DNA of 38,188 nt from Desulfobacteraceae bacterium CG2_30_51_40. GTDB taxonomy: Bacteria > Desulfobacterota > DSM-4660 > Desulfatiglandales > Desulfatiglandaceae. Location of the stretch: positions 1 to 38,188 of the forward strand of contig MNYJ01000038.1 of assembly GCA_001874005.1 (NCBI GenBank). Direction: 5' to 3'. Both the position numbers and the translations under genes were made by a program. Of the stretch, positions 1 through 38,188 are shown in pieces; position 1 is the first letter of the stretch, and the number at the start of each line of letters is the position of its first letter. The notes under the pieces are model-generated. The model was not told where the DNA came from. It saw only the letters and a list, made by a program, of their open reading frames with translations, and did no database searches.

Positions 1-2
1 CC

Positions 3-167
3 GCGCTGGAATGGTGCCCAGTTGGCCTTCCGGAGGATTACCTCGCTCTCCTGGCTCCTGCTCGGCAGGCGTTTGTCCAAGAAAAACGGCGAACCGTAAG
101 CCATGGCGGCATTTCGGTCGAGGAACTCATCGTCCCTCTTGTTCAGATCGAGAGGAGGGGCGAATGA
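3..167 (+). CDS. pglZ: PglZ-domain protein, C-terminal fragment (BREX)
   Basis: The window opens inside a gene whose last 54 codons are readable in frame 3, ending at the TGA at 165-167. The tail contains HGGISVEELIVPL, which resembles the C-terminal signature of PglZ proteins (alkaline-phosphatase superfamily), the conserved phosphodiesterase-like component of BREX and Pgl phage-defence systems. The stop overlaps the start of the next gene as ATGA (164-167), indicating translational coupling. The other two frames here either stop early or give proline/arginine-rich nonsense. The 5' part lies outside the window, so catalytic residues cannot be checked. The assignment rests on a short tail plus the neighbour; another alkaline-phosphatase-superfamily protein is possible. 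Confidence 0.66.
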   Translation, partial: ALEWCPVGLPEDYLALLAPARQAFVQEKRRTVSHGGISVEELIVPLVQIERRGE

Positions 168-937
168 CCAGACGGACCGACCAGATCGGATTCAGTCAGC
201 GGGTGCGTCTGGAATGGCTTGAGCAGACGGCCAACCTGGTCCTGGCAGGGAATGACAAGGCTGCGGTCAACGAAGCCTTGCAGGATTTGCTGAAGGACAA
301 AGTGTCCGTAGGCGGCCAGGCCGAGCGTGGCAATCGTGAGAAGATCATCACGATTCTACTGAAGACATGGCTGACTGTTCCGAGCGAACTCGAGTCGTTG
401 CGCGTCGAAGGATTGGAACTACTCAAACATGTTCCTCGACCCGATCATCTGGCCATTTACTGGGGGATGGTCATGGCCGTCTACCCGTTCTGGTCGGGGG
501 TAGCCACTCAGACCGGCCGTCTGCTGAGACTTCAGGGTTCCGCTGCTGCGGCTCATGTCCAGCGTCGGGTCCGCGAGCAATACGGCGAGCGGGAAACTGT
601 TTCCCGAGCAGCCCGCCGCGTGCTACGTTCGTACCTGGACTGGGGCGTACTGCAGGAGACCGGGTCGAAGGGTATCTACTCCGCCGGGACACCGCTGGCC
701 GTTGATGATTCCCGACTGATCGCCTGGCTGGTCGAAACGTCTCTCCACACCCGCCCCAACGGTTCGGCTCCGCTCCGAGACCTATTTGACAGCCCGAGTT
801 TCTTCCCTTTCCGGATCAAACCGGTCCACGCCGAAAACATCCAAGCTGCTTCATCCAAACTCGATATTTTTCGCCACGGGTTGGACGACGACCTGGTCAT
901 GCTGCGGAAGCCGATCATGAAAGGGCATCCTGTCTAA
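164..937 (+). CDS. brxA: BrxA-like (DUF1819) BREX protein
   Basis: A 257-residue soluble protein. The start chosen is the ATG at 164, with GAGGAGGGG just upstream and a 4-bp overlap with the preceding PglZ stop; the frame is open further upstream but that stretch does not look coding. It is helical and basic, with a probable winged-helix segment around residues 130-170 (VQRRVREQYGERETVSRAARR, then a DWGVL hydrophobic end). The sequence and its place directly after pglZ fit BrxA, the DUF1819 family; in type 3 BREX the order ends pglZ-brxA. BrxA proteins are small DNA-binding components needed for BREX function. It is the last gene of the locus: no further BREX gene follows. The family call is from recognition, not from a search. 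Confidence 0.66.
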   Translation: MTRRTDQIGFSQRVRLEWLEQTANLVLAGNDKAAVNEALQDLLKDKVSVGGQAERGNREKIITILLKTWLTVPSELESLRVEGLELLKHVPRPDHLAIYWGMVMAVYPFWSGVATQTGRLLRLQGSAAAAHVQRRVREQYGERETVSRAARRVLRSYLDWGVLQETGSKGIYSAGTPLAVDDSRLIAWLVETSLHTRPNGSAPLRDLFDSPSFFPFRIKPVHAENIQAASSKLDIFRHGLDDDLVMLRKPIMKGHPV

Positions 938-941
938 CAGC

Positions 942-1040
942 CATGCCCAGATGGGGCACAACGAAAGATGAAAATCACCCCCACCCCTCCCTCCCCCGTC
1001 AAAGGGGAGGACTAAAGGGAAGGGGTATTTTCATATAAAC
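942..1040 (+). repeat. Repeat family A, copy 1
   Basis: A roughly 99-bp non-coding unit begins with CATGCCC-(loop)-GGGGCAC and ACGAAAGATGAAAATC, continues through a C-rich/G-rich inverted core (CTCCCCCGTC...GGGGAGG) and ends ATTTTCATATAAAC. The inner ATGAAAAT and ATTTTCAT are inverted copies. Other copies lie near 16945, 22700, 34602, 36366 and 37623, with partial or variant ones near 7317, 10387, 21490, 24739 and 37725. Here it sits just after the BREX operon end. Confidence 0.85.
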
Positions 1041-1163
1041 GTCTGGTATTCAGCCTGCCGCAAGATGGTGACACTTCAACTGCGGGAGGCGAAAATAGAA
1101 TGGTTGTGTTTCCAAACGTCGTGGGACACGGTGTTGAAGAGGGAAGTGCTGAAAGGGAGAATA

Positions 1164-1565
1164 TCAACTTTCTTTCTCCATCTCCCAGAACGCACGGGGC
1201 GATAGAATCTTCGCTCCGGCATATTCCTTTAAGACAAGGAGGTCTTTGTCTCCCGTTATTATGGCCCGGACGTGCCCCGGCTTTACGAGTCCCAGAATCA
1301 TCAGGTCTTTGGGATCCCTGCATGCGTCCGGATTTACTGCTTCAGGTTCAAGGGCGCTTGAGTTGTTGCGAAGAATCTGAAGATATTCGGCCATTATCGG
1401 AGAAGGTACTCCGATCTTATCGCGCAGCTTCTCCTCGATTTCGGTCAGGATCCCTTCACATAATACGATTTCATGGTGTTCAAGGCAAAGCTCCATCACG
1501 GCTTCGCACAAACCACGGGCTGCTACCGCTGCGATGGCGACGTTTGCGTCAATAACTACGATCAT
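1164..1565 (-). CDS. PIN-domain toxin (VapC-like, COG1569 type)
   Basis: A 133-residue single PIN domain, a Mg-dependent ribonuclease fold used as toxin. Acidic residues expected of the active site are visible: Asp6 in IDANV, Glu42-45 in TEIEE, Asp84/Asp87 in RDPKD, and Asp106/Asp108 in ITGDKDLL. The ending ILSPRAFWE is typical of the COG1569 branch of putative PIN toxins. The ATG at 1565 overlaps the stop of the upstream ribbon-helix-helix gene by 4 bp (ATGA), the usual antitoxin-first toxin-antitoxin order. In this class the toxin cuts RNA (target unknown) and is neutralised by the partner, which also represses the operon. The module sits beside a defence locus. Family confident; target unknown. 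Confidence 0.87.
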   Translation of the reverse strand: MIVVIDANVAIAAVAARGLCEAVMELCLEHHEIVLCEGILTEIEEKLRDKIGVPSPIMAEYLQILRNNSSALEPEAVNPDACRDPKDLMILGLVKPGHVRAIITGDKDLLVLKEYAGAKILSPRAFWEMEKES

Positions 1566-1777
1566 GAAAGAGCCTTGAACACGTCTTCATCTGTCAGCAA
1601 TCCCTGGACCTCGGCGAAGGCAAGTATTTTCCTACGAATAGAACGGAAGCGTTCAACCGCGATATATCTGCGTAAGGAGTCGCGCACGATGTCGCTGGCA
1701 GCGCGATTCTCCTCGCGACTGATCTCCTCAAGAGCCACCTTAAGTGCTTCAGGCAATCGAATGGTCAGTGTTGTCAT
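1562..1777 (-). CDS. Ribbon-helix-helix antitoxin (CopG/Arc family)
   Basis: A 71-residue protein beginning MTTLTIRLPEALKVALEEIS, the beta strand plus first helix of a ribbon-helix-helix DNA-binding domain, followed by ENRAASDIVRDSLRRYI (second helix). The C-terminal 25 residues would be the toxin-binding tail. The start at 1777 has AGGAGG seven bases upstream. It overlaps the PIN toxin gene by 4 bp and is the first gene of the pair, so it should both neutralise the toxin and autoregulate the operon. No clear operator palindrome was picked out upstream. Confidence 0.88.
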   Translation of the reverse strand: MTTLTIRLPEALKVALEEISREENRAASDIVRDSLRRYIAVERFRSIRRKILAFAEVQGLLTDEDVFKALS

Positions 1778-2256
1778 AATAAGTCCTCCTGGAAGACAAT
1801 GTATTACGAAAATGGTCGTTTGTCAATGAGAACTTGCTGTTAGATCGAATGATGAGAATCAAGGGTTGAAAATGGCCAGAACGCCCGGTGGCAAAAAACC
1901 GCCGAGTGGCAATTGGGTAATGCCGATTGAATTGGGTAACGAATTGGGTAAGAAAATGTTTTTCCCCAACAAGAAAAACGTTTACAGCGCTGGAAAATTC
2001 GTTACAAAATAGCTTGCCTGATAATTTTTGATTACGCTTTAATCCTAGGGTAAACACAATGGCTCCATTGTTTCTTGCCCAGCCTGGGAGGCTGTCACAA
2101 GGGCCTGTGACATTGCCCCTATGCACGGCAAAAACTCTTCTTGAACTGGCATTTACCGCGTGCTATCAAGACCCTTCACGCATTGAACTTGTTTCTCACT
2201 TTTCCTGGGAATAACTGAAAAAATTTATTTGTTGTGTAGAAAGAGGAGGGGGAGTT
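1778..2256. other. Intergenic region with short direct repeats
   Basis: No convincing gene. It holds the divergent promoters of the toxin-antitoxin pair (left) and Liv operon 1 (right). Three copies of AATTGGGTAA lie at 1911, 1930 and 1942, spaced 19 and 12 bp. Three compact hairpins follow at 2056-2111. A minus-strand open frame of 125 codons (to 2126) overlaps the antitoxin and shows no recognisable protein. Confidence 0.55.
2056..2111. other. Three consecutive short hairpins upstream of Liv operon 1
   Basis: Perfect inverted repeats ACAATGG-CT-CCATTGT (2056-2071), CCCAG-C-CTGGG (2078-2088) and GTCACA-AGGGCC-TGTGAC (2094-2111) follow each other within 56 bases, about 145 bases before the binding-protein start codon. 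They could be a structured leader, a weak terminator for upstream transcription, or operator sites. No riboswitch class was recognised. Confidence 0.4.
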
Positions 2257-3435
2257 ATGCATAAATCAAGGGCAGTCCTGGTTGTTTTTTTCATGTTTTT
2301 TATGGCATTTTCCTTTATGTCGTGCGGCAAAGAGCGCGAAGCCAGGATCAAGATAGGCATTAACGCTCCCATTACAGGCGACATCCCCAAGGTGGGCGAG
2401 GGCACCAAGTACGCGGCACAGATGTGGCTTGAGGAAATCGAAAAGGCCGGAGGGCTTCAGGTCGGAGACAAGAAATACAAGGTCGAGCTGGTTATAGAGG
2501 ATAATGAATCCAAGGCCGAGTCCGCAGTCAAGGCCAATACCAAGATGATCAGCGAAGACGGCGTGCTTATCATTATCGGGCCCCAGTCATCCAAACAGGC
2601 GATCGCTGCGGGCGGAGTTGCAAACGATTATAAGACGCCGATGATAAGCCCCTGGTCAACCAATCCCGACACCACCAGAAACCGTCCATTTGTATTTCGA
2701 GGATGCTTCCTTGACCCGTTCCAGGGGCCGGTGGTGGCAAACTTTGTCAAGGAGGAACTCGGGTTCAAGAAGGCAGCGGTGCTTTATGACGTGGCAAGCG
2801 ACTACCCCAAGTGTCTGGCTGAATACTTCAAGAAGGCGTGGGAAGGAATCAATGGCCCCGGCTCGGTGGTGGCCTATGAAAGCTTCACTACCAAGGATGC
2901 CGATTTTAGCTCTCAGTTGACCAAGATCAAGGGCTCAGGAGCCGAGTTCCTGTTTACCCCGCAATACTACAATGAGGTGGCGCTCATTGTTAAGCAGGCC
3001 CGTGAGCTTGGATTCACCGCCCCTATCCTGGGTAGCGATAGCTGGGGATCGGCAGAGACGGTAAAACTATGCGGTCCGGCCTGCTCCGGACTCTACTTCA
3101 GCACACACTATGCGGCCGCAGGGGCCAAGGGGCAGACCAAGGAGTTCATAGACAGTTATAAACAGAAATACGGCTACGTGCCGGATGACGTAGGGGCGCT
3201 CACGTGGGATGCCTTGCGGCTTGCCCAGAAGGCTATCCAGAATGCTGGGTCGCTTACCGGAGATATTGCAAAGGACCGTCAGGCGGTTCGAGATCAGTTG
3301 GCAAAGACTAAGGACTTCGAAGGCATAACCGGCAAGATGAGCTTCACGGAAGAGGGAGATCCGATCAAGTGCGCAGTGATCGTGCGCATAAGCGATAAAG
3401 GCGAATTTGAATTCTACAAGCAGGTCTGTCCCTGA
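2257..3435 (+). CDS. Liv-type ABC transporter substrate-binding lipoprotein (system 1)
   Basis: A 392-residue periplasmic binding protein of the branched-chain amino acid type (peripla_BP_6, type I fold). Residues 1-22 are a hydrophobic signal ending FSFMSC, a lipobox with Cys23 as lipidation site. The mature part begins with IKIGINAPITGDIPKVGEG, the usual strand 1 and ligand loop. The start at 2257 has GAGGAGGGGG upstream. It is the first gene of a plus-strand operon (binding protein, two permeases, two ATPases). In sulfate reducers and aromatic degraders this family often takes up aromatic acids or other carboxylates, so the ligand is open; the name Liv reflects family, not proven substrate. 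Confidence 0.9.
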   Translation: MHKSRAVLVVFFMFFMAFSFMSCGKEREARIKIGINAPITGDIPKVGEGTKYAAQMWLEEIEKAGGLQVGDKKYKVELVIEDNESKAESAVKANTKMISEDGVLIIIGPQSSKQAIAAGGVANDYKTPMISPWSTNPDTTRNRPFVFRGCFLDPFQGPVVANFVKEELGFKKAAVLYDVASDYPKCLAEYFKKAWEGINGPGSVVAYESFTTKDADFSSQLTKIKGSGAEFLFTPQYYNEVALIVKQARELGFTAPILGSDSWGSAETVKLCGPACSGLYFSTHYAAAGAKGQTKEFIDSYKQKYGYVPDDVGALTWDALRLAQKAIQNAGSLTGDIAKDRQAVRDQLAKTKDFEGITGKMSFTEEGDPIKCAVIVRISDKGEFEFYKQVCP

Positions 3436-3520
3436 GACAGGATAGTGCGAAACGGCTGCTGACTGAGGGAGCGGAAAGGTCTATCCGCTCCTGATTTTTG
3501 CGCGGCCCTGGATCGTAACT

Positions 3521-4444
3521 ATGGAATTTGTACTTCAAAACTTTATCAACGCTATGCAATGGGGCAGCTTCTATGCCCTGATCGCGCTGGGTTACTCGAT
3601 GGTTTACAGCATCCTGATGCTGTTTAACTTCACCCACGGCGATATCTTCATGACAGGGGCCTATATAGGCTTTGGTGCGGCTACCGTCCTGCTGTTTCTT
3701 ACCGCCTCGGTCGGTATATCAGTGCCGGGCTGGCTGCTGCTCATCCTTACCATCCTCATATCCATGATGCTTACCTCTCTTCTGGGAATCATCGTGGAAC
3801 GGGTGGGTTATCGGCCTCTAAGGGACGCCCCAAGGGCATCGGCCGCAATCACCGGACTTATGATCGGCATCATCCTTGAGACAGGAAACCTTGCCGTGCT
3901 GGGGGCCAGGCGTTTCAGCTTTCCCTCCCTGATCGAAACCGTAACTTATAACATCGGGGGAGTTTACTTTACCAATAAAAAAATCCTTATAGTGGGTGTC
4001 TCCCTGTTTCTCATGCTGCTGCTCCATGCCTTCATCCGGAAGAGCCGCTGGGGCATGGCCATGCGCGCCATGTCATACGATTACCAGGTAGTTCCCTTGA
4101 TGGGCGTGTCGCTCAATATGATCGCGCCCATGACGTTTGCCATAGGCTCCGCGCTTGCCGCCGCAGCCGGAATCCTTTACGGCATGGCCTATCCTGTCCT
4201 GGACCCGTATATGGGTGTACTGCTTGGATGGAAATCGTTTGTGGCAGCCATCCTGGGCGGGCGGGGATCCATTTTGGGGGCCGCACTGGCAGGATTTCTG
4301 CTCGGCTTCATAGAGATATTCACGGCCATGATCTTCCCGTCCACCCTCCGCGATCTGATCGCATATACCATAATCCTGCTGATCCTTACCTTCAGGCCGT
4401 ACGGGTTCTTCGGGCAGCCCTACACAACCCAGTTGAGGCTGTGA
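3521..4444 (+). CDS. livH: Liv-type ABC permease LivH (system 1)
   Basis: A 307-residue inner-membrane permease. It begins MEFVLQNFINAMQWGSFYALIALGYSMVYSI, the LivH N-terminus, with about eight hydrophobic segments. The coupling-helix region GMAMRAMSYDYQVVPLMGV and the ending LLILTFRPYGFFG are family-typical. It should form the translocation pore with the LivM partner just downstream, whose chosen start lies 14 bases after this stop. The 85-base gap to the binding-protein gene contains no obvious terminator, so a single transcript is likely. Confidence 0.92.
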   Translation: MEFVLQNFINAMQWGSFYALIALGYSMVYSILMLFNFTHGDIFMTGAYIGFGAATVLLFLTASVGISVPGWLLLILTILISMMLTSLLGIIVERVGYRPLRDAPRASAAITGLMIGIILETGNLAVLGARRFSFPSLIETVTYNIGGVYFTNKKILIVGVSLFLMLLLHAFIRKSRWGMAMRAMSYDYQVVPLMGVSLNMIAPMTFAIGSALAAAAGILYGMAYPVLDPYMGVLLGWKSFVAAILGGRGSILGAALAGFLLGFIEIFTAMIFPSTLRDLIAYTIILLILTFRPYGFFGQPYTTQLRL

Positions 4445-4458
4445 GGAGCGTGTTCGAT

Positions 4459-5721
4459 ATGACCGAGCGCCTGAAAGAGATCTACGGCTCCGTGCCCGTG
4501 ATAGGCTGGCTTATCGGGATGCTGGTGGCGGTGGTTACGGAATCCGCTTTCGGGGCAGGACTCGCATACGCTCTTTACCTTCCCAAGGTGCCAGCATTGT
4601 TAGGTTTAACCGTGGTGCTGAAGCAGCCATCCATGTTTCCGGCTGCAATATTGTATGTATTTCTGATCTACGCTCTGCCCATCTTCTTTGCGGCGGGACT
4701 GACCGCGCCCTGGGCAAATCGCATGGCAGCGGCAATGGAAGCTCTTCCCCTCTGGCTGTCAGCCATACTGCATCTGGGGGTGCTGTATCTGGTGCTGCAC
4801 TTGTGGACAGATATGAGCGACTATCGCCTGCAGATTTCAAAACTGACAATGATCGCGGTCATGCTCACCCTGAGCATCAATGTCATAAACGGCTATATGG
4901 GTGAGTTTTCCTGCTCTCATCCTGGTTTCATGGCTCTCGGGGCCTATGCCAGCTCCACTTTTTCACTGGTCCTCTTCCGGCAGGACCGGCTCTTCGGAGC
5001 GCCGATCCTGCCGGAGTTCCTTGGGCCTTATATGTTCCCGCTGGGGCTGCTTCTGGGCGGAGTGGCTGCATCATTAGGCGCCCTGGTTGTTGCGATACCT
5101 TCCTTTAGAACCCGCGGCGACTACCTTGCCATCATCTCTCTGGCCTTCATGTTCATCGTCAAAAGCGTCTTTGAAAATCTTGAAGTCCTGGGCGGTCCGC
5201 GAGGGATGGGAGGTCAGCCTCACTGGGCTACCCTTCCTGCGGTTTTCATAGGCATGGCCGTGTGCATAGTGGTGATTAATAATTTCGTCAATTCAACCAT
5301 GGGTAAGGCTTTAAATGCCGTGCGAGACAATGAGACGGCTGCTGAGGCCATGACGGTCAATACCAGGAGAACAAAGATGACGGCCTTTATGTTCGGCGCC
5401 TTCTGGGCCGGTGTCGCAGGCGGCCTCTATGCCCACGAGCTGCGCTATGTAAACCCGAGCAGTTTCGGAATCCAGTCACTGGCTGAAATTCTGGCCATGG
5501 TTTACTTTGGAGGGCTAAATTCGGTGGTGGGGTCGGTCGTGGGGGCCCTCAGCATTCAGATGCTGAGCGAGGCGCTCCGCCCTCTGGAGCTGTTTAAGTG
5601 GATCATAATTCCGCTATTGCTTATTCTGGTGATGATCTTTAGACCGACAGGACTTATCGCCTTCAGGGAATTAAATGTCAAAAGAACCCTCGGCCCCAGG
5701 GTCAGGAAAAGCGGAGGCTAA
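4459..5721 (+). CDS. livM: Liv-type ABC permease LivM (system 1)
   Basis: A 420-residue inner-membrane permease, second half of the channel of transporter 1. The frame is open from 4228 but that part runs antisense-like through livH; the ATG at 4459 has GAGGAG 11 bases before it and follows the livH stop directly. Residues 1-130 are an extra hydrophobic N-terminal extension with about four membrane segments. The core begins near LTLSINVINGYMGEFSCSHPGFMALGAY, and the coupling motif GKALNAVRDNETAAEAM and ending LVMIFRPTGLI are classic LivM. The extension relative to a 300-residue LivM is common among deltaproteobacterial homologues. Confidence 0.9.
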   Translation: MTERLKEIYGSVPVIGWLIGMLVAVVTESAFGAGLAYALYLPKVPALLGLTVVLKQPSMFPAAILYVFLIYALPIFFAAGLTAPWANRMAAAMEALPLWLSAILHLGVLYLVLHLWTDMSDYRLQISKLTMIAVMLTLSINVINGYMGEFSCSHPGFMALGAYASSTFSLVLFRQDRLFGAPILPEFLGPYMFPLGLLLGGVAASLGALVVAIPSFRTRGDYLAIISLAFMFIVKSVFENLEVLGGPRGMGGQPHWATLPAVFIGMAVCIVVINNFVNSTMGKALNAVRDNETAAEAMTVNTRRTKMTAFMFGAFWAGVAGGLYAHELRYVNPSSFGIQSLAEILAMVYFGGLNSVVGSVVGALSIQMLSEALRPLELFKWIIIPLLLILVMIFRPTGLIAFRELNVKRTLGPRVRKSGG

Positions 5722-5733
5722 AGAAGACTGATA

Positions 5734-6504
5734 ATGGCCTTACTCGAAGTTTCAAACATGACACACTACTTCGGTGGGCTGCGCGCCGTGGATTCCTATT
5801 CACTTGCCATTGATCCGGGCGAAATCAGGGGTCTGATTGGCCCGAACGGAGCGGGAAAGACTACGGTATTTAATCTCATCACCGGGATACACGTTCCGTC
5901 AGAGGGAAGAGTGTCGCTAAATGGGCGAAGCCTGATCGGGCTCAGGCCCCACCGGATAGCAGCCCTTGGACTGGGGCGTACCTTCCAGAACATGCTCCTG
6001 TGGCGTCACATGACCGTTCTTGAGCACGTCAAACTCGCCCATTATTCGCAGATCAGCTATGGTCTTATGAGCGCTTTCCTGGGATCTCGCAAGCTCTCCA
6101 GGGAAGAAATCCGCATAGAAGAAAACGCCTTGCGGCTGCTTGAGATATTTGATGTGGCCCATTACGCCGATCAGATCGTGACCAACCTTCCCTATGGAGC
6201 CCAGAGGAGAGTGGAGATGGCGCGAGCAATGGCGATCCGTCCCAAGGTCCTTCTGCTGGACGAGCCCACTGCCGGTATGACAACGGAGGAAATGATCCAG
6301 ATGATCGGCATTGTCCGCAGGCTCCACGAGCAGTTCAAGGTCGCCATCCTTCTTATCGAACACCGTCTCAAATTCGTCATGGAGCTGTGCGGACGTATTC
6401 AGACGCTTGTATTCGGAGAAGTCATCGCCGAGGGAACGCCTTATGATATCAAGAACAACCCGAAGGTAATAGAAGCCTACCTCGGAAGAGAGGATATCAC
6501 CTGA
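5734..6504 (+). CDS. livG: Liv-type ABC ATPase LivG (system 1)
   Basis: A 256-residue ATP-binding subunit. Walker A is GPNGAGKTT at residues 36-44, the signature loop is the variant LPYGAQRRVEMARA, Walker B is VLLLDEPTAGM, and the switch His lies in LLIEHRL. The ARTFQN-like element (GLGRTFQNMLLW) after Walker A is typical of LivG. It sits 12 bases after livM and shares TGATG with the following livF, so the two ATPases are translationally coupled and form the heterodimeric motor. Confidence 0.93.
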   Translation: MALLEVSNMTHYFGGLRAVDSYSLAIDPGEIRGLIGPNGAGKTTVFNLITGIHVPSEGRVSLNGRSLIGLRPHRIAALGLGRTFQNMLLWRHMTVLEHVKLAHYSQISYGLMSAFLGSRKLSREEIRIEENALRLLEIFDVAHYADQIVTNLPYGAQRRVEMARAMAIRPKVLLLDEPTAGMTTEEMIQMIGIVRRLHEQFKVAILLIEHRLKFVMELCGRIQTLVFGEVIAEGTPYDIKNNPKVIEAYLGREDIT

Positions 6505-7217
6505 TGCAGATGGTCGTGGAGAATCTCAAGGTATCCTATGGCAACATTAAGGCCTTGCACGGACTTGACTTCGGCATAGAGAAAGGGGAAATCGTCTGTA
6601 TCATAGGAGCCAACGGGGCAGGCAAGAGCACTACGTTAAAGGCGATATCGCGCCTTGTGCCGGTAGAGGCCAATTCGATCATGGTCTTTGATGGGCATGA
6701 TCTGAACGCTTATCCGCCCGATCGTGTGGTCAGTGAACTGGGGATTTCACACGTGCCGGAGGGCCGCCGCCTTTTCGGCAATTTGACCGTTATTGAAAAC
6801 CTGAAGCTTGCCGCCTTCGCCAGAAAGGACCGCGCCGCCGTTCAAGACGACATGGAAAAAGTGTTCTCCATATTTCCGAGATTAAGGGAACGCGGAAAAC
6901 AGATGTCGGGGACCTTGAGCGGAGGCGAGCAGCAGATGCTGGCCGTGGGGAGGGCCTTTGTGAGCGGCCGCCGGATGATGCTCCTGGATGAGCCTTCCAT
7001 GGGGCTTGCCCCGATCTTGATGCTTTCCATGTTTGAGGCCTTAAAGGAGATCAATAGAGAAGAAACCACCATATTGCTGGTGGAACAGAACGCGCGTCTG
7101 GCCCTTAATTTCGCGGGACGCGGATATGTTATAGAAAACGGCCGGATCGTGCTCGAAGGAAACTCACCGGACTTGCTCAGAAACGAGGAAGTAAAGAAGG
7201 CCTACCTGGGCGGGTGA
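6504..7217 (+). CDS. livF: Liv-type ABC ATPase LivF (system 1)
   Basis: A 237-residue ATP-binding subunit. Walker A is GANGAGKST (35-43), the signature is LSGGEQQMLAVGRA, Walker B is MMLLDEPSMGLAP, and the H-loop position reads LLVEQN, where LivF proteins characteristically have Gln instead of His. The start ATG overlaps the livG stop by one base. It is the last gene of Liv operon 1; the next 256 bases are repeat-rich and precede the DUF362 gene on the same strand. Confidence 0.93.
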   Translation: MQMVVENLKVSYGNIKALHGLDFGIEKGEIVCIIGANGAGKSTTLKAISRLVPVEANSIMVFDGHDLNAYPPDRVVSELGISHVPEGRRLFGNLTVIENLKLAAFARKDRAAVQDDMEKVFSIFPRLRERGKQMSGTLSGGEQQMLAVGRAFVSGRRMMLLDEPSMGLAPILMLSMFEALKEINREETTILLVEQNARLALNFAGRGYVIENGRIVLEGNSPDLLRNEEVKKAYLGG

Positions 7218-7316
7218 GAAAAAAAGGCAGCTTGTATCTTGTTCGGATTGAAGGTTTAATGGCTTGTGTTCTAACCCCCGTGTCAGGGACAGGCACAACC
7301 CCTGGACGTGTACAGC

Positions 7317-7432
7317 CTATGGACGGGCACAACGAAGCATGGCTATGGTGCACGTCATTCCGGCGTAGGCCGGAACAGGGACTGGATAGCGGCCTACGCC
7401 GCTATGACTGTCTATTTTCACATAAGCGGAAT
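7317..7432 (+). repeat. Repeat family A variant with CATTCCGG module
   Basis: The left end (ATGGACGGGCACAACGAAGCATGG) matches the family A head. The interior is replaced by GTCATTCCGGCGTAGGCCGGAA...GGACTGGATAGCGGCCTACGCCGCTATGAC, an inverted module also seen at 37725-37849 and in degenerate form at 21490-21636. The right end TATTTTCACATAAG corresponds to the family A tail. Two overlapping open frames here are repeat artefacts. The rest of the 7218-7473 gap shows nothing recognisable. Confidence 0.7.
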
Positions 7433-7473
7433 TATGAATCGGCATCAGTCCATTTTCAGGCAAGGAGATAAAA

Positions 7474-8541
7474 ATGTTCAAAGTAATGATAGAGCCGACC
7501 TCCTATGATCTTTGCCGTAAAGCAGTTGGCAGGGCCTTTGAGCTGTTTCCCATAGATGTGCGTGGAAAAAAGGTGATGGTAAAACCCAATGTTCTAAGGG
7601 CATCCGCTCCCCAGGAAGGGATCGCCACGAATCCGGCCGTGCTGAGGGCGGTTGTCGAAAAACTGGAGGAGATGGGGCCGGCAGCCATTGTAGTGGGAGA
7701 CAATCCGGGAGTCTTCAGCTACGGGGCAAACGAAATGAGCTTTGAGATGACGGGACTTCGTGACGCCGCAAAAGGCTACTATAAAAATATCGGTAACGAC
7801 GCGGTTCAGGTTGATTTCAATGCCGAATACAGGGAGCGCGTTGGGGTATCCCGCGAGGTGCTCGATGCGGATATCGTGATTTCGCTTCCCAAGTTCAAGA
7901 CACACGGATTGACAGTGATGACCGGCGCCATAAAAAACAGCTACGGCATCCTTCCAGGCGCGCAGAAGGCGATGCTGCATCGTCTGGCAGGCGGCCCGAT
8001 GCGGTTCCACGAGGTCATAGTTGATGTATTCAGGCTCAGGCCGCCCGACCTTTTTATTGTGGACGCGGTGGTCGGTATGGAAGGTAATGGCCCTGCATCC
8101 CCTGATCTCAGGGACATCGGGCTCATCCTGGCCTCGGATAATGCCGTGGCCCTTGATGCAACTATCGCACGCATGATGGGTCTGGATCCGGCCAGGTTAA
8201 TGTTTCTGCAAAGGGCCAGAGAGCTTGGGCTGGGGGATTTCGATAAAGCGGCAATCGAAATCCTTGGCGAATTAAAGCGTATCCCTGACTTCAAGGTTCC
8301 TCCCCTGGGCGGAGAGGCCATGGCCGATAATGAGTTTATCAGTCAATTCATCCACAGCCGCACCATTCTTCGGCCTAAGGCCGACCCGGAAAAGTGTACC
8401 GCTTGCGGAACCTGTATAGAGCAGTGCCCGGTGTCGGCCCTTTCCATGGTAAATGATCTGCCTACTGTGGATGCCGACACATGTATCACTTGCTTCTGCT
8501 GCCAGGAGATGTGTCCGGAAAAGGCTATCACGCTTCAATAG
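7474..8541 (+). CDS. DUF362 domain protein with C-terminal 2x[4Fe-4S] ferredoxin
   Basis: A 355-residue protein. Residues about 30-270 match the DUF362 family (KVMVKPNVLRA, then ATNPAVLRAVVEKL and VVGDNPG, and later SLPKFKTHGLTVMTGAIKNSYG). The C-terminus holds two 4Fe-4S motifs, Cys308/311/314/318 and Cys337/340/343/347, the ferredoxin arrangement. DUF362 proteins are common in anaerobes, usually as Fe-S proteins of unproven reaction. The start has AAGGAG nine bases upstream. It stands between Liv operon 1 and the convergent AOR gene, so it may be co-transcribed with the transporter or act as an electron carrier for the oxidoreductases here; both are guesses. Confidence 0.87.
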   Translation: MFKVMIEPTSYDLCRKAVGRAFELFPIDVRGKKVMVKPNVLRASAPQEGIATNPAVLRAVVEKLEEMGPAAIVVGDNPGVFSYGANEMSFEMTGLRDAAKGYYKNIGNDAVQVDFNAEYRERVGVSREVLDADIVISLPKFKTHGLTVMTGAIKNSYGILPGAQKAMLHRLAGGPMRFHEVIVDVFRLRPPDLFIVDAVVGMEGNGPASPDLRDIGLILASDNAVALDATIARMMGLDPARLMFLQRARELGLGDFDKAAIEILGELKRIPDFKVPPLGGEAMADNEFISQFIHSRTILRPKADPEKCTACGTCIEQCPVSALSMVNDLPTVDADTCITCFCCQEMCPEKAITLQ

Positions 8542-8554
8542 CTTAAGGAATCCC

Positions 8555-8581
8555 GTGGAGAGGGTATATAGTATCTTCCAC
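8555..8581. terminator. Possible bidirectional hairpin between convergent genes
   Basis: GTGGA at 8555-8559 pairs with TCCAC at 8577-8581, with further weak pairing inside, in the 59-base gap between two convergent stop codons. Position favours a terminator, but there is no clean T-run on either strand. Confidence 0.3.
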
Positions 8582-8600
8582 CCGTCAGGATGATCAGCGC

Positions 8601-10373
8601 TTAGCTATTCTGCGGCCTTCCTTCGGCGTCCCAGCCCCTTGCTTTGTAATAGTCCTTGAGGAGGCTCTCCATGTCCTCGGGTGTGATGGTCTTGCCTGTC
8701 TCCGGCAGGGATTCCCGATGGAATCTAACCGGAAGTCTGTCATCAGACGGCAAAAGGCCTTCCCGGATGTTAAAAAGCCTTGTCTCGTCGGATATCCGTC
8801 CGGCAATCTTTCTCATTGAGTTCTTGTCCAGGTCAAGACCTGTGACAGCCTTTATCATTTCGGAGAGGGCCTCCCACTGGTATAGATCGCGGTAGAATCT
8901 GCACAGCACAAGAGTGTCAAATATGATAAGCCTGTCTTCCCACTCGGCGAACATCGCAGCCTTTCCTTCTATTTGATCCGGGGGGATCATTCCGGCCAGT
9001 TCAGGCTTATAAAATGTGGCTCTCAGGTGGCAAGCCCCTCTGGGTGAACTTCCGTAGGCAAGCCCCATACCTTTCAAGACCCTTGGGTCGTAACCTGCCG
9101 GTTCCAGCCCCTTGACGTGTATGGCCACATCCTCCATATCCCATTGCTTTGCCGCCTCTCTAATCCCTTGGGCCAGCGTGGCGCCTATACCTTTCTTGTA
9201 AGCCATTTCATTTAAAAGTTCGGCGATCCGCTCGGTTTCGCCGTAAGCTATTTGATAGTCCAGCTTCCCGAGGGATGAAGCCTCTATGGTAAAGGCAGCG
9301 AGGTTTCCGGCGCTGATGGTATCCATCCCGAGACGATCGCACAGGTCATTTAGATATGCGACCTCTTCTATCGTTTTTACCTCGCAGAGGCCTCCAAAGG
9401 CGTAGATGGTCTCATATTCGGGGCCTTCGAGCTTAAGGCCCGCGTGAGGCCCTTCCTTAACCTTGCTCATGCGGCCGCAGGCAATGAAACACCTTAGACA
9501 TGCGTGGGGTTCAACCTCAAGCCTGCTATGGAGGGCGGCCGCGTTGATGGACTCCCTGTGCTCCGCTTGCCCCTTGTGCCAGTATCGTGTGGGAAAGCTC
9601 CCCACATTGCTCATGATGTCAACCATCATCGGGGTTCCCAGGCTCTTGTAAGCGTTTACCCCCTTGTCATCCCTGGCATTGGTTGCAAATCTCTTAATGT
9701 AGTCCTTCAGGGCTTCCGGAGAGGCTACTTCTTTTTTAGCATTTCCCAGAAAAGCGATTCCTTTTAGGGCCTTTGAGCCCATGACAGCTCCCACTCCGGT
9801 TCTGCCGGCGCTTCGCCAGTAGTCATTCTCAATAACTGCGAAGCTTACCTGGTTTTCTCCGGCTGGACCTATTACAATTACCCCGCAATTTTTTACATCC
9901 GGTCTGCTGCTCCTGATTCTTTCCCTTATCAGGTCCTCTGCTTCAAAACAATCCGTCCCCCACAGGTCTCCTGCGTCGTGGAAGAGGGCGCCTGTATCGG
10001 CAATTTCGAGCCAGACAGGCCTCTTTGATTTTCCCTTTATTACAAAGGCGTCAAAGCCTGTCCTCGACATGTATTCGGCAGTAGTGCCGCCGGAATATGC
10101 CTCTGAATAGAGCCCTGTCTGAGGGGATTTTGTGTAAACTCCGTGTCTGCAAGATCCCCAGACAGCGGTTCCCGATACGGGCCCAAGGGCAAATATCAGG
10201 AGGTTTTCCGGTGAAAGCGGATCAACTCCCGCCGGGTTTTCCCTCAGGAGAATATGGGTTGCAAGGCCCTTTCCCCCCAGATATTTTTCAAGCACATCGT
10301 CATCCAGTTCTTCCGCCCTGGAGGAGCGGTCCGCCAGATCAATTCTAAGTATTCTGTTGAAATAACCTTTCAT
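8601..10373 (-). CDS. Tungsten aldehyde:ferredoxin oxidoreductase (AOR family)
   Basis: A 590-residue AOR-family enzyme, expected to oxidise aldehydes to acids (or the reverse) using a tungsten bis-pterin cofactor and one 4Fe-4S cluster. Cluster ligands are visible as Cys292, Cys295 and Cys299 (CLRCFIAC), with Cys491 (VLCRFYRD) the likely fourth. N-terminal YLGGKGLATHILL and GAVMGSKALKGIAF are family motifs. The chosen ATG at 10373 has AAGGAAA upstream; the 15 extra codons of the longer frame derive from a family A repeat. It lies downstream of an iron alcohol dehydrogenase on the same strand, suggesting alcohol to aldehyde to acid. It is clearly distinct from BamB at 32465-34444. Substrate not determined. 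Confidence 0.92.
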   Translation of the reverse strand: MKGYFNRILRIDLADRSSRAEELDDDVLEKYLGGKGLATHILLRENPAGVDPLSPENLLIFALGPVSGTAVWGSCRHGVYTKSPQTGLYSEAYSGGTTAEYMSRTGFDAFVIKGKSKRPVWLEIADTGALFHDAGDLWGTDCFEAEDLIRERIRSSRPDVKNCGVIVIGPAGENQVSFAVIENDYWRSAGRTGVGAVMGSKALKGIAFLGNAKKEVASPEALKDYIKRFATNARDDKGVNAYKSLGTPMMVDIMSNVGSFPTRYWHKGQAEHRESINAAALHSRLEVEPHACLRCFIACGRMSKVKEGPHAGLKLEGPEYETIYAFGGLCEVKTIEEVAYLNDLCDRLGMDTISAGNLAAFTIEASSLGKLDYQIAYGETERIAELLNEMAYKKGIGATLAQGIREAAKQWDMEDVAIHVKGLEPAGYDPRVLKGMGLAYGSSPRGACHLRATFYKPELAGMIPPDQIEGKAAMFAEWEDRLIIFDTLVLCRFYRDLYQWEALSEMIKAVTGLDLDKNSMRKIAGRISDETRLFNIREGLLPSDDRLPVRFHRESLPETGKTITPEDMESLLKDYYKARGWDAEGRPQNS

Positions 10374-10386
10374 CTGCTTTTCCTTA

Positions 10387-10419
10387 TTTTCATGCTTCGT
10401 TGTGCCCCAACAGGGCATG
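10387..10419 (-). repeat. Repeat family A head only
   Basis: On the minus strand this reads CATGCCC-TGTT-GGGGCAC followed by AACGAAGCATGAAAAT, the conserved head of family A without body or tail. It lies in the 59-base gap between the alcohol dehydrogenase and AOR genes, directly before the AOR ribosome site, and forms a small hairpin. Confidence 0.7.
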
Positions 10420-10432
10420 GCTGTTAAAAAGG

Positions 10433-11590
10433 CTAGAGGGCCTCACGGTAAATATCTACAGCGTCTTCCAACGTCATCATCCTCGGATTATTGGCAAGAA
10501 GCCTTGTCACCTTCATCACTCCCTCGGCCAATGCCTTCAGGTCGGAGTCCTTAACCCCGAATTGCGCCAGGTGCGTGGGAACCTTCAGGTCCTGCGCCAG
10601 CCTTTCGATTGCCGTCACAGCCAGTTCCGCGCGTCCAAGATGATCGCTTTCGGGTGAGGGAATTCCGAAGATATTTGCAATGTCTCCGAACTTTTCGACA
10701 TTTCCTATTAAATTGAAACGCATAACATGTGGCAGCATAAGAGTATTAGCCACTCCGTGCGGAATGTGAAATTCGGCTCCGATAGGATAAGCAAAGGCGT
10801 GCACTGCGGTAACACCGGCATTGGCAAAGGCGATGCCAGCCAGCAAGCTGCCCTCCATCATAGCCTCCCTTGCCTCAAGGTTCTTTCCGTTTGCAAAGGC
10901 GGTCCTCAGATTGCAGTAAAGAAGCCTCATCGCCCTCCGGGCAAACATATCAGTGATGCCTGAAGCATTCACGGAGGTATAGGCTTCAATGGCGTGTATC
11001 AAGGCGTCCATTCCCGTGGCGGCGGTAATCCCCGGCGGAAGCCCAAGGGTGAGTACCGGGTCCAGGATTGCCGATGCCGGAAAAAGATAAGGGCTCACTA
11101 TGCCCTTTTTCAATTTTTCTCCTTCATCTGAAAGGATTGCGATGGGTGTGACCTCACTGCCCGTGCCTGCCGTAGTAGGTATCATTATGGTAGGTAGTCC
11201 GCGATTAGGAATCAGATCCACTCCAAAATACAAGGAGATAGGGGCCTGATTTGTCGCCAAAACCGATGTGCTCTTTGCTATATCTATTGGGCTGCCTCCG
11301 CCAAGTCCGACTATTATGTCGGCACCGGCCTTCTTAAGGAGCGAAATGCAATCCTCGACTATTTCGTATCTGGGATCCGGCTCAACTCCGTCAAAGACCT
11401 CGAAGGGAATGCCTGCTGCCCTGAGGGGTTCAGTCACCGAGTCGAAAATACCGGATGAGATGATTCCTCTGTCTGTTACGAATAGTGCCTTTTTGCCCTT
11501 GAGTGCCTTTATCTCGGAGGGCAACTGGGCTATTGTTCCGGGGCCCATTATAATTCTTGGTATGGACCTGAATAGAATGGTCTTGTTCAT
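10433..11590 (-). CDS. Iron-containing (group III) alcohol dehydrogenase
   Basis: A 385-residue NAD(P)-dependent dehydrogenase of the iron-activated family. The nucleotide loop GGGSPID is at 97-103, the PTTAGTGSEVT motif at 138-148, and the metal ligands are Asp195, His199 (DALIHAIEAY), His264 (AVHAFAYP) and His278 (IPHGVAN), all present. The start at 11590 has AGGGAGA upstream; the 16 codons before it in the open frame look non-coding. It precedes the AOR gene by 59 bases on the same strand, so the two probably oxidise an alcohol in two steps. Benzyl-type or short-chain alcohols are both possible. It is about 300 bases downstream of the second Liv transporter. Confidence 0.93.
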   Translation of the reverse strand: MNKTILFRSIPRIIMGPGTIAQLPSEIKALKGKKALFVTDRGIISSGIFDSVTEPLRAAGIPFEVFDGVEPDPRYEIVEDCISLLKKAGADIIVGLGGGSPIDIAKSTSVLATNQAPISLYFGVDLIPNRGLPTIMIPTTAGTGSEVTPIAILSDEGEKLKKGIVSPYLFPASAILDPVLTLGLPPGITAATGMDALIHAIEAYTSVNASGITDMFARRAMRLLYCNLRTAFANGKNLEAREAMMEGSLLAGIAFANAGVTAVHAFAYPIGAEFHIPHGVANTLMLPHVMRFNLIGNVEKFGDIANIFGIPSPESDHLGRAELAVTAIERLAQDLKVPTHLAQFGVKDSDLKALAEGVMKVTRLLANNPRMMTLEDAVDIYREAL

Positions 11591-11631
11591 ATCATTCTCC
11601 CTATGCCAATCTCGTTTAGATTGATTTATTT

Positions 11632-11723
11632 GTATCATCTCAATAAATCGGGGGAAGACTTTTAGCCGATCAGGATATGCAGGCCTGAAAGCCGCTCCCG
11701 CCCCGGATTTTTGAGATCATAGT
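11632..11723 (+). repeat. Repeat family C, shortened copy
   Basis: TGTATCATCTCAATAAATCGGGGGAAGACTT... TGCAGGCCTGAA ... GGATTTTTGAGATCATA matches the two ends of the family C copy at 24841-24987, but the central GC hairpins are missing. It lies directly beside the 144-bp element at 11731. Confidence 0.55.
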
Positions 11724-11730
11724 TTTATCT

Positions 11731-11874
11731 AGTGTCCATCCGGAAATGAGATAGTTTCGTCGAGTTCAAGGCGGGCGATAATTTTAACCATAGGAATACA
11801 TTGACGTATTTCGAGGATTAAAATTTGAGCCCAACGCCGAAATCGGTGAAAATAGCCATTTCCGGATGGACACT
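11731..11874 (+). mobile_element. 144-bp MITE-like element, copy 1
   Basis: The element has 17-18 bp terminal inverted repeats, AGTGTCCATCCGGAAATG at the left and the complement CATTTCCGGATGGACACT-type end at the right. It is flanked by ATCT at 11727-11730 and again at 11875-11878, a 4-bp target duplication. It has no coding capacity of its own; internally ATTTTAACC and GGATTAAAAT are inverted. Three further 144-bp copies are in this window. Transposition would need an unlinked transposase with matching ends. Confidence 0.9.
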
Positions 11875-11889
11875 ATCTAACGTATATCT

Positions 11890-12600
11890 CTATCTGCCTA
11901 CTAGCCTCATCAGCTCTTCGTTGGAAAGGATATCATTGAGCCCCCCTTCAAAGACTATTTCTCCCCTGTCTATAATATATCCCCTCTCGCCAACCGGCGC
12001 GGCATTGTGGACGTTTGATTCAGCCAAAAGTATCGAGGCCCCCATATCCGTCCTTATTCTTTGCATTGCCTCACTGAAGGCCCTTACCACCAGAGGGGAA
12101 AGCCCCTCAAATGATTCATCCAGGAGCAGGAGCGAGGGGCTAAGCGCAAGGGCACGGGAGACGCTCACCATCTTTTTTTCCCCTCCGCTGAGGGTGCCTG
12201 CGCGCCTGTTTCTCAATTTTTCTATGGCAGGGAATATATCTATGGCCTTTTGAAGATCAAATGATCCTTTCCTTGAAGTCTTGTCCGTGATCCACATTCC
12301 CAGTCGGATATTTTCTTCGACTGTCAGATCCGGAAACATCCTTGAGTCCTCGGGGGCATAGGCTATGCCTGCCATGACCCTGTCATGGCAGGAAAGAGAG
12401 GTTATTTCTTTATCATCAAAAAAGATTTTTCCCAGAGTGGCCGGATAAAGGCCAATTATACTCTTAAGTATGGAACTTTTGCCGGCGCCGTTTCTCCCTA
12501 TCAGGCAAACGATTTCTTTGTTTTTAACGCTCAGAGAGCAAGACCGCAGAATGTTGGTTGAGGCCATTCGGCACTGCAGATTTTCGATCTTGAGAAACAT
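11890..12600 (-). CDS. livF: Liv-type ABC ATPase LivF (system 2)
   Basis: A 236-residue ATPase of the second Liv transporter. Walker A is GRNGAGKSS, the signature is LSGGEKKMVSVSRA, and Walker B is the unusual LLLLDESFEGLSP (Ser-Phe replacing the usual Pro-Ser/Thr). The H-loop position reads LLAESN. It is diverged from LivF of system 1, so the operons are not recent duplicates. It starts one base after the LivG stop and is the last gene of the operon; a 144-bp mobile element lies 15 bases beyond its stop. Confidence 0.91.
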   Translation of the reverse strand: MFLKIENLQCRMASTNILRSCSLSVKNKEIVCLIGRNGAGKSSILKSIIGLYPATLGKIFFDDKEITSLSCHDRVMAGIAYAPEDSRMFPDLTVEENIRLGMWITDKTSRKGSFDLQKAIDIFPAIEKLRNRRAGTLSGGEKKMVSVSRALALSPSLLLLDESFEGLSPLVVRAFSEAMQRIRTDMGASILLAESNVHNAAPVGERGYIIDRGEIVFEGGLNDILSNEELMRLVGR

Positions 12601-12601
12601 G

Positions 12602-13342
12602 TTATCTGACCCCGAATAATATCTCTTTTACCGAAGACTGCGCCATTATATCCGACGGCTTTCCGTCTGCGAGAATGGCACCTTCGCTCAATACGAGAAC
12701 CCTGTCCGAATAATCGGAGACTATGTCCATATCGTGCTCCACGATCAGGCAGCTCATTTTTCCCTTTCTGATGGCGGCAACGATGATATCCATGACTTTG
12801 AACTTATCTCCTGTAGCTACTCCGCTCGTGGGTTCGTCCAGGAGAAGAAATCGCGACTTCAAGGCGAATGCCATCGCTGTATCGAGCACTTTCTTGTCGC
12901 CTTCCGAAAGAGAGGCAGGGAGGAGCTTGTCTTTCTCTGATAGTCCGAAAATATTTAGTATTTCAATGGCTTCCGTGGTAATGTCTTTATAGTGACTGAC
13001 AGGTAAGAATGCTTTGTGGATCTTTTCCTGAGCTGAAAGAAGACACGTTCTTATATTATCCAAAACCGTGCTCCCTTCAAAAAGATTTGTTATCTGGAAA
13101 TTCCTGGCCATGCCCATCTTAATTCTCTTGTAGGGGCTTGCAAAGGTGACGTCTTTACCCAGGTATTCTATCTTGCCTGATGTTGGAAGTATGTGACCGC
13201 TTATGAGGTTTACAAGGGTGGTCTTGCCTGCGCCGTTCGGTCCGACCAGACTTACGATCTCGGATTGGCCGATCTGGAACGTAGCGGAGTTGATGATCCT
13301 TACTCTGCCGAACTCCTTAACCAGATTAGACACCTTAAGCAT
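12602..13342 (-). CDS. livG: Liv-type ABC ATPase LivG (system 2)
   Basis: A 246-residue ATPase. Walker A GPNGAGKTT lies near residue 35, MARNFQITNLF corresponds to the LivG Q-loop region, the signature is the variant SLSEGDKKVLDTAMA, Walker B is FLLLDEPTSGV, and the switch is LIVEHDMD. The start shares a base with the upstream livM stop (TGATG), indicating tight coupling. It pairs with LivF to power system 2. Confidence 0.91.
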   Translation of the reverse strand: MLKVSNLVKEFGRVRIINSATFQIGQSEIVSLVGPNGAGKTTLVNLISGHILPTSGKIEYLGKDVTFASPYKRIKMGMARNFQITNLFEGSTVLDNIRTCLLSAQEKIHKAFLPVSHYKDITTEAIEILNIFGLSEKDKLLPASLSEGDKKVLDTAMAFALKSRFLLLDEPTSGVATGDKFKVMDIIVAAIRKGKMSCLIVEHDMDIVSDYSDRVLVLSEGAILADGKPSDIMAQSSVKEILFGVR

Positions 13343-14340
13343 CAGGAAGCTCCTTTGTTCCTTTCTCTTTTCATGGCGGCAAAAAGCTTTAGAATAGCGC
13401 CCGTTATACCGTCAGGGAGAAGTCTTACTATGACTATAAGGGTTGCCCCGATTATCAGCATCCAGTATTGAGTAAGGCTTACGGCATAGAGCTTCAGATA
13501 GGTGAAGAGCACCGCTCCCACTATTGGACCCTCGAAGACCGTGAATCCTCCAAGGAGCGTCATGTAAACGATTTCGCCGGAGAACACCCATTCAGCGCTT
13601 TCAGGCGTAACGTGTCCGTTTACAAAGCTCCACATCGCTCCTCCAATGCCTGTAAAAATCCCCGAGACAATAAAGGCATACCATCTATACCTCCTGACTC
13701 GAATTCCTATCATCTCCGCCCTTACTTCATTATCTCTGATTGACTGAAGGGCTCTTCCGAACGGCGAATTTACTATCGCGCTCATCACCAGGGTCGCAAG
13801 CGCGAATATGCAGACCAGGAAGTAGTGATAATTGCCTGTAAGGAATGCCATGCGGCGCACACCCGTAGGGGCGATTCCGAACATCCACGGAATAGGCACC
13901 CTGATTCCATCCGAGCCCCCTGTAAAATTGTAGAGCTTTACCAGCAGGGCGTAAAGGACCATAGACAGCGCCAGGGCCAGGATGGAGAAAAAGATGCGTG
14001 TATGGCGCACACAGATAAAACCAAAAAGTGCTGAAACAAGGATTGAAACACAGATCGCTGCCGGTATCAGGATTTCAACCCTATAGAGGGACGGCAGATA
14101 TTTGCCCATCATTGCGACGGAGTAGGCACCTGCGGCGAAAAGGGCGCCGTGACCGAAAGATAGAAGCCCGGTATAGCGTAAAAGAAGATTGAATCCAAGA
14201 CACATAATCGCGAAGGTGATGCCTGATTGAATAAGGAGGAGTTGATAGGTGGGCAGCACTTTGGGCAGAACAATCAGTAAGATGAATACTGCCGGATAAA
14301 TATAACTCTTGGGTCTCTTGATAATATTAGTCGCTTCCAT
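13342..14340 (-). CDS. livM: Liv-type ABC permease LivM (system 2)
   Basis: A 332-residue inner-membrane permease with about nine hydrophobic segments. Family marks are FNLLLRYTGLLSFGHGALFAAGAY near residue 50, the coupling loop GRALQSIRDNEVRAEMIGI, and ending VRLLPDGITGAIL. It lacks the long N-terminal extension of the system 1 LivM. It begins directly after the livH stop and overlaps livG by one base, so the permease and ATPase genes form one coupled block. Confidence 0.92.
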   Translation of the reverse strand: MEATNIIKRPKSYIYPAVFILLIVLPKVLPTYQLLLIQSGITFAIMCLGFNLLLRYTGLLSFGHGALFAAGAYSVAMMGKYLPSLYRVEILIPAAICVSILVSALFGFICVRHTRIFFSILALALSMVLYALLVKLYNFTGGSDGIRVPIPWMFGIAPTGVRRMAFLTGNYHYFLVCIFALATLVMSAIVNSPFGRALQSIRDNEVRAEMIGIRVRRYRWYAFIVSGIFTGIGGAMWSFVNGHVTPESAEWVFSGEIVYMTLLGGFTVFEGPIVGAVLFTYLKLYAVSLTQYWMLIIGATLIVIVRLLPDGITGAILKLFAAMKRERNKGAS

Positions 14341-15216
14341 TTATTTGCTTCCGAAGAGTCCTTCCGGTTTGACTACCAGAATCAGGACGGCAATAGTGAA
14401 AAGGAGTGGAAGTTCCACCTCAGGGAACAACACAATTCCGAATGATCTTATTTCGCCTACTATCAGAGACCCTATCAGAGCGCCCTTCAGGCTTCCGAGT
14501 CCTCCCAGAACTACTACAATGAATGCTATTATCAGAGGCTCCATTCCGATACCTAATAGGGCAGGGGTGGTTGGAACAATCAGTGCCCCTGCAAGACCGG
14601 CAAGGGCTGCTCCCATCCCGAAGGCAAGAGTATTCAATCGCCCTATCCTAATGCCCATTGCCCTTGCCATGTCTCTATCCATGGAAATAGCCCTCAGCAT
14701 TATACCCACCCTTGTCTTTCCCATGATCAGCCAGATCGCAATTCCTGCAAGGAAACTTACCGCAATGACGAACAGAAAATATACCGGATACTGGTTGGTC
14801 AAAAAATGCATATTGCCCATTATGGTGAAAGGCTTGGATGCGTAGTAGGCGGTTCCTCCCCATATCATCTTTATGAGGTCTTCGATTACGAGGAGAGTGC
14901 CGAAAGTTATCAGGAGCTGATACTCAAGGGCTCGGGTGTACATAGGGCGTATGATGGAGGTTTCTATAAGTATTCCCATCAAACCGGCGACGAGCATGGC
15001 CGCCAGAAGCGCCACAAGAAAAGCTATGCCGGGTGGGAGACCGGTGAGGGTTCCTATGAGCCAGGCTGAAACGAATGCGCCAAGCGCAAACAGTGATCCG
15101 TGGGCGAGGTTGAGTATCCCCATCACCCCGAGAATAATGCTCAGGCCAAGAGACGTAAGGAATAAAAATGACGCAAAATAAAGGCCGTTGAGGATATATA
15201 CTAGCCAGTTTCCCAT
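14341..15216 (-). CDS. livH: Liv-type ABC permease LivH (system 2)
   Basis: A 291-residue inner-membrane permease: MGNWLVYILNGLYFASFLFLTSLGLSIILGVMGILNLAHGSLFALGAF is the LivH start, and GIMLRAISMDRDMARAMGI is the coupling region. I prefer the ATG at 15216, which has AGGTG six bases upstream, over the GTG at 15225, for which no ribosome site is placed well. A strong hairpin (15233-15263) lies between it and the binding-protein gene, which may lower its expression relative to the binding protein. Confidence 0.9.
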   Translation of the reverse strand: MGNWLVYILNGLYFASFLFLTSLGLSIILGVMGILNLAHGSLFALGAFVSAWLIGTLTGLPPGIAFLVALLAAMLVAGLMGILIETSIIRPMYTRALEYQLLITFGTLLVIEDLIKMIWGGTAYYASKPFTIMGNMHFLTNQYPVYFLFVIAVSFLAGIAIWLIMGKTRVGIMLRAISMDRDMARAMGIRIGRLNTLAFGMGAALAGLAGALIVPTTPALLGIGMEPLIIAFIVVVLGGLGSLKGALIGSLIVGEIRSFGIVLFPEVELPLLFTIAVLILVVKPEGLFGSK

Positions 15217-15232
15217 GTATTGCACCTGATAG

Positions 15233-15263
15233 GGGCAAGCCCTCCAAATCAGAGGGCTTGCCC
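15233..15263 (-). promoter_or_regulatory. Strong intercistronic hairpin between binding protein and permease
   Basis: GGGCAAGCCCTC (15233-15244) and GAGGGCTTGCCC (15252-15263) form a perfect 12-bp stem with a 7-base loop in the gap between the binding-protein stop and the LivH start. There is no T-run after it on the minus strand, so a full terminator is unlikely. Hairpins at this place in other ABC operons stabilise the upstream message and limit read-through, giving excess binding protein; that role is inferred here. Confidence 0.72.
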
Positions 15264-15271
15264 GGAATGGA

Positions 15272-16618
15272 TCAAGCTTTCCAGCCAGCTATCCAGTCTT
15301 CGGTTCTAATGCCCGCTGGGGCATTGACCTGATGAGCCGGATAGATGGCCATCATTTCCGGATCAAGGATCGGGAATGCATGGCCGCTTACCTTCTTGGA
15401 TATGCCGACAAGAACGTCTTCTCTTCCGTTGTGATCGGCCCCTATTGTCAGAATTCCGGAGGGAGTCTCGATGGACAACCCGGAGGCTGCCTTTGCGATT
15501 TCTTCCTGGGTGGGCCAGCCGCCTAGGAGAGAGCCTGCCTTTTCTACCGCCGCCTTGTATGTATAGATGGCTTGGTAGGCATGATAGCATGGATAGGTAG
15601 GATACTTGCCGTATTTCTTGTGATAGCTTTCGACAAACCATTTATTAAGAGGCCATTTGTCGTGCTCAGGATAAAGGAAATAGTGAGTGCCCGCGCAGCA
15701 TATTATTTGGCCTTCCGGAAACTCCATCCCTACTTCCTGGGGATAAGGCTCCCCTCTCGAATAGGCCATTTTCGCCTTGTTAAACAGCCCCATCCCGATG
15801 GCCTGCTTGGAAAAGGTTACAGCATCCCCTCCCCACAGGGCGGAATGGATGATTTCAGCCCCGGATCCTATGAGTGCGCTTATGTGCGCTGTGTAGTCGG
15901 TGGTGAAGAGTTTGGGCCAAAGTGTGTTTACTACCTCCACTCCAGGTATCAGTTGCTTTATCGCCTTCTCAAAGATGAGCCAGCTTTCTCTGCCCCACGC
16001 ATAGTCAGGGTTTATGCCGGCAATCTTCTTGACGCCCTTGAAGTGCTCTTCTATAAAAAGTGCCAGGCCTATGTTGTCTATACCGAGATGTGCCGAGCTT
16101 CTGAATCCCAGTTCATACTTGGGGAACTTGAAGGGGCTTTTCTCTTCCTCAAGGAGTTCGTGGGTGCCGCAATCGTAGGCAATAATCAAGCCTCCCAGTT
16201 CATCGCTCAGAGGTAAAACTGCCTTGCAGTTACCCGAAGAAATATATCCGAGGACCGCATCCACCTTGTCTTCGAGTATGAGTTTTCTGGCGAGTTTAAC
16301 CTGTGAATCTCCGCCGCCGGCTTCATCGAAACTCTGAAGATCAATCTTCCTCCCCAATATTCCGCCTTCACTGTTGATCTTTTCAGCACAGAGCTTATAG
16401 GCATTGTCGGCAGGAATTCCGAAAGGGGCTGCTGCGGCTCCGGTGAGAAAACTTATTGCGGCTAACCTTATAGGGGTTTTTGGCACTGAACGCTTCTCTG
16501 CGGCCTTTGCCGAGCGGACCTGAAAACCGGCGCCTGTTATTCCGGCGGCGCCTACAGCGATACCGGCTAAGCCGGCATTCTTTAAAAATTCTCTTCTTCC
16601 CAATCTTTCTCCACTCAT
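15272..16618 (-). CDS. Tat-exported Liv-type substrate-binding protein (system 2)
   Basis: A 448-residue peripla_BP_6 protein. The N-terminus carries a twin-arginine signal (Arg8-Arg9 in LGRREFLKNAG) followed by a hydrophobic stretch and cleavage near SAKAAEKR. The mature part starts PIRLAAISFLTGAAAAPFG. I start at the ATG at 16618, with GGGAGGA upstream; the open frame continues 33 codons further but that part comes from the 144-bp mobile element. Tat export implies folding in the cytoplasm, unlike the Sec lipoprotein of system 1. It is the first gene of Liv operon 2, downstream of the sigma-54 activator. Ligand unknown; aromatic acids or phenolics are plausible from context. Confidence 0.9.
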   Translation of the reverse strand: MSGERLGRREFLKNAGLAGIAVGAAGITGAGFQVRSAKAAEKRSVPKTPIRLAAISFLTGAAAAPFGIPADNAYKLCAEKINSEGGILGRKIDLQSFDEAGGGDSQVKLARKLILEDKVDAVLGYISSGNCKAVLPLSDELGGLIIAYDCGTHELLEEEKSPFKFPKYELGFRSSAHLGIDNIGLALFIEEHFKGVKKIAGINPDYAWGRESWLIFEKAIKQLIPGVEVVNTLWPKLFTTDYTAHISALIGSGAEIIHSALWGGDAVTFSKQAIGMGLFNKAKMAYSRGEPYPQEVGMEFPEGQIICCAGTHYFLYPEHDKWPLNKWFVESYHKKYGKYPTYPCYHAYQAIYTYKAAVEKAGSLLGGWPTQEEIAKAASGLSIETPSGILTIGADHNGREDVLVGISKKVSGHAFPILDPEMMAIYPAHQVNAPAGIRTEDWIAGWKA

Positions 16619-16667
16619 TGTCAGTCCTCCCATAAGTTTGTTGTTGTTTGTTTGGAAAAACCTACCT

Positions 16668-16811
16668 CGTGTCCATCCGGAAATGGCTATTTTCACCGAT
16701 TTCGGCGTTGGGCTCAAATTTTAATCCTCGAAATACGTCAATGTATTCCTGTGGTTAAAATTATCTCCCGCCTTGAACTCGACGAAACTATCTCATTTCC
16801 GGCTGGACACT
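16668..16811 (-). mobile_element. 144-bp MITE-like element, copy 2
   Basis: This is the 144-bp element in the orientation opposite to copy 1. Its first base is C instead of A. Flanking ACCT at 16664-16667 and 16812-16815 is the 4-bp target duplication. It ends 50 bases upstream of the livK start codon, so it occupies the probable promoter region of Liv operon 2 and supplies a false N-terminal extension to that reading frame. Confidence 0.9.
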
Positions 16812-16944
16812 ACCTCATTTTTGAGGATACCGATGGCCTTGCATCTCGTATTTTCCCCCAGCCTTACAACAGAGGAATTTCAACGCGCTGTTAAATAACG
16901 GCCTAGTCCATACCCCCCTCAATCCCGTAAGTATCTCTAACCCT

Positions 16945-17043
16945 CATGCCCTAATGGGGCACAACTAAGGATGAAAACCACCCCCACCCCTCCCTCCCCC
17001 GTCGAGGGGGAGGAGTAAAGGCAAGGGGCGTTTTCATACAAAT
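16945..17043 (+). repeat. Repeat family A, copy 2
   Basis: Complete copy: CATGCCC-TAAT-GGGGCACAAC, ATGAAAACC, C-rich and G-rich arms (CCTCCCCCGTCGAGGGGGAGG) and tail GTTTTCATACAAAT. It lies between copy 2 of the 144-bp element and the sigma-54 activator. The remainder of 16812-17289 shows no gene. Confidence 0.85.
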
Positions 17044-17253
17044 TGATAACGCAATACTAATACTACCCTCGAGTTCAAGCTTCAGAGCAAAATGAGATGA
17101 AAGGAAAACCTTGGTCCAGCATGTCGTAGAGCAGTCCCCTTTGTGCTATCCGTAAGCGAGATCTGTGCCAGCGCTGGGAGACAACAAACTAAGCTGATAT
17201 AATTAACAGTTTAGAGAAATAGTCGGTTTTGAAACTAAAGTTGTGATGTAAAA

Positions 17254-17272
17254 TTGCATTAAAATAATGCAA
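17254..17272. terminator. Palindrome downstream of the sigma-54 activator
   Basis: TTGCATT-AAAAT-AATGCAA is a perfect 7-bp inverted repeat 17 bases beyond the activator stop on the minus strand. It is AT-rich with no strong U-tract, so it is at best a weak terminator. Confidence 0.35.
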
Positions 17273-17289
17273 AGGTAGAGTTTAATGCA

Positions 17290-19074
17290 TCAAGGCATTT
17301 TTGCTTTTGAGATGCCGTATTTTTTCATCTTTCTCACTACTGTTGACTGATTAACTCCAAGGATTTTTGCCGCCTTATAAGTAGTGCCGCACTTATTGAT
17401 TATATTCTCTATTAATATTGCTTCGTAGCTGGATAAAGAATTTGTCAAAGTTGAATTTTCAAGGCTAAGTGAGCTATCTGTTACCGGATAAAGAGTTCTC
17501 TCTATCATATACTTTGGTATGTGTTCAAGCAATATCAAATCTTGATCTCCTACTACAACTAGACGTTCTACAATATTTTCCAGCTCTCTTACATTGCCGG
17601 GATAATCGTAATTTATCAGACAGTCAATGGCCTCAGGCGAAAATCTCTTTTTTGTTTCATAAGATTTGTTAAAGTTTGCAAGAAAATGCTGGATTAGAGG
17701 TAAGATGTCATCTCTATGTTCTCTCAAGGGCGGAATGTTTATAGGGATTACTTCCAGTCTGAAAAACAGGTCCTGGCGGAATCTCTTTTCCAGCACTTGT
17801 TTCTTCAGGTCGCTGTTGGTTGCTGCAATCACTCTTACATCAACCTTCCTGCCCTTTGTGCCTCCAACCCTGATGAGTTCTTTGTCCTCCAGTATGCCGA
17901 GCAGTTTTGTCTGTAAATGTAGCGGCAGTTCGCCTATCTCATCCAGAATTATGGTTCCCGTATGGGCTATCTCAAAAAGTCCCGGCTTTCCCTCAGACCG
18001 GGCGCCGGTGAAGGCCCCTCTCTCATAGCCGAACATCTCGCTTTCTATCAGCGCTTCGGGTATAGCTCCGCAATTGATCTTTATAAACGGTTTATCCTGA
18101 CGTTTGCTTGCGCGGTGAATTAGTCTCGCAAGCTTGCTCTTCCCTACGCCTGATTCCCCCGTAATCAGAATAGAGGCGTCCACCTGTGCCACCTTGACAG
18201 CCATCGAGATAAGGTCTCGCATCTTCTCACTTCTTGCGACAAGACCTTCCTCTGGGAATAGATCTCCTTTGAGTTCATTTAGTTCTGAAAGATATCTCTC
18301 AGAGAGGTATCGTCTGTGCTCCAGTTCCTCTCTCAATTCCTCAAGTTCCGTTATGTCCCTCACGTTGGTAACTACCAGGATAATATTTTGGTTGTCCTCA
18401 TCAAAAATCGGATTGCCGGTCACAATTACCTTCTTTTTCCCTGTCTTGCCGAAGATCTCCTGCATTATTGTCACAGGTTCACGGAGCTTCAGGACCTCGA
18501 GACTCACAGATTGACTGATGATGCCCCTGTCCACAAGCTCTCGCATCTTTCTTCCAAGGAGGTTCTCTCTACTAAGACCCGAAATCCTTTCATAGGCTTT
18601 GTTTACTCGGAGCGTAGTAGCGCTTCCATCGGTTATGTAAAGTCCGTCATAAGAAGACTCGATAATGGCGTCCAGTTCCTTATTGATCCTCTTGTATATC
18701 TCAAGCTCCGTTATCACCCGCTCGTATTCTGAGATATCTTGAAAAATACTCATGACACCTTCAATCTTGCCGTTTATCAAGAGTGGTGTTCGGTTTGCTA
18801 TGATCGTCGAGCCATCGAGCTTTATTTTCCTTCCTATTTGAGGAATTCCAGTATGTAAGATGTGCTGCATATCAAGCCAAACTTCCATGGATATTACATC
18901 TCCGATGAAGCTGCCAATAACTTCATCTGATTCAAGTTTGAGTTTAACCTTTGCAGCTTTGTTATAAACGATAATATTGCCTTCCTTATTTACTATCACT
19001 ATACCGTTATATGCTGAATCAAAAATTATAGATAGATTTTGAATAAAATCTATCTCATCAGTCATTAAGTTCAT
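17290..19074 (-). CDS. Sigma-54-dependent transcriptional activator with two PAS domains
   Basis: A 594-residue enhancer-binding protein. Residues about 10-120 and 130-245 are PAS sensor domains (YNGIVIVNKEGNIIVYNKAA; YDGLYITDGSATTLRVNKAYE). The AAA+ core has Walker A GESGVGKS at 306-313, the sigma-54 contact motif GAFTGA at 353-358, and the DYPGNVRELENIVERLV segment. The C-terminus is a Fis-type helix-turn-helix (AAKILGVNQSTVVRKMKKYG). The N-terminus has no receiver, so it is a one-component sensor of a small ligand or redox state. It lies upstream of, and on the same strand as, Liv operon 2, alcohol dehydrogenase and AOR genes, which are its likeliest targets; I found no convincing -24/-12 site. 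A 144-bp mobile element sits 69 bases upstream of its start. Confidence 0.94.
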   Translation of the reverse strand: MNLMTDEIDFIQNLSIIFDSAYNGIVIVNKEGNIIVYNKAAKVKLKLESDEVIGSFIGDVISMEVWLDMQHILHTGIPQIGRKIKLDGSTIIANRTPLLINGKIEGVMSIFQDISEYERVITELEIYKRINKELDAIIESSYDGLYITDGSATTLRVNKAYERISGLSRENLLGRKMRELVDRGIISQSVSLEVLKLREPVTIMQEIFGKTGKKKVIVTGNPIFDEDNQNIILVVTNVRDITELEELREELEHRRYLSERYLSELNELKGDLFPEEGLVARSEKMRDLISMAVKVAQVDASILITGESGVGKSKLARLIHRASKRQDKPFIKINCGAIPEALIESEMFGYERGAFTGARSEGKPGLFEIAHTGTIILDEIGELPLHLQTKLLGILEDKELIRVGGTKGRKVDVRVIAATNSDLKKQVLEKRFRQDLFFRLEVIPINIPPLREHRDDILPLIQHFLANFNKSYETKKRFSPEAIDCLINYDYPGNVRELENIVERLVVVGDQDLILLEHIPKYMIERTLYPVTDSSLSLENSTLTNSLSSYEAILIENIINKCGTTYKAAKILGVNQSTVVRKMKKYGISKAKMP

Positions 19075-19142
19075 ATATCAAGTCCTTAATATGATAATAA
19101 ATATAACAAATTACACTAAGAGTTAAAGTATAAATGATAAAT

Positions 19143-19286
19143 AGTGTCCATCCGGAAATGAGATAGTTTCGTCGAGTTCAAGGCGGGCGATAATTTTAAC
19201 CACAGGAATACATTGACGTATTTCGAGGATTAAAATTTGAGCCCAACGCCGAAATCGGTGAAAATAGCCATTTCCGGATGGACACT
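19143..19286 (+). mobile_element. 144-bp MITE-like element, copy 3
   Basis: Same orientation as copy 1 and nearly identical to it. Flanked by AAAT at 19139-19142 and at 19287-19290, a 4-bp target duplication. It lies in the upstream region of the sigma-54 activator gene. Confidence 0.9.
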
Positions 19287-19310
19287 AAATAATAAAAGCC
19301 AACTGCAAAA

Positions 19311-19425
19311 CTATGACCGCTCGTCATTCCGGGGAAAGCCGGAATCCATAACGCATTGATTCAAGGATGGACTGGATTCCCCTATCAAGCCGGGGAATGA
19401 CGAAACTGTGAACTTTGCAATTTCC
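19311..19425. repeat. Inverted CATTCCGG-type repeat (family B)
   Basis: The left arm ACTGCAAAACTATGACCGCT then CGTCATTCCGG is mirrored by the right arm CCGGGGAATGACGA followed by AACTGTGAACTTTGCA, an imperfect inverted repeat with arms near 30 bases. Inside, GGAATCC and GGATTCC are also inverted. This CGTCATTCCGG...GGAATCC type is a common intergenic repeat style in deltaproteobacteria. Confidence 0.65.
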
Positions 19426-19610
19426 TCATAAGAAAAAACGAATGCGGTAGATCTTATCGTATCTTTTCAATAAATCGGGGAAGTATTCTTCTCGGACGCG
19501 ATTCTGGATTCCAGCTCTAGCTTGAATGACAATGAGTTGGCGTTTAAGGTCATTGCGGCAAAAACCGGAATCAAGGCTCATTATCCACAATTATTGAGAT
19601 GATACACGCG

Positions 19611-19756
19611 TATCAGCTCAAAAAGCCGAGGTAGGTGCGGCTTCAGCCGCACGGGAACCGTGCGCCCTGTGTCTGAAGGCGCACCTAAAGAAGCTGATTC
19701 CTTGTCTGCATGTACTGGTCTGCGCAAAGCCTTCCCCCCAATTATTGAGCTGATAC
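19611..19756 (-). repeat. Repeat family C, full copy
   Basis: Reads, in reverse, as the copy at 24841-24987: ends TATCAGCTCAATAA..., then a core with GGTGCGCC...GGCGCACGG and GTGCGGCT-TC-AGCCGCAC, a perfect 8-bp stem. It lies between the activator and the YhhN gene. A degenerate piece (TCAATAAATCGGGGAAG, near 19469) precedes it; the rest of the 19075-19797 gap holds no gene. Confidence 0.7.
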
Positions 19757-19797
19757 ATACACGCTGTCCTTAATATTATTTAAGTTTAGCATCCTTA

Positions 19798-20445
19798 TCA
19801 GACCAACTTCACTGATCCTACCGAAAAGGCCAGGAGAAACTGACCGGCGTAATAAAGCGGAAGCCCTATCAGGCGGTTTATGAAGCGCTTACTGATAAAA
19901 CGGTTCCTTGCAACAAAGATATCGGAAAGATAGAACAAAAACGTCCCTGAAATGATAAGCAGGCTCGCCTTTTGGCTTAGAACACCGCTTGCGCCTGCTG
20001 TTATGGCGCTGGTGAGCATAAGGCTTATGACGCAAATATATGCCAGAACGGGAATCTTCATGTCTCCGAGATAGGGGAGAAGTTTTAAATAGATAATTAT
20101 CGCAGCGATGGCGGAAGCAAGAACCGCAATAACAAAATAACCCCCGAAGTTAAAGAAGCGCAGGAAAGCAGCCAGATAAAACACATGCCCGATAAGGAAA
20201 GATACCAGTCCTGTTCGAAAGGCCCAGGGCGATGAAAACGCGAGAAGAACATCCCCGGCAAGGCAAAATACCAGCCCGATCAGAATCGGCACGAAGTAGG
20301 AGCGGTCAGGATGTGGTGCGGTCAGTGCGGCCGTCACGAACAGAGAGGAAAGGGCAAATTTTGAAAGCGCCTTGCCGGCTGCGGACTCCACCTTCTCGAA
20401 GTACAGAAGAACCAAAAGCAACAAAGCGGAAACGACAAGGATCAT
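19798..20445 (-). CDS. YhhN family membrane protein (lysoplasmalogenase-like)
   Basis: A 215-residue integral membrane protein with about seven to eight hydrophobic segments. Family marks of YhhN/TMEM86 are GLVFCLAGDVLLAF (about residues 58-70), FLIGHVFYLAAF, FLFYLSDIFVARNRF and the ending GLPLYYAGQFLLAFSV, with conserved Asp, His and Asp/Arg positions inside the membrane. Eukaryotic members and a Legionella-type bacterial homologue hydrolyse the vinyl ether bond of lysoplasmalogens; anaerobic bacteria do make plasmalogens, so the activity is plausible but not shown. Start ATG 20445 has AGGGAA upstream. It seems to be transcribed alone. Confidence 0.87.
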   Translation of the reverse strand: MILVVSALLLLVLLYFEKVESAAGKALSKFALSSLFVTAALTAPHPDRSYFVPILIGLVFCLAGDVLLAFSSPWAFRTGLVSFLIGHVFYLAAFLRFFNFGGYFVIAVLASAIAAIIIYLKLLPYLGDMKIPVLAYICVISLMLTSAITAGASGVLSQKASLLIISGTFLFYLSDIFVARNRFISKRFINRLIGLPLYYAGQFLLAFSVGSVKLV

Positions 20446-20509
20446 AATTATTCCCTGGTATGATGGGTTTCTGAGCTATTCGGAAACTGCGGTCAACAGC
20501 CTGAGTCTG

Positions 20510-21427
20510 CTAACCCTCCTCTGTCAGGGGCCTTACGGATAGCACGGGGCAGTGAGCCTCTCTTATTACGCGGTCCGTTGTGGAGCCTACCAGTAGCTTT
20601 TCAACCAGTCCTTGTCCGCGTACCCCCATCACGATAAGATCAACCTGGTTTACAAGCGCATATTTGCACACCTCCTCATGGGCAAAGCCGGCCAGCAGCG
20701 CGGTGACGGGTTTGCACCAGAGCCTTGCCTCAACAGGTACCATATTATCAAGGGTTTCTTTCAGATATACCCTTAGATCCTTTCCGGGTTGCTCAACCAG
20801 GTCATTTGCCTGCCTGCTCAAGTTCTTGTAGGTTGGAGGTTCGATAACATGGACTAGATGAAGCTCGCTTTGAAATTCCTGGGCAAGGCTCAGGCCGTAA
20901 TTGAAGGCCAGATCGGAATAGGGAGAAAAATCGCATCCCACAAGTATTCTCCTAAGTCTGGGAGTAATGGGAGAAGGCTTGAAATCATCATCCTGCTTTC
21001 CCCTTACAGCCAGAAGTGGACAGGGCAGTACCCTCATAAGTCTTTCAGTTACAGACCCCAGAATCATCCTCTTAAGCCCCGAACGGCCGTGTGTTGCAGT
21101 AATGGCCAGATCAATAGCTTTTTCACCTGCAGCCCTTGCCATTTCGTCGGCCGGGTGACCAACACTTATGATGGGTTCCCATGCGACATCAAGCCCCTTC
21201 ATAAGCTCTTCTACGTGTTCCCTGGCATAACTGAGGAGGTGCTTTTCCTGGATGAGGATATCGCTCATTCCCTCTCCGTAGATTACTGCTGATGTGACAT
21301 CTATGATGTGACAAACATAGAGCCTGGCCTTCAGCTCGGTGGCCAGGGCAGCGCCGTAAGACAAAGCGAAATCCGAGTAATCAGAAAAGTCAATACCGCA
21401 CATTATCTTGTCAATTGGAACGCGCAT
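20510..21427 (-). CDS. Tandem universal stress protein (two Usp domains)
   Basis: A 305-residue cytoplasmic protein with two UspA domains (about 5-145 and 158-300). Each ends with the ATP-binding G-2x-G-9x-GS pattern: THGRSGLKRMILGSVTERLM in the first and GVRGQGLVEKLLVGSTTDRV in the second, so both look nucleotide-binding. The start at 21427 has AAAGGAGGGAG upstream; the 13 codons before it are dismissed. Tandem Usp proteins respond to energy or oxidative stress in many anaerobes. It stands alone on the minus strand. Confidence 0.92.
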   Translation of the reverse strand: MRVPIDKIMCGIDFSDYSDFALSYGAALATELKARLYVCHIIDVTSAVIYGEGMSDILIQEKHLLSYAREHVEELMKGLDVAWEPIISVGHPADEMARAAGEKAIDLAITATHGRSGLKRMILGSVTERLMRVLPCPLLAVRGKQDDDFKPSPITPRLRRILVGCDFSPYSDLAFNYGLSLAQEFQSELHLVHVIEPPTYKNLSRQANDLVEQPGKDLRVYLKETLDNMVPVEARLWCKPVTALLAGFAHEEVCKYALVNQVDLIVMGVRGQGLVEKLLVGSTTDRVIREAHCPVLSVRPLTEEG

Positions 21428-21489
21428 GGTCTCCCTCCTTTTTCGCAGTTGAACCACCCCAATCACCTTACAAATACCTGACTAATTGC

Positions 21490-21636
21490 CATGCCCGTAT
21501 AGGGCAAAACGAAACATGAAAATGCGACATGCCTTAAGCCGACTCGATCAGGAATCCAGGCCGTCATTTAAAACCGAAACAAGAACTGGATAGCGGCCCC
21601 CGGATCGGGGTCCGGGATGGTCTACGCCGCCATGAC
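21490..21636 (+). repeat. Repeat family A variant (degenerate)
   Basis: Starts CATGCCC-GTATA-GGGCAAAACGAAACATGAAAAT, the family A head, then a degenerate CCGGAATCC-like module with GACTGGATAGCGGCC...CTACGCCGCCATGAC as in the copies at 7317 and 37725. It runs straight into the 144-bp element at 21642, which probably inserted into its tail. Confidence 0.6.
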
Positions 21637-21641
21637 TATCC

Positions 21642-21785
21642 AGTGTCCATCCGGAAATGGCTATTTTCACCGATTTCGGCGTTGGACTCAAATTTTAATC
21701 CTCGAAATACGTCAATGTATTCCTACGGTTAAAATTATCACTCGCCTTGAACTCGACTAAACTATCTCATTTACGGATGGACACT
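21642..21785 (-). mobile_element. 144-bp MITE-like element, copy 4
   Basis: Fourth copy, orientation as copy 2. Its right terminal repeat has one change (CATTTACGGATGGACACT). The flanks are ATCC (21638-21641) and ATCA (21786-21789), a 4-bp duplication with one mismatch, suggesting an older insertion than the other three. It appears to have landed in a family A variant. The stretch 21786-21997 beyond it shows no gene. Confidence 0.85.
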
Positions 21786-21904
21786 ATCAATTTTCCAGTA
21801 AACATTACCATCTTTGCGGAACAGATTCAACTTAGGTGCTCAAGAAATTTCTGAGAAGCCTTTTCAATGAATGTAAAAAACGAGGAACTTGAATCTGCTG
21901 AGGC

Positions 21905-21919
21905 GCCGCAAAAAGCGGC
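21905..21919 (-). terminator. Small hairpin downstream of tRNA-Pro
   Basis: GCCGC-AAAAA-GCGGC is a perfect 5-bp stem about 80 bases past the tRNA 3' end on the minus strand. There is no U-run directly after it. It may help end the tRNA transcript, but the support is weak. Confidence 0.3.
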
Positions 21920-21997
21920 TGAGAGCCGGAAACTGGAATTTTGTCCTTATTCGATGCGTTGAGAGCTGCGTTTCGATAGATTACTTGAGATCAGGCC

Positions 21998-22074
21998 TGG
22001 TCGGGACGAGAGGATTTGAACCTCCGGCCCCCTGAACCCCATTCAGGTGCGCTACCAGACTGCGCTACGTCCCG
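21998..22074 (-). tRNA. tRNA-Pro (anticodon GGG)
   Basis: On the minus strand the gene starts CGGGACGTAGCGCAG and ends CGTCCCGACCA: a 7-bp acceptor stem, a D arm with CTGGTAGC, an anticodon stem CCTGA/TCAGG around the loop ATGGGGT (anticodon GGG with G37, typical of proline tRNA), and a T arm GGAGGTTCAAATCCTCT. The CCA end is encoded (21998-22000). All four stems pair without mismatch by eye. Confidence 0.97.
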
Positions 22075-22136
22075 ACAGACTTAGCGAACATCTTATATCA
22101 ACCTGAGCTATTGTCAAGGAAGAAATGGAATATGGC

Positions 22137-22174
22137 ACTTGTCATGAAAGACCGAGACGGGTATCATGACAAGT
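22137..22174. promoter_or_regulatory. Perfect 11-bp inverted repeat upstream of the pseudo-receiver gene
   Basis: ACTTGTCATGA (22137-22147) and TCATGACAAGT (22164-22174) are exact inverted copies separated by 16 bases, 28 bases before the TTG start at 22203 and 62 bases upstream of the divergent tRNA. It could be an operator for a dimeric regulator or a leader hairpin. Confidence 0.6.
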
Positions 22175-22202
22175 CAACTTGATAAAGGGAGGTCAATAGC
22201 CG

Positions 22203-22610
22203 TTGTCATCTATAAGAGTGGTTTCTCTTCTTGAAATGGAGCCTGAATTGAAAGGAAAGGTGGCCGGATATTTCGAGGATGAAGGTTACTGCGTCAGGAG
22301 CTTTGATGGAGTTATACCATTTCTCGAATTTCTTAAGAATAACCCCGTGTCGCTGGCATTGGTGGGCCTATCGGAAAAGTCGGAAAAGGATGTTCTAAAA
22401 TTAATTGTAAGGCAGTCTCCGATGGCTTCCGTCATCCTGATGACTGATCTATCGGAAACAGACGTGCATGAGATGGCTGAGGGCTATGGGATACTGGGAG
22501 CGGTGCCCAGGTCTGAGCCGGTTCCTGCCTTAAAGGAACTCAAAGATCGCTTTGAAGAGATTTCGGGGATTATTGAAAGCTCGTTAAAAAACCTGCCTCT
22601 TACAGACTGA
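22203..22610 (+). CDS. Receiver-like protein lacking the phospho-acceptor aspartate
   Basis: A 135-residue protein that reads like a CheY-type receiver fold: VVSLLEMEPELKGKVAGYFEDEGYCVRSF (strand 1, helix 1, strand 2), then SLALVGLS where receivers normally have the phosphorylated Asp (here Gly), ASVILMTDLSE (strand 4) and GAVPRSEPVPALKELKDRF (strand 5, with Arg instead of the conserved Lys). So it is a probable pseudo-receiver, unable to be phosphorylated in the usual way. The start is TTG, with AAGGGAGG ten bases upstream. It lies upstream of a cyclase gene on the same strand, 257 bases away, and behind a perfect inverted repeat. Function not known. Confidence 0.68.
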   Translation: MSSIRVVSLLEMEPELKGKVAGYFEDEGYCVRSFDGVIPFLEFLKNNPVSLALVGLSEKSEKDVLKLIVRQSPMASVILMTDLSETDVHEMAEGYGILGAVPRSEPVPALKELKDRFEEISGIIESSLKNLPLTD

Positions 22611-22699
22611 GGAAAGATACGGGGATTATATGTCTTTAATTTCCCCATGGATTAGGAGTTAAGGATACGCTTGAGTTTGAATAGAGTTGACTTGACGAT

Positions 22700-22796
22700 C
22701 ATGCCGGGGGGCACAACAAAGGATGAAAATCACCCCCACCCATCCCTCCCATATCGAGGGGGAGGGAGAAAGGCAATGGGCATTTTCATATAAAAC
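22700..22796 (+). repeat. Repeat family A, copy 3
   Basis: CATGCC-GGG-GGGCACAACAAAGGATGAAAATC, then C-rich and G-rich arms (CCTCCCATATCGAGGGGGAGG) and tail GGGCATTTTCATATAAAAC. It lies in the gap between the pseudo-receiver and cyclase genes. Confidence 0.85.
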
Positions 22797-22867
22797 GTAA
22801 ATTGAGTGACTTAAGCTGACCAAGGGGCGGATGCCCCCAGGAGCGGGACTTATCGGAGGACGGCGGC

Positions 22868-24727
22868 GTGAGCCAGCCTTTTTGCATCAACAACAGAAGC
22901 ATCATTATAATTGTCGCCTATGTCAACAGCAGACTTGGCGCAGTCCATTCGCTCTTTGAAGGGCTTCCCTTTCCTGAGGAGCGATTCAAATCTCCCCAGG
23001 ATTTTTTCTTAAATGAAGACGAATGGACCACTTATGAAAACTACGAGAGGGTATTTAGAAGGGCAAAAGAACTTATAGCCGAACCGGATTTTTATTTCAG
23101 GTGCGGAGCCTCGGCAGCCCGGCTGCGATCATGGGGTAGATTTCATCATTTTGTAACGCTTTTTGCAAGACCCAGCGACGGCTTCAGACGTCTGCCCTTC
23201 TTCAACAAGAACTTTAATGATACTAAAGAAATAGAAGTTTTACTGCCGCCATCATACGATAGGGCATTAAGGAAGATGAGAGTCATCCTCAAGGTGGAGT
23301 TTCACCGCGATTTTGAACCAAACAGAGACTATCTGGGCGATCCTTACCTTAGGGGCATAATAAGCTGCATACCCACGATATGGGGGCTTCCGCCGGCGAT
23401 CATAAGACAGCCGGTGTGTGCCTATGATCCGGCGGTATTGTTCCTTAAGGAGCCTGAGTTTCTGCCTTACGCCCTTGCTCCCTCTATGGAATATGATCTC
23501 CTTACGGTTGTAGATCCGCTTACGGGCAGGAGATGCGCGGCAGGAAGGAGGGTGGCGCTTGAGCAGGATCTGGTGGGCGGAAAACCCATATATATGGGTA
23601 GATACAGAGATAGGCTGACTTCCGGCCCATGCGACACCGCCGGCGACCCGGGTACCGGTATCCTGATAACAAAGACCATGAGGGCAGGCAATCGAGTTCT
23701 CCTTGCAGAAGGCGAAATATACGGGGCCCCTTATTTTGTTCTTGATATACTCTATGACCGCCTTTCAATGGCCCAGAGGCTGAAGCATATCTTCACGGCC
23801 CAGACAGGATGCGAAGATTCGAGCAGCGAGTTGATACAGACAATAGAGAGGCTCAGGGAGAATATCAGAGAGCGAAATGATGCCTATAGCGCCCTTGAAA
23901 AGGCCAACGATGAACTCCGGCAGGCAAGGGCGCTTCTGGATGAATACGCGAAGGGTCTTGAGAAAAAGATCGAAGAAAGGACCGCCAGCCTCAAAGAGGC
24001 CCGCGAGGAACTTCTCAGGCTCAACAGTGATCTTGAGATAAGGGTGAAGCAGCAGGTTGACCAGCTTCAGAGGTACAGCGAACTCAGGAGATATCTTTCG
24101 CCCAAGTTAACGGATCAGATCCTTTCAGGAAATCACTCCTTTGCAACCGAGCTTCGCAGAAAAGAGATGACGGTTGTTTTCACCGATATAAGAGGTTTTT
24201 CAGCTCTTACGGACAGCCTTGAGCCGGAGGAGGTCTTTCAGTTACTCAATAAGTACATAGCAGAGATGATCTCCATAGTGCATGCCCATGACGGGACGCT
24301 CAACAAGATCACGGGCGATGGGATCCTTGTATTTTTCGGGGACCCTATTCCGATGGATGACCACGCTGAGAAGGCCGTCTCAATGGCCGTGGCCATGCAG
24401 AGGAAGGTCTCTGAATTGAACGATGAATGGAAGAGACTCGGCCATGAGCTGGGGATAGGCATCGGCATCAATACCGGCTTCATGACCGTGGGAACGATAG
24501 GGAGCGAATCCCTGAGGGATTATACCGTGATAGGGACCCAGACAAATGTGGCCGCGCGGCTTGTCTCGCTCGCGACCGCAGGACAGACCCTGGTAAGTCA
24601 CAGGACATATAGCCGCGTGAGGGAAATCTTCGACTCTCAGGAGTTGGGGGAGATTACGGTCAAAGGGGTCCACAGCCCTGTAAAGACATACCTGATTCTC
24701 GAGAAAAGCCGGGCTGCGCCGGATTAA
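22868..24727 (+). CDS. Class III adenylate cyclase with unrecognised N-terminal sensor and coiled coil
   Basis: A 619-residue soluble protein. Residues 1-310 form a sensory region I cannot name: a helical part (FFLNEDEWTTYENYERVFRRA), a strand-rich part (RCGASAARLRSWGRFHHFVTLF), then a further domain to about 310. Residues about 315-425 are a coiled coil (EKANDELRQARALLDEYAKG). The cyclase domain has metal-binding Asp440 (FTDIRGF) and Asp484, the adenine-selecting pair Lys480 and Thr553, and transition-state residues Asn560 and Arg564, so it looks active and of the class IIIb (Lys/Thr) type that makes cAMP. The start is the GTG at 22868, after GGAGGACGGCG. No membrane segments. Confidence 0.85.
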   Translation: MSQPFCINNRSIIIIVAYVNSRLGAVHSLFEGLPFPEERFKSPQDFFLNEDEWTTYENYERVFRRAKELIAEPDFYFRCGASAARLRSWGRFHHFVTLFARPSDGFRRLPFFNKNFNDTKEIEVLLPPSYDRALRKMRVILKVEFHRDFEPNRDYLGDPYLRGIISCIPTIWGLPPAIIRQPVCAYDPAVLFLKEPEFLPYALAPSMEYDLLTVVDPLTGRRCAAGRRVALEQDLVGGKPIYMGRYRDRLTSGPCDTAGDPGTGILITKTMRAGNRVLLAEGEIYGAPYFVLDILYDRLSMAQRLKHIFTAQTGCEDSSSELIQTIERLRENIRERNDAYSALEKANDELRQARALLDEYAKGLEKKIEERTASLKEAREELLRLNSDLEIRVKQQVDQLQRYSELRRYLSPKLTDQILSGNHSFATELRRKEMTVVFTDIRGFSALTDSLEPEEVFQLLNKYIAEMISIVHAHDGTLNKITGDGILVFFGDPIPMDDHAEKAVSMAVAMQRKVSELNDEWKRLGHELGIGIGINTGFMTVGTIGSESLRDYTVIGTQTNVAARLVSLATAGQTLVSHRTYSRVREIFDSQELGEITVKGVHSPVKTYLILEKSRAAPD

Positions 24728-24738
24728 TAAGTGACTGC

Positions 24739-24772
24739 TATGCCCTTGATGGGCGAAATAAGAGATGAAACC
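24739..24772 (+). repeat. Repeat family A head, degenerate
   Basis: TATGCCC-TTGAT-GGGCGAAATAAGAGATGAAA resembles the head of family A; no body or tail follows. Confidence 0.45.
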
Positions 24773-24840
24773 CTTTTTTTTACCAAAGTGTTGTAAGGGG
24801 GGGACGATTAATAAAAGAAATAACCAGATGCTAATCCTCG

Positions 24841-24987
24841 GTATCAGCTCAATAACTGGGGGGATGGCTTTGCGTAGATCAGGACATGCAGACCTGGAAT
24901 CAGGTTCCGTAAGGTGCGCCTTCAGGCGCAGGGCGCACGGTTCCCGTGCGGCTGAAGCCGCACCTACCCCGAATTTTTGAACTCATA
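24841..24987 (+). repeat. Repeat family C, full copy
   Basis: GTATCAGCTCAATAACTGGGGGGATGGCTTTGCG... then a core with GGTGCGCC-TTCA-GGCGCA, GGGCGCACGG and GTGCGGCT-GA-AGCCGCAC, and the end AATTTTTGAACTCATAC. It is the inverse of the copy at 19611-19756. It lies between the cyclase and fdhD. The 24728-25062 gap holds no gene. Confidence 0.7.
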
Positions 24988-25062
24988 CAATCCTCGTTAG
25001 AAAACTACTTTATAGGCCTAATTTGAGCGGGCCTGTAAATCTTAGCCAGAGAGTGGGGCGTG

Positions 25063-25896
25063 ATGGACAACACAGTTGCGGTTACAGTTACCCTTAGGGA
25101 AGGCAGTGTCGGGAGACCAAAGAGGCTTGAGATGATTCGGGAAGAGCCTCTTTCAATAAGGATACAGGAGCAGCCTTACGCGGTTGTCATGCGGACTCCT
25201 GGAGACGAGCAGGCGCATGTGGCGGGATTCTGCCTTGCCGAGGGAATAGTGGAAAGCCTTCAAGATATAGGAACTATTTTCTCGTGCGAGGAAGAGGATA
25301 CAAATGTTGTGAACCTCACAGTGACTCCCGAAAGGCTCAAATCCATAACAACGGTCCTTGAGCGCAAAGGCTTTGTGAGTCAGACCAGTTGCGGCATCTG
25401 CGGAAAGGAGATGGTCGAAGACCTCTCCCAGATGGTGCAGGCATTGCCTGAGGGCCCCTTGATAGACCTTGAAAGGGCCTCTGCATGCCTCGATGGGCTA
25501 AAGGCTATGCAGATACTTTACCACAAGACCAGAGCCTCACATGCGGCGGCGATCTATACGCCTGATCTTGAACTTTTGTCCCTGGCAGAAGACGTAGGAC
25601 GCCATAACGCACTGGATAAGGCAATAGGAAGGCTTTTCCTGCGAAACTCCCTCCACCGTGCAGGGGTGCTGATACTTTCTTCCCGGATAAGCTATGAGCT
25701 GGTTCAGAAGGCCGCAAGGGCCAAAATTCCCTTTGTTCTGTCCGCATCCAGAGCCACGGCGCTGGCGGTAGAACTGGCGGATTCCCTCAACATGACACTT
25801 GCGTCTCCTTCCAAGGAATCAGGGATTCATGTCTATTGCGGCTACGGCCGCCTGAAGCAACCTGAGGCTTTGAGTGCCGGGACTGGGAAACAGTAG
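25063..25896 (+). CDS. fdhD: FdhD, formate dehydrogenase sulfurtransferase/maturation factor
   Basis: A 277-residue FdhD protein. FdhD moves sulfur from IscS onto the Mo/W-bisPGD cofactor of formate dehydrogenase. Visible family features are the cysteine motif CGICG (Cys110 and Cys113), the N-terminal EEPLSIRI, the middle MRTPGDEQAHVAGFCLAEGI, the nucleotide-like SLAEDVGRHNALDKAIG and the C-terminal ending GIHVYCG. The start is the ATG at 25063, with an in-frame GTG three bases earlier as alternative. It stands alone on the plus strand, convergent with the GNAT gene; no formate dehydrogenase is in the window. Its presence beside tungsten and selenium enzymes may only reflect shared cofactor needs. 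Confidence 0.94.
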   Translation: MDNTVAVTVTLREGSVGRPKRLEMIREEPLSIRIQEQPYAVVMRTPGDEQAHVAGFCLAEGIVESLQDIGTIFSCEEEDTNVVNLTVTPERLKSITTVLERKGFVSQTSCGICGKEMVEDLSQMVQALPEGPLIDLERASACLDGLKAMQILYHKTRASHAAAIYTPDLELLSLAEDVGRHNALDKAIGRLFLRNSLHRAGVLILSSRISYELVQKAARAKIPFVLSASRATALAVELADSLNMTLASPSKESGIHVYCGYGRLKQPEALSAGTGKQ

Positions 25897-25905
25897 CAGA
25901 AAAGT

Positions 25906-25918
25906 GCCTTAAAAAGGC
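25906..25918 (+). terminator. Weak hairpin after fdhD
   Basis: GCCTT-AAA-AAGGC lies 9 bases past the fdhD stop and is followed by TTT; it is in the gap between convergent genes. The stem is short (5 bp). Confidence 0.35.
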
Positions 25919-25958
25919 TTTGCCGGCGATTGCGGCAGGATATTCTTGACGGGCGCCC

Positions 25959-26411
25959 TTATACTGCACGTTCCAGATTGATGGTCTTTGATGGGCTGAA
26001 ATTGTTCGCGCTGAAAAAATGTATCAGCCTTGAATCGTTCCATTCAACCAGTGTGCTTATCTTTGTGACGCCCAGAGATTTCACGTGGGCGATAAACTCA
26101 TTGAGCAGCCTTTTCCCGAGGCCTTTATGCTGGAAGTCGGGATCAACCCCGATCGTATCCAGCGTTGCCTTTTCCTGGGAGATACCATATTCTCCAATAT
26201 AGAGTTCCCCCATAACGAAACCTGCCATGGCTCCGTCTTCCTTTTCGGCAACAAGCGACGCAGGCACGTAGTCCCTGGATTGCAAGAGCCTCTCAAGCTT
26301 CATCCTGTAATAATCAGGGCGGGAAATCCCCACTATTTTTTCGTCAATCCTGACCAGGGCATCAAAATCATCAGCCTTCATGAGTCTGATCTTAATGGCG
26401 CTCTTATCCAT
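25959..26411 (-). CDS. GNAT family N-acetyltransferase (downstream of bamF)
   Basis: A 150-residue GNAT protein. It starts MDKSAIKIRLMKADDFDAL; the acetyl-CoA loop is VDPDFQHKGLGKRLLNEFI (Q/R-x-x-G-x-G), preceded by the central strands GFVMGELYIGEYG and ATLDTIG. The ending FFSANNFSPSKTINLERAV closely resembles the ending FFKTLGFDRSSFINLRKEL of the GNAT at 34724-35170, so the two are paralogues flanking the bam operon. The start at 26411 has a modest GGGAG ahead; the longer open frame is dismissed. Substrate unknown; protein lysine acetylation is one option. Confidence 0.88.
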   Translation of the reverse strand: MDKSAIKIRLMKADDFDALVRIDEKIVGISRPDYYRMKLERLLQSRDYVPASLVAEKEDGAMAGFVMGELYIGEYGISQEKATLDTIGVDPDFQHKGLGKRLLNEFIAHVKSLGVTKISTLVEWNDSRLIHFFSANNFSPSKTINLERAV

Positions 26412-26616
26412 GTTTCTCTCACTCCCGTTCACAGTATCCTTGTATAATTTAAAGGGTCTGGTGGAAACACCTCCAGCCACAAAAACCCAAACTGGTCTAT
26501 GTTGTCTTCGAAACCAGACATTGACAACAGGACCATGATGCCCTTCTTTACGGGGATCCAGATTGCGATCCCGACTCAGGCGAAAGAGCCGGCTGCCTCC
26601 TTTTCTGATTTCCGAT

Positions 26617-27459
26617 CTATGCAGCCTTTTCCTTTGCTTTTCTCGCTACCGTCCTCTTTTCTTCAGGGACAGGTGGGGGCACCGGCTCGCCGGACAACTT
26701 CCTTATCGCTCCAAACCTTGGTGGACATGCCTCAAAACAGGTGCCGCACTTGATACATTTTTCCTGGTCAATAATATGGATAAGGTTTTTGCCGCCTGAT
26801 ATTGCTTCCACCGGGCATTTTTTTGAGCAGATCATGCAGGCCTGGCACTTGTCCGGATCAATGTAGTAGGAGACTACATCGCGGAACAGACTATCTATTT
26901 CTTCTCTTGCGAAAAGCGTTTCGTATTCTTCTTTACTGGCGATACGGGTTGAAAGCTTTTCCTTCATGACCATCTTGATGTAGGGGACAAGCCTTGCGAC
27001 ACTCGTTATCTTTGACTTGAGTTCAGCCTCGTCAATGCCTTCGGACTTTCCGAGAGGCCCAAGTTTCTTGATCCTCGCAGAGAAGGTATTCATTATCTCG
27101 GCGAAATGGATGCCTTCACTGGAGGACAGAAACTCGATTCCGAGTCTGTCAGGATTAAATCCGATGAACTCAATAATTTTCTTGCACAAAAGCACCATGG
27201 CTAGAGCATGGTAGTTGCCGTGAGTGACATAATTACACTCATTCAGTCGGCAACCGCCTATGATCACTCCGTCCATACCGTTTAGAAAGGCCCTGAGAAC
27301 AAATGCCAGATCAACTCTACCGGAACACATGACCCGAATAAGCCTTGCTTCAGTCGCATATTGTAGTCTGGAAACTCCAGCTAGGTCGGCAGCGCCGTAT
27401 GCTCACCAGTGGCATACAAAGCCTAGTATTTTCGGCCTAAAATTGGGATCTGTGACCAT
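26617..27459 (-). CDS. bamF: BamF: MvhD-like selenoprotein subunit with 2x[4Fe-4S]
   Basis: A 280-residue protein with an in-frame TGA at 27403-27405 read as selenocysteine 19. The N-terminus reads MVTDPNFRPKILGFVCHW-U-AYGAADLAG; MvhD/FlpD proteins have Cys-rich metal sites here (NWCSYGGAD-like), so Sec replaces a cluster-ligand Cys. RBS AGAGGTG lies eight bases before ATG 27459, and reading continues without other stops to 26617. The middle part VMCSGRVDLAFVL is classic MvhD. C-terminal ferredoxin motifs are CQACMICSKKCP and CIKCGTCFEACP. A SECIS-like hairpin follows the UGA. MvhD-like proteins pass electrons to HdrA; here the partner is BamE directly upstream. Reading only from the later ATG would give a 237-residue truncation. 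Confidence 0.9.
27368..27402 (-). promoter_or_regulatory. Putative SECIS element of bamF
   Basis: Starting 22 bases after the UGA, CTGGA-GTT-TCCAG (27368-27380) forms a perfect 5-bp stem with a three-base loop beginning with G. A bacterial SECIS hairpin within about 16-37 bases downstream, with G at the loop start, is what SelB needs. Confidence 0.72.
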
Positions 27460-27522
27460 CCGTATTCACCTCTTTTATCTGCAAAAATGCCTGCTTATAC
27501 ATGACAATAAATTCAAAAAGGA

Positions 27523-30500
27523 TTAAGCCGCCGCATCAACCTGGCTCAATAGTTCTTCATCGGTAAAATGCTTAAGCTGTATTGCCCCTGTGGGGCACTT
27601 AGCATTACAAAGCCCGTCACCCTTACAGATGACAGGGTTGACTATTGCCTTTTTACCCTGCCGCGTATCACGAAATTCTATCGCGCCATAGGTGCAGGCG
27701 GAAATACATTGTCCGCACCCGATGCAACTGCTCTCCTTAACCTCACAGACAGAGCCTGAAACCGTCACGGTATCTCTTGAAAGCAGGGTTATGGCCCTGC
27801 CGGCGGCTCCGTATGACTGGTTAATTGTCTCTGGGATATGTTTGGGATAGTGGGCGATACCGCAGAGATACACTCCGTCCGTGCCGAATTCCACCGGACG
27901 CAGCTTCACATGGGCTTCCTTGAAGAAATCATCAGGCCCGAGGGAAACCTTGAATAACTGAGAGATATTGACGTTATCCTTCGATGGTATGACTGCAGCT
28001 GAAAGGGATACAATATCCGCGTCTATCGCCAGTTTTTTGCCCAGGATATAATCAGGTACTGTTACTCTCAATACGGGTCGGCCTTCCTCTTCCGCGGTTT
28101 CCACGCAGGGTCTGTCCTGCGGTTCATAACGAACAAACTTTACGTCTTTGTCTGACGCCTCCCGGTAATAATCTTCTCTGAATCCATAGGTCATCATATC
28201 CCGGTACAGGACATGGATATCCATCTGGGGGTTGATCTCTTTAAGTTTCAGGGCATTCTTTATCGCATGGCTGCAGCATATCCTGGCGCAGTAGTTTCTG
28301 TCTTCATTTCTGCATCCGACGCACTGGATCATCACCAGACTTCCGGCGCTCAGAATCTTTTCATCGCCCCTAGCAATTCTTTCCTCGAGTTCGAGGGTGG
28401 TGAGCACCCTTTCGTCCTGTCCATAGAGATACTCCGTGGGTTTGAACTCATCGGCGCCTGTGGCGATTATGGTAGCGCCGTGCTTTATCTCCGCTGTGCC
28501 TCTTTCGGATTTAATCTTTGTTACGAAATTACCAATATAGCCTGAAGCATCTGTTATGGCGGAGCCCGTATAGACATGAATCATGGGATGTTTATAGACC
28601 TTACCAATGAGGTCGTTGAGAAATGCCTGCACATCCAGCCCCTCAAGCGTATAATGAAGCCTTCTGGCTATGCCTCCCAGATCCGTATCCTTTTCGAGCA
28701 AATAAACATCGTGTCCCTGTTTGGCCAATGATAGGGAGCAGGTAATTCCGGCAATTCCTCCGCCCACTACCAGGACGGCCTTGTTCACCGGGAGATTAAT
28801 CTCCTGCAGGGGCTGCAAGTGGCTCGCCCTGGCAACAGACATGCGGATAATGTCCTGCGCCTTATTTGTAGCCTCTTCTTTCTCCAGAGAGTGTACCCAG
28901 GAGCAATGCTCCCGAATGTTGGCCATGTCATAGTAATATTGATTGATGCCTGCCTCTCTAAGCGTATCCCTGAACAGGGGTTCGAGTGTCCTCGGGCTGC
29001 ACGCGGCGACAATAACCCGGTTAAGCCCCTTTTCCTTTATCGTGTCCGTTATCTGTTTGGCAGAATTAGTGGCGCAGGAAAATAGCTGCTCCTGAGCATA
29101 TACAACATTCGGGAGGGTAAGGGCGTATTCCACTGTGGAAGGCACATTAACTATCCTTCCGATATTAGCCCCGCAGTGGCATACAAAGACGCCAATCCTT
29201 GGCTCCTCCTGAGAGACATCCCTTTCAGCAGGATAGATTCTATCCTTGGTCAGCTTTCCACGCCGGTAATTGAGGAGCTGGCCGCATTGAGAGCCGGCGC
29301 CGCTTGCGCTGAAGACTGATTCAGGAATATCGGTGGGTCCCTGGAAGACACCGCTCACAAATATTCCAGGACGAGAGGTCTCCATAGGGTTGACCGGGTT
29401 CACTTTACAGAACCGATGCTCGTTTAGTTCTATGCCGAATTTTTCAGCTAGGGATTTAACTTCAGCAGGAGGAGTCAAGCCTACTGACAATACAACCAGA
29501 TCAAATTCCTCTTCCTTTACCCCATCATCATGGGTGGAGTATCGAATGGCGACGCTCTTGGTTTCAGGATTTTCCCTTACTATAGAGGCATAACTTCTGA
29601 TGAAACGGATTCCTGGAAGCGCTGCCGTCTTTTCATAGTATCTCTCGAAGTCTTTACCGAAGGAGCGAATATCGTTATGGAATATAGTGCACTGGGCATC
29701 CGCTATATGATCCTTTGTCAGGATAACCTGTTTTTGGGCGTAAGTGCAGCATACGGCGGAACAATAGCTGTTGTCGCCCGGAGTAACGCGCCTTGAACCA
29801 ACGCACTGGATCCAGGCAATCTTGTGGGGATGGTCTTTGTCGGATGAACGCAATATCTCGCCTTCGTATGGACCCGTTGAGCAGAGAAGCCTTTCATAAT
29901 CCATGCTGGTCACAACGTTCTGCATTTTTCCGTAGCCGTATTCCGACTTTAAGCTCGGATCATAAGGCTCGAGTCCGGCTGAAAGTATTATCGCCCCTAC
30001 ATTGATATCAAATGTCTCGGCAGTTTGGCCCAGGTCTATGGCGTTATTCTGACAAACCCCTTCGCAGATTCCGCATTTCTTCTCTTTAAGATAAAGGCAG
30101 CTTTCATCAATGTAGGCTATTAGCGGAATCGCCTGGGCGAAGTATATGTGGACGGCCTTATTCTTGGATATTTTCTGGTTGAATCTGTCGGGATATTTTA
30201 CCGGGCAATATTCCATGCAGGTGGTGCAGCCGGTGCACCTGTCTTCTATTACATATCTGGGCTTTCTGGTCAGAGTGACCTTGAAGTTGCCGACCTCCCC
30301 AGCGACTCTGTCAACATCGGTTAATGTCATGACCTCAATGTTCGGATGCCGGCCGACCTCGACCAGTTTGGGAGAGAGAATTCACATAGAGCAGTCATTG
30401 GTCGGGAAGGTCTTGTCGAGCTGGGCCATGTGGCCGCCTATGGCCGGAGCCTTTTCAACCATATAGACCTTAAAGCCGGCTGTTGCCAGATCAAGCGATG

Positions 30501-30612
30501 CCTGAATTCCGCTTATCCCCCCTCCCACAACTAGAACATCACCAAAATTTCTACCCGAAAAGGCCTCGCAAGGCTGCTCTATCTTGTCCTTTTCCAGAGT
30601 CTCTTTTTCCAC
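27523..30612 (-). CDS. bamE: BamE: HdrA-like selenoflavoprotein of class II benzoyl-CoA reductase
   Basis: A 1029-residue HdrA-type protein with an in-frame TGA at 30382-30384 read as selenocysteine 77. The context TFPTNDCSM-U-ILSPKL is the Cys/Sec site of HdrA, known to be Sec in some methanogens. The GTG start at 30612 has GAGG upstream. Domains in order: first FAD-binding fold VVGGGISGIQ (29-38), 4Fe-4S motif CTGCTTCMEYCP, a long HdrA core, then a second FAD-binding fold VVGGGIAGITCSL in the middle, and two C-terminal 4Fe-4S motifs (CIGCGQCISAC and CKGDGLCNAKCP). HdrA hosts the FAD thought to bifurcate electrons; in Bam it links BamBC to the MvhD-like BamF. Naive calling gives two pieces, 76 and 935 codons. 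Confidence 0.92.
30349..30381 (-). promoter_or_regulatory. Putative SECIS element of bamE
   Basis: Fifteen bases after the UGA, CTGGTC (30361-30366) pairs with GGCCGG (30349-30354), allowing G-U pairs, around the six-base loop GAGGTC, which starts with G. The loop begins 21 bases downstream of UGA, within the accepted bacterial range. Confidence 0.65.
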
Positions 30613-30679
30613 GTCTCTATATCCTCACAAGATTTCTTTGATTAAAAGGCCGGCAGCCGATTTTTCAACCGGCTGTTGA

Positions 30680-31831
30680 CTAAATCACTTCTGCTATGAT
30701 CTCGGTTATGTCCTTAACTTCGATTTTGTCCACAGCATCCCTGGTCAAGCGGCTGTCTTCGAAGTTGGTTATGCAGTAAGGGCATGCTGTTACAAGAACC
30801 TCAGCTCCCTCCTCAAGGGCCTGATCTATTCTGAGATCAGAAAATCTCTGTCCTTTCGGAGTCTCCATCCATATCCTTCCGCCTCCGCCCCCGCAGCAAA
30901 GGCTGTCCGCCCGGCATTCCGGCATCTCAACAAGCTCAAGCCCGGGCACGCTATTCAGTACCTCCCTGGGCTCTTCAAATATCCCATTGTGACGTCCCAG
31001 ATAACAAGGATCATGGTAAGTAATCTTCTTATTATAAGCTTTACTTAATGTTATACGGCCTTGCTTGATCAGATCAGAGAGGAACTGGGATATATGAATG
31101 ATTTCAAAATTGACCCTGAAATCGGGATACTCATTCTTGAAGGTATGATAACAGTGAGGTGAGGAAACAAGGATTTTCTTTACGCCGCTGTCAATAAATG
31201 CCTTTATATTCTCCCTTGCCAGACGCTTAAAGAGCTCTTCATCTCCGGTCTTTCTGATGCTCTCACCGCAGCAGCTTTCCTTTTCTCCAAGTATGCCGAA
31301 ATCCACGCCGGCCTTGGTAAGGATAGCGGCTGTGGCCTTTGCGACCTTCTTCATCCTCGGGTCGTAGCTCAGGTAGCAGCCCGGGAAATAGAGGATTTCC
31401 ATGCCTTCTTCAAAGGCAGGGACAGATATGCCTTCCGCCCATTTGGCCCTGTTTTTTCTCTCCTCGTTTAAAGGATTGCCCTCTGCTACAAGGCTTGCGT
31501 TTATGGTACGGACAGACTTTACATGAGGAGGAAATATACCGTATTCATTAGCGATTCTTCTTAATGCAATGCCTGAGTCTATCTGCTTGACATCTCTGGG
31601 ACACCTCTGAGGGCATCGGCCGCAGGTTGTGCAAAGCCAAATATCTTCGCTTTCTATCTCAGTGAGGCCGAAGGTCGCCTCCCGCACAAGTTTGCGCATA
31701 CTGAATTTTGTGACCTTGTTCCAAGGGCAGACGGTGTCGCATAATCCGCATTGAAAACATTTCTTAAAGGCATCTCCGCCGCTTGCTTTTATGACGTCTA
31801 TGATCTCTTTGTAAGGGGCTACGGTCTCCAC
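30680..31831 (-). CDS. bamD: BamD: HdrBC-like Fe-S subunit
   Basis: A 383-residue fusion of an HdrC-like ferredoxin half and an HdrB-like half. 4Fe-4S motifs are Cys25/28/31/35 and Cys67/70/73/77. Two CCG-type domains follow: Cys152 with Cys187-188 (SCCGES) and Cys276 with Cys312-313 (LCCGGGG), which in HdrB hold the unusual noncubane 4Fe-4S clusters. The GTG start at 31831 has AGAGG eight bases upstream. It is 30 bases after bamC and 67 bases before bamE, in one operon. In the proposed Bam complex it would pass electrons between BamE and the BamC ferredoxin. No TGA interruptions seen. Confidence 0.9.
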   Translation of the reverse strand: METVAPYKEIIDVIKASGGDAFKKCFQCGLCDTVCPWNKVTKFSMRKLVREATFGLTEIESEDIWLCTTCGRCPQRCPRDVKQIDSGIALRRIANEYGIFPPHVKSVRTINASLVAEGNPLNEERKNRAKWAEGISVPAFEEGMEILYFPGCYLSYDPRMKKVAKATAAILTKAGVDFGILGEKESCCGESIRKTGDEELFKRLARENIKAFIDSGVKKILVSSPHCYHTFKNEYPDFRVNFEIIHISQFLSDLIKQGRITLSKAYNKKITYHDPCYLGRHNGIFEEPREVLNSVPGLELVEMPECRADSLCCGGGGGRIWMETPKGQRFSDLRIDQALEEGAEVLVTACPYCITNFEDSRLTRDAVDKIEVKDITEIIAEVI

Positions 31832-31861
31832 TGTATAAACCTCTTCTCCTGCGGTAAGGTC

Positions 31862-32416
31862 TCAGCCCTTCTTTGACATTGAAAGTCGCGCAACGGTTTC
31901 GGTTATCTTATCCAAACCGTACTTGTCCAGCAGGGCCTCGAGACCTATCTCCATATCTTCCTTTTTTACTTCTTCCTCTTCATCCACTTCCACTTCCCTT
32001 TCCTCATAGATCAGGGCCTTGTTGAGGCACCACTGAACACACAAGGGCTCTTTCTGTGGTGGATCGTCTTCGCACATATCGCATTTAAGAGGGAGACCGG
32101 AGTCAGGCTCCTTGAAGAGATCCCGGGACGGGCATGAGGCCCTGCAGAACGCGCATTCATCGTATTCCTTCCCGTCAATGACATACTTGTCTCTGCCGGT
32201 ACACTCGGCCTTGGTGTATTCACCCGCATAGACCGGAATGTAGATGTCCTTCAAGGGTTCATGAATAACACGGATGCGGCTTCTGGCCGGGTTATTGCTG
32301 CTGTATTTGGGCGCAGCGTGAAAGGCGGAGCAGATCACCTCACATGCCCTGCAGCCGTTACATTTATCAACATCAACTTTTATCGTCTTAACTATTTTCT
32401 TTTTCTTTTCACCCAT
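31862..32416 (-). CDS. bamC: BamC: polyferredoxin electron-transfer subunit
   Basis: A 184-residue Fe-S protein. Cys motifs: C19-xx-C-xx-C-xxx-C29 (CNGCRACEVIC), a middle ECAFCRASC, and KCDMCEDDPPQKEPLC with VQWC, the HycB/DmsB-like three-cluster pattern. The C-terminal 45 residues are acidic (EVEVDEEEEVKKEDM) and lack cysteines. It starts 48 bases after bamB and should be the direct electron donor to the BamB tungsten site. Start at 32416. Confidence 0.92.
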   Translation of the reverse strand: MGEKKKKIVKTIKVDVDKCNGCRACEVICSAFHAAPKYSSNNPARSRIRVIHEPLKDIYIPVYAGEYTKAECTGRDKYVIDGKEYDECAFCRASCPSRDLFKEPDSGLPLKCDMCEDDPPQKEPLCVQWCLNKALIYEEREVEVDEEEEVKKEDMEIGLEALLDKYGLDKITETVARLSMSKKG

Positions 32417-32464
32417 GACGATTATGACCTCTTAACTGGTGTTCTTATCTGTTTTAGCTAAAGT

Positions 32465-34444
32465 CTAGCTTGATGGGGCGGACTCCTTGTCCGGCAATAT
32501 CCCCCTCTTTATGAAGTCCTCGCCTACAAAGTCGAGCCCCAGTTCGTGCAGGGATTCCTTAGTCGGTATTCCATCCTTATTCCAGCCCCTGAACTTGTAG
32601 TATTCGTTTAAAAGCTTTTCTTCAAGCTCGGGGAATCTCTTTTTCCAGTGGTCTTCAGGCGGCTTTTCGTCTTTTCTTCTCATCCCTCTTCTTACGTTTA
32701 GCGCCCTGACAAGATTTCTGTTCCTTCTTGCAACCTGTGTCAGTCTGTCCTCATCCATCTCAATGCCGGCGCCCGCGGAAATGAACTTGGGATAGTTGTG
32801 TATATGGTAGGGCGGCTTTAGGGGAAATGAGGAAAGGCCCGCGCAAACTCCCAGCGCATCGTCTATGTAGTGCATCCTTTCCTGCCAATCCACTATGTCG
32901 CAGGTAGCCTCGACAGTGGGATAGAAGGGGATGGATTTTTCTCCTCTAAGCTCCCAGTCAAGAAAGTATTGCTTGAATTTCTCATCAGGGACCTGTATCC
33001 AGTCCTTTACGAATGCCTCCCTTTCCTCTCTGGTAGGGAAGGGCGACTGCGGGAATTGACCTTCTATCTGGGTGATGTTTATCTTCTCACCGGTGGCATA
33101 CATAAGGAAATAGATTGGATTTAGCATGCCCAGTTTGAGAGGAAGCTGCTCATGCTTTTTAATGTTATTGTGGGCGTATGCCTCGGCTCCCTTGCCTATC
33201 TGCTGTGCTGCCCAGTGTGTACCGTTGGCAAGTATATCTCCTATCCCTTCCCTCCTCACGATCCTGTCTAGCAGCCAGTAGAACCTTTCTTCGTTATCGG
33301 CCGGGAAACCGGGCATATCCTGATCGGTGAGGATGCCTGCCTCATAGAGTTCAACTGCAAAGGCCATTACCTGGGGGGCTGAAAAACCGTCCACTCCGTA
33401 TTCTGTTGCCCTCTGCGCAATCTTCAAGCCGAAATCCAGATCAGACATCGCGGCCATCGTATAGGTAAGCTTTGAGAAACACTTCATCATGTAAGTGGGG
33501 AGTCCCGGCACAGTAATGGTCCCGCCGCATTTCATAGGGCAGTTATAACAGCTTATGAGGCGCGTGCGCATTGAATCCAGGGTCTCTGCCCATTTCTTTG
33601 CGATCTCATCATTCCAGAAGTCTTTCCTCCGGAGTCTCGCGTTTCCCCATGCGAAATTCTCGGTATGCCATTTCTCGTCATGTACCGCCATCTCCTGAGG
33701 CGACCCAAGACCGGCAAGAATCGGCATTACTCCCTGGATGGGATTTTCGTTACGCCGTTCTATGTACTTAAGCACCTCATTGCATAGGGCCATAAATTCT
33801 GCAGGGCGGGCCAGCTTCAAATCCTTGGTCCCCCGTACGGCAATGGCCTTCACACCCTTATCGCCCATTACCGCACCTAATCCTGCTCGGCTTGCACTAG
33901 ATCTTCCCTGTTCTATGGAGGCGAAATAGACCTTGCTTTCTCCTGCAAGGCCTATGGAGGCTACCTGAGCCTTGGGTTCCTTGAGTTCCTCCCGGATTAG
34001 TTGAGCTGTTTCTACCGCGCCCTTCCCTTTGAGATGAGAGGCGTCTCGTATTTCAACCTTGTCGTTGTTGATCCATATATAGACAAGGTCGGGCGACTTG
34101 CCCCGGAGTATGACCTTGTCATAACCTGCATACTTTAGTTCCGGCGCCCAGAATCCCCCCATCATCGAGTAGGCCATCAAGCGGGTCTGAGGAGAGAAGG
34201 TTGAAACAACGGTTCGATTGGCACCCGTTGCCGGAGTGCCGCACAGGAGGCCTGTCCCGAATATAAGGAGATTTTCGGCAGAGAAGGGCTCTGCCTCGGC
34301 AGGAACCCTGTCCCATAATATCCTGGCATTGGTACCAAGACCTCCCAGGTGCTCTTCGGTCAGCCTCGGGTCAGTCTCGACCCTGTCAATACTCCCCTTT
34401 GAAAGATCTATTTCAAGGTTAAATCCTGTCTCAGCGTACCTCAT
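32465..34444 (-). CDS. bamB: BamB: tungsten active-site subunit of class II benzoyl-CoA reductase
   Basis: A 659-residue AOR-family enzyme that reduces benzoyl-CoA to cyclohexa-1,5-diene-1-carboxyl-CoA without ATP. Its numbering matches the Geobacter BamB residues I recall: Glu251 and His260 (EMAVHDEKWH) and Cys322 (KCFSKLTYTM). Three 4Fe-4S ligands are Cys299, Cys302 and Cys306 (CYNCPMKC). The N-terminus MRYAETGFNLEIDLSKGSID is BamB-like and different from the AOR at 8601-10373. The start at 34444 has AGGGG upstream. It is the first gene of bamBCDEF. A close paralogue acting on another aryl-CoA remains possible. BamGHI-like genes do not follow bamF here. Confidence 0.94.
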   Translation of the reverse strand: MRYAETGFNLEIDLSKGSIDRVETDPRLTEEHLGGLGTNARILWDRVPAEAEPFSAENLLIFGTGLLCGTPATGANRTVVSTFSPQTRLMAYSMMGGFWAPELKYAGYDKVILRGKSPDLVYIWINNDKVEIRDASHLKGKGAVETAQLIREELKEPKAQVASIGLAGESKVYFASIEQGRSSASRAGLGAVMGDKGVKAIAVRGTKDLKLARPAEFMALCNEVLKYIERRNENPIQGVMPILAGLGSPQEMAVHDEKWHTENFAWGNARLRRKDFWNDEIAKKWAETLDSMRTRLISCYNCPMKCGGTITVPGLPTYMMKCFSKLTYTMAAMSDLDFGLKIAQRATEYGVDGFSAPQVMAFAVELYEAGILTDQDMPGFPADNEERFYWLLDRIVRREGIGDILANGTHWAAQQIGKGAEAYAHNNIKKHEQLPLKLGMLNPIYFLMYATGEKINITQIEGQFPQSPFPTREEREAFVKDWIQVPDEKFKQYFLDWELRGEKSIPFYPTVEATCDIVDWQERMHYIDDALGVCAGLSSFPLKPPYHIHNYPKFISAGAGIEMDEDRLTQVARRNRNLVRALNVRRGMRRKDEKPPEDHWKKRFPELEEKLLNEYYKFRGWNKDGIPTKESLHELGLDFVGEDFIKRGILPDKESAPSS

Positions 34445-34601
34445 TTTTGAACCCCTTAACCTATGTTATAAGCCTTACCTGACAATGCCTGTTGCCTTTG
34501 CGATCAGCTTGAATATTGCAGTAAACCAATATCCCTAACCCTCGACAGTAAACGGTGTGACCTTCATTCTTTCTTTGTTGTGGCTCTTGTCGTTCATGAC
34601 T

Positions 34602-34700
34602 GTTTATATGAAAATGCCCCTCGCCTTTACTCCTCCCCCTTGACGGGGGAGGGAGGGGTAGGGGTGATTTTCATCCTTCGTTGTGCCCCATTCAGGCATG
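34602..34700 (-). repeat. Repeat family A, copy 4 (reverse)
   Basis: The full family A unit in minus orientation: tail GTTTATATGAAAAT, arms CTCCCCCTTGACGGGGGAGG, and head ATTTTCATCCTTCGTTGTGCCCCATTCAGGCATG. It separates bamB from the upstream GNAT gene and so lies in the likely bamB promoter region; the rest of 34445-34723 shows no gene. Confidence 0.85.
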
Positions 34701-34723
34701 GGGGTTAGAGAGGACCAACCGCT

Positions 34724-35170
34724 TCAAAGCTCTTTTCTCAGATTTATGAAGCTGCTCCTGTCGAAGCCCAGGGTCTTAAAAAATGACAAAAGGTCTGCCG
34801 AATCCCACCTGACAGAGGTAAATATATATTTGATGGCCTTCTTATTGTAGAAAGCTATTATCTCCTCAGCGAGCAGCTTTCCGATGCCCTGTCCCATCCA
34901 CTTGGGGTGAACGCCCAAGTTTGCAATCCATGCGCTTTTCTCAAGACCGTATCCGCCATAAACGATGTAGCTGATCATAAATCCGGCAATCTTACCGTCA
35001 ATCTCCGCCACAAAGCTTGCACTCTCACCCCTCAGGAGCTGCGCTTCTACGATGCGTCTGAAGTCGGTGGCCGGCGGATCCTGCATTATCATTGTATGGA
35101 TTCGGTTGATCTCGTCTGCGTCTTCAACCCTGATTGGACGGATTATGAGATTTGCAAGTGACTCGCTCAT
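34724..35170 (-). CDS. GNAT family N-acetyltransferase (upstream of bamB)
   Basis: A 148-residue GNAT protein. The CoA loop is VHPKWMGQGIGKLLAEEII (Q-x-x-G-x-G-K type) after strands GFMISYIVYGGYG and AWIANLG. The ending DLLSFFKTLGFDRSSFINLRKEL parallels the GNAT at 25959-26411. RBS AGGAAAG precedes the ATG at 35170. It forms a short operon with the DUF2080-like gene 16 bases upstream, on the bam strand, with repeat family A between it and bamB. A role in acetylating CoA-pathway enzymes is a guess from context. Confidence 0.87.
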   Translation of the reverse strand: MSESLANLIIRPIRVEDADEINRIHTMIMQDPPATDFRRIVEAQLLRGESASFVAEIDGKIAGFMISYIVYGGYGLEKSAWIANLGVHPKWMGQGIGKLLAEEIIAFYNKKAIKYIFTSVRWDSADLLSFFKTLGFDRSSFINLRKEL

Positions 35171-35186
35171 TACTTTCCTAAAACCC

Positions 35187-35390
35187 TCAGTCTATCCGGA
35201 TTATTTTCACCCGGGATCCCACCCAGTCAGGGGGCAGATAGACCCGGCCGCTGTTACCGCTGAGCTTGACGGTCTTTTCTACCATCTCCTCCCCGAAAAC
35301 CTCAAACTTGACCCTCTCTGTTGGCGAATCGGGTTCAAGTTGAAGGGGATCCTTTGATTTTTTGTCGTTTGGCATATCAGTAAGCATCAT
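35187..35390 (-). CDS. Small DUF2080-like protein with AbrB-like C-terminal half
   Basis: A 67-residue protein. The second half, EKTVKLSGNSGRVYLPPDWVGSRVKIIRI, resembles the DUF2080 family (small proteins with a swapped-hairpin AbrB-like fold, sometimes listed as transposon-associated). The first 25 residues are charged and unstructured. Candidate starts are ATG at 35390 or 35387, or 35375; none has a strong ribosome site. It may be a DNA-binding partner gene for the downstream GNAT. The gap between it and the divergent transglutaminase is AT-rich and must hold both promoters. Confidence 0.62.
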   Translation of the reverse strand: MMLTDMPNDKKSKDPLQLEPDSPTERVKFEVFGEEMVEKTVKLSGNSGRVYLPPDWVGSRVKIIRID

Positions 35391-35594
35391 AATCAGGTAA
35401 GGCGATTATAAATCATAACTAATTGGTTTGGATGAATAATTATAAATTAAAGACCTAAAATAAAACCTTACCTTTAATTACATTTTAGCTACATCATAAC
35501 TATATGTCAAGGAAAATATGGTCTCGGGCCCCTTTGCCTTTGATTCCAAACCCTGATAAGATAAAAGCTATTTCCAGGAGGCTTACAGGAAACC

Positions 35595-36290
35595 ATGTCG
35601 GAAGCCCTTGCCGTTTATCTTTCACCCACTTCTATAATAGATTCAGAAGATACTGAAGTAATAGCATTTGCCCGGTCCGTTACAAAAGGAATTGAAGGGG
35701 ATGTTGAAAAGGCCGTGCTCCTCTACTATGCCGTTCGTGACGGTCTTAGATATGATCCCTATTACCCCTTCTTCAAGCCCGAACACTACAGGGCAAGCTT
35801 AGTGCTTAAGAGCGCACGCGGCTACTGCGTGAGCAAGGCCTCCGTCCTCTGCGCTCTGGCCAGGGCATCCGGGATACCTGCGCGCCTTGGATTTGCGGAT
35901 GTGAAAAACCATCTTTCGACCAGGCAGCTCAGGCAATATATGGGTTCAGACCTATTCGTATATCATGGGTTCAACGAGCTTTATCTGGAAAATCGCTGGG
36001 TCAAGGCGACACCCGCCTTCAACCGTGAATTGTGTGAACGCCACAGAGTGCTTCCCCTGGAGTTTAACGGGCGCGAAGACTCCATGTTCCAGCCATTCAA
36101 TATGGATAGCCAAAGGTTTATTGAATATGTGCGATACCACGGCGTCTTTGCCGATGTTCCGGTGGATTCCATAGTGCAGGCATGGAAAGAAGCTTATGGC
36201 CTCGGTCGCGTGGAAGAATGGATAAGGACGTTCGAGGCCTCCGGAACTCTTGCCGCGAGGGACTTTAACAGGGAGGAGGTAGTTGATTGA
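35595..36290 (+). CDS. Transglutaminase-like cysteine protein
   Basis: A 231-residue protein with a transglutaminase-like fold. The active-site Cys lies in SARGYCVSKASVLCALARASGIPARLGFA and the His in FVYHGFNELYLENRWVKATPAFN. The third residue, normally Asp after the last strand (vDpt), reads Ala-Thr-Pro here, a variant seen in some members of this superfamily, so catalytic type is uncertain. It has no signal peptide, so it should be cytoplasmic. The start at 35595 has AGGAAACC close by and an AGGAGG further up. Divergent from the DUF2080-GNAT pair. Function unknown. Confidence 0.8.
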   Translation: MSEALAVYLSPTSIIDSEDTEVIAFARSVTKGIEGDVEKAVLLYYAVRDGLRYDPYYPFFKPEHYRASLVLKSARGYCVSKASVLCALARASGIPARLGFADVKNHLSTRQLRQYMGSDLFVYHGFNELYLENRWVKATPAFNRELCERHRVLPLEFNGREDSMFQPFNMDSQRFIEYVRYHGVFADVPVDSIVQAWKEAYGLGRVEEWIRTFEASGTLAARDFNREEVVD

Positions 36291-36365
36291 AAACCGGTCA
36301 TGCCGGGGCAGTTCGGGCGGGTCTTTTTAGGCGAAAACCCCGCGTCAGGGCGTTTACCCTGAGGC

Positions 36366-36501
36366 CATGCCCGAATGGGGCACGATGAAACATGAGAATC
36401 ACCCCCACCCCTCGTCGAAGGGAGGAAATAATGCAGAGGCATCCCGGTGTACCTACGGCAAAGGGGGAAGGCTAAAGGGAACGGGCATTTTCATATAAAA
36501 C
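36366..36501 (+). repeat. Repeat family A, copy 5 with internal insertion
   Basis: Head CATGCCC-GAAT-GGGGCACGATGAAACATGAGAATC, C-rich arm, then about 38 extra bases (TAATGCAGAGGCATCCCGG...) before the G-rich arm and tail GGGCATTTTCATATAAAACC. It fills most of the gap between convergent genes. A case of a nested insertion or divergent core. Confidence 0.75.
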
Positions 36502-36530
36502 CTTTGCAAAGCGGCTATTACAGCCCGCCG

Positions 36531-37523
36531 TCAAACCCGGGCCTTTATGATGCCTGAATCATTCGGCCCTTGGAAGTCGAGCCTTTCGACATCGCGGGCG
36601 CCGGCCTCAAGCAGCATTTCGCTCAACTGCCCTTCCGAGTAGGCCCTGCCGTCCTTTGTGGCCACAAGCATATTCAGGGAAAATATTGCCGGAAATAGCG
36701 GGGATGCCAGGTTTTCATCAAGGATGAATTCATGGATCATTATGATGCCTCCCGGCCTCAGCGCCCTAACGGCCTTTTTCAAAATGGCTAGACAGGTATC
36801 CGGCCCCTCTCCGTGCATGATATGAGAAAGCCATGCGACGTCGTAAGGGCCTTCTATTGGGTCCTTGGTGTAGTCTCCGGGCTGGAATGTTATTTTGTCG
36901 TTGAGTCCGAATCGGGCAATGGTTTTTTGGGCAAAAGGCCTTGTCTCTTGCATGTCGAACACGGTGGCTTTCAGCTCCGGATTTTTCAGGCAGAAATGGA
37001 TCGCATAGGTGCCGGGACCGCCTCCGAGATCAAGTAGATTAGCCCTACCTGAGAGGTCCAGCTCCTCGGCAAGGCGGGGAGCTATCCCCATCGCGAGGGT
37101 GAACATGCCCATAAGGAAGGCCTCTCTTTCGCCATCCTCAAATACGGATCTTTTCCTTACAGGTTTTCCGTTTCTTACAGCCTCGTGGAGTTTGGCCCAT
37201 GCCTCAACCAGATAATGATGATGCATTATCATGTGCCCGATATAGCCGGCACTATCCTTGATCAGATACTTCCGGGCCGACTCGGAGTTATGGAAGCCTC
37301 CGGCCTCTTTGGTAATCAGGCCCATTGCCGCAAGCGCGTTACAGAGCGTCTCAGTTGCCCTGTCGTTTGTGCCCGCTCGCCTGGCCAACTCCACGGCGCT
37401 TAAGGTGGAATCCCTCAGAAGCGTGAATATTTCCAGTTTTACGGCCGCATGAAGCGTGCAGGTCTGCCAGTATATCCCGGAGAGCCCCAAAATATCCTTT
37501 ATCTCCCATTTCACCTTCTCCAT
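36531..37523 (-). CDS. SAM-dependent O-methyltransferase-like protein (dimerisation plus Rossmann domain)
   Basis: A 330-residue class I methyltransferase of the plant-O-methyltransferase (Methyltransf_2) type. Residues about 15-95 form a winged-helix dimerisation domain (LHAAVKLEIFTLLRDSTLSAVELARRAG). The SAM loop is LLDLGGGPGTYAIHF near residue 165, followed by the acidic strand end VFDM, the PGDY motif and DVAWLSHIMHGEG. RBS AGGAGGTGG precedes the ATG at 37523. Substrate unknown: such proteins methylate phenolics, quinone-like or tetrapyrrole compounds. It stands alone on the minus strand. Confidence 0.88.
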   Translation of the reverse strand: MEKVKWEIKDILGLSGIYWQTCTLHAAVKLEIFTLLRDSTLSAVELARRAGTNDRATETLCNALAAMGLITKEAGGFHNSESARKYLIKDSAGYIGHMIMHHHYLVEAWAKLHEAVRNGKPVRKRSVFEDGEREAFLMGMFTLAMGIAPRLAEELDLSGRANLLDLGGGPGTYAIHFCLKNPELKATVFDMQETRPFAQKTIARFGLNDKITFQPGDYTKDPIEGPYDVAWLSHIMHGEGPDTCLAILKKAVRALRPGGIIMIHEFILDENLASPLFPAIFSLNMLVATKDGRAYSEGQLSEMLLEAGARDVERLDFQGPNDSGIIKARV

Positions 37524-37622
37524 AAAACCACCTCCTCGTATTCATAAATATAGTCATATCTTCCAATTTCCTTTCTGAGGCCCTGGAAGATACCCCATTG
37601 CCTGGGACTACCCACTAACGGT

Positions 37623-37721
37623 CATGCCCTGAAAGGGGCTCAACGAAGGATGAAAATCACCCCCACCCTGCCTCCCCCGTGGAGGGGGAGGAATAAAGGG
37701 AAGGCGCATTTTCATATAAAC
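37623..37721 (+). repeat. Repeat family A, copy 6
   Basis: CATGCCC-TGAA-AGGGGCTCAACGAAGGATGAAAATC, C-rich and G-rich arms (CCTCCCCCGTGGAGGGGGAGG), tail GCATTTTCATATAAAC. Directly followed by a second unit at 37725 with the same head, forming a tandem. Confidence 0.85.
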
Positions 37722-37724
37722 GGT

Positions 37725-37849
37725 CATGCCCTGAAAGGGGCACAACACAGCATGAAAATGCCGCACGTCATTCCGGACTTGATCCGGAATCCAGGTATAA
37801 ATGACTGGATACCGGCCTACGCCGTTATGACAACCTATTTTCATAAAAA
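37725..37849 (+). repeat. Repeat family A variant, tandem with copy 6
   Basis: Same head as copy 6 (CATGCCC-TGAA-AGGGGCACAAC) but the body is GTCATTCCGGACTTGATCCGG...ATGACTGGATACCGGCCTACGCCGTTATGAC, as in the copy at 7317. It ends TATTTTCATAAAAA. So one shared head accepts two alternative bodies. Confidence 0.8.
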
Positions 37850-37873
37850 GTGAAAGAAGGAACATGCCGCAGC

Positions 37874-37902
37874 TTGACATGAAATCCAAAGGTCTTTATA
37901 AT
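37874..37902 (+). promoter_or_regulatory. Consensus sigma-70 promoter of the Rrf2 gene
   Basis: TTGACA at 37874-37879 and TATAAT at 37897-37902 with exactly 17 bases between are a perfect match to the consensus. The start codon of the Rrf2-type gene follows 43 bases later. Such a strong promoter usually needs a repressor, and Rrf2 proteins commonly repress their own gene. Confidence 0.88.
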
Positions 37903-37945
37903 ATAATTTAATGGTAGAAAATACAAGACGCAGAGATGGGAACCC

Positions 37946-38188
37946 ATGAAATTGACCACGAGAAGCCGTTACGGCACAAGACTGATGATTGACCTTGCTC
38001 AGCACTATCAGAAAGGCCCTGCTCAGATAGCCGATATATCGCGAAGGCAGGAAGTATCTGCAAAATATCTGGAACAGATCATCATACCCCTCAAGAAGGC
38101 AAAGCTCATAAAGAGCGTAAGAGGGCCTAAAGGCGGTCACATGCTCGCAAGGCCCCCCGAGGACATATCTATCGGTGAGATAGTCATG
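37946..38188 (+). CDS. Rrf2 family transcriptional regulator, N-terminal part
   Basis: The first 81 codons of a gene that runs off the window. MKLTTRSRYGTRLMIDLAQHY is the Rrf2/IscR start, and the winged-helix part IADISRRQEVSAKYLEQIIIPLKKAKLIKSVRGPKGGHMLARP shows the recognition helix and wing. The Fe-S-binding Cys region and the C-terminus are not in view, so it could be an IscR-type cluster sensor or a CymR-type regulator. An ISC/SUF or cysteine-synthesis operon may follow. Confidence 0.92.
   Translation, partial: MKLTTRSRYGTRLMIDLAQHYQKGPAQIADISRRQEVSAKYLEQIIIPLKKAKLIKSVRGPKGGHMLARPPEDISIGEIVM

Follow-up and report, generated by a model that had tools for sequence, protein, structure and literature searches.

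Evidence for a selenocysteine upstream of the apparent start of BamF in a class II benzoyl-CoA reductase gene cluster

Introduction

BamF is the predicted electron carrier of an enzyme complex for the oxygen-independent opening of aromatic rings. In a 38,188-nucleotide stretch of the genome of Desulfobacteraceae bacterium CG2_30_51_40 (hereafter the window), a standard ORF caller places its gene at 26617–27330, and the question raised by this locus is whether the gene in fact extends upstream through an in-frame UGA codon that is read as selenocysteine (Sec). A sequence-only reading had proposed such an extension, with a second selenoprotein next to it and a low-potential, Sec-ligated relay formed by the two. 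Here we examine the frame and start of bamF, the conservation of the UGA codon and of the hairpin that follows it, the Sec machinery of the host, and the pairing of BamF with BamE.

Results and discussion

The bamF frame and its start

The features of the gene are as follows.

26617–27459, minus strand: bamF, 280 amino acids when translated with UGA as Sec; stop codon TAG at 26617–26619
27457–27459, minus strand: predicted true start ATG, after a AGAGGTGA ribosome-binding site
27403–27405, minus strand: UGA predicted to be read as Sec, residue 19 (CHW-U)
27368–27380, minus strand: candidate apical hairpin of a bacterial SECIS element, CTGGA-GTT-TCCAG, beginning 22 nt after the UGA
27328–27330, minus strand: internal ATG, encoding Met44 ('IRVMCSGR'), at which a naive gene caller would wrongly start

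Translated with Sec, the product begins MVTDPNFRPKILGFVCHW-U-AYGAADLAG, the local motif being VCHW-U-AYGAADLAG. Residues 11–134 form a complete FlpD/MvhD domain (PF02662; 152 bits versus a cut-off of 22.3, E = 9.7e-45, profile positions 1–123 of 123), MvhD (5odc_D) aligns to residues 7–143 (E = 3.7e-38), and the C-terminal part contains a 2x[4Fe-4S] ferredoxin domain, residues 198–252 being ferredoxin-like. These matches and the bam gene neighbourhood support the proposed identity of the product as an MvhD-like BamF. The FlpD domain is full only when the UGA is read through, which counts for the selenocysteine reading. The plasmid collection contained no close full-length relative.

A start at ATG 27330, which is what the standard caller returns, would make the UGA an ordinary stop in untranslated DNA. 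We consider this very improbable: Met44 falls within the FlpD domain, residues 9–43 rank with the best-conserved parts of the protein, and no good ribosome-binding site precedes 27330. ATG 27459, in contrast, follows a ribosome site (AAAAGAGGTGAATACGG-ATG), and a start exactly 18 codons 5' of the Sec codon with a Shine-Dalgarno-like site is found in 56 of the 73 Sec homologues whose upstream sequence was long enough; the call at 27330 is thus a gene-caller artefact that removes the first 43 residues, as had been claimed. Because this upstream start is conserved, neither of two possible objections to the longer frame holds: the N-terminal CxxC/CxxU segment is present in the homologues, and conservation does not favour a start at 27330. 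Met44 itself is invariant among the aligned orthologues and is also present in a Cys paralogue (L004).

Conservation of the UGA codon

Codons at residue 19 were counted in 80 homologues from species-representative genomes, 78 of which had a readable codon there: TGA is present in 74 and TGC or TGT (Cys) in 4. An in-frame TGA was likewise found in most full-length relatives, both among the 61 nearest genomes and in a phylum-wide set of 345. The alignment that the earlier reading had called for places residue 19 at a conserved Cys of MvhD 5odc_D and of the Cys homologues. The UGA might instead be a sequencing error, or a mutation of an ancestral Cys codon in a pseudogene. One TGC to TGA change would suffice, and the host assembly is itself a draft (229 contigs, 3.44 Mb, 97% completeness); the recurrence of TGA at the same codon among the homologues, and a freeze of synonymous sites that is confined to the surroundings of the hairpin (described below), nevertheless reduce the probability of this explanation to a practically negligible level.

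Sec versions were found under the labels Thermodesulfobacteriota, Bacillota, Chloroflexota, and others, some of these labels being those of metagenome bins that may be wrong. One bacterial-type Sec bamEF locus (L049) lies on a contig binned as Bathyarchaeota and is probably mis-binned. Extra UGA codons seen in some homologues of the species-representative set, at residues 273–279, were rejected as Sec candidates and are ordinary stops.

The hairpin downstream of the UGA

Bacterial SECIS elements generally have a hairpin 16–37 nt after the UGA, with a G among the first two loop nucleotides. The bamF hairpin, with its perfect 5-bp stem and GTT loop, fits both the spacing and the loop-G rule, and the earlier description of a 5-bp, G-initial-loop hairpin 22 bases past the UGA proved exact (27380–27368). 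Its fold, at -7.2 kcal/mol, includes a bulged TAG/CTA extension on the outer side of the stem. The hairpin was ruled out as stand-alone evidence, since 89 of the 1442 TGA triplets (6%) on both strands of the window precede a similar hairpin, likewise with a perfect 5-bp stem and a G among its first two loop nucleotides, and the 61-nt fold has a z-score of only -1.06 (-2.44 for the 26-nt core alone). A search of Rfam gave no match at the bamF locus.

Its conservation is more informative. Among 75 Sec sequences, the hairpin is identical in 68, and CGGG..CCCG variants stay paired; four of the five stem pairs are always paired and the fifth in 93%, and the stem extends past the bulge by three further pairs that are present in 92–99% of the sequences. 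The second stem pair is T-A in 73 sequences and G-C in 2, and G-C occurs again in the clade of three genomes L167–L169, whose CGGGAGTTTCCCG hairpin represents a compensatory change. At the codons that encode the hairpin (residues 27–31), the mean share of the most frequent codon is 0.95, compared with 0.62 elsewhere in the gene. In 200 within-gene synonymous codon shuffles, a null that does not model shared ancestry and for which the other windows of the same genes serve as an internal control, the maximum was 64% for any five-codon window and 40% for the hairpin window. The four Cys versions in the homologue set do not retain the hairpin codons. The frozen synonymous sites and the compensatory pairs indicate that the bamF hairpin is under selection, in the manner expected for a bacterial SECIS element.

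Selenocysteine machinery and FlpD paralogues of the host

The host genome contains tRNA-Sec (anticodon UCA), SelA, SelB, and SelD, and the selD gene itself has an in-frame TGA. In-frame TGA codons are also present in 5 of the 12 FlpD genes of this genome, in which Sec occupies either residue 19 or a later GUHxGDC site, both being family-conserved Cys sites. In the two MvhD paralogues L001 and L002 (G000 contigs C89 and C30, ~1516 of the reverse complement), the TGA is located at the second conserved Cys (GUHxGDC) and not in a CxxU motif. The presence of in-frame TGA in several host genes might also be expected if the genome as a whole read UGA as an ordinary amino acid. The probability of this is vanishingly small: 12 of the 28 genes in the window terminate at TGA, which argues against wholesale reassignment, the in-frame TGA codons that were seen coincide with Sec/Cys positions of selenoprotein families already known, and tRNA-Sec and the Sel proteins are present.

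These data provide very strong evidence that the UGA at 27405–27403 is decoded as Sec, and the hidden selenocysteine proposed in the motif VCHW-UGA-AYGAADLAG is borne out. The conserved TGA, the nearly frozen synonymous sites, the start conserved 18 codons upstream, and the complete Sec machinery together exceed what would be expected by chance.

The neighbouring bam genes

The genes upstream of bamF and the Sec-related features of bamE are as follows.

27523–30612, minus strand: bamE, likely beginning at GTG 30612; HdrA-like selenoprotein (HdrA2 model, 957 bits)
30349–30366, minus strand: SECIS-like hairpin of bamE, CTGGTCGAGGTCGGCCGG, folding at -10.2 kcal/mol
30382–30384, minus strand: UGA (Sec) of BamE, TNDCSM-U-ILSPK
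30680–31831, minus strand: bamD, HdrD/CCG-domain protein (PF02754)
31862–32416, minus strand: bamC, ferredoxin-like, with 4Fe-4S domains
32465–34444, minus strand: bamB, tungsten benzoyl-CoA reductase catalytic subunit, matching 4z3w_A

Judged from its gene products, bamBCDEF is a class II benzoyl-CoA reductase cluster, because BamB closely matches the solved 4z3w (1215 bits over 650 residues of 4z3w_A, 'benzoyl-CoA reductase, putative'). In 31 long loci with a Sec bamF, BamB, BamC, and BamD are encoded nearby in 28, 28, and 27, respectively. BamGHI genes do not adjoin the bam cluster within the window. Just beyond bamF, an FdhD/NarQ-family protein is encoded at 25060–25896 (plus strand); it may serve the maturation of a Mo/W enzyme. 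Two GNAT acetyltransferase genes flank the bam genes (25959–26480 and 34724–35170, minus strand), and bamK of Geobacter metallireducens is also annotated as an N-acetyltransferase. A second protein of the aldehyde:ferredoxin oxidoreductase family is encoded beside an iron-type alcohol dehydrogenase elsewhere in the window (8601–10418 and 10433–11638, minus strand).

The claim of two adjacent selenoproteins is also upheld. The BamE codon is TGA in all 58 scorable loci, the window included, and the nucleotides of its hairpin are nearly frozen across loci. Since the likely start of bamE is GTG 30612, the N terminus with its Sec residue is lost when a standard caller starts at ATG 30330. Both Sec residues therefore disappear from the standard ORF call, which leaves bamF 43 residues and bamE ~94 residues short, and similar truncation is to be expected in many anaerobes that share the bamE–bamF arrangement.

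Pairing of Sec and Cys in BamE and BamF

Among the loci of the homologue set in which both residues are readable, 56 have Sec in both BamE and BamF, 4 have Cys in both, and none is mixed. The host genome itself contains, on another contig, a Cys/Cys pair (L141, G000:C44, 670–4683, minus strand) whose neighbours encode a protein with hydrophobic segments and one resembling HdrD, and no BamB, BamC, or BamD was found near Cys/Cys pairs in nine loci. A combination of Cys-BamE with Sec-BamF is present elsewhere in the phylum, in the three related genomes L167–L169, and corresponds to the pattern suggested by the selenoproteome of G. metallireducens, in which FrhD is listed and HdrA is not (PMC1794560). 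In a quick, preliminary tree, the Cys/Cys proteins group in one clade (support 92), and a separate clade (support 100) holds the Cys/Sec proteins. Repeated parallel switching from Sec/Sec to Cys/Cys was considered but is not supported, given the single Cys/Cys clade in this tree; because each pattern forms one clade, a few old Sec/Cys events are indicated instead of repeated joint switching. That Sec/Sec pairs neighbour BamBCD, and that the Cys/Cys paralogue clade never does in these loci, is possibly a new detail. The Cys/Cys pair of the same genome and the Cys-BamE/Sec-BamF clade offer natural comparisons for what Sec contributes to an electron-bifurcating complex.

Proposed function

We are highly confident that this bamF belongs to a class II cluster, that its UGA would be decoded as Sec by SelB and tRNA-Sec under the direction of the hairpin 22 nt downstream, and that its product would be an MvhD-type electron-transfer subunit, here fused to a two-cluster ferredoxin domain. 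The class II reductase has been proposed to reach the very low potential of ring reduction by flavin-based bifurcation (PMC11971306, PMC9304861), and BamF is therefore likely to carry electrons to or from BamE; most likely, it would shuttle them between the FAD of the HdrA-like Sec-BamE and the other subunits.

Characterized MvhD carries one [2Fe-2S] cluster. We infer, as for the direction and potential of electron transfer, that Sec19 of the CxxU motif acts as a cluster ligand or redox residue. A role as a thiol-redox residue or oxygen-resistance feature and not as an Fe-S ligand, which would leave no Sec-ligated relay, is a minority possibility of some weight: CxxU is a classic redox motif, and Cys homologues fill the same position with Cys. 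The host paralogues, however, have Sec at residue 19 or at GUHxGDC, each a Cys site conserved in the family, and this would fit two ligands of one shared cluster. The low-potential, Sec-ligated relay of the earlier reading is best described as possible and putative. A broader scheme is more tentative still, and we think it unlikely to hold in full: the Sec residues of BamE and BamF would form one unit, in which both selenols ligate or gate clusters of the low-potential branch leading to ring reduction, the Sec pair being kept where BamB is the acceptor and exchanged jointly for Cys in a paralogue with a different partner, which may be membrane-bound. More generally, Sec in these subunits would link the anaerobic breakdown of aromatics, in several phyla, to the supply of selenium.

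Comparison with known systems

A Sec-containing BamF does not come as a surprise, since pairs of Sec-MvhD/FrhD and Sec-HdrA are catalogued selenoproteins. The MvhD/VhuD/FrhD family (PF02662, CxxU) is among the experimentally verified selenoprotein families (PMC13188914). BamF shares with this family the domain, the CxxU position, and the HdrA neighbour, but differs in its C-terminal fusion to a two-cluster ferredoxin and in being tied to BamBCD and not to a hydrogenase.

The class II complex Bam[(BC)2DEFGHI]2 of G. metallireducens has in common with the present locus BamB and the gene order BamBCDEF. The present locus differs in that BamE is also a Sec protein and in that its bam genes are not adjoined by BamGHI, which belong to the holoenzyme of Geobacter. 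The purified Geobacter complex reportedly contains selenium. In a survey of selenoproteomes, 19 bacterial Sec-FrhD proteins were counted, with hosts including G. metallireducens and Syntrophus aciditrophicus (PMC1794560), and the Sec-FrhD listed for G. metallireducens is probably its BamF.

In Desulfococcus multivorans, the HdrA-like BamE has an in-frame UGA, as in the window, and is a Sec protein; the list of five UGA-containing genes of this species includes BamE and an mvhD gene at another locus, but not bamF (PMC5109826). Desulfobacterium autotrophicum has Sec hdrA and mvhD genes (PMC2702500), and its hdrA–mvhD pairs are like the window in being adjacent, in having selenoproteins among both, and in forming one electron-transfer unit, whereas they are linked to hydrogenase, formate dehydrogenase, or Dsr genes and not to BamB. 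Because Sec-MvhD/FrhD, Sec-HdrA, and Sec-BamE have already been reported, the BamF described here is best regarded as an easily mis-annotated addition to a known selenoprotein family.
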